Below are positions 1-64,000 of a DNA stretch of 64,000 bases, in pieces. The translations under genes were made by a program, and so were the position numbers. The notes below the pieces were generated by a model. That model saw only the letters and a program-made list of their open reading frames with translations. It did not search any database and was not told the DNA's origin. Origin of the DNA: Herbaspirillum sp. RTI4 (GTDB taxonomy: Bacteria; Pseudomonadota; Gammaproteobacteria; Burkholderiales; Burkholderiaceae_D); contig NZ_JAVIWQ010000002.1 of NCBI RefSeq assembly GCF_034313965.1, forward strand, positions 1,798,001 to 1,862,000, read 5' to 3'. The stretch's first letter is position 1. Each line of letters opens with the position of its first letter.

Positions 1-558
1 CTGCTGCACTGCCCACTGTGTGCGCAATGCATCTTGTCGCAACGGGGTGCCGGCGTTCATGGAAATGGTGGTAGTGCGTCCGATTGCCTGAGTTTCGTCA
101 GTCAGCACGTTGTTCGGCAGGACTGCCAGATCGCCCTTGAGGCGGCTAATGTCGCGCTCCGTGATCATTTGTCCTTGTCCCAGGGAGGAGGTGGTCACCA
201 GATATTCGGAGATGACTTGCACATTGGCCGTCATAAAAATGGTCCATGTTGCCGACCCTGTGCAGCGGATGCCAACCGTGGTACGTCCCCAGGGGCGACT
301 GCCGTTGGGTGAAAAAGCGTCGGGCGCAGTGCATGGCGGCAAGTTGCGTCGCGCGTCGACAGGATTGACCGTGACTTTGACATCGCCGGGTAATCCAATC
401 GATTTATTGCGCAAAAAACTTTCTGCGATGCGTTGCAATTCGGCCAGATCCTGCCGGGGTGCCGGGTTGTTTTGCGCCATCAATGCCGGCGAAAGCAGGG
501 CCAGAAGTATCCCGAAAATGGGTGATTTCAAGCGCAGCGGAAGAGTAATTAATTTCAT
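1..558 (-). CDS. flgA: Flagellar basal body P-ring formation chaperone FlgA (partial, C-terminus off the window)
   Basis: Reading the minus strand from ATG at 558 gives 186 codons with no stop, running off the left edge. Residues 1-25 form a signal peptide (basic start, hydrophobic core ending LSPALMA). The following region has a SAF-like stretch (VISEYLVTTSSLGQGQMI, then TERDISRLKGDLA) typical of FlgA, the periplasmic chaperone that helps FlgI assemble the P ring. It is divergent from flgB, the usual flgA/flgBCDEF arrangement. A sigma-28-like promoter lies 57 bases upstream of its start. The family is clear; only the end of the protein is missing. Confidence 0.93.
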   Translation of the reverse strand, partial: MKLITLPLRLKSPIFGILLALLSPALMAQNNPAPRQDLAELQRIAESFLRNKSIGLPGDVKVTVNPVDARRNLPPCTAPDAFSPNGSRPWGRTTVGIRCTGSATWTIFMTANVQVISEYLVTTSSLGQGQMITERDISRLKGDLAVLPNNVLTDETQAIGRTTTISMNAGTPLRQDALRTQWAVQQ

Positions 559-614
559 ATGACGAGCCTTGGCGATCAATAACCTGGCCCCATGGTCAGC
601 CAGGAGAATGGTAC

Positions 615-641
615 TTATCGGCACAGTTGTTTAAACCTTGA
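615..641 (-). promoter_or_regulatory. Sigma-28 (FliA)-type promoter for flgA
   Basis: On the minus strand the -35 element reads TCAAGGTT (634-641), then an 11-base spacer, then a -10 element GCCGATAA (615-622). The -10 is a perfect match to the enterobacterial FliA consensus and the -35 matches 6 of 8 bases of TAAAGTTT. It points at flgA, whose ATG is at 558. Late-class control of flgA, and of any flgM/flgN beyond the edge, is inferred. Confidence 0.7.
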
Positions 642-759
642 ACAGGACATGCTTTTCTACCTTTATCCAGCGATCACTTCCGAATGTGGCTTGTATGATC
701 CAACGTATATAAATCCACATGAATGACGATATTGTCAGTTGCTGGTATGGGAGAGTGTG

Positions 760-1182
760 ATGGTGGCAAAGCTAGATAGTTATTTGCAATTCAATGAAAA
801 AGCGCTGAATCTGCGCGCAGAGCGCCAGCAGATTCTGGCGTCCAATATCACCAACGCCGATACGCCGAACTATAAGGCGCGTGACATTGATTTTTCCAAG
901 GCTTTGCAAAATGCCATGACGCCGCCCGCTAATACTTTGCCGCCGGTTGAGATGACGCGCACCTCGAGCGCGCATTATGCCGGCAAGCCGACTGGCGACG
1001 GTAGCATTGACGGATCGCCCTTGTTGTACCGGCCATCGGCACAGGGCAGCATTGACGGCAACACCGTGGACATGAACGTGGAAACGACACAGTTTGCTGA
1101 TAACGCTATCCGCTATGAGGCAGCAGTGACCGCCGTTAGCGGGCAGATCAAAACTCTGACCAGCGCAATTCAACCGGGTTAA
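760..1182 (+). CDS. flgB: Flagellar basal body rod protein FlgB
   Basis: FlgB is a proximal rod subunit of the flagellar basal body, exported through the flagellar type III gate. The 140-residue product has the rod-protein N-terminus (KLDSYLQFNEKALNLRAERQ, then the conserved ASNITNADTPNYKARDIDF) and a C-terminal helix for coiled-coil packing. ATG 760 was chosen over the upstream TTG at 739 because GGGAG lies about 7 bases before it and the family normally begins just before the KLD motif. It is first in the flgBCDEFGHIJKL operon; flgC starts 5 bases after its stop. Confidence 0.95.
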   Translation: MVAKLDSYLQFNEKALNLRAERQQILASNITNADTPNYKARDIDFSKALQNAMTPPANTLPPVEMTRTSSAHYAGKPTGDGSIDGSPLLYRPSAQGSIDGNTVDMNVETTQFADNAIRYEAAVTAVSGQIKTLTSAIQPG

Positions 1183-1187
1183 TCCTC

Positions 1188-1592
1188 ATGTCTCTTTCCA
1201 ATATTTTCAATGTCGCCGGTTCCGGCATGAGCGCGCAATCGCAGCGGCTTAACGTCGTCGCCAGCAATCTGGCAAATGCCGATAGTACAGCTGGCCCCGA
1301 TGGGCAAGTGTACAAAGCCAAACAAGTCGTGTTCAGCACGCTACCGTTTGGCAGCATTCAATCGAGCGGTGTGCAGGTCGATAAAGTCGTGGAAGACCAG
1401 TCTGCACCAAAGATGGTCTACGACCCCAAGCATCCTCAGGCGGATGAAAATGGTTACGTTTCGATGCCCAATGTTAATCCGGTCGAAGAAATGGTCAATA
1501 TGATTTCCGCTTCGCGCTCGTATCAGAGTGATGTTGAGATCATGAATACCGCCAAAACTCTGTTGATGAAAACACTGACCATCGGTCAATAA
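1188..1592 (+). CDS. flgC: Flagellar basal body rod protein FlgC
   Basis: A proximal rod component of 134 residues, normal for FlgC. It starts MSLSNIFNVAGSGMSAQS and carries the family's VVASNLANADS motif near the N-terminus. The C-terminus has the VNPVEEMVNMISASRSYQSDVE motif shared by rod and hook axial proteins. It is tightly packed between flgB and flgD and surely co-transcribed with them. Confidence 0.96.
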   Translation: MSLSNIFNVAGSGMSAQSQRLNVVASNLANADSTAGPDGQVYKAKQVVFSTLPFGSIQSSGVQVDKVVEDQSAPKMVYDPKHPQADENGYVSMPNVNPVEEMVNMISASRSYQSDVEIMNTAKTLLMKTLTIGQ

Positions 1593-1606
1593 CCAAGGAT
1601 TTTCCC

Positions 1607-2320
1607 ATGTCATCTGTTTCCAACTCCCTGCTGGCTAGTGTCAACAATACAAGCGCTGCAGCCGCTACGAGCGCTTCGACTAGTTCCAGCAACGCTGTTC
1701 AGAACGAGTTTCTGACCTTGCTGACGGCGCAACTGAAAAATCAGGATCCGAGCAATCCGATGTCCAATTCAGACCTGACTACGCAAATGGCGCAGATGTC
1801 CACGGTCAGCGGCATCAGTCAGCTCAATACGACGCTGTCTTCGCTGATGACGAATCTGCAATCCTCGCAAGCGCTGCAAGCCACCAACATGATTGGTCAC
1901 GGCGTATTGGCAGCAGGTTCATCGGTCGCGTTGACGACGAACACCACAACAGCCACCGACGGCACAAGTACCAGCACGCAGCAGGGCATCATGGGCGTCA
2001 ATCTCGCGGGCAGCGCTGACGCTGTGACGGTGAGTGTTCAGGATGCTAACGGCAAGACGATTCATACTGCGAATCTCGGTCAGCAATCTGCGGGCGTATT
2101 GCCGATTACCTGGGATGGCACCACGGACAGCGGCACCAAGGCTGCGTCAGGCAACTACACGTTCACCGTAAAGGCAACCTCTGGCAGTACCGCAGTGGCT
2201 GCAACGCCACTGTCGTACGGAACGGTGGCCAGCATCTCTCAAAGCAGCACCGGCGGCGCCAAGCTGAATGTCTCGACGATCGGCTCCATCAACATTTCCG
2301 ATGTCCTTCAAACCTTTTAA
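1607..2320 (+). CDS. flgD: Flagellar hook assembly (capping) protein FlgD
   Basis: FlgD forms the temporary cap under which hook subunits polymerise. The 237-residue product has a Ser/Thr/Ala-rich secretion-type N-terminus, then the conserved block NEFLTLLTAQLKNQDPSNPM (residues about 33-52) and TQMAQMSTVSGISQLNTTL. The C-terminal half contains a FlgD Ig-like domain with the LPITWDGTTDSG motif. Length and position directly before flgE fit the family. Confidence 0.95.
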   Translation: MSSVSNSLLASVNNTSAAAATSASTSSSNAVQNEFLTLLTAQLKNQDPSNPMSNSDLTTQMAQMSTVSGISQLNTTLSSLMTNLQSSQALQATNMIGHGVLAAGSSVALTTNTTTATDGTSTSTQQGIMGVNLAGSADAVTVSVQDANGKTIHTANLGQQSAGVLPITWDGTTDSGTKAASGNYTFTVKATSGSTAVAATPLSYGTVASISQSSTGGAKLNVSTIGSINISDVLQTF

Positions 2321-2359
2321 TTTGGCCATCGTGATAACGAGCGTCAAGGGGAAAAAATA

Positions 2360-4042
2360 ATGAGCGGTTTTCAACAAGGTTTAAGCGGCGTCAATGGCGC
2401 AGCCCAGCAGCTGGATGTGATTGGTAATAACGTTGCCAATGCCAGCACGGTCGGTTACAAATCATCGGCAGCGCAGTTTGCCGACATGTATGCCAATTCA
2501 GTCAATCTTTCCGCCAATAGCGGTGTGGGTATCGGGGTTGCTAATGCCAACGTGGCGCAGTCGTTTACCCAGGGTAGTCTGACCAGTACCAGCAACCCGC
2601 TCGACATTGCCATCAACGGCAACGGTTTTTTTCGGATGGTTGCCAGCACGACAGACCAAACACCTCTGTACGCCCGTAACGGCCAGTTTCAGCTGACCAA
2701 AGATGGCTATATCAATAACCCGACCGAAAAAGGCGCACTGCTGACCGGCTGGGCGCAAGGCGTGACAGGCGGCGATCCGACCCCCTTGCAGATCAACACC
2801 GCCAATATTCCGGCAACGCAAACGACGAAGGTCACGACATCGCTGAATCTGGATTCGCGTAACTCCACGCCGACCACCTCACCTTTCAGCGCCACCGATC
2901 CGACCAGCTACAACAGCACGACCGGCGTGACCTTATATGACAGCCTGGGCAATACCTATAATGCGCAGACGTATTATGTGAAAAATCCCGCCTCTAACGG
3001 CACCACAACCTGGGACGTTTACACAACGGTTGACGGTACGGCTTATCCGGCGGCTGGTACTGCGGCAGAAACCACCTATAACGCGAATAACCTGAATCTC
3101 AGTTCCAGCGCGGCGGTGATTACACCTGCCTCGCCGTTTCTCGGAACGACCGCCGGTACCGATTACAACAACGTTCATCAGACGGTTGTCTATGACAGTA
3201 CGGGAACTGCGACAACCCTCAATACATTCTTCGTCAAGACCAGCGCTACGACATGGAAAGTATATGGTTCTACCGGCACCACCTTGCCCGGCACCATATT
3301 GAATGCTGGCGCGGCGCTCGGTACGCTGACCTTCGACAGCACCGGCGCGCTGACCTCGTCCACCGTCGCCAATCCCCAATTGGGCGGGAGCTTTTCGACG
3401 AACGGTATTGCCATGGACTTTACTGGCAGCAAACTGTCGACCGGCGCTTTTTCCGATACCGTCACGCAGAACGGTGTTGCTACCGGCGGCACGGCGCAGG
3501 CCCGTACCGGACAGCTGACCTTTAACTCCTCCGGCCTGATGACCTCGTCTTCGATGGCCAATCTGCAACTGACTCCGCGTGCCGGTGCCTCATTTGCTCC
3601 GGCCGGTATCGCGCTCAATTACACGGGTACCACGCAGACGGGTGCCGCTTTTGCGACAGTGGCGCAAGCGCAGGATGGTACCGCCCCAGGCGTGCTGAGC
3701 GGTTTCAATATCGGGCAAGACGGTGTCATCACTGGTTCTTATTCCAACAGCCAGACCAAGGCGCTGGGTACTGTGCTGCTGGTCAACTTTGCCAATCCCA
3801 ACGGCTTGCAGTCACGAGGCAATAACTTGTACGGCGCTACTGCCGCTGCGGGCGTCCCCCTGATTGGCCAGCCGACGGCCGGTGGACTGGGAGCGTTGCA
3901 ATCGAAACAAACTGAAAGTTCGAATATCGATCTGACTTCCGAACTGGTCGGACTGATTGTCGCGCAGCGTGTGTATCAGGCCAATGCCCAATCGATCAAG
4001 GCGCAGGATACGGTATTGCAATCGGTGATCCAGATCGCATAA
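2360..4042 (+). CDS. flgE: Flagellar hook protein FlgE, enlarged
   Basis: FlgE polymerises into the flexible hook. The N-terminal axial motif (SGVNGAAQQLDVIGNNVANA) and the C-terminal one (LTSELVGLIVAQRVYQANAQS) are intact. At 560 residues it is well above the roughly 400 of enterobacterial FlgE. The extra length comes from duplicated surface-domain segments: a YDSxG segment near residues 190 and 275, and an LTFxSxG...TSSxxAN segment near 323 and 385. GGGGAAAA before ATG 2360 serves as RBS. It lies between flgD and flgF. Confidence 0.95.
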   Translation: MSGFQQGLSGVNGAAQQLDVIGNNVANASTVGYKSSAAQFADMYANSVNLSANSGVGIGVANANVAQSFTQGSLTSTSNPLDIAINGNGFFRMVASTTDQTPLYARNGQFQLTKDGYINNPTEKGALLTGWAQGVTGGDPTPLQINTANIPATQTTKVTTSLNLDSRNSTPTTSPFSATDPTSYNSTTGVTLYDSLGNTYNAQTYYVKNPASNGTTTWDVYTTVDGTAYPAAGTAAETTYNANNLNLSSSAAVITPASPFLGTTAGTDYNNVHQTVVYDSTGTATTLNTFFVKTSATTWKVYGSTGTTLPGTILNAGAALGTLTFDSTGALTSSTVANPQLGGSFSTNGIAMDFTGSKLSTGAFSDTVTQNGVATGGTAQARTGQLTFNSSGLMTSSSMANLQLTPRAGASFAPAGIALNYTGTTQTGAAFATVAQAQDGTAPGVLSGFNIGQDGVITGSYSNSQTKALGTVLLVNFANPNGLQSRGNNLYGATAAAGVPLIGQPTAGGLGALQSKQTESSNIDLTSELVGLIVAQRVYQANAQSIKAQDTVLQSVIQIA

Positions 4043-4072
4043 AAAGGCGACGCATAAGAAGGCGACGCGTAA
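4043..4072 (+). repeat. Short tandem repeat after flgE
   Basis: Immediately after the flgE stop the motif AAGGCGACGC(A/G)TAA appears twice at a 15-base spacing, followed by a related ATCAGCGTCGTC. It lies in the 131-base gap before flgF, which has no gene or clear promoter. Confidence 0.6.
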
Positions 4073-4173
4073 ATCAGCGTCGTCAGGGCAGAGTGCTTCA
4101 TCCCATTTTTTCCGCAGGATCGACCAATGGCGAAAGCTGGTCAGCTTGCTTAGCCTTGAACAGGAAATAAACA

Positions 4174-4914
4174 ATGGATCGTTTGATCTATACCGCCATG
4201 ACGGGTGCCAAGCAAACGCTGGAGATGCAAGCCAATGTCTCGAACAATCTGGCGAATGTGGCGACCAACGGTTTTCGGGCCGAACTGAATACTTTTCGTT
4301 CCGTACCGATTGTCAGCGATGGTTTGCCAACCCGCGCTTTTGTGGTTAATGCCACGGTCGGTTCCGACTTTACCGGCGGGCCGATACAGCAGACCGGACG
4401 CGCGCTGGATGTGGCAATACAGGGTGATGGCTGGCTCGCAGTAGAAACGTCTAATGGTTCAGAAGCCTATACCCGTAGCGGCAGTCTGAAAATCGATGCA
4501 ACCGGCGTGTTGCAAACCACCGCAGGATTAAATCTGGTGGGTGAAACCGGGCCGATCACTATTCCACCCGATGTGAATGTAGCAATCGCTGCAGACGGTA
4601 CCGTCTCTTCGATTCCTAATACCGGTGTGCCGAATGCCGTCAATATTCTCGGCCGCATCAAAATGGTCAATCCCGATCCTGCCACCCTCAAGCGCGGCGA
4701 TGATGGTTTGTTTCGCGTCGATGGCCCCGACCCGGCTGATTCCGATCCCAACGTCACGCTGGCATCCGGCGCATTGGAAGGCAGCAATGTCAACACGGTC
4801 GAGGCGATGGTCAACATGATCAATTTGTCGCGTCAGTTTGAAATGAACATGAAAGCCCTGTCAACCGCCGAAAGCGATGCAGCCAAGGCTACACAATTAT
4901 TATCGCTGAGCTAA
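4174..4914 (+). CDS. flgF: Flagellar basal body rod protein FlgF
   Basis: FlgF is a rod protein. The 246-residue product begins [20 protein letters not shown] with the [17 protein letters not shown] motif and the internal [13 protein letters not shown] motif of the FlgF/FlgG/FlgE family. It ends with [27 protein letters not shown] precedes the ATG by about 9 bases. The shorter length and MDRLIYTAM start distinguish it from FlgG next door. Confidence 0.95.
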
Positions 4915-4942
4915 TGAATGCCCTGCATTCTGGAGAAATTTT

Positions 4943-5725
4943 ATGATTCGTTCCCTGTGGATTTCCAAGACCGGTCTGGATGCGCAGCAAACCCAGATGG
5001 ATGTGATTTCCAACAATCTGGCCAACGTCAGCACGAACGGTTTCAAGAGCTCGCGCGCCGTATTTGAAGATTTGCTTTATCAGACAGTGCGTCAACCCGG
5101 CGCACAATCTTCGCAGCAGACGCAATTGCCTTCCGGTCTGCAATTCGGTACCGGTGTACAGCCGGTCGCGACAGAGCGGATTTTTACCCAAGGAAATTTA
5201 CAGCAGACCAGCAACTCCAAGGATCTGGCCATTAACGGCGCAGGTTTTTTCCAGGTGCTGTTACCGGACGGCACCACCGCCTATACGCGCGACGGTGCTT
5301 TTCAGACAGATAGCCAGGGCCAACTGGTCACCGCCAGCGGCTATACCGTTCAGCCGGTCATCACGATTCCCGCCACCGCGCAATCGCTCACGATCGGTGC
5401 CGACGGTACGGTCTCGGTGACTTTGCCCAATGCCATTACCAACACCACTGTCGGTTCCATTCAGTTGGCGACCTTCATCAACCCGACCGGCTTGTCCAGC
5501 AAGGGCGGCAATCTGTATCAGGAAACGGCGGCTTCTGGCACGCCGAATACCGGCACGCCAGGTACCAACGGCGCAGGCACGCTGACTCAAGGCTATGTGG
5601 AAACATCGAACGTCAACGTGGTGGAAGAGCTGGTCAATATGATCCAGACCCAGCGTGCGTATGAAATCAACAGCAAGGCGATCACCACTTCCGATCAAAT
5701 GCTGTCCAAGCTGTCGCAGATGTAA
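4943..5725 (+). CDS. flgG: Flagellar basal body distal rod protein FlgG
   Basis: Distal rod subunit of 260 residues, the family's normal length. Diagnostic features are the [20 protein letters not shown] start, [19 protein letters not shown], the central [17 protein letters not shown] block and the C-terminal [26 protein letters not shown] lies just before the ATG. It is 28 bases downstream of flgF and followed by the L-ring gene flgH. Confidence 0.97.
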
Positions 5726-5803
5726 GTAGTGATTCAGGCAATCCGGGAAATGCAGACAATTCAAATGGCCACCTTGCGTGGCACCGCAGCGGCGAGGCAC
5801 AGT

Positions 5804-6502
5804 ATGAGCAAACATCTTTCTACGACATGCATGAACGGCAGGCAGCGCGCTTGCGCTGTAGCGGTCATCGCACTGACAACGATGTTGCTCGCCGCCTGCA
5901 ATACCGTGCCGGAATCGATCGTCACTTCCGAACGCACCGCCAAGCCATCGCCTTCATCACTGGCACCCGCCAACAATGGCGCGATTTTTCAATCCGCCGC
6001 TTATCGCCCGATGCTGGAAGACCGGCGCGCACGGCTGGTCGGCGATACGCTGACCATCGTCATTGCTGAAAACACAACGGCCGTGAAGGCCGCTGGTAGT
6101 TCAGGCAGCAAAACGGGTTCCGTCGTCGCCGCTGCACCGTCCGTGTTGGGCATTCGCATCAATGAATTGAGCGCGTCCGGTTCGAGCGCCAACTCGTTCG
6201 CCGACAAGGATGCCACCTCGTCCAGCAATACGTTCACCGGCACCATTGCCGTGACCGTGATCGACGTGATGAGTAACGGCAATCTGCAAGTGGCCGGCGA
6301 AAAGCAAGTGGCGCTGGACAAAGGAGTGGAGTATGTCCGTTTCTCCGGCGTGGTCAGTCCCGACATGATCGGCGCAGGCAACACCGTGTCCTCGCTGCAG
6401 GTGGCCGATGCGCGAGTGGAATACCGTACCAATAACCGTATCGATGCTGCTTCTGTGATGTCATCGCTCTCCCGCTTTTTCCTGAGCGTGATGCCGTTCT
6501 AG
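5804..6502 (+). CDS. flgH: Flagellar L-ring lipoprotein FlgH
   Basis: FlgH forms the outer-membrane L ring around the rod. From ATG 5804 the 232-residue product starts with a lipoprotein signal (hydrophobic segment ending MLLAAC, lipobox LAAC). It then has the FlgH blocks RARLVGDTLTIVIAENTTA and GNLQVAGEKQVALD, ending in the PDMIGAGNTVSS...ARVEYR region. The frame stays open back to GTG 5729 just after flgG, but that extension would bury the signal peptide, so 5804 is preferred (GCGAGG upstream); ATG 5831 is another possibility. Confidence 0.93.
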   Translation: MSKHLSTTCMNGRQRACAVAVIALTTMLLAACNTVPESIVTSERTAKPSPSSLAPANNGAIFQSAAYRPMLEDRRARLVGDTLTIVIAENTTAVKAAGSSGSKTGSVVAAAPSVLGIRINELSASGSSANSFADKDATSSSNTFTGTIAVTVIDVMSNGNLQVAGEKQVALDKGVEYVRFSGVVSPDMIGAGNTVSSLQVADARVEYRTNNRIDAASVMSSLSRFFLSVMPF

Positions 6503-6518
6503 TTTTTGAAAGACACTG

Positions 6519-7658
6519 ATGAAATTTTCTGACCACAACGCATCGCTGCGCCGCATTCTTCTCTCTTTGCTGGTTTGCACAGGGACCATGCTCACCGCTG
6601 GCGTCAGCCAGGCAGAGCGCCTCAAGGATCTGGTCAGCATCCAGGGCGTTCGGGAGAATCAACTGGTGGGTTACGGACTGGTCGTCGGTCTCGATGGCAG
6701 CGGCGATCAGACAACACAAACGCCGTTTACCGTGCAGAGTGTGGTGAGCATGTTGCAGCAACTGGGCGTCAATCTGCCAGCGACCGCCACGGCCAGCATG
6801 CAACTCAAAAACGTGGCTGCGGCCATGGTGACGGCATCGCTTCCCGCCTTCGCGCAACCCGGACAGACCATAGACGTGACGGTGTCGTCGCTCGGTAATG
6901 CGAAAAGTCTTCGTGGCGGTACCTTGCTGATGGCCCCGCTCAAAGGTGCCGATGGTCAGATCTATGCGATTTCGCAAGGTAACATTCTGGTCGGTGGTGT
7001 GGGTGCCGCAGCGGCCGGCAGCAGAACAGTAGTCAACCATCTGAGTGTGGGACGCATCACCGGCGGCGCGACAGTTGAACGTGCAGTGCCGACTCAGTTG
7101 GGCCAGTCCGACATCATCAATCTGGAATTGAAGGACAACGATTTTTCTACTGCCAGCCGGGTGTCGGACGCGGTGAATCAGCGCTTCGGTTCGAGTACCG
7201 CCATGGCACAGGATGGCCGTGTGATTCGGGTGCGCGTACCGCCCGGCAGTGGCGAACGGGTAGCCTTCCTCGGCGCGCTGGAAAGTATCGATGTGACGCC
7301 TGGTCGCTTGCCCGCCAAGGTAATTCTCAACGCACGCACCGGCTCGGTGGTGATGAATCAATCAGTCACGCTGGATACCTGTGCGGTATCGCATGGCAAT
7401 CTCTCCGTCGTGATCAACGCCGATAACAGCGTGAGCCAGCCGAATGCACTCGCCGGCGGTCAGACTGCGGGCGTGCAAAATGCTTCGATAGCCATCACCA
7501 AAGATCCAGGCAAGGTACTGCTGCTCAAGGGCGGTGCTTCGCTCAATGACGTCGTCAAAGCGCTCAATGCGATTGGTGCCTCGCCACAGGATTTGCTGGC
7601 CATACTTGAGGCAATGAAAGCGGCCGGGTCCTTGCGCGCCGAGCTGCAAGTCATTTAA
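6519..7658 (+). CDS. flgI: Flagellar P-ring protein FlgI
   Basis: FlgI forms the periplasmic P ring in peptidoglycan. The 379-residue product has a Sec signal peptide (basic start, RRILLSLLVCTGTML, cleavage near SQAERLKDL). The conserved body includes RLKDLVSIQGVRENQLVGYG, VVGLDGSGDQTTQTPFT and KNVAAAMVTASLPAFAQPGQ. The end, GASPQDLLAILEAMKAAGSL, is typical. It lies 16 bases after flgH and 12 before flgJ. Confidence 0.97.
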   Translation: MKFSDHNASLRRILLSLLVCTGTMLTAGVSQAERLKDLVSIQGVRENQLVGYGLVVGLDGSGDQTTQTPFTVQSVVSMLQQLGVNLPATATASMQLKNVAAAMVTASLPAFAQPGQTIDVTVSSLGNAKSLRGGTLLMAPLKGADGQIYAISQGNILVGGVGAAAAGSRTVVNHLSVGRITGGATVERAVPTQLGQSDIINLELKDNDFSTASRVSDAVNQRFGSSTAMAQDGRVIRVRVPPGSGERVAFLGALESIDVTPGRLPAKVILNARTGSVVMNQSVTLDTCAVSHGNLSVVINADNSVSQPNALAGGQTAGVQNASIAITKDPGKVLLLKGGASLNDVVKALNAIGASPQDLLAILEAMKAAGSLRAELQVI

Positions 7659-7670
7659 CCGGGGTTTGCC

Positions 7671-8636
7671 ATGGTCAATAACATTAACGATAACAAGGCG
7701 CCAGAAAGTCTGGCCATTGATGCCAACGGATTGAATAAACTGCGCTTGTCGGCGCAGCAAAATTCTCCTGAAGCCATCAAGGGCGTGGCCAAGCAGTTCG
7801 AAGGCATGTTCCTGAACATGGTGATGAAAAGCATGCGTGACGCGACGCCACAGGATGGTCCTTTCGATAGTCAGCAATCGAAAATGTTTACGTCCATGTT
7901 AGACCAACAACTGAGCCAGTCTCTGGCGCAGCGCGGCGTGGGTCTGGCCGAAGTATTGATCAAGCAACTTTCCAATAAAGCGAACATGCCGACCGGACTG
8001 GAGCAGGGCGATGAGCCGTCAGCTTCCACGCCTTCGCTGCTGGATCACCATACGATGAGTGAACTGGACAAAGCCCGGCTGACACCGCACTCCGGTGCCA
8101 TGACCGGTAATGGCAGCGCCGACGCCGACGGCAAAAACAATGCGCATCAAGGCCGCAAAAAAAACCAGCCACGGGCCGCGCATGTCGAAGCTTTCCAGTC
8201 CCGGCTGCAAGCCGATGCGGAAGAAGCGAGCCGTACGACGGGCATTCCCGCCACGTTCATGCTGGCGCAGGCCGCGCTGGAAACAGGTTGGGGAAAACGT
8301 GAAATTTTTACGCGTGATGGCGGTACCAGCCACAATCTGTTCGGCGTCAAGGCGACCGGTAACTGGACCGGCAAGGTTGTCGAAGCGAACACGACGGAAT
8401 ACGTCAATGGCGTGCCGCATCGCAAGCTGGAAAAATTCCGCGCCTACGATTCTTACGCCGATGCCTTCCGCGATTACGCGCAGATGTTGCGCAGTAATCC
8501 CCGTTATGAAAAAGTCCTGGCCAACGCTCAGGACATCAATGGCTTTGCTCACGGCCTGCAACGTGCCGGATATGCAACCGATCCGCATTACGCCGACAAA
8601 TTAACGCGCATCATCCGCCAGTCGCTGGCGGTGTAA
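7671..8636 (+). CDS. flgJ: Peptidoglycan hydrolase / rod-binding protein FlgJ (two-domain form)
   Basis: FlgJ opens the peptidoglycan so the rod can grow. The 321-residue product has an N-terminal rod-binding domain (about residues 35-100: KGVAKQFEGMFLNMVMKSMR and a TSMLDQQLSQSLAQRG helix). A charged linker leads to a C-terminal beta-N-acetylglucosaminidase domain of the GH73 type from about residue 165. That domain contains FMLAQAALETGWGK, where the Glu is the expected catalytic acid, and HNLFGVKA. This bifunctional form is typical of beta- and gammaproteobacteria. Confidence 0.95.
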   Translation: MVNNINDNKAPESLAIDANGLNKLRLSAQQNSPEAIKGVAKQFEGMFLNMVMKSMRDATPQDGPFDSQQSKMFTSMLDQQLSQSLAQRGVGLAEVLIKQLSNKANMPTGLEQGDEPSASTPSLLDHHTMSELDKARLTPHSGAMTGNGSADADGKNNAHQGRKKNQPRAAHVEAFQSRLQADAEEASRTTGIPATFMLAQAALETGWGKREIFTRDGGTSHNLFGVKATGNWTGKVVEANTTEYVNGVPHRKLEKFRAYDSYADAFRDYAQMLRSNPRYEKVLANAQDINGFAHGLQRAGYATDPHYADKLTRIIRQSLAV

Positions 8637-8643
8637 GTTTTTG

Positions 8644-8670
8644 TATCGGCGCTCAAGTTTTGCGCCGATA
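8644..8670. repeat. Perfect inverted repeat between flgJ and flgK
   Basis: TATCGGCGC at 8644-8652 pairs perfectly with GCGCCGATA at 8662-8670 across a 9-base loop. There is no T-run after it, so it may stabilise or attenuate the operon mRNA rather than terminate it. Confidence 0.6.
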
Positions 8671-8715
8671 TGCCGTTAAAACAACCACATACGTCACGTC
8701 TGAAAAGAAATAATT

Positions 8716-11001
8716 ATGGGTACAAATATCCAGGGCATTGGTATCAGTGCGCTTGCAGCAGCGCAGGCAGCCATTGCTACGACCAGCCATAATATTTCCA
8801 ATGCAACTGTTGCCGGTTACAACCGTCAGGTGGTCGAGCAAAGTTCCGCTGGCGCCATCAACTACGGTTCTGGTTTCGTCGGACAGGGTACGCAAATTGC
8901 CGACATCACACGGGTCTACGATCAGTTCACCAGCAAGCAGGTATTGACATCCCAAAGCACCTCCAGTGCGCTGAGCGCCTATGGATCGGAGATCGGTGCG
9001 ATTGATAATCTGTTGGCCGATAGCTCTGCCGGTCTGTCGCCTGCCCTGCAATCTTTCTTTACCAGTTTGCAAGATCTGAGTTCCAATCCGAATGCTGCTG
9101 CTTCGCGCCAGTCGGTACTGTCGAACGCCCAGACGCTGACGGAAACGCTGCACAGCCTGAACGATCAGATGGTGCAGAGCCGTAATAGCATCAACAGCCA
9201 AATCACTTCCAGCGTCACTTCGATCAATTCTTACGCGCAGCAGATCGCACAACTTAATACCTCGATTGCACAAGCCACCACGAGTGGCGGTCAGCCGCCT
9301 AACGATTTGCTGGATCAGCGCGATGCGGTAATCGCCAGTTTGAACAAGGTCGTCAAGGTCAGTACGGTCGCGCAGGATAACGGTGCTTATAGCGTCTTTA
9401 TCGGTACCGGACAGCCACTGGTGCTGGGAGCGAGTGTTTCAACCCTGACCGCAACGCCTTCGATCGCTGATCCTACCCGCCTTGAAGTCGCCTACAGCAC
9501 AGGCAATAAAAATGTGATTTTGCCCGATGCCAGCATCTCTGGCGGCACACTTGGCGGATTACTGGATTACCGCAGCAGCACGCTGGATGCCGCACAAAAT
9601 TCACTGGGACGGATTGCGGTCGCTTTGACGCAATCATTCAATGCGCAAAACAAGTTGGGTCTGGATCAGAATGGCAACCCCGGGGGAAATTTCTTTACGG
9701 TGGCCGATCCGGCTGTCACTGCTGGAACAAACAATTCCGCAGGAGTGCTGACGGCTAAAGTGACTAATGCCAGCCAGCTCTCGACCAGCGATTACACCAT
9801 GAAGTTCGACGGTACGAACTTCACGATCAACCGCACCAGTGATGGCACTAAGACCATTTTTGCCGCACCGGTGTCTGCGCCGACAACCTTCTCACAAGTG
9901 GTTGATGGCGTCACCTTTAGCGGTGATGCAGCGACCATGAGTGCCGGCGACAGCTTTCTGGTACAACCCACCATCAATGCCGCCGGTTCCATGACAGTGG
10001 CGCTAGCCAGCACGCAAAATATCGCGGCTGCAGCGCCTATTACTACCGGCATAACGGCGGTCAGCTCGATCAACTCGACCAACGGAACTCCGGGAACGCC
10101 GAATACCGGCACGGGTGTGGTGAGTGGTGGCGCGGTGGATTCGACAGTTTTGTCGCCCGGTACCACTTTCACCTACACCTATGCTTCCGGGACCGGTACT
10201 CTGGCATTGACGCAAACGCCGGCGACGCCTGTTCCCGGCGCGGTTACCGTGACGGACACCAGCGGTAATGTGACTAATTTTGCCGCCGGCGCTGCCATTA
10301 CTTATTCCGCCGGTGCGACGATCAGTTCCGGCGGCGCCAGTTTTATCCTGAGCGGCACTCCGGCCAATGGCGATACGTTCAATCTTGCGCCGACCACCGC
10401 CAATACTGGCAATGCGACCATTAGCGCAGGCAGTATTGATAGTTCTTATCTCAGCGCACCTTTAACGTCGACCTCGACATTTCGCTTTAACAGCACTGCC
10501 AGCACATTGATCCTGACCCCGTCCGCTGCGACCAGCGTGAAGGATGTGAATGGCATCGTAACGAACTATGCTTCCGGCGCTGCAATTGCTTATTCGCCCG
10601 GCGCAACGTACACCACCGGCGGTGCCAGCTTTACTATCACCGGCCAGCCCAGCAATGGCGATACGTTTACTTTGGGGCCCAATGTCAGCGGCGTGAGTGA
10701 TAACCGGAATTCAGAATTGTTGTCCGGGCTTCAGACCAGTAATCAGATAGGCAATACCACATTCCAAGGTTCTTATTCGCAACTGGTGAGCCAGATTGGT
10801 AATAAAACCAATCAAAATAATGTGATGCAGACCGCTGAAACTACCCGCTTGAAGTTGCTGACTGCGGAGCAGCAATCGATCAGTGGAGTCAATCAGGATG
10901 AAGAATTAGCCAAGCTGGTGCAGTATCAGCAAGCCTATCAGGCCGGTGCCAAGATCATTCAGGCCGCCAGCGACATGATGACGACTTTGTTTAATCTGTA
11001 A
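8716..11001 (+). CDS. flgK: Flagellar hook-associated protein 1 FlgK, enlarged
   Basis: FlgK is the first hook-filament junction protein. The N-terminus (GISALAAAQAAIATTSHNIS, then NATVAGYNRQVVEQSS) and the C-terminus (EEQQSISGVNQDEELAKLVQYQQ-type helix, QAGAKIIQAASDMM) are canonical. At 761 residues it is about 200 longer than enterobacterial FlgK. Much of the excess is a tandem pair of similar roughly 85-100 residue segments at about 472-570 and 570-655, sharing the pattern NF/NYAxGAAIxYSxGAT, then GGASFxxxGxPxNGDTF. Confidence 0.95.
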   Translation: MGTNIQGIGISALAAAQAAIATTSHNISNATVAGYNRQVVEQSSAGAINYGSGFVGQGTQIADITRVYDQFTSKQVLTSQSTSSALSAYGSEIGAIDNLLADSSAGLSPALQSFFTSLQDLSSNPNAAASRQSVLSNAQTLTETLHSLNDQMVQSRNSINSQITSSVTSINSYAQQIAQLNTSIAQATTSGGQPPNDLLDQRDAVIASLNKVVKVSTVAQDNGAYSVFIGTGQPLVLGASVSTLTATPSIADPTRLEVAYSTGNKNVILPDASISGGTLGGLLDYRSSTLDAAQNSLGRIAVALTQSFNAQNKLGLDQNGNPGGNFFTVADPAVTAGTNNSAGVLTAKVTNASQLSTSDYTMKFDGTNFTINRTSDGTKTIFAAPVSAPTTFSQVVDGVTFSGDAATMSAGDSFLVQPTINAAGSMTVALASTQNIAAAAPITTGITAVSSINSTNGTPGTPNTGTGVVSGGAVDSTVLSPGTTFTYTYASGTGTLALTQTPATPVPGAVTVTDTSGNVTNFAAGAAITYSAGATISSGGASFILSGTPANGDTFNLAPTTANTGNATISAGSIDSSYLSAPLTSTSTFRFNSTASTLILTPSAATSVKDVNGIVTNYASGAAIAYSPGATYTTGGASFTITGQPSNGDTFTLGPNVSGVSDNRNSELLSGLQTSNQIGNTTFQGSYSQLVSQIGNKTNQNNVMQTAETTRLKLLTAEQQSISGVNQDEELAKLVQYQQAYQAGAKIIQAASDMMTTLFNL

Positions 11002-11134
11002 GTGAAGTAAAGCGGAACGAAAAATGTGCGGTGCTGTTTTTTGCCCGGCAATTTTCTGATCGTTGCCAGGATCCTCGGGAGTGTTGAAATTTTTTCCCCG
11101 CAGGCGGCTCGAAATCTGTTTCAAGGAAAATATC

Positions 11135-12250
11135 ATGCGTATCAGTACCAACATGCTGTATCAATCCAGCATCAGCGAAGTCAACAGCCTGCAAGCGTCC
11201 ATCTTGAGGCTGACGCAGCAGACCACTCAGGGCAAGGTGCTCAATCCTGCTGACGATCCTGTGGCTTCGGCGCGTGCGCTGGACTTGTCGCAGACGCAGG
11301 CCTTGAATGACCAATACAAGACCAACCGACAAAATGCAACCAGCTCATTGGCGCAAGTCAGCAGCACGCTGACCAGCGTTACCAGTTTGCTCACCGACAT
11401 TCACAGCTCCGTTGTGAATGCAGGTAATGCCTCCTACTCGAATTCTGATCGCCTCACGCTGGCAAATCAGGTGACGGCCAACATGCAACAAATGATGGGT
11501 TATGCCAATACCACAGATGGATTGGGTAACTTTTTGTTTTCCGGTTACAAAAGTACGACGACACCGTTCGTCACTGATTCCACCGGCGCGGTGCAATATC
11601 AGGGCGACCAGGGTTCGCAAACCCTGCAAGTCGATTCCACCCGCCAGATGGCGGTAACAACGTCGGGACAATCGATCTTTCAGGCGAACGGTCAGGATAC
11701 GTTCAAGACGATCAATAGTTTGATCAAGGTATTGTCGACCCCGGTGACGGCAGCGGCTAATTCTGCCGATGCCGCCGCAGCCGCCGCATTGCCTACCGCA
11801 GTGACCTACCAGACAGCGCAGGCCGCAGTCGATGCGAAAGATCCGGCAGATTTGACTGTGCCTACCTATGACACCTTATTTTCGCAGGCAGCTACGGCCA
11901 AAGCGGCGGCAGACCTTGCCGAAGCGGCGCGCACGCCGGTAGCCGGCAGCAACACGGCACTGACCCGCGCCCTCGGCAAGATAGGCACCAGTCTCGATGC
12001 GCTTTCCACCAGCGTGAGTGCAGTGACGGCAGGAGTGGGGTCGAATCAAAAAGAACTGGCGACGCTGGATGAAGTCGGTAGCGCCAAGGCAATTCAATAT
12101 CAGGCCACCGTTAATAATCTGATGGGTTTAAATCCCAGCGATCTGACGGACACCGTAAGCCAGTTGTCGCTGCAGCAGACTTATCTGCAAGCGGCGCAGA
12201 AAGCATTCACCACCACGAGCAGCCTGACGCTACTGAATTTCCTGAAGTAA
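11135..12250 (+). CDS. flgL: Flagellar hook-associated protein 3 FlgL
   Basis: FlgL is the second hook-filament junction protein, with flagellin-like ends. The 371-residue product begins MRISTNMLYQSSISEVNSLQ and has the LNPADDPVASARALDLSQ motif equivalent to the flagellin N-terminus. It ends in LSLQQTYLQAAQKAFTTTSS. ATG 11135 is preferred over an upstream in-frame start at 11063 because AAGGAAA precedes it and the family starts with MRIS. Residues about 200-300 are Ala-rich and variable. Its last codons overlap a tandem repeat. Confidence 0.95.
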   Translation: MRISTNMLYQSSISEVNSLQASILRLTQQTTQGKVLNPADDPVASARALDLSQTQALNDQYKTNRQNATSSLAQVSSTLTSVTSLLTDIHSSVVNAGNASYSNSDRLTLANQVTANMQQMMGYANTTDGLGNFLFSGYKSTTTPFVTDSTGAVQYQGDQGSQTLQVDSTRQMAVTTSGQSIFQANGQDTFKTINSLIKVLSTPVTAAANSADAAAAAALPTAVTYQTAQAAVDAKDPADLTVPTYDTLFSQAATAKAAADLAEAARTPVAGSNTALTRALGKIGTSLDALSTSVSAVTAGVGSNQKELATLDEVGSAKAIQYQATVNNLMGLNPSDLTDTVSQLSLQQTYLQAAQKAFTTTSSLTLLNFLK

Positions 12251-12305
12251 TGGTCTGAAGTAAGGGCCTGAAATAAGGGTCTGAAGTAAGCGTCTGAAGT
12301 TCTTG
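12241..12305 (+). repeat. Five 13-base tandem repeats spanning the flgL stop codon
   Basis: Units at 12241, 12254, 12267, 12280 and 12293 follow the pattern (C/T)CTGAA(G/A)TAAGGG with small changes. The first unit holds the final LK-stop codons of flgL, so TAA is repeated in later units; the fifth is degenerate. It looks like expansion by replication slippage of the gene's own end. Confidence 0.8.
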
Positions 12306-12316
12306 GCTTGATCCGG

Positions 12317-12351
12317 TGCATCCCAGGCAGTATCAGGGATGCATTTTTTTT
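12317..12351 (+). terminator. Rho-independent terminator of the flgB-L operon
   Basis: TGCATCCC (12317-12324) pairs with GGGATGCA (12336-12343) across an 11-base loop, followed by eight T residues. It lies between the convergent flgL and fliR ends. Confidence 0.85.
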
Positions 12352-12353
12352 GT

Positions 12354-13151
12354 TCAGGGCTTGAAGACAATCGGTGGCACCGAACCCAGCATGCGCACCA
12401 TCTCTATGCCGCTTTGCAGGAAGTGTTCCAGCGGCGTAATCATGTAAGGCAAGGCCAGCGCAATCAGCGTAAATCCCGCCGATAGGGTGATAGGGAAGCC
12501 GACCCCGAACAAATTCAGTTGTGGCGCAGCGCGCGTCAAAATGCCCAGCGCCATGTTGGTGATCAGCAGTGCCACGAGGACCGGTAACGATAATTGCAAG
12601 CCCATACTAAATACCAGTCCTCCCCATAATGCGAGCTGATGGAAACCCTCCGCAGTGACCGGTGCGGCGCTGATCGGCAGTGTCTGAAAGCTGTTGGCCA
12701 GCGTTGCCAGCAGAACCAGATGGCCGTTGATGCTCAAAAAGACCAGTGTTGCCAGCAGCGCGATCACCTGGCTGATGGCGGAGGTGCGGCCTTGTGTGCT
12801 CGGATCGAAAAATACGGCAAAACCCAGACCCATGGTGGAACTGATCATTTCGCCGGCCCCTTCGACGGCGGCAAAGACGATGCGCATCGCCATTCCCATC
12901 GACAGGCCAATCAGAAATTGCTGCGCCATGATCAGCAAGCCCGCCATCGATCCCGGTTCTATTGCTGGAAAGCTGGCGATGGTAGGGGAAATGATGAGGG
13001 TCAGCGCCACGCCTAATAACAACTTTACTTGCATAGGCACGGTGCTGTTGCCGAACGGCGGTGCCAGTGCGAGCAGGCCGAGGATGCGTGTGAGCGGCCA
13101 GACGAATGCCGCAACCCATGCGTACAGTTGGGCGGTAGTGACGCTGATCAC
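12354..13151 (-). CDS. fliR: Flagellar export gate protein FliR
   Basis: FliR is part of the FliPQR core of the flagellar type III export gate. The 265-residue product has several hydrophobic helices (LYAWVAAFVWPLTRILGLLA, TRISA-type conserved P-x-G region, LSMGMAMRIVFAAVEGAGEM). It also has the VLVALLITNMALGILTRAAPQLN motif typical of FliR/SctT. It is last in the minus fliL-R block and 32 bases after fliQ. Confidence 0.95.
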   Translation of the reverse strand: MISVTTAQLYAWVAAFVWPLTRILGLLALAPPFGNSTVPMQVKLLLGVALTLIISPTIASFPAIEPGSMAGLLIMAQQFLIGLSMGMAMRIVFAAVEGAGEMISSTMGLGFAVFFDPSTQGRTSAISQVIALLATLVFLSINGHLVLLATLANSFQTLPISAAPVTAEGFHQLALWGGLVFSMGLQLSLPVLVALLITNMALGILTRAAPQLNLFGVGFPITLSAGFTLIALALPYMITPLEHFLQSGIEMVRMLGSVPPIVFKP

Positions 13152-13183
13152 GAAGGGGGCCGGGCGGTAGGTGTCAAAGCCGG

Positions 13184-13453
13184 CTACTGCACCATGGCGG
13201 GGATGCCGCTAAACATCAGTCGCATGTAGTCGAGCAGTAGCGATAGCATCCACGGCCCGGCCACAATGAGCGCGATAAACACGCACACCAGCTTGGGAAT
13301 GAACGACAGGGTCGATTCATTGATTTGCGTAGCCGCCTGGAAAATACTGACGGCCAGACCGACAACCAGTGAAGTCAGCAGCATGGGTGCCGCCACCATC
13401 AAGGTGACTTGCATGGCCTGACGGCCCAGTGTCATGACGCTCTCGGGGGTCAT
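13184..13453 (-). CDS. fliQ: Flagellar export gate protein FliQ
   Basis: An 89-residue, two-helix membrane protein of the export gate core. MTPESVMTLGRQAMQVTLMV and the VGLAVSIFQAATQINESTLS motif are diagnostic for FliQ/SctS. Length equals the family norm. It is separated from fliP by about 140 bases of non-coding DNA, unusual in this otherwise tight operon, and holding an inverted-repeat element. Confidence 0.95.
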   Translation of the reverse strand: MTPESVMTLGRQAMQVTLMVAAPMLLTSLVVGLAVSIFQAATQINESTLSFIPKLVCVFIALIVAGPWMLSLLLDYMRLMFSGIPAMVQ

Positions 13454-13468
13454 AAGAATCCTTGATCG

Positions 13469-13601
13469 TTAATAAGACTTACAGGACTACAGGATTTACG
13501 CAAAAGACCGCTGACGTTGTTGCCTCGCCTTGCCGCACCACTTGTACTGCCTGCGGCAATGCGCCTAGTCCGCAGCCTTTTGCGTAAGTCCTGGTTAATA
13601 A
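13469..13601. mobile_element. Candidate small inverted-repeat (MITE-like) element between fliP and fliQ
   Basis: CAGGATTTACGCAAAAG at 13490-13506 is matched in reverse complement by CTTTTGCGTAAGTCCTG at 13577-13593 with one mismatch. The whole is flanked by direct TTAATAA copies at 13469-13475 and 13595-13601, the latter containing the fliP stop codon. The arms are not equally placed relative to the direct repeats (14 bases in on the left, 1 on the right), so target duplication is uncertain. No ORF lies inside. Confidence 0.45.
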
Positions 13602-14383
13602 AAACTTTGCGCCAGCGAGCCGATCAGCAATTGCCAGCCGTCCACCAGCACGAACAGCATCAGTTTGAATGGCAGAGAAACAATGGCCGGCGACATCATC
13701 ATCATCCCCATCGACATCAGAATACTGGCGACCACCATGTCGATAATCAGAAAGGGGATAAAGATGGAAAAGCTGATCTGGAATGCCGTTTTTAATTCGC
13801 TGGTGACAAACGCCGGGATCAATATTCGCAGCGATACATCTTCGGGGCCTTGCAGCGCCGGCGTGCGAGACAGCTTGGCATACAAGGCCAGATCTGCCTG
13901 ACGCGTTTGCTTCATCATGAATTCCTTGAGCGGCGCAGAACCCTTATCCATCGCCTGGAGCATGGTGATTTTGTTGTCGGAAAACGGCAGGTAGGCGTCG
14001 GTATAAATCTTGTCGAATACCGGTCCCATCACGAACAGTGTGAGAAACAGCGACAGTCCGACGATCACCTGATTAGGCGGTGTGCCGCCGGTGCCCAGTG
14101 CCTGACGCAGCATCGAGAGGACGATCACGATGCGGGTAAAGCTGGTCATCATCAGGAAGGCTGCCGGGATGAATGACAGCGAGGTCATCAGCAGCAGTGT
14201 CTGAATGCTCAGGCTGTAGGTTTGTCCGCCGCCGGCAGTCGGGTTGCTGGTCAGTGCCGGCAGACCCTGTGCTGCCGCAGTCATGGGCAAACTAAGCAGC
14301 AGGGCAAGCCCTGCCATAGCGATCAGCTGGAGAAAAAGAGGTGCGGCAGAGCGGTGGGAAAACGGCGTGCTAACGGTTGGCAT
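13595..14383 (-). CDS. fliP: Flagellar export gate protein FliP
   Basis: FliP is the main channel-forming subunit of the flagellar export gate. The 262-residue product has a cleavable signal sequence (hydrophobic stretch about residues 18-38 ending TAAAQ). Family blocks follow: [39 protein letters not shown] and the C-terminal [19 protein letters not shown] with [15 protein letters not shown]. It overlaps the end of fliO by 14 bases. The stop codon lies in a TTAATAA repeat bordering the element before fliQ. Confidence 0.96.
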
Positions 14384-14816
14384 TGCGTTTTTCTATGGTC
14401 TGTTTCAGCCAGGCTGAAAAATTATTTGGTGCCGCTGTCGATGCTGCCTCGGCTGCCGGTGTGGCACTGCCGCGCGGCATGGTGCTGAGGAGATTGACCT
14501 GGCCCTGGGCGACGCCAATGACGATCCATTGATCCGCGACTTCGATGACCATCACGCGTTCGCGCGTGCCGACGCTGGCTCCGCCGACTACTTTGACGAT
14601 GGCAGTGCCTTGCAGTCTGGTGATGCCGGAGCGTTTGAGCAGCCAGGCGATTCCGGCCATTAAGGCCAGCACAATCGCCAACCCCATCAACATCGTGAGC
14701 AGGCTGGTGGTCTCGCTGGGTGCGCTGGCATCGGCGGCGCAGGCACTGCCGGCGGCCAGTGTGAACAGCAGGGCACTATTGATACAAGACGTGCAGCGCA
14801 GTACAAACGGCTTCAT
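14370..14816 (-). CDS. fliO: Flagellar biosynthesis protein FliO
   Basis: FliO is a small membrane protein that helps FliP assemble. The 148-residue product has a signal-like N-terminus ([14 protein letters not shown]), then a transmembrane helix near residues 40-62 ([22 protein letters not shown]). A cytoplasmic domain follows with [20 protein letters not shown], the typical FliO/FliZ motif. It overlaps fliN by 4 bases and fliP by 14. Confidence 0.92.
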
Positions 14817-15274
14817 CTGTTGATTTTCCTAATCCGTTCAGCAGGAGTGATGATGTCGGTCAGGCGGATACCGAACTTGTCATTGACGACGACGACTTCA
14901 CCTTGTGCAATCAGGCAGCCATTGACCAGCACATCCATCGGTTCACCCGCCATGCCCTCGAGTTCCACGACAGAGCCCTGCGCCAGTTGCAGCAGATTTT
15001 TGATCGCAATTTTGGTGCGCCCCAATTCCACCGTCAGCTGTACCGGAATATCGAGGATGAAGTCGATATCGTTGGGCGCATTGGTTTTGTAATCCGAGGC
15101 GGCGAAATCCTTGAAAACAGTCGATTGGGCCGCCTGTGCCTTCATGACCTGAGAGTCCATTTCTTCGGCGTGCGTTTTCTTTTGCAGCTCTTCAGCCTGC
15201 GTCTGCTCGGCAATCGCGGCGCCCCATGGGTCGTCTTCGTCGATTTCTTCTTCTCCGACAATATTGTCAGCCAT
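14813..15274 (-). CDS. fliN: Flagellar motor switch protein FliN
   Basis: FliN forms the lower C ring. The 153-residue product has an acidic N-terminal extension (EEEIDEDDPWGAAIAEQTQ) and a C-terminal SpoA domain from about residue 75. The core motif is LDIPVQLTVELGRTKIAIKN, then GSVVELEGMAGEPMDVLVNG and GIRLTDI. The order fliM-fliN-fliO with a 9-base gap and a 4-base overlap is classical. Confidence 0.96.
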   Translation of the reverse strand: MADNIVGEEEIDEDDPWGAAIAEQTQAEELQKKTHAEEMDSQVMKAQAAQSTVFKDFAASDYKTNAPNDIDFILDIPVQLTVELGRTKIAIKNLLQLAQGSVVELEGMAGEPMDVLVNGCLIAQGEVVVVNDKFGIRLTDIITPAERIRKINR

Positions 15275-15283
15275 GCTTCTCTC

Positions 15284-16279
15284 CTAGAGATCTTCTTCCG
15301 GTGAATCGTTATGATTGACGGATAATAATTTTTCCACACGCAGGGCATATTGCCCGTTCAATTGCCCGTAGCCGCATTCCATGACGGGGACGCCATCCAC
15401 TTTTGCGGTCACTAATTTTTCAGTGACGAGCGGGATGACATCGCCGACTTGCATGTTGAGCAGATCGGTAAAGGTAACGCGTGCGGTGCCAAAATTGGCG
15501 ATCAGTTCTACTTCCGCGGTCTGAATCTGCTGTTTCATCAGGCGCAGCCAGCGTTTATCGACTTCCAGTGCCTCACCTTGCAAGCTGGTGGTGAGGCGGT
15601 CGCGCACCGGTTCGATCATGGAATACGGGGTGCAAATATGCACTTCGCCGCTGACCGGGCCGAGTTCCACCGAGAAGGTGGTTGCCACCACGACTTCATT
15701 GGGGGTAGCGATGTTGGCGAACTGGGTATTCATTTCCGAGCGGATGTATTCGAATTCAATCGGGTACACCGGCTCCCAGGACTTGGCATAGGTTTCACAG
15801 CAGATATCGAGCACGCGCATGATGATGCGTTGCTCGGTCGGCGTGAATTCACGCCCTTCGATCCGGGTGTGGAAGCGGCCATCGCCGCCAAACATATTGT
15901 CGACCAGCAAAAACACTAACTGGGGATCGAACACGATCAGACCGATGCCGCGAAAGGGTTTGATGTGGACCAGGTTCAGATTGGTGGGTACCACCAGATT
16001 ACGGATGAATTCGCTGTACTTGATGACTTTGACCGGGCCGACTGAAATTTCCGATGTGCGGTGCAGGAAGTTGAACAAGCCGATGCGGAACAGTCGGGCA
16101 AACCGTTCGTTGATGATTTCCAGGGTCGGCATGCGACCACGGACAATACGTTCCTGCGTTGCCAGGTTGTAATTGCGGACCGCAGACGGATCTTCCTCGA
16201 CGACAACGTCGTCGCTCTCGCCGCTGACTCCTTTGAGGAGTGCATCGACTTCTTCCTGTGAAAGAAAATGTTCTGCCAT
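15284..16279 (-). CDS. fliM: Flagellar motor switch protein FliM
   Basis: FliM links FliG and FliN in the C ring and binds phospho-CheY. The 331-residue product begins MAEHFLSQEEVDALLKGV, the conserved CheY-binding segment. The middle domain includes GPVKVIKYSEFIRNLVVPTN and the C-terminal SpoA domain holds VTFTDLLNMQVGDVIPL. Length is normal. Confidence 0.97.
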   Translation of the reverse strand: MAEHFLSQEEVDALLKGVSGESDDVVVEEDPSAVRNYNLATQERIVRGRMPTLEIINERFARLFRIGLFNFLHRTSEISVGPVKVIKYSEFIRNLVVPTNLNLVHIKPFRGIGLIVFDPQLVFLLVDNMFGGDGRFHTRIEGREFTPTEQRIIMRVLDICCETYAKSWEPVYPIEFEYIRSEMNTQFANIATPNEVVVATTFSVELGPVSGEVHICTPYSMIEPVRDRLTTSLQGEALEVDKRWLRLMKQQIQTAEVELIANFGTARVTFTDLLNMQVGDVIPLVTEKLVTAKVDGVPVMECGYGQLNGQYALRVEKLLSVNHNDSPEEDL

Positions 16280-16326
16280 GATGCCGCTGCTGCCTACAAG
16301 TTAAAGTCCGAATCGGAACTGGCTAG

Positions 16327-16360
16327 CTCTCAATGATCGCTGCACAGCGCATATTGAGAG
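16327..16360 (-). repeat. Intercistronic hairpin between fliL and fliM
   Basis: CTCTCAAT and ATTGAGAG form an 8-base outer stem (16327-16334 and 16353-16360), with an inner CGCTG/CAGCG pair. There is no T-run. It sits in the 109-base gap and may adjust fliL versus fliM expression. Confidence 0.5.
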
Positions 16361-16388
16361 GTGGCTCAGGTTACAGCAGTTAATCCCC

Positions 16389-16925
16389 TTACTGTTGCTG
16401 GACTACAAAAGAGGTGTAGAACACGTCGTTAATGCCAGGGCCTTTGGTCGCGCCGGCAAAAGGCTTGTTGAGAACATCAAGGATATCTTCGGTCAGTTTT
16501 TCTTTGCCTTCGTTCGTCAGGATGTCGGACGCTTTTTTGCTGGACAGCACCATCAGTAAACGGCTGCGTACTTGCGGCATGAATGTTTTGAGCATTTCGC
16601 TACCTTCTGCTGTAGCGACCTGGAGGGTGATTGCCACTTGCAAAAACTGGTCTCCGTTTTCCTGCTGTAAATTGACGACGAAAGGTTCGATCACGGCAAA
16701 CACCGGAGCCTGACTTTCCCCTTTCTTTTCTGAGGCGTGTTCTTCCGCGCCTTCTTTCTTGTCTTTCCCTGATCCCATCATCATGAAGGCAGCAGCGCCG
16801 CCGCCGGCGAGTACAACCACCAGGCCGATGATGATGAAAAGTAATTTTTTACTCGATTTTTTCGGGGCGGCATCATCGCCTTCGCCACCCTTGGATGCTG
16901 TTTTTGCTTTCGGGCTGGTGGCCAT
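16389..16925 (-). CDS. fliL: Flagellar basal body-associated protein FliL
   Basis: FliL surrounds the stator and supports motor torque. The 178-residue product has a Lys-rich cytoplasmic N-terminus, one transmembrane helix near residues 28-51 (KLLFIIIGLVVVLAGGGAAA) and a charged linker. The periplasmic domain has VIEPFVVNLQQENGDQFLQV and TLQVATAEGSEML. It heads the fliLMNOPQR group. Confidence 0.95.
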   Translation of the reverse strand: MATSPKAKTASKGGEGDDAAPKKSSKKLLFIIIGLVVVLAGGGAAAFMMMGSGKDKKEGAEEHASEKKGESQAPVFAVIEPFVVNLQQENGDQFLQVAITLQVATAEGSEMLKTFMPQVRSRLLMVLSSKKASDILTNEGKEKLTEDILDVLNKPFAGATKGPGINDVFYTSFVVQQQ

Positions 16926-16999
16926 CTAACTATTTCCTTTCATGCGGGTTGGCGAATGCAATCACTCGTTTCGTTATTTGATAACGGCAAGGAATTGCA

Positions 17000-17032
17000 G
17001 ATATTGAATAATCTTCAATAATATTCAATATC
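17000..17032 (-). repeat. Inverted repeat between fliK and fliL
   Basis: GATATTGAAT (17000-17009) and ATTCAATATC (17023-17032) are perfect reverse complements around an A+T-rich loop. It lies just after fliK on the minus strand. No T-run follows, so it is a weak terminator candidate or mRNA-stability element. Confidence 0.5.
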
Positions 17033-17088
17033 CCGCATGGCCATGATGTTTTTTTTCTTCGATTTTGACATGTCGATACAAGGCATCA

Positions 17089-18438
17089 TCATACAAATGT
17101 ATCTACCAATCCCAGCCGGCTATTAATCGGTTGTTGCGTCGTGATGATTGTGTCGTCATCACCGTCCGCATCCGAAGAGCCGCGGCCGGATGAAGATTGT
17201 CGCGCTTGCTGCTGATTGCCCGAACCTTGTTGTTGGTTCGGCATGCCGCTGCTGACGGTGGCTTGCCCGAGCTGAATACCAGCCTGGTCGAGCATTTCAC
17301 GTAATTTGGGCATGGCGGCTTCCAGTGCCTGGCGTACTTCTGGCTGGGCGGCGGTAAAAGTGGCGTCGGCCTGAGAGTTGTTGACGTGAATCACGACTTG
17401 CAGCGGGCCCAGATCCGGTGGGTTGAGCGTCAGCGATGCGCTTTGCATTCCGCCACTGGTCATCCAGACTATTTTTTGGCCGAGCGCCTGATCCCATGCA
17501 GGACTGCCGACGGTGGGCGTGAGCTTTTCAGTCGGTTGATTGAGTGCCTGACTGAGTCCGCCTGAGGCTTGCTGGAATACCGGGATCATTGTGGCGTTGC
17601 CAGGTGTGGTGTCCGTTAGATTCGCTGTTGGCAGTGCGGCTTCGCTTGCGAGGCTGGCGGTGGCTTTGGCGCTGGCAGCGGCAAAGTCTTGCAATCCGCT
17701 GTTGGCGACGGCGGTCGCTGTCGCTAATGTTGCTGCTGGTAATGCGGCGCTGTTTTTGGCATTGGTGGCGCTCAGATCGGCGGTGCTTGGCATGAGGTTC
17801 TTGGCATCCGTGGGCGCGGCAAGCAGAGTCGGATCGGTTTTTCCTTTGCCCGCCTCTGCACTGGCGGCCGCGGCCGCAGCTGCGGCCAGACTCGCGCCGT
17901 TTAACGCTGCCGGATCCGGAAGGCCAGCTTGCGCAAGTGCATCACCGGTTTTTGGTGCGGGCGCGGTAACCGGGTTATTTGTCAGATTGGCCACCAGCGC
18001 AAGCATTTGCGCGGATGCTGCCTCGGCAGTTTGCGCATCCGTTGCAGTGCTGTTGGTTTTGTCTGCCGTCGAGGCGGATTTGTCAGACGCCGATTTTGCA
18101 GAAGTGCTGGCACTACCTGTCTTTTGATTGCTGCTCGTGTTTTGCGCTGTGCTGTTGTTGGTGGTCGCGTTATTGTTTTTGTTGGCATTCGCGGTGGCGC
18201 TGTTGTTTTGGTTGTTGTTGACGGCGGTGTTGTTGTTTTGGTTATTGTTGTTCGCGTCGTTATTGTTGTTGCTGTTGTTATTTGCGTTTGCGCTGGCGTC
18301 GCGTTGGGTGGATTGAGTCGATTGGTTTGACAGTATCTGTGAAAAGCTCGCCTCCGGCGCAATTGCCGGGCTGGATGGTGCCGTGCTCGTAGCAGAAAAA
18401 TTAGCAACGATATTCAGGAGCGGTGTAGTGGTAGTCAT
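17089..18438 (-). CDS. fliK: Flagellar hook-length control protein FliK with Asn-rich tract
   Basis: FliK is the secreted ruler that sets hook length and switches export specificity. The 449-residue product has a low-complexity N-terminal and middle region. The C-terminal Flg_hook domain (about 310-400) contains WDQALGQKIVWMTSGGMQSA, LNPPDLGPLQVVIHV and ALEAAMPKLREMLDQAGIQL. Residues about 48-95 are dominated by Asn (blocks such as NNNSNNNND), encoded by runs of GTT on the plus strand. It ends with a Gln/Ser-rich tail. Confidence 0.93.
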   Translation of the reverse strand: MTTTTPLLNIVANFSATSTAPSSPAIAPEASFSQILSNQSTQSTQRDASANANNNSNNNNDANNNNQNNNTAVNNNQNNSATANANKNNNATTNNSTAQNTSSNQKTGSASTSAKSASDKSASTADKTNSTATDAQTAEAASAQMLALVANLTNNPVTAPAPKTGDALAQAGLPDPAALNGASLAAAAAAAASAEAGKGKTDPTLLAAPTDAKNLMPSTADLSATNAKNSAALPAATLATATAVANSGLQDFAAASAKATASLASEAALPTANLTDTTPGNATMIPVFQQASGGLSQALNQPTEKLTPTVGSPAWDQALGQKIVWMTSGGMQSASLTLNPPDLGPLQVVIHVNNSQADATFTAAQPEVRQALEAAMPKLREMLDQAGIQLGQATVSSGMPNQQQGSGNQQQARQSSSGRGSSDADGDDDTIITTQQPINSRLGLVDTFV

Positions 18439-18489
18439 GGTGGTCGCCGTGGCAAATCCTGCCGTTGAAATTGGTGTCGCGCTCAGGCC

Positions 18490-18945
18490 TTAGGCCTGAC
18501 GGTTCTTGCTGCTGTAAAACGCCATTCTTGAAGCGTGCTCGTCGGTTTGTTTCTGGTCCAATTTGGATTCGCGCTGTTGCGCGCTCAATCGTGCTCGCGT
18601 TGCCAGAGTGTCATAGGACATGCGTTTTCGTTCGCATCCTTGCCAGACTGTGCGCGCCTCACTAATCCTTAGTTTTGCCGTTTCCACCAGGCTGTTTTGC
18701 CCGTTGATCGCCACTTCTATCTTTTCGATGAAGAGCTGGAAATTGCGGTATTGCATCGGCGTCAATCCCGCCTGCATGCTTTCCTGGAAGCGCAGGCCAT
18801 AGTCATCCCGATATTGTTGCAGGACAGATAATTTTTGCTGCGCTTCATCCGCTGCGCGAATACATCTGCCGAGCCGTTTAGTGGCTTCGTCAGTGTCTTT
18901 GGTCGCTAGGTCTATCAGCGTATCGAGTGTGGAAAGGGCTGCCAT
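18490..18945 (-). CDS. fliJ: Flagellar export chaperone FliJ
   Basis: FliJ is the coiled-coil stalk of the FliI ATPase ring and escorts chaperones. From ATG 18945 the 151-residue product is almost wholly helical and charged (TLDTLIDLATKDTDEATKRL, LSVLQQYRDDYGLRFQ, RKRMSYDTLATRARLSAQQR). The frame opens further upstream to 18984 inside the end of fliI, but ATG 18945 matches the usual start. It lies 36 bases after fliI. Confidence 0.9.
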   Translation of the reverse strand: MAALSTLDTLIDLATKDTDEATKRLGRCIRAADEAQQKLSVLQQYRDDYGLRFQESMQAGLTPMQYRNFQLFIEKIEVAINGQNSLVETAKLRISEARTVWQGCERKRMSYDTLATRARLSAQQRESKLDQKQTDEHASRMAFYSSKNRQA

Positions 18946-18980
18946 GGTGCTGCAATTATAGGGGAGCGCTTCCGCCTCGA

Positions 18981-20393
18981 TCACTGGAACAGAGAGGTAA
19001 GTTGCCCCAAGCTCTCGCTAACATCGGCACGCTCCGAGATCGCTTGTTGCAGGAATGCTTCAATTTTTGGATGCAGGGCAATAGCCTGATCCAGCAGCGG
19101 GTCGCTACCCGGGCTATAGGCGCCGACGCTGATGAGGTCGCGGTTGCGTTCGTAGCGGGAATACAGCTGCTTGAGCCGGCGGGTTGATGCCTGGTGTTCC
19201 GGTGAGGTAATGGTGTGCATGGCCCGGCTGATCGATTGTTCGATATCAATGGCGGGATAGTGCCCGCTTTCCGCCAGGGTACGGTTGAGAACGATGTGGC
19301 CGTCGAGAATGGCGCGGGCGGCATCGGCGATGGGATCTTGTTGATCGTCGCCTTCTGTCAGCACGGTATAGAACGCGGTGATGGAGCCGCCGCCGGTAAT
19401 GCCGTTCCCGGCACGTTCGACCAGCACCGGTAATTTGGCAAACACCGAGGGTGGATAACCTTTGGTAGCGGGCGGTTCGCCGATGGCGAGGGCGATTTCA
19501 CGTTGCGCCATGGCGTAGCGGGTCAGCGAATCCATGATCAGCAGCACGTTCTGTCCCTGATCGCGGAAATACTCGGCGATGGCGGTGGCGTAGGCCGCGC
19601 CTTGCAGACGCATCAGCGGCGGGGTATCGGCCGGGGCGGCGACTACGACAGAACGGGCCAGTCCTTCGTCGCCCAGAATCTGTTCGATGAATTCTTTGAC
19701 TTCGCGACCGCGTTCGCCGATCAGGCCGACAACGATCACATCGGCGCTGGTATAGCGCGCCATCATGCCGAGCAGCACACTTTTGCCGACGCCGGAGCCG
19801 GCAAACAGGCCCATGCGCTGGCCACGGCCGACGGTGAGCATGCTGTTGATAGCGCGCACGCCGACGTCGAGAATGTCGGTGATGGGAGCGCGCAAGAGTG
19901 GATTGGCGGCACGCACGCCCAGCGGTGCGGAGACTTCGGTGTGCAGCGGGCCGAGTCGATCCAGAGGGCGGCCGGCACCGTCGAGCACGCGTCCTAGCAG
20001 TTCAGGGCCGACGGGCAAACGCCGGCTATGCTGATCAGCGCGCTGGGTGCTGTGGGTCATGGGTCCGGTACGCGGCGGCGGTTTTTGTGGTTCTACCGCA
20101 TAGACCGGAGTACCCGGAACGATGCCTTCGACGTCGCTTTGCGGCATTAAAAACAGCCGGTCATTCTGGAAGCCGACCACTTCGGCTTCAATCAGCGAGC
20201 CGTTGGGCAGCGGTACGGTGCAAGGGCTGCCGACAGGCAGTTTGAGTCCTACTGCTTCCATCACCAGTCCGGCCACGCGCGTGACCCGACCGCAGATTTG
20301 CATGGTTTCAGTCATTTTGGCGAGGCTGCTGCAGTTGTGCAGATAAGCCTGCCAGCGGCTGCTGTGTGACAGTACCGGTGACTCCTGGCTCAT
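18981..20393 (-). CDS. fliI: Flagellum-specific ATPase FliI
   Basis: FliI is the soluble export ATPase related to F1-beta. The 470-residue product has the Walker A motif [15 protein letters not shown] (about residue 197), Walker B in [16 protein letters not shown], and [17 protein letters not shown]. The C-terminal helical part is [20 protein letters not shown]. Length is slightly above the enterobacterial 456. It overlaps fliH by 4 bases. Confidence 0.97.
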
Positions 20394-21121
20394 GGGCCAA
20401 GCCAGTCGGATTCTTTGGAGAGGGAAGTGGCCAGTCTTTGCCAGCGGCTAGGCAAGCTCGCGTCGATGTGGTTGCTGGGCGTTTCGATGCGGCAACCGCC
20501 TCGTTCCATGTCGATGTCATCGGCAATGCGCCAGCCGGTTTGCAGCAATTCTGCACCCATGTGTTCGCGCACCAGTACCGCATCTTCGGGACTGAGATAA
20601 AGCAGGGCGGGTTGTTGCAGGATGGGAATGGTTTGCAGCGCGGCGCTGATCAGTGGCAAGACCAGTTCAGGTCGCACTTTGAGCGCTGTTTTCAGCATGG
20701 CTTTGGTGAAGTCGAGCGCCAGGTCGAGCATGTCGGGCGCGATCATTTCGCTGCAATGGGCGACTTCGCTGCTGAAGGTGTTGGCGATATGACGGAAGTG
20801 CTGGAGGATTTCGTCCATTTCCATGCGCCCTTGCGCCATGCCTGCTGCGTAGCCTTCTTCGTAGCCGTTGGCATTGCCTTGTTCCATGCCCTGAACATAG
20901 CCGAGCTGGCGCGCCTCATCGTGAATGGCGGCGATTTCTTCTGCGGTAGGAGCGGGCAGGGGTGGTTCAACGACTTGTTCTGCAAGCAGTTCGGCAGCGT
21001 CTTCCGGCGTGACTTCTTCCTGTGTTCCTGCTTCGGGTTTTCCACTCTCTTCCAGCGACGCCATTTCCCAGCGCTGATAGGGTGTCATCAGTTCTTTGGA
21101 GAGGATGTTGGGTCCACGCAT
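20390..21121 (-). CDS. fliH: Flagellar assembly protein FliH
   Basis: FliH holds FliI in check and docks it at the C ring. The 243-residue product has an acidic N-terminus, then helical GxxxG-like repeats ([20 protein letters not shown], then MAQGRMEM) that are a hallmark of FliH. The C-terminal domain contains [18 protein letters not shown] and [17 protein letters not shown]. It overlaps fliI by 4 bases and abuts fliG. Confidence 0.93.
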
Positions 21122-22113
21122 TAGACGAAGGAGTCCTCACCTTTGCCACCCAGTACGATTTGTCCTTCATCGGAAAGGCGACGTACGATTTGCAGGATGG
21201 CTTTTTGCTGGATATCGACTTCGGACAGGCGTACCGGGCCTTTGGATTCCAGATCTTCACGCATCATTTCCGCTGCGCGTTGCGACATGTTGCTGAAGAA
21301 TTTTTCGCGCAGTTCCTGGGAGGCGCCTTTGAGCGCGACGATCAGCGATTCGGATTGCACTTCGCGCAGCAGCAGTTGGATGCCGCGACCGTCGATGTCG
21401 ATGATGTTGTCGAAGACGAACATCTCATCCATGATTCTTTGCGCCATTTCTTCGTCGTAGGCGCGCAGATTTTGGATGACCGAGGTTTCGTTTTCGCCGC
21501 TCAGGAAGTTGAGAATTTCGGCTGCGGCGCGCACTCCGCCCATTTGTTGTTTCTTCAGACTTTCATTGCCGGTCAGTAATTTCGTCAGCACGTCGTTGAG
21601 TTCGCGCAGGGCGACCGGTTGCACGCCGTCCAGCGTGGCAATGCGCAGCACAACGTCGTTGCGCAGGCGTTCGGTAAATTGGTTAATCACATCGCAGGCG
21701 TGATAGCGTTCCAGATGGACCAGGATGGTGGCGATGATTTGCGGGTGTTCGTTGCGAATCAGGTCGGCCACCGATTGCGCATCCATCCACTTCAGGCTTT
21801 CGATACCGCTGGCGTCACGGCCGCCGAGAATCCGGTTGAGCAGGGAGGAGGCCTTGTCGTCGCCCAGAGCCTTGGTCAGTACGCTGCGGACATATTCGTC
21901 CGAATCGAGTCCTATCGACGATGCCTGGCCGGTTTTTTCGACGAATTCGATCAGTACTTCATTGATTTCGTCGTAGCTGATGCTTTTGAGGGTCGCCATG
22001 GCGGCACCCAGTTTTTGCACCTCGCGCGGCCCGAGATGCTTCATGACTTCGGAGGCCTCATTTTCGCCTAAGGCGAGCATGAGGATGGCGCCTTTTTGAA
22101 TACCGTCACTCAT
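21121..22113 (-). CDS. fliG: Flagellar motor switch protein FliG
   Basis: FliG is the rotor protein that meets the stator. The 330-residue product has the N-terminal KGAILMLALGENEASEVMKH, the middle-domain EHPQIIATILVHL (EHPQ motif) and the C-terminal torque-helix region MSQRAAEMMREDLESKGPVR. That region carries the charged residues that contact MotA. It overlaps fliF by 8 bases and abuts fliH. Confidence 0.97.
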   Translation of the reverse strand: MSDGIQKGAILMLALGENEASEVMKHLGPREVQKLGAAMATLKSISYDEINEVLIEFVEKTGQASSIGLDSDEYVRSVLTKALGDDKASSLLNRILGGRDASGIESLKWMDAQSVADLIRNEHPQIIATILVHLERYHACDVINQFTERLRNDVVLRIATLDGVQPVALRELNDVLTKLLTGNESLKKQQMGGVRAAAEILNFLSGENETSVIQNLRAYDEEMAQRIMDEMFVFDNIIDIDGRGIQLLLREVQSESLIVALKGASQELREKFFSNMSQRAAEMMREDLESKGPVRLSEVDIQQKAILQIVRRLSDEGQIVLGGKGEDSFV

Positions 22114-23911
22114 TATTCACCCATGCTTTAATGATGCTGGCCACCAGTTTTGGATCGGATTTCGCCAACTCTTTTACCTTCTCCATGTTGTCTGCATACG
22201 CATTGCGTTCATGGGCGGCTTCTACTTGCTCTTCACTCAGTTCGACGATGGCGTCAGGTTCCTCTTCTCCCCGTTCGCGTGCCAGTTGCGCGGCGACAGC
22301 GGCGGCTTCGGCGGCTGCCTTGGCCTTGATGTCTGCGGCTTCTTTGCCGCTGATTTTGTAGATCAGCGGTTTGAGCATACCAAAGTACAGATAAAGGAGT
22401 ACGGCACCGATCAGGATGTAGCGGCCGATTTCCTTGGCCATCTGAATGTTGTCAGGTTGTTTCCATAGCGGCACGTTCGGTTCTATCGGGCCGGTGAACA
22501 AAGTATTGACGACGTTGAGGGAGTCGCCGCGTTCTTTGTTGAAGCCCATTGCTTCCTTGACCAGATCGGTGATCTGGGTTTTTTCAGTGGCGCTCAATGG
22601 CTTCATCGTCACTTTTCCGTTGGCGTCGACATCGCGTTTGAAATTGACGACGACGGCGACGGTCAGGCGTTTGACGCCGCCCATCGGTTGCTGGATGTAG
22701 CGGACGGTTTTGTTGACCTCGTAATTGACCGTGGCGTCCTTGCGCGTATTGATTGGTACGCCCGTAGCGCTTGAGGTGGCGATGGTGCCAGGGGCTGCAG
22801 TAGCAGGAGTAGCAGGGGTGCCATTGGGGTTGGGCGGTGTGGTGACTGGCGGGTTGACGATGGGTGCCGTTGCGTTGACCCCGGGCTGATTGGTCAGCGC
22901 GCCCGGTATGCCGGAACTGGATTGGTTGAGGCTTTGTGCTTCGGTATTTTGCTTGCTGCGAACGGCAGCGCTGTCCGGCGTCTGGTTCGGGCCGTAGGTT
23001 TCCGCTGCTTGTTCGCTGTGCGAAAAGTCGACATCGGCGGTGGCTTCGGCGCGGACGTTTTCATTGCCGACGATAGGGGCAATGATGGATTCCACGCGTT
23101 TGACGATGTCTTGCTGCAAGTCCTGCAAATATTTCAATTGCGTCGGATCGAGGCCGTTGACTGGTTTTTTGGAGGTGTCCGAGAGCAGATTGCCGTTTTG
23201 ATCGACGATGGTGACGCTTTTCGGTGACAGCTCGGGCACGCTGCTGGCGACCAGATGGACGATGGCGCTGACTTGTTGCGCGTCCAGCATGCGGCCGGGG
23301 TAGAGGCTGAGAATGACGGAGCAGGTGGGGCTTTGCTGGTCGCGGACAAAGACCGATGCTTTGGGCAGGGCCAGATGAATGCGCGCGGATTGCACAGCGG
23401 CCAGCGATTCAACCGAGCGCGCCAGTTCGCCTTCAAGGGCGCGTTGAAAATTGACTTGCTCCAGAAACTGCGATACGCCCAGTTTCTGGTTTTCCATTAA
23501 TTCAAATCCGACATTGCCGCCTTTGGGCAAACCTTGGGAGGCCAGTTTCAGACGAGCGTCATGCACCATGGTCTCGGGGACCAGAATGGCGCTGCCTCCC
23601 TCGGAATATTTGTAGGGGACGTTCATTTGTTGCAGTGAGGCGACAATGGCACCGCCGTCGCGATCCGTGTAGTTGGAGAACAGGACCCGGTATTCGACTT
23701 TCTGGCTCCAGAGCCAGACGGAAATCATGACGGCAATCACCGCGGCAGCGGCTACGACGAGCAGTATTTTGCGACCTTGTGGGGACTGAGCAAAACCGAG
23801 CAAGCCAGTGGCTTCGGCCGGCGCAGGGATAGCACCGCCAGTCTGTTCAGTTGTATTTTCGAGGGGGGCATTGCCGTCGCCGGTCAGGGTGCCGTCAGCG
23901 GTCACAGCCAT
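22106..23911 (-). CDS. fliF: Flagellar MS-ring protein FliF
   Basis: FliF builds the MS ring in the inner membrane. The 601-residue product has two transmembrane helices (about 49-68, KILLVVAAAAVIAVMISVWL, and about 494-514, IGRYILIGAVLLYLYFGM). Between them are ring-building domains (VLFSNYTDRDGGAIVASLQQ, RALEGELARSVESLAAVQSA) and a Pro/Thr/Ala-rich insert near 340-385. The C-terminus (LVASIIKAWVNNE) binds FliG. It heads the fliFGHIJK block and is divergent from fliE. Confidence 0.97.
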   Translation of the reverse strand: MAVTADGTLTGDGNAPLENTTEQTGGAIPAPAEATGLLGFAQSPQGRKILLVVAAAAVIAVMISVWLWSQKVEYRVLFSNYTDRDGGAIVASLQQMNVPYKYSEGGSAILVPETMVHDARLKLASQGLPKGGNVGFELMENQKLGVSQFLEQVNFQRALEGELARSVESLAAVQSARIHLALPKASVFVRDQQSPTCSVILSLYPGRMLDAQQVSAIVHLVASSVPELSPKSVTIVDQNGNLLSDTSKKPVNGLDPTQLKYLQDLQQDIVKRVESIIAPIVGNENVRAEATADVDFSHSEQAAETYGPNQTPDSAAVRSKQNTEAQSLNQSSSGIPGALTNQPGVNATAPIVNPPVTTPPNPNGTPATPATAAPGTIATSSATGVPINTRKDATVNYEVNKTVRYIQQPMGGVKRLTVAVVVNFKRDVDANGKVTMKPLSATEKTQITDLVKEAMGFNKERGDSLNVVNTLFTGPIEPNVPLWKQPDNIQMAKEIGRYILIGAVLLYLYFGMLKPLIYKISGKEAADIKAKAAAEAAAVAAQLARERGEEEPDAIVELSEEQVEAAHERNAYADNMEKVKELAKSDPKLVASIIKAWVNNE

Positions 23912-24218
23912 ACTTTATCCTCGTGACTTGCGCCTAGTTCCATTATTTGCTTCACTGCTGACCCTCATCCATCGTCGAATACCCTTTTTGGCTTAATACA
24001 GATTGTCCTGCAGCACGCTGGATTTGATAGCCTGAACAGACCCGCAATTCTATCTTTTATCAGTGTCAAAAGCGCGTCGGTGCGTGATATCTTGTCTGGG
24101 CAATAAGCGTTATTGCGATTTTTTGACAGTATTTTTAGAAATTCTCTGTTTTCTTCCGGTTCAAAGCTTGCTTTGATCCGCCAATAGCAAAGCGTATTGG
24201 TCAACAGCGAGGTGTATT
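23912..24218. other. Divergent fliF/fliE intergenic region
   Basis: This 307-base gap has no convincing gene. It contains a palindrome, CAATAA-GCG-TTATTG, at 24101-24115, and a TTGACA at 24123-24128 without a convincing -10 at the right distance. Promoters for both directions must lie here, but no sigma-28 or sigma-54 site was recognised. Confidence 0.5.
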
Positions 24219-24593
24219 GTGGTGCAAAGTGTAGGAAGCATAGGTGGCGTTACTGCCATCGATACCAGTCAGATCGAGGCGATGGTTGCCCAGCTCAAAG
24301 CGGCAGCTGCGCGCGCGCAAGGCAATGTGGCGCCGGTGGATGCGCAAAGTGCGCAGCAGGCAGCACCTAAAGTCGATTTTGCTGATGTCTTGAAATCGTC
24401 GATCGACCAGGTCAATGATTCACAGCAAAAAGCCGAGAAAATGTCCCAGAGTTTTGCGCTAGGAGATGACAACGTGAATTTGTCCGACGTCATGATTGCC
24501 ATGCAAAAAGCGAGCCTTTCGTTTCAAACGACGATTCAGGTTCGCAATAAGCTTGTCAGTGCCTATCAGTCGATGATGACGATGTCGGTGTAA
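24219..24593 (+). CDS. fliE: Flagellar hook-basal body complex protein FliE
   Basis: FliE joins the MS ring to the rod. The 124-residue product starts at GTG 24219 (GAGGTG upstream) and has IDTSQIEAMVAQLKAAAARA. The conserved C-terminus is VNLSDVMIAMQKASLSFQTT, then IQVRNKLVSAYQSMMTM. It is transcribed away from fliF, a common arrangement. A TTG at 24217 is out of frame, so GTG is the best start. Confidence 0.95.
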   Translation: MVQSVGSIGGVTAIDTSQIEAMVAQLKAAAARAQGNVAPVDAQSAQQAAPKVDFADVLKSSIDQVNDSQQKAEKMSQSFALGDDNVNLSDVMIAMQKASLSFQTTIQVRNKLVSAYQSMMTMSV

Positions 24594-24687
24594 GCCGGGC
24601 TTTGCCGGATGCGTGTTCTGAGGTGGGTATCGTGGGGTAGGGACTTGTCCAGCCGTCATCGGAAATCTGATGCGGCCGGGCACGGAA

Positions 24688-25440
24688 TTACAACATGCCG
24701 GAAGCTTTGGCGTTTTGCTCGCGTTCCATTTTGGTAATGAACCTCTGTATTGCTGCTTCTACCGCGCGAGACATATTTTTGAATTCGCAGCCCATGCGAT
24801 TGACTGTTTTGCCGCTGGCCAGTTTGACTTCCTTGCAATCCCGAATCTGCAGCATGACCGGCACCATGGTGTTGTCGGTCAATTCCAGCTGGCAATGTTC
24901 AAAAACCTTCCCCAACGTGGTATCCAGCAATTTCTGATCGTCAGTGATACCTATGCCGCCGGCACTGATGTTGTTGAGTTGTGTGTGCACAAGCAAAACT
25001 GACTCATCATCTTGTGGGATGCTGAACGTGCAACGTAAAGGCTTGGATATAGGAGTGTTGACGCGAAAATATTCACGTCTTTGCAGTCGCACCAGGCTTT
25101 CGGGAATTTCTATGCGGAACGCAGGACGCCCCTGATAGGTGTACTCGGTGGCGCTATCGGCAGTAAAGTTAATGCGAATATTGTTGTAGAGCACTTCAAA
25201 CAGGATGCGATTGCTTTCCAATATGCTCTTGTTGAGATCGGCGCTCGGTGCGGAATCGACGATGATGCAATTCTCATCCTCATCGAGTTCCAGTATGGAG
25301 GTGATGACGGATTCCGAGCCACCTTTAATGAGCAGACTGAGTAGTTGGTTGCGATCCATCATGCTGGTCAGCAATCCAACAATTTCCTTGCGTGAATGCA
25401 CGCGGTATTGGCTGGTGTCCGGAGTCTTGTCGTTGAGCAT
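24688..25440 (-). CDS. ycgR: YcgR-type flagellar brake protein (c-di-GMP binding PilZ)
   Basis: YcgR proteins bind c-di-GMP and slow the flagellar motor. The 250-residue product has an N-terminal YcgR domain (about 15-110). The C-terminal PilZ domain starts with the RxxxR ligand motif RREYFR at 121-126 and continues with NNISAGGIGI at 156-165, the (D/N)xSxxG element. Both c-di-GMP contact motifs are thus present. It is convergent with fliE and lies inside the flagellar cluster, supporting a motility role. Confidence 0.9.
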   Translation of the reverse strand: MLNDKTPDTSQYRVHSRKEIVGLLTSMMDRNQLLSLLIKGGSESVITSILELDEDENCIIVDSAPSADLNKSILESNRILFEVLYNNIRINFTADSATEYTYQGRPAFRIEIPESLVRLQRREYFRVNTPISKPLRCTFSIPQDDESVLLVHTQLNNISAGGIGITDDQKLLDTTLGKVFEHCQLELTDNTMVPVMLQIRDCKEVKLASGKTVNRMGCEFKNMSRAVEAAIQRFITKMEREQNAKASGML

Positions 25441-25521
25441 CTTAAACTTCTTTTTTTAGGGCATCTGCTATTGGTCGTAACCAAGCGATTGCGAGTCAAT
25501 AAAATATAGCGAATCATAACA

Positions 25522-25806
25522 TCACTGCTTGAGCGATTGTGCTGTTTCCATTTGGTAAAGCCAAGCCAATAATTCCGCAACAGTGCGATATAGAGTAGGT
25601 GGAATTTGTTGATCCAATTCAACCTGCATCAGCAAGGACACCAACTCCTTGGATTCGTGTACAAACACACCATGTTCTTTCGCCCGGGCAATGATTGCCT
25701 GAGCGATTAGCCCACTACCTTTCGCCACGATTTTCGGCGCAGATTCATTCGAATTGTAGGCAAGGGCGACCGCATTTTGCAGCGGCATGACGGGCTTCTT
25801 ATCCAT
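25522..25806 (-). CDS. Stand-alone FlhB C-terminal domain homologue (FhlB-like)
   Basis: The 94-residue product matches only the cytoplasmic tail of FlhB/SctU export switch proteins: NAVALAYNSNESAPKIVAKG, then IIARAKEHGVFVHESKELV and IPPTLYRTVAELLAWLY. It has no transmembrane part and lacks the autocleavage NPTH site that would precede this segment. In related bacteria such FhlB-like proteins can partly substitute for the FlhB tail. It overlaps the upstream FliK-like gene by 8 bases, suggesting translational coupling of a ruler-like protein with a switch-like protein. Confidence 0.88.
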   Translation of the reverse strand: MDKKPVMPLQNAVALAYNSNESAPKIVAKGSGLIAQAIIARAKEHGVFVHESKELVSLLMQVELDQQIPPTLYRTVAELLAWLYQMETAQSLKQ

Positions 25807-26989
25807 CCTGTTTTACCAGAAAGGCGTCCAGAGAAGCACCGGCAGCTTCCAGTGAATTTTTCAATTGTTCGCCGTGGTCGCGCAGGGTAGTGGTGGCGTC
25901 ATCATTCTGGGTGCGTAATTGCATGTGGATTTTATCGCCGGTAAGGCGGATGGCCGCCGACACTTTGCCTAAATTCGGGAAGTCGAAACGCACCACAGTC
26001 TGCCACGACGCGGGCTTGGCTTCGCCATCGGCTTGTCCGTTTTGCGAGCCATCTTCCTCTTGCTTTTCAACTTCCCATTCCATCTGCTGGCCTGGCCAGA
26101 CTTCTCCGTTCCAGACAATCCTTTGCTGCTCCAGTGCATTGAGTTGCAGATTGACGATTTGTCCGAGCTGGGCATTGGCCACCCCGGCTTCCGGGCCTGG
26201 CAATAAGCTACTGCCGTTTTGCAATTGCGGGCCTAGTTGCGCTTGCGGCTCTCGCCGCAAATCGGTCAGGGTGACTTTTCCTTCCGTCCAGCCGGCAATG
26301 TGCGACTCATAAAATACGCCGCTGAGATTGACGGTTTCACGCAGCGCGGCAGTGAGTTTCGTAGTGTCAACCGGGCCTGCGTTGGCCGCAGCGATAAGCG
26401 GGGTCTTGGCCTGGATGGCATTGGAAATGTCACCCTGCTTGGCCGCTTGCAGCAGATTATCGATCATGCGGCCGGTCGTGCTGAGCTGGGTGGTTGCATT
26501 TTTTTGTGTGCCGTCGGCATTGCCCTTGGCGTCTGCCGCGATGGTCGGGTCTTCTCCGACGGAATAGGGCAGACGTTGTTGCACGCTGCGCAGAAGTTGC
26601 TGATTTTTATCGGTTTGCTGGGTAATGCCGGCGCTGTGTGCGCCTTCGCTGCTGATGTCGACACTGTCGGTCGTGGTGGTGTCACCGTTATGGTCGGTGA
26701 CCGTAAAAGTAGGGCGCGGATCTCTGCTGGTGAGCGTCAGGATGACATCGCTGCCGACCTTGGTGCCGGCCGCAAGGCTCATGCGTGCGGCGGTATCTGC
26801 CAGACGGACCAGAAAAGTGCCGTCATTGAATTGGGATAAGACCTGGCCCTGCAATTGCTGACCGACAGCGATTTGATTGAGACGGGAAAGGCTTTCTTGC
26901 CGCAGATCGGCAACCGGAGCGACCGCAGCGACCGAGGCTATCGGGGAAACAGGTGTGACTGAGTTACCGATATCGGTCGGGGATACCAC
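25799..26989 (-). CDS. Second FliK-like (Flg_hook C-terminal domain) protein
   Basis: The 396-residue product differs from fliK at 17089-18438, but its C-terminal third has a Flg_hook-like domain (VRFDFPNLGKVSAAIRLTGD, then KIHMQLRTQNDDATTTLRDH, ending LEAAGASLDAFLVKQ). The N-terminal part is Ala/Val/Thr-rich, with a beta-rich stretch (GQVLSQFNDGTFLVRLADTA). It lies between fliT and the FlhB-tail homologue and overlaps the latter. A role in export control is inferred from domain and neighbours. Confidence 0.8.
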   Translation of the reverse strand: MVSPTDIGNSVTPVSPIASVAAVAPVADLRQESLSRLNQIAVGQQLQGQVLSQFNDGTFLVRLADTAARMSLAAGTKVGSDVILTLTSRDPRPTFTVTDHNGDTTTTDSVDISSEGAHSAGITQQTDKNQQLLRSVQQRLPYSVGEDPTIAADAKGNADGTQKNATTQLSTTGRMIDNLLQAAKQGDISNAIQAKTPLIAAANAGPVDTTKLTAALRETVNLSGVFYESHIAGWTEGKVTLTDLRREPQAQLGPQLQNGSSLLPGPEAGVANAQLGQIVNLQLNALEQQRIVWNGEVWPGQQMEWEVEKQEEDGSQNGQADGEAKPASWQTVVRFDFPNLGKVSAAIRLTGDKIHMQLRTQNDDATTTLRDHGEQLKNSLEAAGASLDAFLVKQDG

Positions 26990-26990
26990 G

Positions 26991-27332
26991 TCAAGCTCTT
27001 GAGTTCGGGCTCATTCCATAAGTCTGGACAAGTTTGCGTTCATTGCCGGTACTTTTGGCCATCGATGCCAGATGGTTGAGCCAGGGTTCGGTGAGGGAGC
27101 GGATATCTTTGTCGTCGGCAAGTATTTTCTTGATGATCGTAATCTTGCGTTCGCGGGCAGCTTGTTCCAGCGGGACCGCGCTTTCATTGGCGCGCAAACG
27201 ATCAACATACTGGGCGCACTGGGCTTCCAGCGACGATAGCAGTTGCCAGTCACTGGAGCGCGCAGCGGCCAGCATCTGGTCGGTGACAGTGGCAATCGAT
27301 TCATACAAAGAAATGGCTTCTTCGCTATTCAT
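26991..27332 (-). CDS. fliT: Flagellar chaperone FliT
   Basis: FliT is the export chaperone of the filament cap FliD and, in enterobacteria, restrains FlhDC. The 113-residue product is helical and charged (EAISLYESIATVTDQMLAAA, WQLLSSLEAQCAQYVDRLRA, IIKKILADDKDIRSLTEPWL). Short length and position directly after fliS support the call. Sequence conservation in this family is low. Confidence 0.85.
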   Translation of the reverse strand: MNSEEAISLYESIATVTDQMLAAARSSDWQLLSSLEAQCAQYVDRLRANESAVPLEQAARERKITIIKKILADDKDIRSLTEPWLNHLASMAKSTGNERKLVQTYGMSPNSRA

Positions 27333-27370
27333 TATGTGTGTGCTTTCTCAAAATGAGCGAGACGATCGCT

Positions 27371-27808
27371 TCAGGCTGCGGACTGGTTACGGGTGATGGC
27401 AGCGATGGCGACAGGATCGCCGATCGCTTCCCATGCTTCCTTGAGTCCACTGAGCAATTCATGGACTTCATTGAGGATAGCTGGATCATTATTCACATTG
27501 GCTTCAAACAGACGTCGGCTCATGTAGTCGTAAAGAGCGTCGAGGTTAAGGGCCATATCCCGCCCCGGGCTTTCGCTCAAATCCAGACTGGCACGCAAGC
27601 CGTTTTCGACGATCAGGATGGCTTTAGTAATAGCTTCGCCCTTATCCTTGATGTTCATCGAGCGCATATGCATTCCGGCCATGGCGATGGCCGTCATCGC
27701 CCCCTCAAACAGCATGATGATGAGTTTGTGCGGGCTGGCGGCGACTACGCCTGTTTCTATGCCTATTTTTGCATAGGTGCTTGCGCCACGTTGTGCAGAA
27801 CCAAACAT
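27371..27808 (-). CDS. fliS: Flagellin export chaperone FliS
   Basis: FliS binds the flagellin C-terminus and prevents early polymerisation. The 145-residue product has the SPHKLIIMLFEGAMTAIAMA motif, diagnostic of FliS, followed by KGEAITKAILIVENGLRASL and MALNLDALYDYMSRRLFEAN. It lies 26 bases after fliD and upstream of fliT, the standard fliDST order. Confidence 0.96.
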   Translation of the reverse strand: MFGSAQRGASTYAKIGIETGVVAASPHKLIIMLFEGAMTAIAMAGMHMRSMNIKDKGEAITKAILIVENGLRASLDLSESPGRDMALNLDALYDYMSRRLFEANVNNDPAILNEVHELLSGLKEAWEAIGDPVAIAAITRNQSAA

Positions 27809-27834
27809 GATACGAACTCCCTGATAAATGATGG

Positions 27835-29595
27835 TTAGGCCGTAGTCAGCGATGCCAGCTGTGCGGTCAGATAGCTTTGGGTGCTTTGCAAGTTCGCCAG
27901 AGTCAAGTCCAGCGCATTAAATTGCGTCGTGTAGTTCGTCTGTATGACGGTTAACCTGGCCTGCAGCGCCGTTTGCTGAGCGCTATTGCTTTTCAGGCTG
28001 GAATTGAGTCCGTCAGTTTTGGTGGCGATGATGCCGCCGGTGCCGAGCATATTGGTTGTGAGCGCGCTGAGCAGGGGCACCATACCGCTGGTCGAGGTGA
28101 ACAATTGGTTGATGCCAGAAAAATTGGCCGTCATTGCGGTAGTTAATTTTCCGGAATCCAGGGCAAGTGTGCCGTCTTTCTGGAACGCTACGCCGATATC
28201 CGAGAGCGTGGCGATAGAGCCTCCGCCGGTGACTGCCTGTGTCAGCGTATTGCGTAACTGGGTCATCATCGCTAACACATTGGAGTCGCCCTGCAAGGCG
28301 CCACCGGTCTTGCTGGTGGCATTGTAGGCAGTCATGGTGGCTAACGTCGATTGGAGCGAGTTGTAGCTGCTGACGAAGCTCGAAACGCTTGATTGTACGC
28401 TGGAGATGTTGTTCGTGATGGCCAGGGTCAGATTGTCAGTTGCTGTCGTGACGCTCGTGGCATTGAGGGTCACACCGGAAATAGCGGTAGTGATCGTATT
28501 GCTCGGACTGGTGACTTCGACGCCGTCAACGGTCACTTTCGCATCTTGGGCTGCCGTCATCAGGGTCATACGGTTGCCGGCGGTACTGCCGCTGGCCGGC
28601 GGATAAGCCAGCTTGGCGAAGTCGCCGGTAGCGGTGATGGTGGTACCGTTGGCTGCACCGCTCAACAAGGAGGTCAGCACGAGATGGTTTTGCGTGCCGT
28701 CGCTGACGATGGAGGCGGTCAGCCCTGTGTCTGTACTGGCATTGATCGCATCCCGAATACCGGCCAGGGTATTGGTGAGCGGCTTGATCAGTGTCGTTGA
28801 GTTGGTGCCGGTTTTGATCGCCATGACGCCGGTGCTGAAACTGGCGGTGGAGTCAAAGCCTGACGATTGCAGTTTTTGCGCTTGCGCCAGTTGCGTCACG
28901 GCAATGTTATATGAAGCCGATGCCGCAGTCGTTTGATCTTGCGGCGCCTGCGTCTGCTTCATGGTGCTGGCAGTTGGGTTGGCAGGATCGTAGGCAAATC
29001 CTGCCAGGCTGCCATTGGCGGTAATTTTGACAGTGTTTGCAGTGCCGGCGGTATTGGATTCGAATACCAGATGTTTGCCGGTGCTGTCGGTCTTAATGCT
29101 GGCGCTCACGCCGGTATTGCCCGCGTTGATTTTGTCGCGCAGCATTTCCATCGTCGAATTGGCGGTCAACGTCACGAAGGTGGTGGTATTGTCCCCCACT
29201 TTGAAGGCGATACTGTCGCCGCTAGCGTAGGGGGTGGCCGTTCCGGTCGCTGAACTGCCAGCGGACGTCAGAATCTGGCCCTTTGCCGCGACACTGGAAC
29301 TGGAACTCACGGTAGCGGTGACTGCGCCGGTGGTGACGCCAGTACCCGTGCCTGAGTTGGTCACGACAGCTTGTTGCGCGCTGAAGGTGGCGCTGGTCAT
29401 GGCCGTCAGGCTGCTGGCAAAGCTGGTGACGGCGCTTTTCAGCTGACCGTAGGCGGAAATTTGGGAATTGAAGCTACTCGCCGCATTGGTCAGCGGAGTC
29501 ATTGCCTGGTTTTCGGCGGCCATCAATTTTGAGACCGTACCTGCTACGTCGAAACCTGAACCTGCGCCGGAGCTGGTGATTGCGGCTGTAACCAT
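27835..29595 (-). CDS. fliD: Flagellar filament capping protein FliD
   Basis: FliD (HAP2) caps the filament and guides flagellin folding. The 586-residue product has the N-terminal GSGFDVAGTVSKLMAAENQA and C-terminal coiled-coil segments (KTDGLNSSLKSNSAQQTALQ, FNALDLTLANLQSTQSYLTA). Two related flagellin-hook type segments occur near residues 155-200 and 275-320 (pattern LRDKINA...GVSASI and IRDAINA...GLTASI). A good GGAGAA RBS precedes the ATG. It is longer than the enterobacterial 467 residues. Confidence 0.95.
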   Translation of the reverse strand: MVTAAITSSGAGSGFDVAGTVSKLMAAENQAMTPLTNAASSFNSQISAYGQLKSAVTSFASSLTAMTSATFSAQQAVVTNSGTGTGVTTGAVTATVSSSSSVAAKGQILTSAGSSATGTATPYASGDSIAFKVGDNTTTFVTLTANSTMEMLRDKINAGNTGVSASIKTDSTGKHLVFESNTAGTANTVKITANGSLAGFAYDPANPTASTMKQTQAPQDQTTAASASYNIAVTQLAQAQKLQSSGFDSTASFSTGVMAIKTGTNSTTLIKPLTNTLAGIRDAINASTDTGLTASIVSDGTQNHLVLTSLLSGAANGTTITATGDFAKLAYPPASGSTAGNRMTLMTAAQDAKVTVDGVEVTSPSNTITTAISGVTLNATSVTTATDNLTLAITNNISSVQSSVSSFVSSYNSLQSTLATMTAYNATSKTGGALQGDSNVLAMMTQLRNTLTQAVTGGGSIATLSDIGVAFQKDGTLALDSGKLTTAMTANFSGINQLFTSTSGMVPLLSALTTNMLGTGGIIATKTDGLNSSLKSNSAQQTALQARLTVIQTNYTTQFNALDLTLANLQSTQSYLTAQLASLTTA

Positions 29596-29846
29596 TTAAT
29601 TCTCCTTGATGCTCTGGACCTGTTGCGGAGAAAGTGAATCGCCAGGCAAAGGCTGCTTTCTCACCCGGTTTGGATAGTTACCAATAAGAGCGTGTTTGCA
29701 TCGCACTGTTTGCGTTATGCACTGCCCTGCGGGACCTGCTATTCAAATTCATACCCGATTGTACGGGCGTAAAGAGACATGCATAAAGACGAATATGCAG
29801 ATATTGCCGTTCTACTTCAAGCATTCGCTAGAAAACTTGCGAAACT

Positions 29847-30245
29847 TCAGGCGCTGTGATTGATGAGCAAGCCTTGCAATTTATCCATCGATTTGGCAAT
29901 CGATACTGCCTCTTCGCTTGGAATCTGGCGGATGACTTTATTGGTTGCTGTGTCGACTACCTTCACGATCGTCAAGCCAGTGTCTTTGTCTGTCGAAAAA
30001 TTCAGATCGGACGCAGCATTGGCAGCGAAATCGTTCAGTTTGCTGACGGCATCAGCGATTTGACTGGCTGTCGGCTTCGCGGCATTGGCATTGGTCGGAG
30101 CGCCAGTGGAAACGATTGGATCAGGTTTTGTTGCGCCGGCTGTAGCGGCAGTACCACTTGGAGTGGTCGTTGCTGGTGGGGGTGTCTGTGTTGCATATCC
30201 TGTCACATCATTCGATGTGGAGGCATTCAAGGCTGAAATAGACAT
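29847..30245 (-). CDS. flaG: FlaG-family flagellar protein
   Basis: FlaG proteins influence filament length; their exact role is unsettled. The 132-residue product has a Thr/Pro/Ala-rich N-terminal half. The conserved C-terminal domain is DLNFSTDKDTGLTIVKVVDT, then KVIRQIPSEEAVSIAKSMDK, where VIRQIP is the family signature. It sits between fliC and fliD, as in other proteobacteria. Confidence 0.92.
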   Translation of the reverse strand: MSISALNASTSNDVTGYATQTPPPATTTPSGTAATAGATKPDPIVSTGAPTNANAAKPTASQIADAVSKLNDFAANAASDLNFSTDKDTGLTIVKVVDTATNKVIRQIPSEEAVSIAKSMDKLQGLLINHSA

Positions 30246-30267
30246 GGTATTACCTCTTTTTTAAAGG

Positions 30268-30304
30268 AATGTGCGAAGAATATTCTATCTACTCTTCGCA
30301 CATT
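30268..30304 (-). terminator. Terminator of fliC
   Basis: On the minus strand AATGTGCGAAGA and TCTTCGCACATT form a perfect 12-base stem (30293-30304 and 30268-30279) with a 13-base loop, followed by CCTTTAAAAAA. It lies between the fliC stop and flaG. The T-run is short, so readthrough to flaG is possible. Confidence 0.75.
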
Positions 30305-30344
30305 ATCCTAGTACATCAAGAATTACTTTGATTACTTTTGTTGA

Positions 30345-31433
30345 TTATTGCAGCAGTGTCAACACAGATTGCGGTGCGGAGTTGGCTTGTTTCAACATCG
30401 CCGTACCAGCTTGTTGCAGAATCTGGGCTCGGGTCAGTTTAGCTGTTTCCGCCGCGAAGTCGGTATCCATGATTCGACTTTGCGCCGCAGTGATGTTTTC
30501 CGACGACGTTTGCATGTTGGTGATCACGGCGGTCAGACGGTTTTGAATCGCGCCGAATTCAGCCTGTTTCGAGGAGATCAGGCTAATCGCCTTATCCAGG
30601 TTCTTGATCGCCTTTTGTGCATCGCTTTGTGCTGCTGGTGCGGCAATTGCCTTATCCAGAGACAGTTTGGCGCTGTCGATCTTCGTTTGCAGCGTGACTG
30701 CCGATGCGGCCAGCGCAGTGGCTGTAAGCGAGGATGCGCTAGCGAACAAGGTATCCATTGCTGCTTTTGCCGATGTGTAAGCAGTCTGTTTGACCGTCAC
30801 GGCAGAGGTGGAACCCAGGCCGATCAAACCCTTGGCGCTGGAACCGATGACGTTGGCAATCGTGGCGTTGTTCGACAGATCGTTCAGCGAGATGCTGATT
30901 TGATCGGAGTTTTTGTGATCGACGACGTTGGCGCCGACCTGGAAAGTCAGGGTCAGAGCAGCAGACACGTGTGTCGAGCTAGAAGCAACACCGGCGCTGG
31001 CGCCTGAGCCGACACCAGTGAACAGGTTTTGGCCGTTGAAGTTGGTGCTATTCAGAACGCGGAAAACTTCCGACGACAACTGTGTGTATTCATCGTTCAG
31101 CGTCTTGCGATCTTGTGCGCTGTTCGAACCGTTGGTTGCTTGCACGGCCAGTTCCCGCATACGTTGCAAGTTGTTTGTCACGGTGCTGAGCGAGCCCTGA
31201 GCCGTTTGCGCCAGCGAAATACCATCGTTCGCGTTACGTTGCGCAACAGTCAGACCCTTGATCTGGGAATCCATCCGTTGGGAAATCGACAAACCCGCTG
31301 CATCATCCGCTGCGCTATTGACGCGCAAACCGGAAGACAGACGTTGAATCGAAGTGTTCAACGAGGCTTGTGACATTGTCAAATTGCGTTGTGTGTTGAT
31401 CGACGCAATATTGGTGTTAATTACTGATGCCAT
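30345..31433 (-). CDS. fliC: Flagellin FliC
   Basis: Flagellin forms the filament. The 362-residue product has the canonical N-terminal D0/D1 (ASVINTNIASINTQRNLTMS, LSSGLRVNSAADDAAGLSIS) and C-terminal D1/D0 (RIMDTDFAAETAKLTRAQIL, QQAGTAMLKQANSAPQSVLT). The central variable part is short and Ala/Ser/Thr-rich. A GGAGAA RBS precedes ATG 31433 and a sigma-28-type promoter lies about 104 bases upstream. Only one flagellin gene is seen here. Confidence 0.97.
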   Translation of the reverse strand: MASVINTNIASINTQRNLTMSQASLNTSIQRLSSGLRVNSAADDAAGLSISQRMDSQIKGLTVAQRNANDGISLAQTAQGSLSTVTNNLQRMRELAVQATNGSNSAQDRKTLNDEYTQLSSEVFRVLNSTNFNGQNLFTGVGSGASAGVASSSTHVSAALTLTFQVGANVVDHKNSDQISISLNDLSNNATIANVIGSSAKGLIGLGSTSAVTVKQTAYTSAKAAMDTLFASASSLTATALAASAVTLQTKIDSAKLSLDKAIAAPAAQSDAQKAIKNLDKAISLISSKQAEFGAIQNRLTAVITNMQTSSENITAAQSRIMDTDFAAETAKLTRAQILQQAGTAMLKQANSAPQSVLTLLQ

Positions 31434-31536
31434 GATTAATTCTCCTAAGATTTTTGACCGATAAATCGAGTTTCAGTGCTTAACTTTGGTCTTTTACCTA
31501 TGCGCCTCAGGCGTTTTAACCGCTGTTATGTATGCT

Positions 31537-31563
31537 ATATCGGACGGTATCGGGAAAAGTTTA
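31537..31563 (-). promoter_or_regulatory. Sigma-28 (FliA)-type promoter for fliC
   Basis: On the minus strand TAAACTTT (31556-31563) is followed by an 11-base spacer and TCCGATAT (31537-31544). This matches the FliA consensus TAAAGTTT-N11-GCCGATAA at 7 of 8 and 6 of 8 bases with exact spacing. It gives a leader of about 100 bases before fliC. Confidence 0.75.
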
Positions 31564-31960
31564 GTACTTGTCGAAAATACTTTGCCGCTACTGCCAGAAC
31601 TAAAACTGCATGACGTGAATACCTCTTGCCAGTCTTATTTCGACGGCTTCCACAAAAACTTTAATTTTTGTGGGTGAAATATCATTTTTGGACAGGGTGG
31701 GTGCTCGCTATGCCTTGGGTTTGCATCCATTCCCGAATGATCCCCCCCTTCAGAAAGCACTTTTTAGCGCACTTTCTGGAGGAAACGCATCGCACAATTG
31801 GAATGCCGGCAGCCCCGAAGGGCTTGGTAGTGCCAAGATGGGATTTCGACGGAAAGGAGTGCCGGAGGTGGCCGGGCGGGAGGGGGAACTGCGCAACAGG
31901 CCTCAGCTTGCCTGTTGATGATTTTAAAAACAAGAGAGTGTGACCCGACCTGTTTATCCG

Positions 31961-31988
31961 CACTTCGCTTATATATATAAGCGAAGTG
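31961..31988. repeat. 28-base perfect palindrome downstream of the TPR gene
   Basis: The 14 bases starting CACTTCGCTTATAT are followed directly by their exact reverse complement. It lies 55 bases past the stop of the minus-strand TPR gene. It could act as a stem for mRNA 3'-end formation or as a protein site; no T-run follows on either strand. Confidence 0.75.
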
Positions 31989-32042
31989 TCATCTGGAGTC
32001 TTTATTGCCAGGTTTAGGGTGAATTTGCCTAATTTGTAGTTA

Positions 32043-34007
32043 TTAAGCGGGGCGCTGGTCCCGCAAAGCTTTCAGATCGGTTTCCATGCGGGCAATGACC
32101 GCCGCCCAGTCACCTGCGATGGGCTGACGATAGAGCTGCATGCTGGGATACCAAGGGGAATCCTCACGTTCCTGCAACCAGCGCCAGTCCGGCATGTACG
32201 CCAGCAGTGCCCAGGTGCGTTTGCCGAGCGCGCCGGCCAGATGCAATACCGAGGTGTCGACGCTGATGACCAGGTCGAGATTGTCGATGGCGGCGGCGGT
32301 ATCGGCAAAATCGTTGAAATCGTCCCCCAGATTGATGACCGGATTCTGGCTGTTGAGCGCGGTCATTGCGGCAACCGGCGCTCCTTTTTGCAAGGAAAAG
32401 AACTGAACTCCCGGGATATCGAACAAGGGTGCTGCGTTTTCCAGCGGCATGGAGCGGCGTCTGTCGTTGCCGTGTTCCGGATTGCCGGCCCAGACGATGC
32501 CTACCCGCAAAGTGCCCTTCGGCAGGTTCATCGTCCTGATTTTTTCGCCCCAGTGCAGGCTGTCGTTGAGACTGGCCGACAGGTACGAGGGGAAGGTCGG
32601 AATTTCTTCCGGCGTCGTTGTGCCCAGTCCATACGGCAAACTCATGATCGGATAGGCAAAATCGGCAGCCGGAAGTTTGTCATTTTCGCGGACCAGCGTG
32701 ATTTTTCCTGGGAACGAGGCAAACAGACGCGCCAGAGGATCCTTGACGTGCAGCGCCACGCGCGCGCCACGCTCAAGCAGCATAGGGACATAACGCAAAA
32801 ACTGAATACTGTCGCCGTAGCCTTGTTCATGCATCAACAGGATTTGTTTGTCTTTCAGGGAGGCTTTGCCGTCCCACTTGGGAATGACTTTGAACAATTC
32901 GAGCGCCAGTTCATAAATGTAACGTCGCTCCGGGAGTTCCAGCCGTACTTCATGATTGGCCCAGCCATTGACGAAATCGCCTGCCAGCAGTTGCACCAGG
33001 CACATATTGTGGCGCGCCATCATGTAATTGGACTTGAGTTTGAGGGCGGTTTCGAAATGACCTAGCGCTTCTTCGCACTCACCATGGTCATGCATGATGA
33101 CGCCGATATTGTTATAAGTGATCGCGTGTGATGGATCGATAGTTAATGCTTTTTTCAGCATCGCTATAGACTCATCATATCGGTCCTCGTTATCGTAATA
33201 GCTGGAACCCAGACGGGCGTAGCTATTCGGATCGTTCGGTGCCAGTGCGATGACTTTCTTGTAAAGGTCGTAGGCGTTCTCGTAATCATGCAGTTTGGTG
33301 TGGGTATCGGCCTTCTGATTGATGGCGTAGATATTGTCCGGCTCCAGCAGCAAGGCGGTGATATGGCATTCGAGCGCTTCCTCAAGCATGCCCATTTCCT
33401 GGAAGGCGTGTCCCAGATTGGTATGCGCGGGAGCAAAATTGATCTGAAGCTGTAATGCCTGCATCAATTTTTCTACGGCTTCCTTGTAGCGTTTGGCGTC
33501 GATCAGCGCTTTGCCTAAATGGGAGAGGGGGCCGGCGGCAGTCGGTGCGCGCCGCACAGCTTCCTCGAAATAGGCAATGGAGGCATTCGGATCTTTTTTC
33601 TCATGCAGGGCGTCGGCCAGTCCGATTCGACCGGGCAAATGTTCTTCGTCAATGGCAATCGATTGCTCGAACAGGCGTATGGCATCGTCGATACGGTCTT
33701 GCTTGAGGACGGCCATGCCCAGATTGGACAGGTATTCGGCATTGCCGGGTTCGAGTTCAACCGCCTTACGGAACCAGTGTTCTGAGCGGAGATAGTCCTT
33801 GGCCTGCAATTCCACCAGACCCAGAGCATGAAGAGCGAAGACCAGATCGGGCGCTTTGGCGATCACGCTTTCGCCCAGCGTTCTTGCTTCCGCAGTCTTG
33901 TGTTCGCTGACCAGATCCAGCACTTTCCTTACGGTAAGTAAAGTTTGAATTTCTGGTGTGGTTTTGCTGGCTGGGTTGACGACAGGCTTCTTATTGCGCT
34001 TTGACAT
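32043..34007 (-). CDS. TPR-repeat protein with glycosyltransferase-like C-terminal domain
   Basis: The 654-residue product starts with a basic segment and then about nine TPR-like units spanning residues 25-350 (for example ALHALGLVELQAKDYLRSEH, PAHTNLGHAFQEMGMLEEAL, ITYNNIGVIMHDHGECEEAL). The C-terminal part resembles GT-B/family 9-type transferases (GTLRVGIVWAGNPEHGNDRR, FFSLQKGAPVA, LVISVDTSVLHLAGALGKRT, WRWLQEREDSPWYPSMQLYR). Such fusions are often found near flagellin genes, so flagellin or surface glycosylation is a reasonable inference. No substrate can be read from sequence. Confidence 0.8.
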   Translation of the reverse strand: MSKRNKKPVVNPASKTTPEIQTLLTVRKVLDLVSEHKTAEARTLGESVIAKAPDLVFALHALGLVELQAKDYLRSEHWFRKAVELEPGNAEYLSNLGMAVLKQDRIDDAIRLFEQSIAIDEEHLPGRIGLADALHEKKDPNASIAYFEEAVRRAPTAAGPLSHLGKALIDAKRYKEAVEKLMQALQLQINFAPAHTNLGHAFQEMGMLEEALECHITALLLEPDNIYAINQKADTHTKLHDYENAYDLYKKVIALAPNDPNSYARLGSSYYDNEDRYDESIAMLKKALTIDPSHAITYNNIGVIMHDHGECEEALGHFETALKLKSNYMMARHNMCLVQLLAGDFVNGWANHEVRLELPERRYIYELALELFKVIPKWDGKASLKDKQILLMHEQGYGDSIQFLRYVPMLLERGARVALHVKDPLARLFASFPGKITLVRENDKLPAADFAYPIMSLPYGLGTTTPEEIPTFPSYLSASLNDSLHWGEKIRTMNLPKGTLRVGIVWAGNPEHGNDRRRSMPLENAAPLFDIPGVQFFSLQKGAPVAAMTALNSQNPVINLGDDFNDFADTAAAIDNLDLVISVDTSVLHLAGALGKRTWALLAYMPDWRWLQEREDSPWYPSMQLYRQPIAGDWAAVIARMETDLKALRDQRPA

Positions 34008-34214
34008 CTAAATTCCCTTTAAGGGCCTGTTCCGAAAAATGGAGCCGGAGTGGCATGCCGCCTGCATGATATGCCGCTACGGCGTATTCCCATCGGAAAA
34101 ACAAATGGAAGAAGTCCTTGTAATAAAGGGTTTTGATCTGGGGCCGGGCTGAGTAAGTATCCCATCCCTGCTGTCTTGAGCGTCGCTATGAAAGTTGACT
34201 GGCCTTATCAGAAT

Positions 34215-34874
34215 CTAATGCCAGCTACGCAGCAGGCCGACGACCAGGCCTTCGAGCGCGAAGCCGGTTTCTCCTGTGGTCACGTGTAGCGTCTGGAAAT
34301 CAGGATTTTCGGGAATGAGTTCAATGGCGCTGCCGGTTTTTCGATAGCGCTTGACGGTGACATCGTCGCCCAGCCTTGCCACGACGATTTGTCCGTTGCG
34401 TGCCGTGGCGCTTTTTTTGACTGCGAGCAAATCGCCCTCAAGAATGCCGGCATCACGCATCGACATGCCGCGAACTTTCAGCAAATAGTCTGGTTTCGCG
34501 GAAAACAAGGCGGGATCGACCTGATAGCTGGCTTCAATATGTTCCTGCGCCAGGATGGGCGAACCTGCGGCGACGCGTCCGACCAGCGGCAAATTCAGTT
34601 GCATCAATGCCGGATGCGGCAATACCAGTTGCCTGCCGCTTTGCGAGGAGGCAAGGGTGTCGCTACTTCGTAAGCGTATCCCGCGTGACATGCCGGGCGA
34701 CAGTTCAATGGCCCCCTTGCGTGCCAGTGCTTGTAGATGCTCTTCGGCGGCATTGGCGGAGCGGAACCCTAGTTCCGTGGCGATTTCCGCTCGGGTGGGC
34801 GGGAATCCGGTGTTTTCTATGGCCTCTTTAATCAGGTCGAGGATTTGCTGCTGGCGGGCGGTCAGTTTGATCAT
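34215..34874 (-). CDS. lexA: SOS repressor LexA
   Basis: LexA represses DNA-damage genes until RecA triggers its self-cleavage. The 219-residue product has the winged-helix N-terminus ([40 protein letters not shown]). The cleavage site Ala103-Gly104 lies in RVAAGSP, and the catalytic dyad is Ser138 (VRGMSM) and Lys175 (VTVKRY). All key residues are intact. An SOS box about 80 bases upstream indicates autoregulation. Confidence 0.97.
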
Positions 34875-34954
34875 GGCAGTGCGCCGGGTCGGCGGGTGAT
34901 GGATTGGTGTGGAAGTTATGCGTTATGCCGCATATAGTGTATGCGTGAAATTAA

Positions 34955-34970
34955 CTGTATTTTTATACAG
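34955..34970. promoter_or_regulatory. LexA (SOS) box upstream of lexA
   Basis: CTGTATTTTTATACAG is a CTGT-N8-ACAG match to the classical LexA operator, located 81-96 bases before the lexA start. It also lies upstream of the rpsF promoter at 35025 but is oriented and spaced to serve lexA. Confidence 0.88.
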
Positions 34971-35024
34971 TTGTATGGGGAATGCAAGCAAATGCTGGCG
35001 ATGCCGACTAAATCCCTGAATTCA

Positions 35025-35053
35025 TTGAATTTTTTCGATTTCCGCTGTATGAT
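35025..35053 (+). promoter_or_regulatory. Sigma-70 promoter of the rpsF-priB-rpsR-rplI operon
   Basis: TTGAAT (35025-35030), a 17-base spacer, then TATGAT (35048-35053). It gives a leader of about 70 bases before rpsF. Confidence 0.75.
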
Positions 35054-35058
35054 GCTGG

Positions 35059-35106
35059 GTTTTCCTCTTCCCACACTCGTCTTGACGCCGGGGTGGGCAA
35101 TTTTTT
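35059..35106 (+). promoter_or_regulatory. Possible S6:S18-binding autoregulatory leader of rpsF
   Basis: The rpsF leader forms a CCCAC/GTGGG stem (35070-35074/35093-35097) enclosing a GCCG (35087-35090), then TTTTTT at 35101. A stem with an exposed CCG is the feature known for S6:S18 leader RNAs. The same structure could be an attenuator. Assignment is tentative. Confidence 0.4.
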
Positions 35107-35130
35107 AAACAAGTCCATAAAGGAGTTTGC

Positions 35131-35499
35131 ATGCGTCATTATGAAATCGTATTTATCGTCCATCCGGATCAGAGCGAGCAAGTGCCTGCGATGATCGAGC
35201 GTTACAAGGGCATCGTCACTACCCGTGGCGGCCAGGTACATCGCGTTGAGGATTGGGGCCGTCGGCAACTGGCGTATCAAATCCAGAAGCTGGCAAAAGC
35301 ACATTATGTCTGTCTGAACATCGAAGTCGACGCCGAAACGCTGACTGAAATCGAAACAGGCTTCAAATTTAACGATGCTGTCTTGCGTCATCTGACCGTC
35401 AAGTTGAAGAAGGCTGAAACAACGCCGTCTCCAATCATGAAGGCGACTCAGAAAGAAGATGCAGGCAAGAGCTCGCGTAGCGAAGCACCCGCAGCGTAA
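35131..35499 (+). CDS. rpsF: 30S ribosomal protein S6
   Basis: S6 binds S18 on the small-subunit platform. The 122-residue product begins [20 protein letters not shown] and has [20 protein letters not shown] and [13 protein letters not shown], all diagnostic. AAGGAG precedes the ATG by 8 bases. The last 20 residues form a charged tail. It heads the conserved S6-PriB-S18-L9 operon. Confidence 0.97.
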
Positions 35500-35507
35500 A
35501 TGCTGCG

Positions 35508-35855
35508 TTGAGCGCGTCGCAGAGATTGAGCCAAGAACCGACTCAAGGATTAAACCGGTTTGAACTGATTGCCACCATCGTAGAGCGCGACGTACTGCGT
35601 TATACACCCGCCGGCATCCCCATCGTGGCAGCGAAACTGCTCCACAGTTCGGAGCAGCGCGAGGCAGGGGTGGTTCGATTGATCGAATTTGAAATGCCGG
35701 CGCAGGCTGCGGGCGAAATTTCAGGTCGAGTCAATCAGGCCGAACTAGGTAAATCTTTTCACTTCAGTGGCTTTCTGGCGCGCAAGCATCGCAATAGCAA
35801 GAGCCTCGTGTTTCACATCGTTGAGTTCGAGGACTGTTCGTTACCAAATTTATAA
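35508..35855 (+). CDS. priB: Primosomal replication protein N, PriB
   Basis: PriB is a single-stranded-DNA-binding protein used in replication restart. The product shows the PriB/OB-fold pattern NRFELIATIVERDVLRYTPA, then GIPIVAAKLLHSSEQREAG and FSGFLARKHRNSKSLVFHI. No ATG fits; TTG 35508 (115 residues) and TTG 35526 (109 residues) are both possible, and neither has a strong RBS, suggesting coupling to rpsF translation 8 bases upstream. Its place between rpsF and rpsR is standard. Confidence 0.92.
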   Translation: MSASQRLSQEPTQGLNRFELIATIVERDVLRYTPAGIPIVAAKLLHSSEQREAGVVRLIEFEMPAQAAGEISGRVNQAELGKSFHFSGFLARKHRNSKSLVFHIVEFEDCSLPNL

Positions 35856-35870
35856 ATTCAGGAGCCAAAA

Positions 35871-36155
35871 ATGGCATTCGGCAAAAAATTCGACAAAAGT
35901 AAATTGAAGCAAAAGCGTCAACAGCAAAATCCATTGTTCAAGCGGAAGAAATTCTGCCGCTTCACCGCTGCCGGTGTGGAACAGGTCGATTACAAAGACG
36001 TGGATACGCTCAAGGACTTCGTTCAGGAAAACGGCAAGATCATGCCAGCACGCCTGACCGGTACTAAAGCCCATTATCAACGTCAGGTTGACACTGCAAT
36101 CAAGCGCGCACGCTTCTTGGCTTTGCTGCCGTACACAGATCTGCACCACGCTTAA
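35871..36155 (+). CDS. rpsR: 30S ribosomal protein S18
   Basis: The 94-residue product has the S18 core [20 protein letters not shown], then [20 protein letters not shown] and [20 protein letters not shown]. Length is slightly above E. coli S18 because of a Lys/Gln-rich N-terminal extension. AGGAG precedes the ATG. Confidence 0.97.
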
Positions 36156-36192
36156 TTGACGACTGAAAAGTCCTCAAAATTCGGAGAAAAAC

Positions 36193-36645
36193 ATGCAAGT
36201 TATTTTGTTAGAAAAAGTTATTAACCTGGGTGCCCTGGGTGAAGTCGTGCGCGTCAAAGACGGTTATGCACGCAATTTCCTGATCCCGCAGCGCAAAGCG
36301 CGCCGTGCCACTACTACTGCTGTTGCCGAGTTCGAAGCCAAGCGCGCCGATCTGGAAAAAGCAGCCGCAGTGAAGCTGGTTGCCGCGCAGGAACAGGGCG
36401 AGAAGCTCAACGGCGTGGTCGTACTGATCGCGCAAAAGTCGGGTGTGGATGGCCGTCTGTTTGGTTCCGTGACCAATGCTGACATCGCCGCTGCGCTGAC
36501 CAAGCAAGGTTTCCCTGTGGACAAGATGCAAGTGCGTCTGGCACAAGGTCCACTGAAGATCGTTGGCGACCATACTGTCTCGGTGTCTTTGCACACTGAC
36601 GTCATTCTGGACGTGACGGTGACAGTTTCTGGCCAGCACGCCTAA
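36193..36645 (+). CDS. rplI: 50S ribosomal protein L9
   Basis: The 150-residue product has the L9 N-domain ([40 protein letters not shown]), a long connecting helix and the C-domain ([20 protein letters not shown]). GGAG precedes the ATG. It ends the operon and is followed by a strong terminator. Confidence 0.97.
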
Positions 36646-36695
36646 AACTGACTGCATCGGGCAATCGATGCGGTAGTGGTCAACGTAGTCATGCT

Positions 36696-36723
36696 GAAAA
36701 AGCCGGGTTCGCCCGGCTTTTTC
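36696..36723 (+). terminator. Rho-independent terminator after rplI
   Basis: GAAAAAGCCGGG, loop TTCG, CCCGGCTTTTTC gives a perfect 12-base stem with a stable tetraloop and a T-run inside the stem's end. It can act in both directions. Confidence 0.9.
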
Positions 36724-36815
36724 ACGCCTGTTGTTGCATTCCTGCATAGTATTGGAGGTTTATTTTTTGACCCCGGCAGAAGCCGAAACGCCCGGCGTTG
36801 AGCTGATGCCGATTT

Positions 36816-36864
36816 GTCTAATTTGCTAGTAACGGGGGAAGTACTAGTTCTTAGACGGTATAAT
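36816..36864 (+). promoter_or_regulatory. dnaB promoter region with nested inverted repeats
   Basis: TATAAT at 36859-36864 is an ideal -10 hexamer only 8 bases before the ATG at 36872, with no good -35 at 17 bases. Just upstream are nested repeats GTCTAA/TTAGAC (36816-36821, 36851-36856) and CTAGTA/TACTAG (36826-36831, 36842-36847). The layout suggests an operator and a very short or absent leader. Confidence 0.45.
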
Positions 36865-36871
36865 GCGCGCC

Positions 36872-38260
36872 ATGAACGTATCCCCCGACCCGCAGTTTGA
36901 ATCACTCAAAGTTCCCCCGCATTCCATAGAGTCAGAGCAATCCGTTCTGGGTGGCCTGCTGCTCGACAATGCCGCCTGGGACCGCATCGCCGACTTCGTC
37001 AATGCCGACGATTTTTATCGCTACGATCACCGCATCATCTTTCAGCATATCGTCAAACTGATTAATGCCACCAAGCCGGCCGACGTCATTACCGTGTTTG
37101 AAGCGCTGACCAGTACGGGCAAGGCGGAAGAAGTCGGTGGCATTTCCTACCTGAATGCGCTGGCTCAAAATACCCCTTCGGCCGCCAATATCCGGCGCTA
37201 TGCAGAAATCGTCCGCGATCGCGGCGTGCTGCGCAAGCTGATTACGGTTGCCGATGAAATTTCCGGTAATGCGTTCAATCCGCAAGGCAAGGAAGTCAAG
37301 CAGATGCTGGACGAAGCCGAGTCCAAGATTTTTGCGATTGCCGAAGAGGGATCGCGCGGGACGCAGGGGTTTCAGGAAATTCAGCCCTTGCTCACGCAGG
37401 TGGTGGAGCGTATCGACGAGTTATATAACCGCGACAGCACCAGCGATATCACCGGCGTACCGACCGGATTTGCCGATCTTGATCGCATGACTTCCGGCTT
37501 GCAGCCGGGCGATCTGATTATTGTCGCGGGTCGGCCATCGATGGGGAAAACAGCGTTTTCACTCAATATCGGTGAAACCGTCGCGATTGAAAGCGGCTTA
37601 CCGGTCGCCGTGTTTTCGATGGAAATGGGCGGCACACAACTGGCCATGCGTATGCTCGGCTCAGTCGGTCGCCTCGATCAGCATCGTTTGCGTACGGGCC
37701 GTCTGGTGGATGAGGATTGGCCGCGCCTCACGCATGCCATACAAAAAATGAACGACGCCCAGTTATTCATTGACGAAACCCCCGCCCTGAACTCCATAGA
37801 ATTGCGCGCCCGCTCGCGCCGCCTGGCGCGCCAATGCGGCAAGCTGGGTTTGATCATCATCGATTACCTGCAACTGATGTCCGCCAATTCCTCGGGCGAA
37901 AACCGCGCCACTGAAATTTCGGAAATTTCACGTAGCCTCAAGGGTTTGGCCAAGGAATTGAATTGCCCGGTGATCGCCTTGTCGCAGCTCAATCGCTCGC
38001 TGGAACAGCGTCCCAATAAACGGCCGGTCATGTCCGATTTGCGCGAATCAGGCGCGATCGAGCAGGATGCCGACGTCATTTTGTTTATTTACCGCGATGA
38101 AGTTTACAATCCCGATTCGCAGGATAAAGGCACGGCTGAAATCATCATCGGTAAGCAGCGGAATGGCCCGATTGGCAGCGTACGGCTGACTTTCCACGGT
38201 CAGTTCACCAAGTTCGACAACTATTCCGGCGGTCTGGCCTCGCCGTATGGTGGTGATTAA
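36872..38260 (+). CDS. dnaB: Replicative DNA helicase DnaB
   Basis: DnaB unwinds DNA at the fork. The 462-residue product has the N-terminal domain (PPHSIESEQSVLGGLLLDNA) and a RecA-like domain with Walker A AGRPSMGKTAF (about residue 220). It also has VFSMEMGGTQLAMRM, Walker B LIIIDYLQLM and SRSLKGLAKELNCPVIALSQ. No intein is present. ATG 36872 is taken because the frame's earlier ATG at 36863 lies inside the -10 hexamer; no Shine-Dalgarno is visible for either. Confidence 0.96.
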   Translation: MNVSPDPQFESLKVPPHSIESEQSVLGGLLLDNAAWDRIADFVNADDFYRYDHRIIFQHIVKLINATKPADVITVFEALTSTGKAEEVGGISYLNALAQNTPSAANIRRYAEIVRDRGVLRKLITVADEISGNAFNPQGKEVKQMLDEAESKIFAIAEEGSRGTQGFQEIQPLLTQVVERIDELYNRDSTSDITGVPTGFADLDRMTSGLQPGDLIIVAGRPSMGKTAFSLNIGETVAIESGLPVAVFSMEMGGTQLAMRMLGSVGRLDQHRLRTGRLVDEDWPRLTHAIQKMNDAQLFIDETPALNSIELRARSRRLARQCGKLGLIIIDYLQLMSANSSGENRATEISEISRSLKGLAKELNCPVIALSQLNRSLEQRPNKRPVMSDLRESGAIEQDADVILFIYRDEVYNPDSQDKGTAEIIIGKQRNGPIGSVRLTFHGQFTKFDNYSGGLASPYGGD

Positions 38261-38423
38261 TGCAGAAGAATGCAGAAGTCGCGGTGTCGGTCTGAACAAG
38301 ACGAAACCGTAGTTTCATGCCGTAACCAGGTTCCTCGCAGCATCCCGGATACAGGCCAGCAGATTGTTCCGGTCTGCGAAAACGATAGACAAAATGCCGC
38401 GCTAATTGAAAAGTGAGTGAAAT

Positions 38424-39050
38424 ATGTTTGGACGTTTGATGCCGACAGAAGGTAAATTTTTTGATCTTTTCAATCAGCACGCCGAACTTGGCGTGAAATG
38501 CGCCAAGGAAATGGTCGCGTTGATGACCAATTTCGACGATCTGGAAATTCGGGTGCATGCCATTGAATCGCTGGAAAAGCAAGCTGACAAGATTACCCAC
38601 ACCGCCATCGACCTGCTGCACAAAACCTTCATTACCCCGATTGACCGCGATGACATTCACCAGCTGATCACCCGCATGGACGATATCCTCGATTTGCTGG
38701 AGGACGGCGCACAAACCATTTCCCTGTACGACATCAAGGCCATCACGCCGGAAGCAAAGCGTCTTGCAGAACTGTGCCTGGCGTGCGCTGAAAAAGTTCA
38801 GGCGGCCGTGATGCTATTGCACAACATGGACAACGCCCCCAAAATCCTCGCGTTTTGTCTGGAAATCGACCGACTCGAATCCGATGCCGATCATGTCATG
38901 CGCGCCGCCATGTCGAAGCTGTTCCGCGACGAACCGGATGTCCGTACGCTGATCAAGCTCAAGGCCATTTACGAGATACTGGAAACCGTGACCGATCGTT
39001 GCGAAGATGTTGCCAATATCATCGAAGGCATCATTGTCGAAAATGCCTGA
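38424..39050 (+). CDS. DUF47/PhoU-like phosphate transport accessory protein
   Basis: The 208-residue product is all-helical, with MFGRLMPTEGKFFDLFNQHA and MTNFDDLEIRVHAIESLEKQ, then FITPIDRDDIHQLITRMDDI. This is the DUF47 (TIGR00153) pattern of PhoU-like Pit accessory proteins. It lies 116 bases upstream of pit, the usual pairing, and likely regulates or assists that transporter. AGTGAG before the ATG may serve as RBS. Confidence 0.92.
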   Translation: MFGRLMPTEGKFFDLFNQHAELGVKCAKEMVALMTNFDDLEIRVHAIESLEKQADKITHTAIDLLHKTFITPIDRDDIHQLITRMDDILDLLEDGAQTISLYDIKAITPEAKRLAELCLACAEKVQAAVMLLHNMDNAPKILAFCLEIDRLESDADHVMRAAMSKLFRDEPDVRTLIKLKAIYEILETVTDRCEDVANIIEGIIVENA

Positions 39051-39166
39051 AGCTGAGAGGCCGAGCAGCTAGCCACAAGCAAGGCAAGCCCCGCTGTAAC
39101 AGTTTCCTCCTGATTGCAGCCCGGCACAGCATCCGATTTCGTTTCTCCAAATAGCCAGATTCCTCC

Positions 39167-40174
39167 ATGCACACTGTTCAGATCAGTATCTATATCCTCG
39201 GCTTTTTGATTGTGTTGGCCTTGCTGTTCGATTTTATGAACGGCTTTCACGATGCTGCCAATGCGATTGCCACCGTCGTATCGACCGGAGTATTGAAGCC
39301 GCAGACGGCGGTTGCGATGGCTGCTTTTTTCAACTTCGTTGCTGTCCTCGTATTCCATCAACTCAATGTTGCGGCCTCGGTGGGCAAGGACACGATTGAC
39401 CCTATGGTGGTCGATCAGTACGTGATCTTCGGCGCGCTGGTCGGTGCCATTTTCTGGAATCTGGTGACCTGGTATTACGGCATTCCCTCCTCCTCTTCGC
39501 ACGCGTTGATTGGCGGGCTGGTCGGCGCTGCCGTGGCAAAAGCCGGTACCGGTGCCTTGATTGGATCCGGTCTGATTAAGGTGGTCCTTTTTATTGTGCT
39601 GTCGCCGCTCCTGGGATTTTTACTCGGCTCGCTCATGATGCTGCTGGTGTCCTGGGTCTTCGTGCGTGCCACGCCGCGCAAGATCGATAGCTGGTTCCGG
39701 CGCGCGCAACTGGTTTCGGCATCCATGTACAGTCTGGGACATGGCGGTAACGATGCGCAAAAAACCATCGGCATTATCTGGATGTTACTGATTGCGACAG
39801 GCCATTCGGGAGCTGATACACCGCCGCTGTGGGTCATCATCGCCTGCTACTGCGCGATCAGTTGCGGCACGCTGTTCGGCGGCTGGCGCATTGTCAAGAC
39901 CATGGGGCAGCGGATTACCAAGCTCAAGCCGGTCGGTGGCTTTTGCGCTGAAACCGGGGGCGCGATTACTTTGTTCATCGCCACCTGGCTGGGTGTCCCG
40001 GTATCGACCACGCATACCATTACCGGCGCTATCGTGGGCGTAGGAGCGGCACGCAAGATGTCGGCGGTACGCTGGGGTGTGGCCGGCACGATCGTCTGGG
40101 CCTGGATTTTCACCATTCCGGCGGCGGCGTTTGTTGCTGCGCTGGCCTGGTGGATTGGTACCAAAATATTGTAG
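39167..40174 (+). CDS. pit: Low-affinity inorganic phosphate transporter, Pit family
   Basis: A metal-phosphate:proton symporter of the inner membrane. The 335-residue product has about ten hydrophobic helices and both internal signature repeats: LFDFMNGFHDAANAIATVVS (near residue 22) and SLGHGGNDAQKTIGIIWMLL (near residue 190). The GVPVSTTHTITGAIVGVG motif confirms the family. It is paired with the DUF47 gene and ends at a bidirectional terminator. Confidence 0.95.
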   Translation: MHTVQISIYILGFLIVLALLFDFMNGFHDAANAIATVVSTGVLKPQTAVAMAAFFNFVAVLVFHQLNVAASVGKDTIDPMVVDQYVIFGALVGAIFWNLVTWYYGIPSSSSHALIGGLVGAAVAKAGTGALIGSGLIKVVLFIVLSPLLGFLLGSLMMLLVSWVFVRATPRKIDSWFRRAQLVSASMYSLGHGGNDAQKTIGIIWMLLIATGHSGADTPPLWVIIACYCAISCGTLFGGWRIVKTMGQRITKLKPVGGFCAETGGAITLFIATWLGVPVSTTHTITGAIVGVGAARKMSAVRWGVAGTIVWAWIFTIPAAAFVAALAWWIGTKIL

Positions 40175-40253
40175 GTCGTCTCTGATTGAGTGAGACTGCG
40201 AGTCGCTTGTTATTGCAGGCCTTGCCCAAGGTATAAATCACCAATTTCAGTAA

Positions 40254-40287
40254 AAAGGCCCGGATCACGTTAATGATCCGGGCCTTT
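40254..40287. terminator. Bidirectional terminator between pit and phoH
   Basis: AAAGGCCCGGATCA and TGATCCGGGCCTTT form a perfect 14-base stem with loop CGTTAA. T-rich sequence follows on both strands, fitting the convergent pit and phoH2 genes. Confidence 0.9.
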
Positions 40288-40350
40288 ACTTTTGCGCGGC
40301 ATCCCTTTTGTTGTCAGGGACCGCCGCCTTAGTGCAATTGCGTACAGCGC

Positions 40351-42033
40351 TTACAGAACCTCGCTTGCATGATCTGCCAGACGCGAGCGTTCGCCGCGCG
40401 CCAGAGTCACATGGCCGCTATGCGACCACCCCTTGAAGCGATCGACCACATACGTCAGTCCGCTCGATCCTTCGGTCAGATAAGGCGTATCGATTTGCGC
40501 GATATTGCCCAGGCAAATGATCTTGGTTCCCGGACCGGCGCGGGTGACCAGAGTTTTCATTTGTTTCGGCGTCAGATTTTGCGCTTCGTCGATGATCAGG
40601 AATTTATTGACGAAGGTGCGACCGCGCATGAAGTTCAGGGATTTGATCTTGATGCGTGAGCGGATCAGGTCTTGCGTTGCGGCACGACCCCATTCGCCGG
40701 CTTCGTTGTCGGATTTGTTCAAGACTTCCAGATTGTCGTCAAAGGCACCCATCCACGGGCCCATTTTTTCTTCCTCGGTGCCGGGCAGGAAGCCGATGTC
40801 TTCGCCCACGGGGACGGTGACACGGGTGACGATGATTTCATTGTAGGTCTTGGTTTCCAGAACCTGCGCCAGTCCGGCGGCCAAGGCCAGCAGTGTCTTG
40901 CCGGTACCGGCCTGACCCAGCAGGGTCACGAAATCGCATTCCGGGTTCATCAACAGATTGAGCGCGAAATTCTGTTCGCGATTACGCGAAGTGATGCCCC
41001 AGACACTGTTTTTGGCATGGCCGTAGTCGCGCAGCGTTTGAAGTACCGCTGTTTTACCGTTGATCTGGCTGACCTGGCCATAAAACGCCGGTTCGCCATT
41101 TTTAGGTTCGATGAAGACGAACTGATTGACCAGCAGCGAGGGGACATACGGCCCGGTCACCCGATAGTAGGTATAGCTGGTGCCGAGTTTGCTTTCCTGC
41201 CAGGACTCCAGGCCCTTGCCGTGTTTGTTCCAGAAATCATCCGGTAGCTGTTGGATGCCGGAATACAGCAGGTCGGTATCTTCCAGCACATGGTCGTTAA
41301 AGTAATCTTCGGCCGGCAAGCCGATGGCACGCGCCTTGAGGCGCATGTTGATGTCTTTGGATACCAGCACTACCGGCTGCTCGGGATGCAGCTTGGCGAG
41401 GGCCAGAACGACGCCCAGAATCTGATTGTCGGCCTTGCCTTCAGGCAAGCCCTCGGGCAGGCTGGCATTTTGCAGACGCGTCTGGAAGAACAGACGGCCA
41501 CCGGCATCCTTGTTGCCCAGTTTTGCCAGCGGGATACCCTGGTCGATCGCGTTTTCGGCGATATCGTGGACCAGTGCATCGAGTGAGCGAGAAACCTGAC
41601 GGGCGTTGCGCGCAACTTCCGTCATGCCCTTTTTGTGATTATCCAGCTCTTCCAGCGTGATCATCGGCAGGTAGATGTCATGCTCTTCAAAGCGGAACAA
41701 GGAACTTGGATCATGCATCAGCACATTGGTATCGAGCACGAACAGCTTGGTGACGCCCAGTTTGTCGGCGTTACGGCTGGTGCGGGACTTGGCTTGCGAG
41801 GCGCGCGAAGCACCGGTTGCCAGCGCCTGGCGCGGTTTTGCCGGCGCGGCGGGCTTGTCGGCGATTTTGCTGCGGGACGCGGGAGCGGCTTTGATGGGGG
41901 CGACCTTGGCCGGGGCAACAGGACGCGGCTCGACTAAAGCGATATGCGGTTTCGGTTTGCCGTTGTCGGCTTTCGGATAATCGCTGGGAGACAGGAGTGC
42001 CGCGGGTTTGCTAGGCAGTTTGGGCAGGGGCAT
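40351..42033 (-). CDS. phoH: PhoH2-type PIN-PhoH ribonuclease/ATPase
   Basis: The 560-residue product has a low-complexity Ala/Pro/Lys-rich N-terminus (1-90) and a PIN nuclease domain (about 93-220: LFVLDTNVLMHDPSSLFRFE, acidic residues conserved). The C-terminal PhoH ATPase domain has Walker A LLGQAGTGKTLLALAAGL and Walker B FLIIDEAQNLTPKQMKTLVT. PhoH2 proteins are known as RNA helicase/RNases of toxin-antitoxin type in actinobacteria; here no antitoxin gene is adjacent. Its cellular role in proteobacteria is unclear. Confidence 0.9.
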   Translation of the reverse strand: MPLPKLPSKPAALLSPSDYPKADNGKPKPHIALVEPRPVAPAKVAPIKAAPASRSKIADKPAAPAKPRQALATGASRASQAKSRTSRNADKLGVTKLFVLDTNVLMHDPSSLFRFEEHDIYLPMITLEELDNHKKGMTEVARNARQVSRSLDALVHDIAENAIDQGIPLAKLGNKDAGGRLFFQTRLQNASLPEGLPEGKADNQILGVVLALAKLHPEQPVVLVSKDINMRLKARAIGLPAEDYFNDHVLEDTDLLYSGIQQLPDDFWNKHGKGLESWQESKLGTSYTYYRVTGPYVPSLLVNQFVFIEPKNGEPAFYGQVSQINGKTAVLQTLRDYGHAKNSVWGITSRNREQNFALNLLMNPECDFVTLLGQAGTGKTLLALAAGLAQVLETKTYNEIIVTRVTVPVGEDIGFLPGTEEEKMGPWMGAFDDNLEVLNKSDNEAGEWGRAATQDLIRSRIKIKSLNFMRGRTFVNKFLIIDEAQNLTPKQMKTLVTRAGPGTKIICLGNIAQIDTPYLTEGSSGLTYVVDRFKGWSHSGHVTLARGERSRLADHASEVL

Positions 42034-42425
42034 AGGACCTCAATGATAAAGAGAAATACATCCTTGGAAATGCCGCTTTGTCAGAGCGAACGAGTACTTG
42101 TGCAGCAACAACAATAATGCAACTGGCGCAACAGCATGGTGATTACGGAATTAACTACGGGATTACCTGGGCCTGGATGCATAGGCCTGTTCAAAAAATA
42201 GTGACGTCAGAGAGCCAAAAGTAAAAAAGCCGTTTCGGTAGGTCCAGGACCTTAACCAAAACGGCTTTCGAAATACAGATTTTTATTTGAATTCAATGGC
42301 TTAATTAAATTAGTCGCATGACAAAGAAAAAACCCGGGATTGCATGGCTTCCATTCTGCCACAGCTTGGCAAGGGCAGGGACAGGCTATGCAAAGAATAC
42401 CTGTGGAAGCGACGCGTCTACTGAT
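42034..42425. other. Intergenic region between phoH2 and bcp
   Basis: Apart from the bcp terminator (42222-42270), nothing with coding character or a recognised promoter is seen in this 392-base stretch. The phoH2 promoter should lie in 42034-42200. Confidence 0.5.
42222..42270 (-). terminator. Terminator after bcp
   Basis: On the minus strand AAAGCCGTTT...AAACGGCTTT (42259-42268 with 42226-42235) plus an inner GGTCC/GGACC pairing form a long, near-continuous hairpin followed by a TTTTTT run. It ends the arn-bcp transcription unit. Confidence 0.88.
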
Positions 42426-42929
42426 TTATACGGCCACCAGTTGTGATGCCGGTGTGAGCGCTTGGATGAAGCCCAAGACGTCCTGAGCATGATTCGGTAC
42501 CTTGAGGCCGCGCCATTCTTTGCGCACTGTACCGCTGGCATCGATGACAAAGGTGCTGCGCTCAATGCCGCGCACTTTTTTGCCATACATATTTTTTTGC
42601 TTCATGACATTGAACATCAGACACAGCGTTTCTTCGGGGTCAGAAATCAACTCGAACGGTAATCCCAGTTTGCTCTTGAAGCCTTCATGCGAACGCAGGC
42701 TGTCACGGCTGATACCGACAATTTCAGTATTGTGTTGCTTGAATTGCGGGTGCAGATCCCGGAATTCCATGCTTTCAGCGGTGCAACCCGGTGTGTTGTC
42801 TTTGGGATAAAAATACAGGACAAGATTTTTACCCAAAAAATCGGCCAGATGAAATTCGGTCGTGCCGGTCATTGCCGCAGAAAAATCCGGCACGTTCATG
42901 TTCAGTATGGATGCGTCGTTGCTCAACAT
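42426..42929 (-). CDS. bcp: Peroxiredoxin, thioredoxin-dependent thiol peroxidase (Bcp/PrxQ type)
   Basis: Reduces hydroperoxides using thioredoxin. From ATG 42929 the 167-residue product has FLGKNLVLYFYPKDNTPGCT with the peroxidatic Cys in the TPGCT motif. EIVGISRDSLRSHEGFKSKL and LCLMFNVMKQKNMYGKKVRG follow. The usual PrxQ second Cys five residues after the first is absent (TPGCTAESMEF), so it may be a 1-Cys variant. The frame opens further upstream, but only into arnD. It lies 20 bases after arnD. Confidence 0.93.
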   Translation of the reverse strand: MLSNDASILNMNVPDFSAAMTGTTEFHLADFLGKNLVLYFYPKDNTPGCTAESMEFRDLHPQFKQHNTEIVGISRDSLRSHEGFKSKLGLPFELISDPEETLCLMFNVMKQKNMYGKKVRGIERSTFVIDASGTVRKEWRGLKVPNHAQDVLGFIQALTPASQLVAV

Positions 42930-42949
42930 ATTGTGCCCCAAAGGTAGTT

Positions 42950-43894
42950 TTAGACTGCTTGCTGTACGATCATTTCGCCGGAGCGTCCTGGTAATTCGCC
43001 CCAAGTAACCGGACAATCAGGGAGTACGTCGTCCTTGATGGTCTGGTAGTAATCCCCCATTCCGATTAACTCATACCCTTGCTGTTTCCAGCCATTTAGA
43101 AGTTGTTCGAAAATGGGGGCAAGTTTCTGCCCTTCAAGCTCTGCATGCAAGGTAAATACATGATCGCGTGGATTTTGTGTCAGATCCAGCAGAAATGACG
43201 CCACATTCCCGGTATCGAGGGTGATGCCGTTCATGGTTCGACCCAGCAGTTCATCGAGCGTCGGCAGGGTGGTGGGCATCTGAATACATTTAAGTGTACG
43301 GCCTGCTACCTTGAGCCGATGCGCTCCCGCAGACGCATCAAGCAGCGAACCGTCTTCCTTGAGCAAGGCGCGGCCGTCCGACGAATAGGCAATACCGAAG
43401 TTATCAAGTTGCGCAAAAGCATCGTCATTCATCTGCCAGCCAGCCGCACCGTGGGTGAGCGGTGCGTGGCCGAAAATTTCCTGAAAGCGCTGGTAGGCGC
43501 GTTGCATGACGGCTTGCGTCCATGCTTTATCACGGATACGCACGCTGTCCTGCCAGACTCTATGGTCCCAGGTATGGATGCCGCATTCGAAACCGGCGGC
43601 TTCAGTGGCGCGCATGGTGTCCGCAGCGGCCTTGCCGATGTCGGGTGCGGGCAGCAGCACGCCATACATCAGGGTTTTCAGACCGTAATGCTCCACTACT
43701 GAGGTGCGCGACACTTTGCTAAAGAATCCGGGGCGGAAAATTTGTCGCAAGGCCCAGCCGGTGTGGTCGTATCCCAGCGAAAACAGGAAAGTCGCACGGG
43801 CGTGATGCCGCTGCAACTGCTTGATCAGGTTGGGAACGCCCACACGCGTACCGCGTAAGGTATCGGCATCGATTTTGAGGATTAATTTAGGCAA
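42950..43894 (-). CDS. arnD: 4-deoxy-4-formamido-L-arabinose-phosphoundecaprenol deformylase ArnD
   Basis: Removes the formyl group from undecaprenyl-phosphate-L-Ara4FN in lipid A modification. The 314-residue product is a polysaccharide-deacetylase fold with LILKIDADTLRGTRVGVPNL (metal-binding Asp), ECGIHTWDHRVWQ (metal His motif), AAGWQMNDDAFAQLDNFGIA and FTLHAELEGQKLAPIFEQLL. These blocks line up with ArnD rather than generic deacetylases. It is the last arn gene, after the decarboxylase. Confidence 0.92.
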   Translation of the reverse strand: MPKLILKIDADTLRGTRVGVPNLIKQLQRHHARATFLFSLGYDHTGWALRQIFRPGFFSKVSRTSVVEHYGLKTLMYGVLLPAPDIGKAAADTMRATEAAGFECGIHTWDHRVWQDSVRIRDKAWTQAVMQRAYQRFQEIFGHAPLTHGAAGWQMNDDAFAQLDNFGIAYSSDGRALLKEDGSLLDASAGAHRLKVAGRTLKCIQMPTTLPTLDELLGRTMNGITLDTGNVASFLLDLTQNPRDHVFTLHAELEGQKLAPIFEQLLNGWKQQGYELIGMGDYYQTIKDDVLPDCPVTWGELPGRSGEMIVQQAV

Positions 43895-44005
43895 GGTAGG
43901 CTGGGGAGAGGGCGAGGAAAGGAGGTAGTGCGGGCAGTATCGTCAGTATCGTTAGTATTCGAAGCAGCGCGGCCCGGTTTGCCGGACGCGCTGCTTCTAT
44001 CCATC

Positions 44006-45061
44006 TCAATCCATCAATGCGCGCGCTTCTGCAACCTGGCCGCGATAGGCGTCGAAAATATTACGCAGCGTTTCTGGCATCAAAATGCTGGGCTGCCAGT
44101 TCAGTTCTTCGCAAGTATTGGTGATCTTGGGCACCCGGTTTTGCACATCCTGATAGCCTTTGCCGTAGTACTCGGCCGAGGTGGTTTCCACCAGCTTGAC
44201 CTGCGCTGCCGACTCTGCGTACTCGGGATATTCTGTGGCGAGCGTGAGCATCATGTGCGCAAGTTCGCGGATCGAGAAATTATTCACCGGATTACCGATG
44301 TTATAAATTTTTCCGCTGGCGATACCGTTTTCATTGGCGATAATTTTCATCAGCGCATCAATGCCATCGTCGATATAGGTGAAAGCACGTTTTTGCTCAC
44401 CGCCATCGACCAGAGAAATATTTTCTCCGCGCACGATGTGGCCGAAGAATTGTGTGACGACGCGCGAACTGCCTTCTTTCGGCGTGTGGATCGAATCCAG
44501 ACCGGCACCGATCCAGTTGAAAGGGCGAAATAGCGTGAAATTCAGGCCCGATTCCATGCCGTAGCCCCAGATGACACGATCCATCAATTGCTTGGCGCAG
44601 GAGTAGATCCAGCGCGGCTTGTTGATCGGGCCGCAGATCAGTTCGGATTGTTCCGGATCGAATTCATCGTCGTGGCACATGCCATAGACTTCCGACGTCG
44701 ATGGAAACACCAGATGTTTATTGTATTTCGCTGCCGACCGCACGATAGGCAGGTTGGCTTCGAAATCGAGCTCGAACACGCGCAATGGCTGTTTGACGTA
44801 GGTGGACGGTGTCGCGATCGCCACCAGGGGCAAGATCACGTCGCATTTTTTGACGTGGTACTCGACCCATTCCTTATTGATGGTGATGTCGCCTTCGAAG
44901 AAGTGCATGCGCGCCTTGTAGGCGGGATCGTCGAGCAGATCGCGGATGCGGTCAGTCATCATATCCATGCCATAGACGTGCCAGTCGGTGGTTTCGAGTA
45001 TCCGCTTCGATAAATGATGACCGATGAAGCCGTTGACGCCAAGGATGAGGACTTTTTTCAT
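44006..45061 (-). CDS. arnA: UDP-glucuronate decarboxylase (separate C-terminal half of ArnA)
   Basis: Oxidatively decarboxylates UDP-glucuronate to UDP-4-keto-arabinose. The 351-residue product is an extended SDR with the NAD motif ILGVNGFIGHHLS at the start, PSTSEVYGM (catalytic Ser/Thr-Glu), and SCAKQLMDR, whose preceding Tyr with Lys forms the YxxxK. RPFNWIGAGLDSIHTPKEGS follows. In E. coli this is fused behind the formyltransferase in one 660-residue ArnA; here it stands alone, 88 bases downstream of the formyltransferase gene. Confidence 0.92.
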   Translation of the reverse strand: MKKVLILGVNGFIGHHLSKRILETTDWHVYGMDMMTDRIRDLLDDPAYKARMHFFEGDITINKEWVEYHVKKCDVILPLVAIATPSTYVKQPLRVFELDFEANLPIVRSAAKYNKHLVFPSTSEVYGMCHDDEFDPEQSELICGPINKPRWIYSCAKQLMDRVIWGYGMESGLNFTLFRPFNWIGAGLDSIHTPKEGSSRVVTQFFGHIVRGENISLVDGGEQKRAFTYIDDGIDALMKIIANENGIASGKIYNIGNPVNNFSIRELAHMMLTLATEYPEYAESAAQVKLVETTSAEYYGKGYQDVQNRVPKITNTCEELNWQPSILMPETLRNIFDAYRGQVAEARALMD

Positions 45062-45149
45062 AATGTTGTGCTTGTTCAGAGTAGGAGCCGGAGCTCTTGT
45101 TTGTAATAGTGAATCTTGCCGCCGTTGAGTATCTCGGCGTATCAGGAAA

Positions 45150-46067
45150 TCAGGCGGTTTTATAGTTCAGATAATGTTCCAGCGGGACTTCCTTATCGTT
45201 GATCAGAATGTGCCCGATCTGTAAATAATTGCCATCGCCGCAGCGGGCATACAGGCGGCCCTCGTCTAATAATGCCGCTAGCCCTGCGTACTGCTGCGTC
45301 AGCTTCTGACTCAGTGCAGCGGGAACCCGCCGGGTTTTTGTTAGCGTGATTTTATCACCTGCGATTTGTTCGAAGGCTCCCGGGTAGGGCGGAGCCACTG
45401 CGCGGACCAGATTATGGACGTCCTGCGCCGACTTGTTCCAGTCCAGACGGCCGTCTTCCGGCTTGCGTCCGCCGAAGTAGCTACCCTTGCTCAAGTCGTT
45501 CGGCAAGTGCGGTGTTTGTCCCGCCAGCATCGCCGGCAAGGCTTGCCAGAGCGTTTGTTCTGCGGCGACGACGACCTTGCCGAATACTTCATGCGCAGTA
45601 TCGTCGGGCAAAATCGGCACAGCGGTTTGGGCGACGATGAAGCCGGCATCGGGCTTGGCGGTCATCGCATGCAGGGTGGCGCCGGTTTCGGTCGCGCCTT
45701 GCAGCACCGCCCAATTGATAGGCACACGTCCCCGATAGGCCGGCAGCAGCGAACCGTGCATGTTGTAAGCACCCGACTTGGCGAGTTCCAGCAATTCGAC
45801 CGGCAGCATGTGGCGATAATAAAAACTGAAGATGAAATCGGGCTGCGCTGCGCGGATCTGCGCAATTACTTCCGGAGTGGAAGGATCTTCCGGCGCGATA
45901 TAGGGAATCCCCTCTTCACGGCAGAGCGCGGCAACCGAGCCGAACCAGATATTTTCTGTCGGATTGTCCTCGTGCGTTATCACCAGACTGATTTGCACAC
46001 CGCGCGCGAGCAAGACCTTCAGGCAGCGCACACCGACATCGTGATAAGCGAAAACGACGCAGTTCAT
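45150..46067 (-). CDS. UDP-L-Ara4N formyltransferase (separate N-terminal half of ArnA)
   Basis: Transfers formyl from 10-formyl-THF to UDP-Ara4N. The 305-residue product has NMHGSLLPAYRGRVPINWAV with the catalytic Asn and His, and KPDAGFIVAQTAVPI with the catalytic Asp, as in ArnA residues N102, H104 and D140. The C-terminal OB-like half (VHNLVRAVAPPYPGAFEQIA) is also present. It overlaps arnC by 4 bases (start within the end of arnC), so translation is likely coupled. Together with 44006-45061 it replaces the fused ArnA. Confidence 0.92.
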   Translation of the reverse strand: MNCVVFAYHDVGVRCLKVLLARGVQISLVITHEDNPTENIWFGSVAALCREEGIPYIAPEDPSTPEVIAQIRAAQPDFIFSFYYRHMLPVELLELAKSGAYNMHGSLLPAYRGRVPINWAVLQGATETGATLHAMTAKPDAGFIVAQTAVPILPDDTAHEVFGKVVVAAEQTLWQALPAMLAGQTPHLPNDLSKGSYFGGRKPEDGRLDWNKSAQDVHNLVRAVAPPYPGAFEQIAGDKITLTKTRRVPAALSQKLTQQYAGLAALLDEGRLYARCGDGNYLQIGHILINDKEVPLEHYLNYKTA

Positions 46068-47014
46068 GGCAACTCGCTGGTTTTTTGTTCCAGTACCGCC
46101 TGGATCACGTAGCGCGGCCGTGCGCGCACTTGCAGGTAGATGCGGCCGATGTATTCACCGAGCAGGCCGATGCTGAACAAAATGACGCCCATCAGGAAGA
46201 AGGTAATAGCGAACAGGGTAAACACACCTTCCACTTCGGAGCCCAGCACGAAGCGACGAATCATCAGAAGGACGACCAGCGCCGCCGAGGCGAAGGCAAG
46301 CAGGATGCCGAGCAATGAGAAAAATTGCAGCGGCACCAGCGAAAAGCCGGTAATCAGGTCGAAATTAAGGCGAATCAGGCTGTACAGAGAATATTTGGAT
46401 TCTCCCGCTGCGCGCTCTTCATGTTCGACAATGATTTCGGTCGGATTGCGCGCAAACGTGTAGGCCAGCGCCGGGACAAAGGTATTGATTTCCTGGCACT
46501 GATTGACCAGATCAATCACATTACGGCTATAGGCGCGCAGCATGTTGCCCTGATCGGTCATCTTGATATGCGTGATTTTTTCGCGCAGACGGTTCATTGC
46601 TTTCGAAGCGATACCGCGCCATGCCGCATCCTGGCGTGCGCGACGGATGGAACCGACGTAGTCATAGCCTTCACGGATCTTGGCGACCAGATTGCCGATT
46701 TCTTCCGGCGGATTTTGCAAATCCGCATCCAGCGTAATGACCGTATCGCCGCGCGTTGCTTCAAAGCCCGCCAGTATCGCCATGTGCTGGCCGTAATTGC
46801 CGTTGAATAAGACCACGCGTGTGACGTCAGGCCGCAGGCGGAACTGCTCGCCCAGAATGGCGGCGGAGCCGTCGCGGCTACCGTCATTGACGTAAATGAT
46901 TTCATAGGGGATGCCCAAGGCATCCAGCGCAGGGTAGAGCCGGGCGAACAGCTTGGCCAGGCCGGATTCCTCGTTATAAACAGGAATAACGACAGAAATT
47001 TCTGGTTTCATCAA
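46064..47014 (-). CDS. arnC: Undecaprenyl-phosphate 4-deoxy-4-formamido-L-arabinose transferase ArnC
   Basis: Moves L-Ara4FN from UDP to undecaprenyl phosphate. The 316-residue product is a GT2 enzyme (ISVVIPVYNEESGLAKLFAR, VITLDADLQNPPEEIGNLVA with the DAD metal motif, and NMLRAYSRNVIDLVNQC). Two C-terminal transmembrane helices lie at about 233-255 and 268-292. Its length and position between arnB and the formyltransferase distinguish it from general dolichol-phosphate mannose synthase-like proteins. Confidence 0.93.
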   Translation of the reverse strand: MMKPEISVVIPVYNEESGLAKLFARLYPALDALGIPYEIIYVNDGSRDGSAAILGEQFRLRPDVTRVVLFNGNYGQHMAILAGFEATRGDTVITLDADLQNPPEEIGNLVAKIREGYDYVGSIRRARQDAAWRGIASKAMNRLREKITHIKMTDQGNMLRAYSRNVIDLVNQCQEINTFVPALAYTFARNPTEIIVEHEERAAGESKYSLYSLIRLNFDLITGFSLVPLQFFSLLGILLAFASAALVVLLMIRRFVLGSEVEGVFTLFAITFFLMGVILFSIGLLGEYIGRIYLQVRARPRYVIQAVLEQKTSELP

Positions 47015-47093
47015 ATTACCGTAATCAAGGGGGAGAGTGCATTTGTGTGTCCCGGACGATGGTAGCTGCCCGGGACAAGTCAGGCGTAGATTG

Positions 47094-48215
47094 TTATTGC
47101 AGCACGGATTTTACCGCGCTCACTGCCCGCTCAACGTCATCCTTGTTCATGGCGTTGAACATGGGCAGCGAAACGATCTGTCTGCCGACCTGTTCCGCGA
47201 TGGGGAACATGCCTTCTGTAAAGCCGCGTTCGCGGTACAGGCTCAGCAAATGAATTGCAGGATAGTGATAGCCGATGCCAATCTGCAAGGCCTTCATTTG
47301 TTCCATGAAGCTGGCGCGGGTAATCCGGTCCGGCAAGACCAGTTGAAACATGTGCCAGTTTGAATTTTCAAAATCGGCCACCGGCAGTTGCGCTCCGTAT
47401 TGCGCTTCAAAGGTCTTGCCCAGCGAGACGAAGTAATGCTTGGCCAGCATCCGGCGTTTTTCCGTCACGGCTTCGATATGCGCGAACTGGCCGAGGCCAA
47501 TAGCGGCGGCTACATCGGTCATATTGAATTTACCGCCGAGTACATCGACATCCAGACCGTCGAAGCCGCTGCGGGTGACGCCTTGCAGCCGGTATTTCTC
47601 GGCCAGCCGGGCTTCCTCTTCATTATTGAACACCATGCAGCCGCCTTCGCTGCTGGTGATGTTCTTGTTGGCCTGGAAGCTGAACGAGACCAGATCGCCG
47701 AAGGCGCCTATGCGTTTGCCATGCCAGCTCGATCCCAGCGCCTGCGCCGCATCTTCGATTACCCGCAATCCGTGTCGGCGGGCGATATCGTACAGGCGGT
47801 CCATATCTACCGGCAGACCAGCCAGATAGACCGGGATGATGGCCCGGGTGCGGGGGGTAATGGCGGCTTCCAGCTTGTCCAGGTCGATATTGCGTGTCAC
47901 CGGGTCGATATCGGCGAAAACGGGCGTAGCGCCGGTTTCGAGAATCACATTCGCTGTCGCCACCCAGGAAATCGGCGTGGTGATGACTTCGTCACCCGCA
48001 CCGATACCCGCCACGCGCAAGCCGATTTCCATGGTGCAGGTGCCGGAATTGAAGGTGCGAACCGGACGACCGCCGAAATAATCGCTCAGGGCTTTTTCAA
48101 ACGCCTGCACTTTGGGGCCGCTGGTGATCCAGCCTGAGCGCAAGACGTCGCCCACAGCGGCGATGGTTGCTTCGTCTATCGTTGGTCGGGAAAAGGGGAG
48201 GAATGTTTGCGTCAT
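47094..48215 (-). CDS. arnB: UDP-4-amino-4-deoxy-L-arabinose aminotransferase ArnB
   Basis: PLP enzyme forming UDP-L-Ara4N from the 4-keto sugar. The 373-residue product has GSGWITSGPKVQAFE-type start region and ALGSSWHGKRIGAFGDLVSF. The PLP-binding Lys sits in SFQANKNITSSEGGCM. VPVYLAGLPVDMDRLYDIAR-type and HMFQLVLPDRITRASFMEQM segments match DegT/DnrJ/EryC1 family ArnB. It is followed by arnC after 79 bases. Confidence 0.93.
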   Translation of the reverse strand: MTQTFLPFSRPTIDEATIAAVGDVLRSGWITSGPKVQAFEKALSDYFGGRPVRTFNSGTCTMEIGLRVAGIGAGDEVITTPISWVATANVILETGATPVFADIDPVTRNIDLDKLEAAITPRTRAIIPVYLAGLPVDMDRLYDIARRHGLRVIEDAAQALGSSWHGKRIGAFGDLVSFSFQANKNITSSEGGCMVFNNEEEARLAEKYRLQGVTRSGFDGLDVDVLGGKFNMTDVAAAIGLGQFAHIEAVTEKRRMLAKHYFVSLGKTFEAQYGAQLPVADFENSNWHMFQLVLPDRITRASFMEQMKALQIGIGYHYPAIHLLSLYRERGFTEGMFPIAEQVGRQIVSLPMFNAMNKDDVERAVSAVKSVLQ

Positions 48216-48273
48216 CGCTGGTTCGCTATAAAAAAGAGAAATACGGAGTCGGCCAGTTGGGGAGCAGGGCGTT

Positions 48274-48645
48274 TCAGCTACGGGTCAGCAATACGACGCC
48301 GACAATGATCACGGCGATGGCCAGCAGGCGTTGCACACTGACTGCTTCACCCAGAAAATACCACGCGCCGATGGCATTGATGACATAACCGATCGAGAGC
48401 AGAGGGTAGGCAATAGTAACGTCTACCCTCGATAAGCCGATAATCCAGACCCCGACGGAGAGTACATAGCAGGTCAGTCCGCCGAGAATCGGTACTTGCG
48501 TCGCCAGTTTGACGCCGGTGGCAAACCAGTTTTCCGCAGTCAGGTGGATGGCTCCGACGGCATTCGTGCCTGCTTTTAGCAGCAACTGGGCGAGGGCATT
48601 GAGGCAAATGCCGACGAAAATGAAACCAAAAGTAGTGATATTCAA
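48274..48645 (-). CDS. SMR-family membrane protein, ArnE/ArnF-like flippase subunit
   Basis: The 123-residue product has four hydrophobic helices of the EmrE/SMR type (FGFIFVGICLNALAQLLLKA, CYVLSVGVWIIGLSRVDVTI, AYPLLSIGYVINAIGAWYFL, LAIAVIIVGVVLL). ArnE and ArnF form a heterodimer in E. coli that flips undecaprenyl-P-Ara4N. Only one such gene is seen here, so a homodimer or a missing partner is implied. It overlaps the end of arnT by 4 bases. Confidence 0.85.
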   Translation of the reverse strand: MNITTFGFIFVGICLNALAQLLLKAGTNAVGAIHLTAENWFATGVKLATQVPILGGLTCYVLSVGVWIIGLSRVDVTIAYPLLSIGYVINAIGAWYFLGEAVSVQRLLAIAVIIVGVVLLTRS

Positions 48646-50369
48646 TGCGTTTCCTGTTTTTCTGGTGTGGGCAAAAGTGCCGGCAGCATATCGTTGGCGA
48701 CGATGACGCGCCGCGGGTCTTGTCCCAGCACGCGCATTGGCAGGCCTTTTTTCTGGAGCCGGAGATAAATGTCAGGCTCGATGAAGGCGATATCTTTTTT
48801 GCCGGCAGCCTGGTCGGCGCGCCACAGAACGGCAAATGCGTCGACTTTGGGAATCCATAGCTGCGGTTCCTGCCCTAGTCCGAATTCCATCTCATCCGCA
48901 TGTTCAACCAATGTCATGGTTCTGCGCAGATAAAACGGTAAGGACTGTTCATAAAGACCGACCATGAACAGTGCGGTATCGGGCTTTATTTCTTGTTGCA
49001 GCATCGGTACATAAGCAACACCAGCAGAGTATGCACCCTGTTTTTCGTGTCCGAGAATCAGCAATTGTCCAGCCAGGAATGCCGTCAGCGCGAGGACGGC
49101 AATGGACACTTCTTTGTAGCGACGCGCAAAACGCATGGCGAACAGGCCGCCCAGCAAGCCGATGATGGCGGCGGCGTAAATCCAGGGTACATGGGCTTCA
49201 ATCAGCGGTTGCGAAAAACCATCTTTCGCCATTTCAGGGATACGTGCGATGAACGGCAGGCTGACTGCGCAGGGGATGGCCAGTAAGGCCGCGCAACCTA
49301 TGACGGCGCGGTAGCTTGCCTTGTCCAGGTAGCAGGCGATCAGCAGCGCTACGGCGGGAAAGATCGGCAGGATGTAGGACGGTAGCTTGGAGCCGGAAAT
49401 ACTGAAGAAAATAAAAATGAATGCTGCCCATACCAGTAGCATTTTGCGCGGCTGGAATCCATTCCGACTGTATCCCTGATCCTGATCCCGACGACCGTGC
49501 CAGAGACTCTGCACCAGCACACCCAGCCAGGGAATGATGCCTAGCAGCAGGATGGGAAAAAAGTAATACCAGGGACCTGCGCGGTGATGGATCTTCGAGG
49601 TGAAGCGTTGCAGATGCTCATGGATGAAAAAGAAATGCAGAAATTCGGGATTTTTTAGCGACACCAAGACAAACCAGGGCGTAGTGATGAGGAAAAAAAG
49701 GCATAGCCCCTTGCCCAGATGAAGACGCTTCCAGATCGCCCAGTCGCTTGACACCAGCGTGTACAGCACGAGCACCGCGCCGGGGAGCACGATGCCGATC
49801 AGTCCTTTGGACAGCACCGCCAGCGCCATGCCGGCCCAGCAGATGAGCATCCAGTTGCGATTTTCCGCAGTGCCAGCGTCGCTGCGTTGCGATAGCAACA
49901 GGCCGCACAGCGTCAGCGTCATCATGCCGGCCAGTCCCATGTCCAGCGTATTGATGTGGCCCAGTCCGGCCCAGAAGAAGCTGGAGCCGAGGACCAGTGC
50001 GGCGTACAAGCCGATGCGGCGGTTGAATACGCGGCGACCGGTGTGGGCAACCAGTCCGATGCCGAGCAGGCCGCAGAGGCCGGTCCAGAGCCGTGCCTGC
50101 CATTCTCCCAGACCGAACAGTTCGAACGTGATCGCGTTCATCCAGGTTTGCAGCGGCGGTTTTTCAAAGTACTTGATGCCGTTCAACCGAGTGGTGACCC
50201 AGTCGTGACTGAACACCATTTCCCGCGCCATTTCAGCGTAGCGTCCTTCATCGGTCGGAACCAGAACCCGGGCACCAAGCATGTAAAACCATACTGTCAG
50301 GAAGAGGATAAACAGTATCCAGCCCAGTTTCCGTGATTGATGCCATTCGCGCCCGTGGCCGGTCGTCAT
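48642..50369 (-). CDS. arnT: Lipid A 4-amino-4-deoxy-L-arabinose transferase ArnT
   Basis: Transfers L-Ara4N to lipid A phosphates in the periplasm, lowering binding of polymyxin-like cationic peptides. The 575-residue product is a GT-C protein with about 12 membrane helices and the first-loop motif VPTDEGRYAEMAREMV, then KYFEKPPLQTWMNAITFELF. A soluble C-terminal periplasmic domain follows residue 430. ATG 50369 overlaps the stop of the preceding gene (ATGA), preferred over an upstream in-frame start at 50477. Confidence 0.92.
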   Translation of the reverse strand: MTTGHGREWHQSRKLGWILFILFLTVWFYMLGARVLVPTDEGRYAEMAREMVFSHDWVTTRLNGIKYFEKPPLQTWMNAITFELFGLGEWQARLWTGLCGLLGIGLVAHTGRRVFNRRIGLYAALVLGSSFFWAGLGHINTLDMGLAGMMTLTLCGLLLSQRSDAGTAENRNWMLICWAGMALAVLSKGLIGIVLPGAVLVLYTLVSSDWAIWKRLHLGKGLCLFFLITTPWFVLVSLKNPEFLHFFFIHEHLQRFTSKIHHRAGPWYYFFPILLLGIIPWLGVLVQSLWHGRRDQDQGYSRNGFQPRKMLLVWAAFIFIFFSISGSKLPSYILPIFPAVALLIACYLDKASYRAVIGCAALLAIPCAVSLPFIARIPEMAKDGFSQPLIEAHVPWIYAAAIIGLLGGLFAMRFARRYKEVSIAVLALTAFLAGQLLILGHEKQGAYSAGVAYVPMLQQEIKPDTALFMVGLYEQSLPFYLRRTMTLVEHADEMEFGLGQEPQLWIPKVDAFAVLWRADQAAGKKDIAFIEPDIYLRLQKKGLPMRVLGQDPRRVIVANDMLPALLPTPEKQETH

Positions 50370-50761
50370 AGACTTTTTCCTGATTCTTGGGGTTCGAAAA
50401 TCAATGCCAGGGCGACTTTGCGTCCTTCTGCCATCAAAATATTGTAGGTGCGGCAGGCGGCTTGATTGTCCATGCATTCGACGCCGATGCGCCTTTCAGT
50501 CAAGGCTGTCATTAGTTTGGGATGGGCGAAACGCTGGCGTTGCCCGGTGCCGAGGATGACAACATCCGGTTGGGTGGCATCGATTTGTGCGAAATGCTCC
50601 GCCGTGAGCGAGTCAAAGGCGCTGACCGGCCACTCTGCCGGGGCTATTTCGGGGAGTACCAGGAGACTGTATCGATAGCGTTGGGCATTAAACTCTACGC
50701 CGTCGTCGTCGTAGGCGGTCACGGTCTGGTATTGCTGTGTGGCATTAGGATGCAGCTTCAT
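50366..50761 (-). CDS. Mth938-like domain protein (DUF498 family)
   Basis: The 131-residue product has the Mth938/NDUFAF3 fold pattern: LVLPEIAPAEWPVSAFDSLT, then PDVVILGTGQRQRFAHPKLM, RRIGVECMDNQAACRTYNIL and MAEGRKVALALI. The function in bacteria is not established. It is the first gene of the arn transcription unit and overlaps arnT by 4 bases, but a direct role in lipid A modification is not implied by the family. Confidence 0.85.
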   Translation of the reverse strand: MKLHPNATQQYQTVTAYDDDGVEFNAQRYRYSLLVLPEIAPAEWPVSAFDSLTAEHFAQIDATQPDVVILGTGQRQRFAHPKLMTALTERRIGVECMDNQAACRTYNILMAEGRKVALALIFEPQESGKSL

Positions 50762-50841
50762 CAGTAATTGGCCCTGCGTATGTGATTAACGCACCGCCTC
50801 TGCTGGCGATCGTATAAAGTGGAGCATTGTAGCGTTTTCCG

Positions 50842-50870
50842 TTGAGAATCGACGCGTAGAGATTTATAAT
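50842..50870 (+). promoter_or_regulatory. Sigma-70 promoter of the aminotransferase gene
   Basis: TTGAGA (50842-50847), a 17-base spacer and a perfect TATAAT (50865-50870), about 65 bases before the start at 50936. It lies in the divergent region with the Mth938-arn operon. Confidence 0.78.
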
Positions 50871-50935
50871 TTAAGTTCCATCCGGCACAATACACGACCA
50901 CCTCTCTGCGCCAGAACAAGCTTGCTCAAAAGAAA

Positions 50936-52204
50936 ATGGCGCTGGTTAATGCATTTAAAACTGGGAATTCCGTCGTGCGACCTATTCAAAAATCAAAGAA
51001 ACTGGCGGATGTCTGCTATGACATCCGTGGCCCTGTGCTGGAAAAGGCACGTCAAATGGAAGAGGATGGTCATAAGATCATCAAGCTCAATATCGGTAAT
51101 CTGGCCGCCTTCGGTTTCGATGCGCCTGACGAAATCGTGCAGGACATGATTCGCAATATGGGCAATGCCTCCGGCTATACCGATTCCAAAGGGATGTTCG
51201 CGCCGCGTAAGTCGATCATGCATTACTCTCAGCAAAAGCAGATAGAAGGCGTCGGGATTGAAGATATCTACCTTGGCAATGGCGCCTCGGAACTGATTGT
51301 CATGAGCGTCAATGCCTTGCTTAACAGCGGTGATGAGGTGCTGGTGCCGTCGCCCGATTATCCCTTGTGGACCGCTGCGGTCAGCCTTTCGGGCGGTAAA
51401 CCGGTGCATTATGTGTGCGACGAACAAGCCGGTTGGCAGCCAGATATAGCGGATATTCGCAGCAAAATCACGAGCAATACCAAGGGCATCGTCGTGATTA
51501 ATCCGAACAATCCGACCGGGGCTCTATATACAGTCGATGTACTGAAAGAAATCGTCGAACTGGCGCGGCAGCATCAATTGATTATTTTTGCCGACGAAAT
51601 TTACGACAAAGTCTTGTACGACGGCAATACGCATACTTCCCTGGCGTCGTTGGCGAATGATGTCTTGTTCATCACCTTCAACGGTTTGTCGAAAAATTAC
51701 CGGTCTTGCGGTTATCGCGCCGGCTGGATGGTGGTGTCCGGTGAGAAAAAACATGCCGGCGACTATATTGAAGGCCTGAACATGCTGGCTTCGATGCGGC
51801 TGTGCGCCAATGCGCCCGGACAATTCGCGATTCAGACCGCGCTAGGGGGGTATCAGAGCATCAACGATCTGGTTGCTCCTGGGGGGCGTCTTGCCAAGCA
51901 GCGCGATCTGGCGCACAAATTACTGATCGATATTCCCGGCGTGACCTGTGTGAAACCAAAATCGGCGCTGTACATGTTTCCTCGGCTGGATCCGGAAATT
52001 TATCCGATTGTCGACGATCAGCAATTCGCCTACGATTTGCTGGCAGAGGAAAAAGTATTGATTGTGCAGGGAACGGGCTTTAATTGTCCTACTCCGGACC
52101 ATTTCCGTGTCGTTTTCCTGCCCAATACCGATGACTTGACCGAGTCCATGGGGCGCATTGCCCGTTTTCTGGATAATTACCGGCGCCGTCACGGTACGGC
52201 CTGA
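50936..52204 (+). CDS. alaA: Alanine-synthesising PLP aminotransferase (AlaA-like)
   Basis: A class I/II aminotransferase, most likely forming alanine from pyruvate and glutamate. The 422-residue product has KIIKLNIGNLAAFGFDAPDE, GNGASELIVMSVNALLNSGD, VINPNNPTGALY and the PLP Lys in ITFNGLSKNYRSCGYRAG. The IGNPAxFGF-like motif and length match AlaA (YfbQ) rather than AspC. It is followed after 92 bases by homoserine dehydrogenase, a frequent pairing in betaproteobacteria. Confidence 0.9.
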   Translation: MALVNAFKTGNSVVRPIQKSKKLADVCYDIRGPVLEKARQMEEDGHKIIKLNIGNLAAFGFDAPDEIVQDMIRNMGNASGYTDSKGMFAPRKSIMHYSQQKQIEGVGIEDIYLGNGASELIVMSVNALLNSGDEVLVPSPDYPLWTAAVSLSGGKPVHYVCDEQAGWQPDIADIRSKITSNTKGIVVINPNNPTGALYTVDVLKEIVELARQHQLIIFADEIYDKVLYDGNTHTSLASLANDVLFITFNGLSKNYRSCGYRAGWMVVSGEKKHAGDYIEGLNMLASMRLCANAPGQFAIQTALGGYQSINDLVAPGGRLAKQRDLAHKLLIDIPGVTCVKPKSALYMFPRLDPEIYPIVDDQQFAYDLLAEEKVLIVQGTGFNCPTPDHFRVVFLPNTDDLTESMGRIARFLDNYRRRHGTA

Positions 52205-52296
52205 TACGGCGACTGGTCCTAATTCACCCGCTCCCTGTTTATAACGTAGCAACGACGCCGCATCCGCGCGGCGTCATCATTTTTAGTGACGATTAC

Positions 52297-53607
52297 ATGA
52301 AACCCATCAAAGTAGGCTTGCTCGGCATCGGCACCGTCGGTACCGGTACATTCAACGTACTCAAACGCAATCAGGAAGAAATTTCCCGTCGTGCCGGTCG
52401 CGGCATAGAAATTACGATGGTGGCGGATCTGGATACCGCACGCGCTACTGAGCTTACGCAGGGGCTATGCAAGGTGGTTTCTGACGCCAATCTGGTGGTT
52501 TCGGACCCCGAAATCGATATCGTCATCGAGTTGATTGGCGGTTATGGGATTGCGAAAGATCTGGTGCTCAAAGCGATCAGTAACGGCAAGCATGTCGTTA
52601 CGGCCAATAAGGCGCTCATTGCCACGCATGGCAATGAGATTTTCAAGGCGGCGCAAGAAAAAGGCGTGATGGTCGCGTTCGAGGCGGCAGTCGCCGGCGG
52701 TATTCCTATCATCAAGGCCTTGCGTGAAGGTTTGACGGCTAACCGGATTCAATGGCTGGCGGGAATTATTAACGGCACGACCAATTTCATCCTGTCCGAA
52801 ATGCGCGACAAGGGTCTTGATTTCGGTACCGTATTGAAAGAAGCGCAGCGTTTAGGCTACGCGGAAGCCGATCCGACTTTCGATATTGAAGGTGTCGATG
52901 CAGCGCACAAACTGACCATCATGGCTTCCATTGCTTTCGGTATTCCGGTGCAATTCGACAAGGCTCATGTGGAAGGGATAACCAAGTTGCAGGCCATCGA
53001 TATTCGTTATGCCGAACAACTGGGTTACCGGATCAAGTTGCTCGGCATTACGCGACTCACACCAAAGGGTATCGAGTTGCGGGTACATCCGACGTTGATT
53101 CCGGCCAGCCGCCTGATCGCTAATGTGGAAGGCGCAATGAATGCCGTGGTCGTGCATGGGGATGCGATCGGTGAGACGCTGTATTACGGCAAGGGAGCGG
53201 GCGCTGAGCCGACGGCTTCCGCAGTGATTGCCGACCTGGTCGATATCACTCGTCTGGCAACCGCTGATCCCGGTCAGCGGGTGCCGCATCTTGCATTCCA
53301 ACCGGATTCGATGGCGACCACGCCCGTGTTGCCGATGTCCGAAGTTACCACCAGCTACTATTTGCGTATGCATGTGGCTGACCAGCCCGGCGTATTAGCC
53401 GATGTCACGCGGATACTTGCCGATTCATCGATATCGATAGATGCGATGCTGCAAAAAGAACCTGCGTCGGGTGAGACGCATACCGACATCATTATTCTGA
53501 CCCATCAAACGCAGGAAAAAAATATTGATGCGGCGCTGCTTCGGATAGAAGCCTTGTCGACACTGGTCGGGAAGGTGATCAAAATCAGGCTGGAGCAATT
53601 AGATTAA
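52297..53607 (+). CDS. hom: Homoserine dehydrogenase
   Basis: Reduces aspartate semialdehyde to homoserine on the path to threonine and methionine. The 436-residue product has an NAD(P) motif VGLLGIGTVGTGTFNVLKRN. VVTANKALIATHGNEIFKAA, NGTTNFILSEMRDKGLDFG and GYAEADPTFDIEGVDAAHKL follow. A C-terminal ACT domain (YYLRMHVADQPGVLADVTRI) suggests feedback control by threonine. It is the monofunctional form without aspartate kinase. A terminator follows. Confidence 0.96.
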   Translation: MKPIKVGLLGIGTVGTGTFNVLKRNQEEISRRAGRGIEITMVADLDTARATELTQGLCKVVSDANLVVSDPEIDIVIELIGGYGIAKDLVLKAISNGKHVVTANKALIATHGNEIFKAAQEKGVMVAFEAAVAGGIPIIKALREGLTANRIQWLAGIINGTTNFILSEMRDKGLDFGTVLKEAQRLGYAEADPTFDIEGVDAAHKLTIMASIAFGIPVQFDKAHVEGITKLQAIDIRYAEQLGYRIKLLGITRLTPKGIELRVHPTLIPASRLIANVEGAMNAVVVHGDAIGETLYYGKGAGAEPTASAVIADLVDITRLATADPGQRVPHLAFQPDSMATTPVLPMSEVTTSYYLRMHVADQPGVLADVTRILADSSISIDAMLQKEPASGETHTDIIILTHQTQEKNIDAALLRIEALSTLVGKVIKIRLEQLD

Positions 53608-53630
53608 TTAGCGAAAATTCCGGTCGAAAA

Positions 53631-53671
53631 AAAGCCAGGCTAATCCAAGTTAGCCTGGCTTTTTTTTTTTC
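53631..53671 (+). terminator. Rho-independent terminator after hom
   Basis: AGCCAGGCTAA pairs with TTAGCCTGGCT (53633-53643 with 53650-53660), followed by a run of about eleven T residues and preceded by A-rich sequence. Confidence 0.93.
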
Positions 53672-53817
53672 ACAAGGGACTCATCGAGTGTGGCAGGCCT
53701 TGGAAGGGATACGCACTGCGTAAATTGCTCAACGTCTTGCTCTGTATTTTAGCCGCTGGCCCCAACTATTTTTTCCAACCGGAGCAGTTTCCTCGGGCGC
53801 GCACACAGGATTTCAGT

Positions 53818-54246
53818 TTATTTACTGTTTTTCGAGGCAAGCTTATAACCGCAAACCAATTGCAACATTATATCCCCCACTGAATTAGCGGCTGGCTTAG
53901 CGTAGGTCATGCCTTTCAGTGCATCTGAGTGGTCACGTTTGTCGCCTTTTGCATCATTTTCTGAGTAAATGACTTCTTGCGTCAGACGCATCGTTTTTTC
54001 ATTGCAGTTATAGGTGTGCAGATCTTGATACGATTTCAGGAACGGAAACGTCGAATCGTTGCTGTTTGCGCGTGGTTCGGTGAAATTCCACATTGACAAA
54101 GCCTGACGCATCGAACCGGCATCTTTGATGGATTGCACATCGATTGTGAGTTGGGACTTGTCAGTTCCCCCGACCACTTGCCAGTCCGCAGCGTAAGCGG
54201 ACAAGGAAAGTAGGGGCAACAGGGTAAGCAGGAGGAATTTTTTCAT
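53818..54246 (-). CDS. Small exported protein, surface-adhesin E-like
   Basis: From ATG 54246 (GGGGAAA-type context absent; start chosen because the signal peptide begins there) the 142-residue product has a clear Sec signal MKKFLLLTLLPLLSLSAYAA. The mature part shows WQVVGGTDKSQLTIDVQSIK, then MWNFTEPR and YQDLHTYNCNEKTMRL, the layout of small SAE-type secreted proteins with a W..V....D...I core. Two Cys residues may form a disulphide. Function is unknown. It marks the border between housekeeping DNA and the T3SS island. Confidence 0.65.
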   Translation of the reverse strand: MKKFLLLTLLPLLSLSAYAADWQVVGGTDKSQLTIDVQSIKDAGSMRQALSMWNFTEPRANSNDSTFPFLKSYQDLHTYNCNEKTMRLTQEVIYSENDAKGDKRDHSDALKGMTYAKPAANSVGDIMLQLVCGYKLASKNSK

Positions 54247-54427
54247 GGGGCATGTGTCCGCGTCGGAGGTGAATATGACTAAAGATACCAGCCGACAATT
54301 GTACACAAGCTGAGATTGCTTAACGGGGTGTGTTTTTTGTATGAGGCACGCCGTCAATGGAAGTGGGTATGGGTGAGCTTGCCAATATGCATTACTGAGA
54401 GAGGTAAATGTAAAAAAACTGTTCTGT

Positions 54428-55024
54428 TCACGATGACGCTGATGATTTAATTTCGCTCAGGTTTGGATTCTCATAAGAAAACACAAAATTTGAAAATGCA
54501 GAAATCGCCATTTTTTGCGCAAATATCCGTTGAAATGCCGTTTCTGAATAAGAAATAAGAGCTTCCGTTTTTTTTAGTTCCGCCATATCGCCAAGTGGCT
54601 GCGTGATATTTTCAGCGAGTAATTTTTCGCGGCGTGTTTGTAAATTCAGGATCACCATTTGAAGTGCATCCGAACGCTGCCGAAGGTTGGAAAAGACCGG
54701 AGTACCGTCCGCGCCTTTGAAGTCGTTCAGTTTGTTGAGAACGCGACGGCTGGAGTCAACCGAATCTGTTAACAAGGAATCAACGAAGGCAGCAATATTT
54801 TGTATGGTGCTATTCGTTGTAGGTAAGCGGGATCGAGTTGCTGATGCCGTAGAGGACGGTATAGACGTCGTGGTTCGGATATTGGATGCTCTTGTTTCAA
54901 CCGGAAGTTCAATTCTGGATAATGCCGCAGCATTCTGCACACGAGAATGTAATGTCACGACAGCGTCTGCTGCCGTGGTGGTGGCGTATGGGGAGGAGTG
55001 CAATACCTGTTTAATAGAACTCAT
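54428..55024 (-). CDS. Unrecognised protein in the orgC position of the T3SS operon
   Basis: The 198-residue product is not recognised. The first 80 residues are Ser/Thr/Ala-rich and probably unstructured, like a secretion signal region. Residues 85-180 look helical (IQNIAAFVDSLLTDSVDSSR, LRQRSDALQMVILNLQTRRE, LKKTEALISYSETAFQRIFA). It lies 108 bases after the orgB-like gene and ends the operon, where Salmonella has orgC, a secreted helper of needle assembly. Homology to OrgC is not shown by the sequence alone. Confidence 0.6.
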   Translation of the reverse strand: MSSIKQVLHSSPYATTTAADAVVTLHSRVQNAAALSRIELPVETRASNIRTTTSIPSSTASATRSRLPTTNSTIQNIAAFVDSLLTDSVDSSRRVLNKLNDFKGADGTPVFSNLRQRSDALQMVILNLQTRREKLLAENITQPLGDMAELKKTEALISYSETAFQRIFAQKMAISAFSNFVFSYENPNLSEIKSSASS

Positions 55025-55132
55025 TTCAATTCTCTATAAAGGTTCCTGATTACGTTACAGAACGGTGAGAACTCTCAGGCCTGCCGTTTCGATATTGACT
55101 TTAAGCCGGCAGCGGCTGTTACTCAAAGGTTC

Positions 55133-55936
55133 TCATATATTTTTTGGGAAATAGACTTCGCTGAGGTCGGACGAGTGTCCTGACTGATCAGAAAATTCAT
55201 CCTCAGCCTCACTCATTGCAGCCTGATCAGCATTGTTTTTGTCAGTAGTAGGATATTCATGGGGGGTGCTGGAGCGGTCAAGATGGCGCAGAAACATATC
55301 TACTGATTGCCGAGATAACTCTTCCACTGAGCCACGCAAATTAAGTTGCTTGAATGCTCCCACTACTTCTGGATACATCTCACCCATAAATTTTTCGGTA
55401 TCGAATTCATGGACAAATTCTCCATATTCAATGGTAATTCTTGGCTCATCTGTAATCACCACGGAAGGCATAAAACCCATCCAGTGTTGTATGCATTCGA
55501 TAAAATCATCACGTCGTTTTATCAGTGCGGTAGGAAGAAAAACAGTCATTTTTTTTTCTTCCAAGCAAGGCTGCTCCGATGCCCACTTGCTGAGTAATAA
55601 ATTGATAAATTCAGATTGGCCAAGCAAATTAGTCAGTTCGTGTTGAATTATGTGCAGCAAGCGCTTTTGAATATCATGATGCAATTTTTCCGCATTGTTT
55701 AAACGGGCCAGAAAATCACCAAGACATTGCAAGAGAGTATTTGAATAGGCATCAACATAAGCTTGTCGTTGAATTTCTGAGGCTGATTTTTCAGCAATTG
55801 CCACAATTTTTTTAGCGCGAGCTTGTGCGTATCGTAAGAGTCGATATGCATATTGACCCTCTTGAAGCGCACTGCGCGGTATCAGTACCCCTTCAATCCT
55901 TGGAGCTGGATACGCTAATTGAATAAGTTTTGGCAT
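55133..55936 (-). CDS. sctL: T3SS stator protein SctL (OrgB-like)
   Basis: SctL/OrgB links the export ATPase to the sorting platform, like FliH. The 267-residue product begins with APRIEGVLIPRSALQEGQYA, then the long helix YRLLRYAQARAKKIVAIAEK and SASEIQRQAYVDAYSNTLLQ. The C-terminal domain includes RRDDFIECIQHWMGFMPSVV. An acidic Ser/Glu/Asp-rich tail follows residue 220. It overlaps the orgA-like gene by 44 bases, as is common in this operon type. Confidence 0.82.
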   Translation of the reverse strand: MPKLIQLAYPAPRIEGVLIPRSALQEGQYAYRLLRYAQARAKKIVAIAEKSASEIQRQAYVDAYSNTLLQCLGDFLARLNNAEKLHHDIQKRLLHIIQHELTNLLGQSEFINLLLSKWASEQPCLEEKKMTVFLPTALIKRRDDFIECIQHWMGFMPSVVITDEPRITIEYGEFVHEFDTEKFMGEMYPEVVGAFKQLNLRGSVEELSRQSVDMFLRHLDRSSTPHEYPTTDKNNADQAAMSEAEDEFSDQSGHSSDLSEVYFPKNI

Positions 55937-56477
55937 GAGAAATTGCGAAGGTAATCAGAGACTTGTCAGGTTGAGGAATATGTATTGGCGTGGAGCCGTA
56001 ATCTGGAGGGGCATCAAGGACTAGCGCTAACCGAGATCCAAAAGATTTTGGTACGAAATCGCGTAACTGGAGCAGGTAGTGGCACCCTGTCTGAAATAGA
56101 AAGTCAGCATCAATCGAGTCGTTTGAAATGGCAATTCGCTTACTCGGGAAGGGTAAACATAAAAATCGGCGAGTGTGTTTATTCAGGGAGCAATAAAATC
56201 CTTGCCTGACAATATTGTCCCGATATAACCAGCAACCAATTAGATGAGCTGCTTCAGGCAAGTAATACCAGCCATCAACTAATAGTCGGGCGTAGGGAGT
56301 GTCTAGAAAGCCGATATCTCCCATTTCTGGCAGAGAATGACGGCTTATTAAAAAGCGATTCACTGCACTTCGGCGCCGCAACTCTCGTAAGTCCTCAGCT
56401 GGCACAGCATGGAAAGAGGGATATGACAATATGTCATAAAAGATGCATCGTAACGTATCAGAGTGCACGGTCGACAA
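55893..56477 (-). CDS. sctK: T3SS sorting platform protein SctK (OrgA-like)
   Basis: OrgA/SctK is a cytosolic part of the sorting platform. The 194-residue product has SDTLRCIFYDILSYPSFHAV, then PEAAHLIGCWLYRDNIVRQG, a pattern typical of OrgA/MxiK. It overlaps the end of the prgK-like gene by 20 bases and the sctL gene by 44. Gene order is the strongest evidence; sequence conservation in this family is low. Confidence 0.8.
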   Translation of the reverse strand: MSTVHSDTLRCIFYDILSYPSFHAVPAEDLRELRRRSAVNRFLISRHSLPEMGDIGFLDTPYARLLVDGWYYLPEAAHLIGCWLYRDNIVRQGFYCSLNKHTRRFLCLPFPSKRIAISNDSIDADFLFQTGCHYLLQLRDFVPKSFGSRLALVLDAPPDYGSTPIHIPQPDKSLITFAISHAKTYSISVSSSKD

Positions 56478-57231
56478 CGCTTAGCGCGCGCTCATTGGGT
56501 GCCGAAGGAAATGAAGACAGGGACTTATTCCGTGAACGAAAAAAAACAAACAGCAGAAATCCGATGGAGATGCTGAACAAAATGAATACGCCAAAAGCGA
56601 TAAAAACTTGACTGTCGCGCCAACCGGATTTGGCACTTACATTAGTCGTGTGTTGCAAGACGGCTCGCCTTGTAGGAACAATTGAAATATTGTCGTAATC
56701 GATTTGAGTAAATGAGTTTTTTAAGAAGCGTTTGCTCGTATTGATTAATTGCTGTTCATCAAGGTCTTTATTGTAGGTAATCAAGGCTGAAACATGAATC
56801 GGCCCCGACTTTTTGCCACCATCACCATCAATGTCATAACTAACATGGACGCGAGCCGAACTAACGCCGTCCATGGTTGCCAGCGATTGTTCAAGGCGTT
56901 GCTCGATCGCCGAGTAAAGCCGGGCTTTTTCTCCGCGCGGAGATGTTACTAAGGTGTCCTTGGGAAACATATCCGCGATTTGAGTGCGAGGAGGTGACGG
57001 TAATTCGTTGATTTTCAGCAAATCGACTGCAGTCGCCATGTCCTCTCCATTTACTTTGACTGAGTATCCCTTCTTACCGTTATTTTTTTTATCAGCACTA
57101 ATATTGCTGCGTTGTAGTGCAGCCAAAACTTCATTAGCTTGCCGCTGATCAAGTCCTTCCAGCAATTCTTTATCACAACCAGTCAAAATAATTGCGAAGA
57201 GGGCTATCGATAGCGAGGAATAAATACGCAT
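56458..57231 (-). CDS. sctJ: T3SS inner-ring lipoprotein SctJ (PrgK-like)
   Basis: SctJ forms the inner MS-like ring of the needle complex. The 257-residue product has a lipoprotein signal with lipobox LTGC (Cys19) and KELLEGLDQRQANEVLAALQ, the classical SctJ opening. SAIEQRLEQSLATMDGVSSA and RVHVSYD follow. One transmembrane helix lies at about 208-231. The stop of the sctI gene lies 2 bases upstream of its start. Confidence 0.93.
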   Translation of the reverse strand: MRIYSSLSIALFAIILTGCDKELLEGLDQRQANEVLAALQRSNISADKKNNGKKGYSVKVNGEDMATAVDLLKINELPSPPRTQIADMFPKDTLVTSPRGEKARLYSAIEQRLEQSLATMDGVSSARVHVSYDIDGDGGKKSGPIHVSALITYNKDLDEQQLINTSKRFLKNSFTQIDYDNISIVPTRRAVLQHTTNVSAKSGWRDSQVFIAFGVFILFSISIGFLLFVFFRSRNKSLSSFPSAPNERALSVVDRAL

Positions 57232-57233
57232 GG

Positions 57234-57524
57234 TTAGGACTTGACGACAGTTTCAACCAAGGCAACGGCCTTGTGAGTCAGAGAGGAGATTAGTGCCACA
57301 TGATTTGAATAACTTTCAACACGCACTTGCAGATTAGCAAGCGTTTTCGGATTGAATAAATCAGTCTGTGATGTATGAAGAATCGCGTTTTTAGTTACAG
57401 CTGAATCAACTGCTATATCAGCGATAGCAGCGGCTGCACGTGATTCAAGTGATATCGGTTCCGATCTTTGCAGGGTAGTTGTTGCACTAAATGAAATATC
57501 AGGACGAAGAGAGGTGATTTGCAT
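57234..57524 (-). CDS. sctI: T3SS inner rod protein SctI (PrgJ-like)
   Basis: SctI forms the inner rod at the needle base. The 96-residue product has a disordered N-terminus and a helical C-terminus (FNPKTLANLQVRVESYSNHV, ALISSLTHKAVALVETVVKS). The pattern P-xx-L-xx-LQ...Y...V...S.L..K is typical of PrgJ/MxiI. It sits between needle and SctJ genes. Confidence 0.87.
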   Translation of the reverse strand: MQITSLRPDISFSATTTLQRSEPISLESRAAAAIADIAVDSAVTKNAILHTSQTDLFNPKTLANLQVRVESYSNHVALISSLTHKAVALVETVVKS

Positions 57525-57589
57525 GAGAAATAAAAATAATTTGTGGTGCTAATGACTATGTTTGTGGGTTGATATAGTCAAATTAGATA

Positions 57590-57856
57590 TTAAATTTTCC
57601 GAATAATTTCGGCATCAACATCGCCAATTTTTTTTACTAAACTAGATTGCAGGCCGGCCACTGTTCCAAAGGTAGTGGTTGCTGTTTGAAGCTCTGACAA
57701 TAATTTTGGATTCGTAGCATCACCTTCAACCGCTTTAATAGCGAGACTCATATTGGCCATTGCTTTCGTAACACTCGCGTCCATACTACGAGCTAATGTG
57801 GAGATATAATCATTTGTGCCGAGTCCACTTGTGCTTGATGTAATTGCTTCGCTCAT
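57590..57856 (-). CDS. sctF: T3SS needle protein SctF (PrgI-like)
   Basis: Needle subunit. From ATG 57856 (AAAGAA upstream) the product is 88 residues, close to PrgI (80). It has DYISTLARSMDASVTKAMAN, a central NPKLLSELQTATTTFGTVAG and C-terminal LQSSLVKKIGDVDAEIIRKI, where the NP-turn between two helices is the needle-protein signature. A TTG start at 57871 would add 5 residues. Confidence 0.9.
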   Translation of the reverse strand: MSEAITSSTSGLGTNDYISTLARSMDASVTKAMANMSLAIKAVEGDATNPKLLSELQTATTTFGTVAGLQSSLVKKIGDVDAEIIRKI

Positions 57857-57952
57857 TTGATATTCTTTCAAATATTCATACAGTTAAAAATATTAAAAAC
57901 ACATATTATTACAATTAATAATACTTTATTGGCATATTAATGATTTATTTTT

Positions 57953-59170
57953 TTAATTAATTAATTTCGGTATTTTTGAAAAATCCCAATGATTTTTGTT
58001 CATAACAATGTAGCTGTCGGATCCATATTTAAATGAATTATTTTTAATAAAATCATCTTTTAATAATATATTTATATTTATAAATTGAGAGCCAAATTTA
58101 GAGTAAAAATCTTTTATGAATTGATAAACTTCTATGAGCATTACATCATCAATTGGCCCAGTATTTGTAAGGCTAACTCCAGAAGAGCTATCACGATAAT
58201 GATAATCTAGTCCAATTTTATCAAGTCCATCTTTTGCAGCTTTAATCACATCGGAATCTTCAATTAAGACAATGTTAATTTTATTTGCATAAGGCGTTAT
58301 TTCTAGTATTTGTTTTTTTAATGAATTAATAAATTCAGTTGTTATAACATTTCTATTTGAGCTTATTAAAATTTCTGGTTCTTTAATATTGTTGAGATGG
58401 ATAACAAAGAATGCGACATTTATATTTTTTAATAATTCGCTAATACGGTCTGATTCAAAATTACGTGAAGTTATTATAACTTTTCTACTGACGTTAGTTT
58501 TAATAACGGCCTGTCTGGCCCACTCTAGATCACCTTCACTATTAGCAATAATGTAATGAATATTATCTCGACCAGTTTCAATTTCATAAGAAATGGAAGC
58601 ATCTTTAAATAATTTATTTAAAGATGTAACCTCATTATCTTGATATAAAAAAAGTAAGGCGTAAATGGCAATTAATGCGGATATTAAACATATTATTGAA
58701 ATAAAAAAAAGTCGATAACCACGGCTTGCAATATTAAATTTATTTTTTATATTGGTGATTTCTTCAGTCAATTCTATTTTTTGTGGTGAAATAAAATTTT
58801 CAATTGCTTCCTCCCAAGCTGTCCCAGCTAACTTAACGGAAAAATAAATATTTTCAATTGCAATAACTTCATTAAATGAAAATTTAATAGTTTTAGTGTT
58901 ATTTTTATTGTGAACTAAAGCGGTAATTTGATCTTTTATTTTTTTTTTATCCGCCACAAAAATCGTAAAATTTACACCATCGGTTTCGGTTGGCAAATAA
59001 ATTACTCGTTCATCTAATTTAAGTGTATCAGCTACGTTATTTATATCTAAAAATCTTTCTGGTTTTGCACAAAATAAATACTCACCAGGACCAATTGAAA
59101 ATTCAAAACCATTTAATGGCCCAGAAAGTAGTCTCATAACATATTCATTACCGCAGTCATACTTTTTCAT
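57953..59170 (-). CDS. sctD: T3SS inner-membrane ring protein SctD (PrgH-like)
   Basis: SctD/PrgH forms the outer part of the inner-membrane ring. The 405-residue product has an FHA-like cytoplasmic domain (YVMRLLSGPLNGFEFSIGPG), one transmembrane helix at about 153-176 and a periplasmic domain of repeated ring-building motifs. Length matches PrgH (392). It is first in the prgHIJK-orgAB order. The coding DNA is strikingly A+T-rich (many AAT, ATT, TTA codons), unlike the flagellar genes. Confidence 0.87.
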   Translation of the reverse strand: MKKYDCGNEYVMRLLSGPLNGFEFSIGPGEYLFCAKPERFLDINNVADTLKLDERVIYLPTETDGVNFTIFVADKKKIKDQITALVHNKNNTKTIKFSFNEVIAIENIYFSVKLAGTAWEEAIENFISPQKIELTEEITNIKNKFNIASRGYRLFFISIICLISALIAIYALLFLYQDNEVTSLNKLFKDASISYEIETGRDNIHYIIANSEGDLEWARQAVIKTNVSRKVIITSRNFESDRISELLKNINVAFFVIHLNNIKEPEILISSNRNVITTEFINSLKKQILEITPYANKINIVLIEDSDVIKAAKDGLDKIGLDYHYRDSSSGVSLTNTGPIDDVMLIEVYQFIKDFYSKFGSQFININILLKDDFIKNNSFKYGSDSYIVMNKNHWDFSKIPKLIN

Positions 59171-59295
59171 TTGAAACTCATATTTATTTATCTATGCTAA
59201 AAGTTGACTAATATTATAAAATATGTTTTTTAATAAAATTAAATATTTACTGTAAATAAAAATTTTTACAGTATTATTTCATTGAAAATAAAAAA

Positions 59296-59964
59296 TTAAT
59301 TAGAGCTGGTCGAAAATGCTAATAATCCTGTTTCCATTGCATATTTATATAAATCTGCATCACGTTGAATGCCTAATTTTTTCATTGCGCTTGCCTTTTG
59401 CGAGCTAACAGTTTGTTTACTTCGCAATAAACTAGCCGCAATTTCATTAACAGTTAGCCCAGATACAAACAGTCTAATTACTTCAACTTCACGCTTTGTT
59501 AATTGAGGCTCACGGCTTTTTCCGTCGGAATCAAGATTTAATAATTTTGATATTTGATTCGCAGCGGGCGAGAGATATTCTTTTCCCAAAAACGCAGCAA
59601 ATACCGCGCATATTACATGGCTCGGATCGTCAGATTTACTCAATACACACTTAATATTTAGCTTTAATATTGATCTCAATACACTAGGATTGTCGATCAT
59701 TGTCATGATGACAGTTTTAAGCTTGGGATAGCGGCGACGTATAAACGTCAGTAACGCGACACCATCCCCATAAATACCCCCTGGCATTGCGTAGTCAGAT
59801 AATAAAACATCACATTGACGAGTCTCAAGAAGCTTAGTTAACTCAGTAGAATTTGAGGCTGTGCCTACTATGTCAATTTCTTGAGCTTCGGCAAGAAGAT
59901 GACTGATACCAAGAATCACCGTCGGGTGATCATCAGCAATTATTACCCGTATCATTTTTTGCAT
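59296..59964 (-). CDS. RcsB/NarL-type LuxR-HTH response regulator
   Basis: The 222-residue product has a receiver domain with the acidic pocket DDH and phospho-acceptor Asp57 (LLSDYAMPGGIYGDG), followed by KTVIMTMIDNPSVLRSILKL and a KSD (SKSDDPSH) loop. The C-terminal LuxR-type HTH (about 155-210) is LTKREVEVIRLFVSGLTVNE, then RSKQTVSSQKASAMKKLGIQ. The YAMPGG and SKQTVSSQK motifs are RcsB/BvgA-like. Its place beside T3SS genes suggests control of the island. No cognate kinase is in the window. Confidence 0.9.
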   Translation of the reverse strand: MQKMIRVIIADDHPTVILGISHLLAEAQEIDIVGTASNSTELTKLLETRQCDVLLSDYAMPGGIYGDGVALLTFIRRRYPKLKTVIMTMIDNPSVLRSILKLNIKCVLSKSDDPSHVICAVFAAFLGKEYLSPAANQISKLLNLDSDGKSREPQLTKREVEVIRLFVSGLTVNEIAASLLRSKQTVSSQKASAMKKLGIQRDADLYKYAMETGLLAFSTSSN

Positions 59965-60577
59965 ATATATTTTGATGCCGAATTAGTCGTTATTTGTTTG
60001 ATAAAAAAGAAATTAAAAGATCACATATCCGGATTTTTTATTTCGATTTCTTTTTCAAATTTTTCAATCATCAATCGTTTTTGAGCAGGAGATAAAAATA
60101 TATATTTATTTAAATAACCAATAAATTTCTTGATTTCCCGATCAGGTAAATATGCCAGTGTTATCAATACAATTTCAGCTTTTTCTGAATTTTTTTTTCC
60201 AATATTAGTAGTCATTATTTCGAAGGCGATTAGCGTAAAATTTACACCTCTCGTTTTTAATGTTATCGAATGTAATTACTATAAATAAAATAGTCCCGGT
60301 AGAACATCGTACGAGTATGAAATATAAATTAATTAAATAAATTATCCGGGAGTAATTTTTAAAAGAATATTTTGCGCGAAATTGCTTAAGTGCCATATTT
60401 AGTACTGGTCCTATGGACACCAAAAACATCATCACATATTGTTTGCCTGGATTCTATTTTATAAAAATATATATTTAAAAATAATTTTTATATCTTAAGG
60501 AAATCTCAATAGAACATCAATTTTTATCGTAATTTTGCGATTAATTTGATGTTAAGTCGGAGCGAACCAATCGACCT
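59965..60577. other. A+T-rich divergent regulatory region of the T3SS island
   Basis: The two T3SS halves diverge from this 613-base region. It is very A+T-rich, so many chance -10-like sequences occur and no single promoter can be chosen. It holds one weak small ORF (60021-60215). It probably contains promoters for the response regulator and the AraC gene. Confidence 0.5.
60021..60215 (-). CDS. Possible small charged protein upstream of the response regulator
   Basis: A 64-codon frame with ATG at 60215, rich in Lys, Glu and Ile (EIKKFIGYLNKYIFLSPAQK) and with helical character. It lies 56 bases upstream of the response regulator on the same strand. No clear RBS and no recognised family. It may be a chance frame in A+T-rich DNA, though its amino-acid make-up looks protein-like. 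Confidence 0.35.
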   Translation of the reverse strand: MTTNIGKKNSEKAEIVLITLAYLPDREIKKFIGYLNKYIFLSPAQKRLMIEKFEKEIEIKNPDM

Positions 60578-61321
60578 ATGAAGACTGCAAATGGAATCAA
60601 TATGGAGCATTGTCCGCACCTGCTTCTTTTAAAACCTGGAATGAAATACTCTAAGTGTGAGGTGCGAATCGGAAGCGAAATACTTCATTTGGAAATATTG
60701 TCATTGGATACGGCTTTATGTTTAATTACTGCAACAAAAATTCACGGACAGTTAAATATTGGTGATGCCAAAATAAAAATTATTTCTTGTAGTCGCTTAA
60801 TAAAATTACTGGCATTTATAGACCATAATAATTTGGCCCCTCAATCTTCATTTGGAATTAAAGAGTCGATTATTCAAGTGAGTATCCACGATGATCGATC
60901 AATTACTCCTTCCGGTTTGGAAAAATGGTTCTTATTGGGCATAATTTCTGGTGACTCGGCAGTCATGAGGGTGGCGCAGATGCTACGGAGATATGAGGAT
61001 TACAGCTTAGTAAAGTTTTTATTGCTCAATCGCGACTGCAGCAGTATCGAAGTTCTAGGTAGCCGTTATGGCCTGTCAATTTCGCATTTTCGACGAAAAT
61101 GCAAACGTGCCTTGGGGACATCTATAAAGCGTGAATTCAGGATATGGCGAGCAGCGGGAGCGTTGCTGGCAACAGCAGGTCACCAGTTTGGGTTGACTAA
61201 TATTGCCTTGGATCATGGTTATGCATCGTCTTCTCACTTCTCAAGAGATATAAGGGATTTATTTGGGTTTTCTCCAACAGAACTTTATATGGAAAAAATT
61301 TTAAAGCGAATTAATAAATGA
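60578..61321 (+). CDS. AraC-family transcriptional regulator of the T3SS (InvF-like position)
   Basis: The 247-residue product has an N-terminal domain of unknown ligand and a C-terminal AraC/XylS double HTH (about 150-245). Key blocks are EVLGSRYGLSISHFRRKCKR, AAGALLATAGHQFGLTNIAL and DHGYASSSHFSRDIRDLFGF, the last being the AraC signature. Its stop overlaps the invG-like start (ATGA), so it is translationally coupled to the secretin, as invF is to invG in Salmonella. An internal ATG at 60602 is another possible start. Confidence 0.88.
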   Translation: MKTANGINMEHCPHLLLLKPGMKYSKCEVRIGSEILHLEILSLDTALCLITATKIHGQLNIGDAKIKIISCSRLIKLLAFIDHNNLAPQSSFGIKESIIQVSIHDDRSITPSGLEKWFLLGIISGDSAVMRVAQMLRRYEDYSLVKFLLLNRDCSSIEVLGSRYGLSISHFRRKCKRALGTSIKREFRIWRAAGALLATAGHQFGLTNIALDHGYASSSHFSRDIRDLFGFSPTELYMEKILKRINK

Positions 61322-63045
61322 AAAAAATAATTATGGTCGCCATACTACTATTCGTGGCGGGAATAAGTAATGGATGGGCGCAGAGTAGTGATGGTGAGAA
61401 CGGGAAAAAAAATACAGAAAATGCAGAGATATTCGCTGGTGGGTTTGTTGCGAGGGGAGAGAGTGTACAGCAATTGTTTCAAGGGTTATCGTCAAAGATA
61501 CACAAGCCAATTATATTAAGTTTGCGTGCACAAAAAAAAATTGTTACAGGTAATTTTGATTTTTCACGCCCTCGAATATTGTTAGAAAAATTGAGTGAGC
61601 AGATTGGCCTTATCTGGTTTGATGATGGTCAGGCAATTTATATTTATGACTCTGCAGAAATGAAAAATGCAGTCATTTCATTAAAAAATTCATCATTACC
61701 AACATTAATTGAATTCTTGAGAAAGTCAAAAATATTAGATTCCCGTTTTCCAATCCGAAGTGATTTTTCAACAAACACTTTTTATTTAGTCGCTCCACCA
61801 ATATATATAGATTTAGTAACGGAAATTTCGGCTCAGATCGATGCCGCACATAACAACACAGAATATGCTGGGGAAATTAAAGAAAAAATTGAAATAATAA
61901 AATTGCATAATACTTTTGTGGATTCCCGGACATTTGAATTGCGAGAGAAGACCATAATAATCCCTGGCATTGGTTCTGTTTTGACTAATATTTTAACGAG
62001 GGATCCTGGTTTGGCGGCCGCCACTAAGGTGACTATGACGACAGATGATGGCGGTCCCTCTGTTCAACGGGAAACGCCATCAGGTGGAATTGTTGTGGGA
62101 AAAGATATACCAGTAATGCAGAAAATAAGTGCGGGCAGCGATGGCGAAAACTCGCAGGTCAAAATTATTGCTTATCCTGAAACTAACAGTCTTTTGATCA
62201 AGGGATCGGATAAGCAGGTTCGATTGATACAAAATCTGGTATCAAAGCTGGATGTTCCTCGCCGACAAATTGAGTTGTCATTATGGATGATTGATATTTC
62301 AAAAAACGATCTGGATCAGCTCGGGGTTAACTGGCAGGCTGGAGTGAGTATCGGTAATGTTGGGAAAATAAATTTTAACAATGATCCGATTCGCGTTACA
62401 TCGCTGGATGGTAATCGGTTCCTGGCGGCGGTAACCGCTTTAAGTCAGAAAGGTAATGCGCAAGTCGTATCACGTCCCATTGTATTAACTCAGGAAAATA
62501 TCCCAGCTATTTTTGACAGTAACCATACCTTCTACAGCAAGCTGGTTGGGGAGAGGAATGCTGTTCTTGAAAAAGTAACATTCGGGACCTTGATTAGTGT
62601 TTTGCCGCGCATATCAGGACAGTCTGGTGATATTGAAATGATTTTGAATATCGAGGATGGTATGCCATCGAAATCCTTAGGTGATACCGGTTTAGTTGAT
62701 GGCTTACCAGTCGTAAGCCGAACCAAGATCAATACCGTGGCTCGTGTACCGCAAAATCTGAGTCTATTGATTGGGGGTTATTCGCGTGATCAGACAAATG
62801 CTGAGGTTTCTAAAATTCCTTTATTGGGTGACATCCCTTTTATTGGTAGTTTTTTTAGATTCAGTAATAAGAATATCCAGAAGCTGACTCGCGTATTTCT
62901 GATCCAACCGCGAGTGATTGATGCTTCGGATGGATGGGACGCCATCCAGTTTGACAGAGAAAATTCTACCGGGCGCGATATTTCCTTGCCGAATACATTG
63001 GAAATCATGAGTAAGCGTTTGGAGGATAACGTTGGCTATCGATAA
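61318..63045 (+). CDS. sctC: T3SS outer-membrane secretin SctC (InvG-like)
   Basis: Forms the outer-membrane ring channel of the needle complex. The 575-residue product has a signal peptide (KKIIMVAILLFVAGISNGWA), N-domains with GNFDFSRPRILLEKLSEQIG, and NSLLIKGSDKQVRLIQNLVS. The secretin core is QIELSLWMIDISKNDLDQLG, GNAQVVSRPIVLTQENIPAI, VARVPQNLSLLIGGYSRDQT and IPLLGDIPFIGSFFRF. Length is close to InvG (562). It overlaps the next gene by 14 bases. Confidence 0.93.
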   Translation: MKKIIMVAILLFVAGISNGWAQSSDGENGKKNTENAEIFAGGFVARGESVQQLFQGLSSKIHKPIILSLRAQKKIVTGNFDFSRPRILLEKLSEQIGLIWFDDGQAIYIYDSAEMKNAVISLKNSSLPTLIEFLRKSKILDSRFPIRSDFSTNTFYLVAPPIYIDLVTEISAQIDAAHNNTEYAGEIKEKIEIIKLHNTFVDSRTFELREKTIIIPGIGSVLTNILTRDPGLAAATKVTMTTDDGGPSVQRETPSGGIVVGKDIPVMQKISAGSDGENSQVKIIAYPETNSLLIKGSDKQVRLIQNLVSKLDVPRRQIELSLWMIDISKNDLDQLGVNWQAGVSIGNVGKINFNNDPIRVTSLDGNRFLAAVTALSQKGNAQVVSRPIVLTQENIPAIFDSNHTFYSKLVGERNAVLEKVTFGTLISVLPRISGQSGDIEMILNIEDGMPSKSLGDTGLVDGLPVVSRTKINTVARVPQNLSLLIGGYSRDQTNAEVSKIPLLGDIPFIGSFFRFSNKNIQKLTRVFLIQPRVIDASDGWDAIQFDRENSTGRDISLPNTLEIMSKRLEDNVGYR

Positions 63046-63532
63046 TTCACTGCGCCTACAATCTGCGCGTTCAATTTTCAGGAATGAGGCAAGGAATAGC
63101 AAGTTGGCCACTCAGGCGGATATCAAGCTTACTTCACTCCCATCGACTACCCATTCAAAGCACATTGCACAACCAGATGTGAATATGCTGGACGACATGT
63201 CGATGTTGATGGCATCAATGAGTCGACGCGTAAATCGAGAGGATAGAAAATTAACTGCGATTAACGACAGGTTTTCAAAATTACTAGAAGAAAATAGTGA
63301 GACCGGTCTGCAAGAGATAGGCGAGATAGTCTTGTTAAGAGAGATTTCCGCTAGGGATTTACTACAATTTTCCATGCAGCGATTCCCTGATATCAGCGAT
63401 CTTATTTTGGCATTGGAACACTTGCTTGAGCAGTATGGGCAAGAAGAGTTAGAGAGGTCGAAAGAACTCGAGCGTCGGAATATCGCCGATGCTCTGGCAT
63501 TGGCACGATTGGATGGAGACAAAAAAAAATAA
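63032..63532 (+). pseudogene. sctW: T3SS gatekeeper SctW (InvE-like), N-terminal part, frame broken at an A9 run
   Basis: InvE/SctW controls the order of translocator and effector secretion. The frame starts at TTG 63032 with GGAGG 7 bases upstream and gives 166 residues before stopping right after a run of nine A (63521-63529). Residues 40-140 (VNMLDDMSMLMASMSRRVNR, FPDISDLILALEHLLEQYGQ) follow the InvE layout as I recall it from Salmonella. The natural family length is about 370, so the stop is premature. One extra A, or slippage back by one base, would join it to the fragment downstream. Confidence 0.82.
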
Positions 63533-63894
63533 ATAGCGGGATCAATGTTGCAGTCAATGCAAAATTATTTAGCGCAAAGCTACATTTAAATCCAAAAGTT
63601 TTACGGCGCTTGTATCGAAACTTCCTTGAAAATAGCGAAGATGCGTTGTTTATCTACCGGCAGTGGATCGAGGAATATGGCTTAGAAAGACGTCATGCAT
63701 TAGTCGACTTTGTTAGTGCTGCACTTGTCAGCGATATTTACTCACTCGATCCTAGTTGCTCCAACATAGAATTTAATTCTCTACTTTTTTGCAATGTTCG
63801 CTTGAGATTAATCCGATCATCGGGTAATCCCCCCATTTTTAAGCTTGGCGGATTCAAGCGGTCACTGCAACACCTGATTTTCATCATAAATTAA
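63530..63894 (+). pseudogene. SctW (InvE-like) continuation in another frame, cut by an insertion sequence
   Basis: After the A run the other frame reads KINSGINVAVNAKLFSAKLH, then VLRRLYRNFLENSEDALFIY, RQWIEEYGLERRHALVDFVS and LDPSCSNIEFNSLL. This agrees with the InvE middle region (GINxALxAKxF, LLRxxYRxFxxS, DWIxxYGxxRRxxVLDF, DxSCSxLEFxxLL). Similarity continues to about RLRLIRSS (near 63820), after which sequence leads into the IS element and stops at 63894. The C-terminal roughly 130-150 residues expected for the family are absent here. Confidence 0.8.
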
Positions 63895-64000
63895 AATCGA
63901 TGAGGTGTGCGATGCCAAGTATTTACGGAGCAATGACCGATGATCGCAAAGCCATCATCTGGCGAATGTGGCAACAAGGATATCCGATGAGCGAAATAGC
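63822..64000 (+). mobile_element. Left end of an IS30-family insertion sequence (partial)
   Basis: InvE similarity stops abruptly near 63820 and a transposase start follows at 63912. The stretch GATTCAAGCGGTCACTGCAA (63850-63869) resembles terminal inverted-repeat sequence of IS30-type elements. The exact boundary and target duplication cannot be fixed because the right end is outside the window. Confidence 0.65.
63912..64000 (+). CDS. IS30-family transposase (partial, N-terminus only)
   Basis: Twenty-nine codons are visible from ATG 63912 (GAGG 6 bases upstream) before the window ends. The text MTDDRKAIIWRMWQQGYPMS then EIA matches the N-terminal HTH of IS30-type transposases (D-x-R-x-x-I-W-x-x-x-x-x-G-x-x-x-x-x-I-A). 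Catalytic DDE residues would lie beyond the window. Confidence 0.72.
   Translation, partial: MPSIYGAMTDDRKAIIWRMWQQGYPMSEI

What the first reader, a model, noticed from the sequence alone, without database searches (positions are those of the whole stretch)
63510..63620. A9 run splits the InvE/SctW gatekeeper gene: pseudogene or transcriptional-slippage switch
The reading frame of an InvE-like gene ends immediately after nine consecutive A residues (63521-63529), and the next 95-100 codons in the frame reached by one extra A continue InvE similarity without a gap. Transcriptional slippage at runs of nine A or U is established for Shigella T3SS genes (mxiE, spa13, spa33). A slippage site in the gatekeeper gene of a SPI-1-type system would make both short and long products. 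Phase variation by replication slippage is a second option; a simple inactivating indel or a read error is a third.
Basis: partly seen in the sequence, partly recalled or inferred. Interest (0 to 1): 0.85.

Follow-up and report, generated by a model that had tools for sequence, protein, structure and literature searches.

The report
Gatekeeper pseudogene broken by transposons
A bacterial injection-machine gene that seemed to hide a reading-frame switch at a run of nine A's is most likely just a dead gene, because mobile DNA just downstream has also cut off its last third and the start of the next essential gene.

Summary
Nine A's lie at 63521-63529, the InvE/SctW frame stops at 63530-63532, and InvE similarity resumes in another frame for 97 codons. 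The proposed switch is not supported.

From 63823 InvE is cut by a 3,654-bp IS block (IS30, IS3-type, IS30) with GGTAATCCCCCCA inverted ends; a second such block lies elsewhere in the genome. Beyond it SctV/InvA resumes only at about residue 129 of 686. Thirteen relatives have 99-134 InvE residues past this breakpoint, including the TyeA-like third domain; here IS DNA follows instead. The SctV start was not found elsewhere except inside two other complete SctV/FlhA genes. A displaced InvE end was not found, but that search is insensitive. From this locus no slippage product could be a complete gatekeeper.

The 13 relatives each have one unbroken InvE frame, and none has A>=8 at this site. A>=9 runs in the island: 6 seen, 3.6 expected under synonymous shuffling (1.6 under codon-order shuffling); the other five, and one T9, lie inside open genes.

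Best reading: an ordinary pseudogene with two lesions, an A-run frame break (real, or an assembly error) and an IS-associated truncation. Interest is low.

The parts
61318..63045 (+). SctC/InvG secretin gene, open, immediately upstream (overlaps the start of invE)
   Evidence: NCBIfam TIGR02516 E 4.8e-140, above cut-off; SPI-1 N0 domain PF21304
63032..63532 (+). invE/sctW 5' piece, 166 codons plus stop, likely TTG start
   Evidence: HrpJ PF07201 6-102/166 and NF011866 14-144/372; ORF
63521..63529 (+). run of nine A; the InvE frame changes here or within a few codons
   Evidence: no A>=8 at the homologous site in 13 of 13 relatives
63533..63822 (+). invE/sctW middle piece in another frame; InvE similarity ends at 63822
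   Evidence: NF011866 163-259/372, E 3.9e-30; 38-48% identity to 13 relatives over 97 aligned residues; PDB InvE and MxiC matches
63823..64000 (.). left end of a 3,654-bp IS block (GGTAATCCCCCCA end, IS30-family copy from about 63847, then an IS3-family element and a second IS30 copy), which runs out of the window to genome position C2:1865476
   Evidence: family names also from annotated plasmid matches

Best explanation
It carries two lesions. (1) A frame change at an A9 run, a mutational hotspot, or an uncorrected homopolymer error of the assembly. (2) A 3,654-bp IS30-IS3-IS30 block at the invE-sctV junction, where the last third of invE and the first ~128 codons of sctV/invA are no longer in place. 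Shown: both lesions in the assembly. Inferred: that the IS event deleted that DNA, that it was recent, and that this secretion system no longer works. The order of the two lesions is unknown.
For: The two InvE pieces cover model positions 14-144 and 159-259 only. IS30 and IS3-type transposases follow directly. The GGTAATCCCCCCA ends occur as inverted pairs 3,654 bp apart at this site and at C2:946833-950486, and the two blocks align at 99% in pieces. SctV similarity begins at position 129/686 right after the block; a relative's SctV start matches the own genome only inside two other SctV/FlhA genes. A 584-aa protein from an 8,065-base contig begins inside the IS30 end and runs into the same SctV, a hint that the junction is no misassembly. 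13 of 13 relatives have one unbroken InvE frame and 99-134 residues beyond the breakpoint. Of 21 other island proteins scanned, 17 match at least 80% of a family model in one stretch, so damage looks confined to invE and sctV.
Against: The surviving pieces look well preserved (97 clean codons, 38-48% identity), as a slippage-maintained gene would. A9 is of the length at which slippage is documented (PMC1088944, passages). The InvE C-terminal third is so variable that its absence elsewhere in the genome is weakly tested: a relative's C-terminal 119 residues gave nothing in the own genome, but the same query found InvE in only 2 of 6 genus genomes known to have it, at E 0.004 and 0.15; the PF09059 search had no positive control either. 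No raw reads or conspecific strains were available. No target-site duplication is seen by eye, so how the block arrived is inferred.
Confidence: 0.9

Rival explanations
1. Programmed transcriptional slippage at A9 yields short and long gatekeeper products, as at Shigella mxiE and spa13.
For: A9 at the frame break, conserved coding on both sides. Slippage on 9A/9T runs and 'pseudo-pseudogenes' are documented (PMC1088944 passages), as is slippage in Shigella spa13, spa33, mxiA and mxiE (PMC5009743 section 23).
Against: The long product would still lack everything past model position ~259 of 372, and the next gene lacks its start. The site is not conserved in 13 of 13 relatives. Six other island runs of A or T>=9 sit in open frames, as does an A9 elsewhere in the InvE of relative L011.
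Confidence: 0.04
2. The A-run frame break is an assembly or read error; the only real lesion is the IS-associated truncation. (A variant inside the best explanation, not exclusive of it.)
For: Homopolymers are a common source of indel error (general knowledge); damage elsewhere in the island was not seen.
Against: Six other A/T>=9 runs in island genes, including an A10, lie in open frames, five of them spanned by the family match, so the assembly is not generally wrong at such runs. No reads are available to decide.
Confidence: 0.25
3. Phase variation by replication slippage switches the gatekeeper on and off.
For: A9 is a mutable tract (general knowledge).
Against: Neither phase would give a complete gatekeeper, because of the IS block; no comparable tract at the site in relatives.
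Confidence: 0.02
4. A split gatekeeper like YopN + TyeA, made as two polypeptides.
For: Yersinia makes YopN and TyeA as two chains and also a frameshifted hybrid (PMC5009743 section 23; start of the abstract of PMC4914553 in a search listing).
Against: The break here falls near the domain 1/2 border (MxiC domain 2 = residues 154-265, PMC2724173 legend), not at the YopN/TyeA border. The TyeA-like part is not in place.
Confidence: 0.01

Closest known systems
IS-inactivated pseudogenes in secretion islands (general knowledge)
   Same: IS block inside the gene, flanking coding sequence missing, most remaining genes still open
   Different: Nothing essential; here the block is a composite of two IS30-family copies around an IS3-family element, seen at two places in the genome
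Transcriptional slippage in Shigella T3SS genes mxiE, spa13, spa33, mxiA (PMC5009743 section 23; PMC6925163 passages)
   Same: A run of about nine identical A/T in a T3SS gene
   Different: Here the rest of the gene is cut off by an IS block, and the site is not conserved in the relatives examined
'Pseudo-pseudogenes' at 9A runs (PMC1088944 passages)
   Same: Frame break at A9 whose other side continues similarity to homologues
   Different: A second, independent lesion removes the gene's 3' third
InvE / MxiC / YopN-TyeA gatekeepers (SctW)
   Same: Both pieces match the family; the second piece also matches solved InvE and MxiC chains
   Different: No complete protein is encoded; the TyeA-like domain is not in place

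Membership tests
SctW gatekeeper (InvE/MxiC/YopN-TyeA) | HrpJ-type domains 1 and 2 | tested here: met
   in two pieces in two frames; PF07201 and NF011866
SctW gatekeeper (InvE/MxiC/YopN-TyeA) | C-terminal TyeA-like domain attached to it | tested here: not met
   IS DNA starts at 63823, model position ~259 of 372. Whether a copy lies elsewhere is weakly tested: none, but one search shows low sensitivity
SctW gatekeeper (InvE/MxiC/YopN-TyeA) | a single open frame, or a YopN/TyeA two-gene split | tested here: not met
   frame break near the domain 1/2 border and IS truncation; 13 of 13 relatives unbroken
Programmed transcriptional slippage site | homopolymer of about 9 A/T | tested here: met
   A9
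Programmed transcriptional slippage site | run conserved at the homologous place in relatives | tested here: not met
   A>=8 in 0 of 13 over 14 aligned residues; longest is A7 in L014; L005 has an A8 about 17 residues further on, in frame
Programmed transcriptional slippage site | a complete functional product reached in the other frame | tested here: not met
   InvE truncated at ~259/372
Programmed transcriptional slippage site | mixed run lengths in cDNA | not testable with these tools
   no RNA data
IS-inactivated pseudogene | transposase genes and inverted ends at the point where similarity stops | tested here: met
IS-inactivated pseudogene | target-site duplication (not required if flanking DNA was deleted) | tested here: inconclusive
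   none seen by eye at the block's two flanks

The most novel reading that the evidence does not exclude
The A9 frame break came first and was tolerated because slippage kept making some full-length gatekeeper, with the IS event ending this only recently. Conspecific strains without the IS block would then show a conserved slippage-decoded gatekeeper, the first outside the YopN-TyeA type known to me (recalled; the listing showed none by title, and one search was uninformative).
Probability: 0.04. Interest if true: 0.5.

Novelty: already known. Interest (0 to 1): 0.1.

Why it matters
It shows that a suggestive slippery run must be judged with its surroundings: 300 bases further on, mobile DNA has replaced the rest of the gene and the start of the next one. 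If a slippage-decoded gatekeeper existed in an intact sister strain it would matter for how secretion hierarchy is tuned, but this locus gives no support for it.

Tried and rejected
Slippage switch, phase variation and a YopN/TyeA-like split: rejected because the 3' third is not in place and the site is not conserved. Displaced remainder of invE elsewhere in the genome: none found with the family model, the TyeA family (best E 0.24, below cut-off) or a relative's C-terminal 119 residues. Displaced SctV start: the query hits only two other SctV/FlhA genes, in long open frames. A conspecific copy: one search returned only the window's own 166-aa protein (a full-length InvE would lie outside that search's length limits); one search gave one distant locus (Iodobacter, 48%); (viral contigs) none. 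Naming the organism through its small contig and the IS block in the plasmid collection: no record covered most of either query. The first shuffle test used a wrong end for spaN and breaks up lysine pairs; one search replaced it, and both results are given. Genome G300 has only a fragment of a secretin match (L039) and was left out of the InvE comparison. Fetched L061 was not used.

Papers: one search's term 'InvE' also matched words such as 'investigate', so its count of 349 means nothing; its ten listed titles show no gatekeeper paper. One search (MxiC + transcriptional slippage) listed three papers; I read passages of one (PMC6925163). One search found none.

Full report
Observation. The run of nine A's is at 63521-63529, followed at once by TAA at 63530-63532. 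The 166-codon piece before it (63032-63529) is InvE/SctW-like: Pfam HrpJ positions 6-102, E 2.5e-7; NF011866 positions 14-144 of 372, E 5.3e-9. The piece after it, read in its own frame, is more strongly InvE-like: HrpJ 119-166, NF011866 163-259, E 3.9e-30. It also matches solved InvE and MxiC chains. The pieces were examined apart throughout.

What lies next. InvE similarity stops at 63822. At 63823 begins GGTAATCCCCCCA, the end of a block that leaves the window. In the genome (window = C2:1798001-1862000 of a 3.99-Mb, three-contig genome) the block runs to C2:1865476. It holds an IS30-family transposase copy, an IS3-type element on the other strand and a second IS30-family copy (family names as annotated in plasmid matches). 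The 13-base end occurs eight times in the genome. Two inverted pairs are 3,654 bp apart, here and at C2:946833-950486, and the two blocks match at 99% in pieces, with one IS30 copy inverted. The 1.2-kb IS30 core has seven copies. Right after the block SctV/InvA resumes at about position 129 of 686, so the export-gate protein lacks its N-terminal part. A relative's first 128 SctV residues match the own genome only inside two other long SctV/FlhA frames. A protein from another, 8,065-base contig starts inside the IS30 end and runs into the same SctV, which suggests the junction is not a misassembly.

Is the end of InvE elsewhere? The family model finds only the two pieces at E 0.01, no TyeA domain passes its cut-off, and a relative's last 119 InvE residues find nothing at E 1. 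This absence is weak evidence: in the genus the same 119-residue query found InvE in only 2 of 6 genomes known to carry it, at E 0.004 and 0.15. The argument rests on position, not on absence: the DNA that follows invE here is the IS block.

Relatives. Of 294 family genomes searched with the 5' piece, 11 matched, the own genome included. A genus search with the secretin (34 genomes) added G298 and G299, and one named contig, Iodobacter sp. BJB302, was found. This gave 13 InvE genes: L005-L014, L026, L027, L015. All 13 have one unbroken frame (371-438 codons from stop to stop) and 99-134 residues beyond the window's breakpoint. Over the 14 aligned residues around the A run none has A>=8; L014 has A7. 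Five of the 13 have an A>=8 run elsewhere in InvE, one of them A9 (L011) and one (L005, A8) about 17 residues past the site, each within an open frame. Identity of the first piece to these relatives is 21-25%, of the second 38-48%. G300, with only a fragment of a secretin match, was not included.

Is the run itself special? In 27 coding pieces of the island (25.4 kb), A>=9 occurs 6 times against 3.62 under synonymous-codon shuffling (91 of 1000 shuffles reach 6). A>=8 occurs 17 times against 9.93 (2 of 1000), and A>=7 32 times against 19.91 (0 of 1000); T>=8 4 against 1.04 (4 of 1000); T>=9 1 against 0.13 (130 of 1000). A cruder shuffle of codon order gives 1.57 for A>=9 (p 0.004, with a wrong end for spaN). 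So the island as a whole is rich in A runs, and one of six A>=9 runs falling at a frame break is not singular. The other six A/T>=9 runs (five A, one T) lie in open frames; five are spanned by the family match of their protein, and the sixth is at the very start of sicA. The 27 pieces were picked as open frames, so their lack of stops proves little. Better evidence is that, of 21 other island proteins scanned against NCBIfam, 17 match at least 80% of a model in one stretch. The exceptions are InvG (two stretches), SpaM (63%), the SipD-like protein (47%) and the ORF at 54428 (no T3SS match). spaN, spaQ and the 1,105-codon ORF were not scanned. Damage therefore looks confined to invE and sctV, as expected of a recent event.

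Mechanism. The best-supported account is loss of function by an IS-associated deletion across the invE-sctV junction, together with an indel at a mutable A run (or an uncorrected homopolymer error there). Which came first cannot be told. Slippage by RNA polymerase at A9 may occur; slippage on such runs is documented (PMC1088944, passages), and so is its use in Shigella spa13, spa33, mxiA and mxiE (PMC5009743 section 23). In Shigella spa33 the authors found no role for the slippage product in secretion (PMC6925163, passages). Here no slippage could give a complete gatekeeper. MxiC has three domains, with domain 2 at residues 154-265 and domain 3 equivalent to TyeA (PMC2724173, passages). The second piece aligns to InvE chain residues 164-258 and to residues 97-193 of a 294-residue MxiC chain, which I take to be about 158-254 of the 355-residue protein. 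So the A run lies near the domain 1/2 border and the IS breakpoint near the end of domain 2, with domain 3 wholly beyond it (inference).

Verdict. Ordinary pseudogene. What cannot be settled here is whether the A-run break is real in the organism and whether sister strains carry an intact island.

Noticed in passing
L002:11823-15476 (from window 63823 on) and L057 (C2:946833-950486): A 3,654-bp block with GGTAATCCCCCCA inverted ends, IS30-IS3-IS30 inside, occurs twice in the genome with one IS30 copy inverted between them. The ends look like those of another IS (perhaps IS66-like, from memory) into which the IS30 copies inserted.
   Followed up: partly
window 54428-63045 and L002/L003 island genes: The island's genes carry more A7 and A8 runs than synonymous shuffling gives (A>=7: 32 against 19.9; A>=8: 17 against 9.9), so runs are not avoided.
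   Followed up: partly
L059 and L060 (C2:462000-492000): A second type III secretion locus of higher GC (58-59%) with secretin, SctV and SctD-like genes; ORFs in L060 look by eye like SctR, SctU and an ATPase (not scanned).
   Followed up: partly
L003:9543-12860: A 1,105-codon open frame of unknown function directly after the SipD-like gene.
   Followed up: no
L003:14239-15618: An ORF on the minus strand that looks by eye like an IS transposase, between the end of the island and the threonine-synthase-like gene (not scanned).
   Followed up: no
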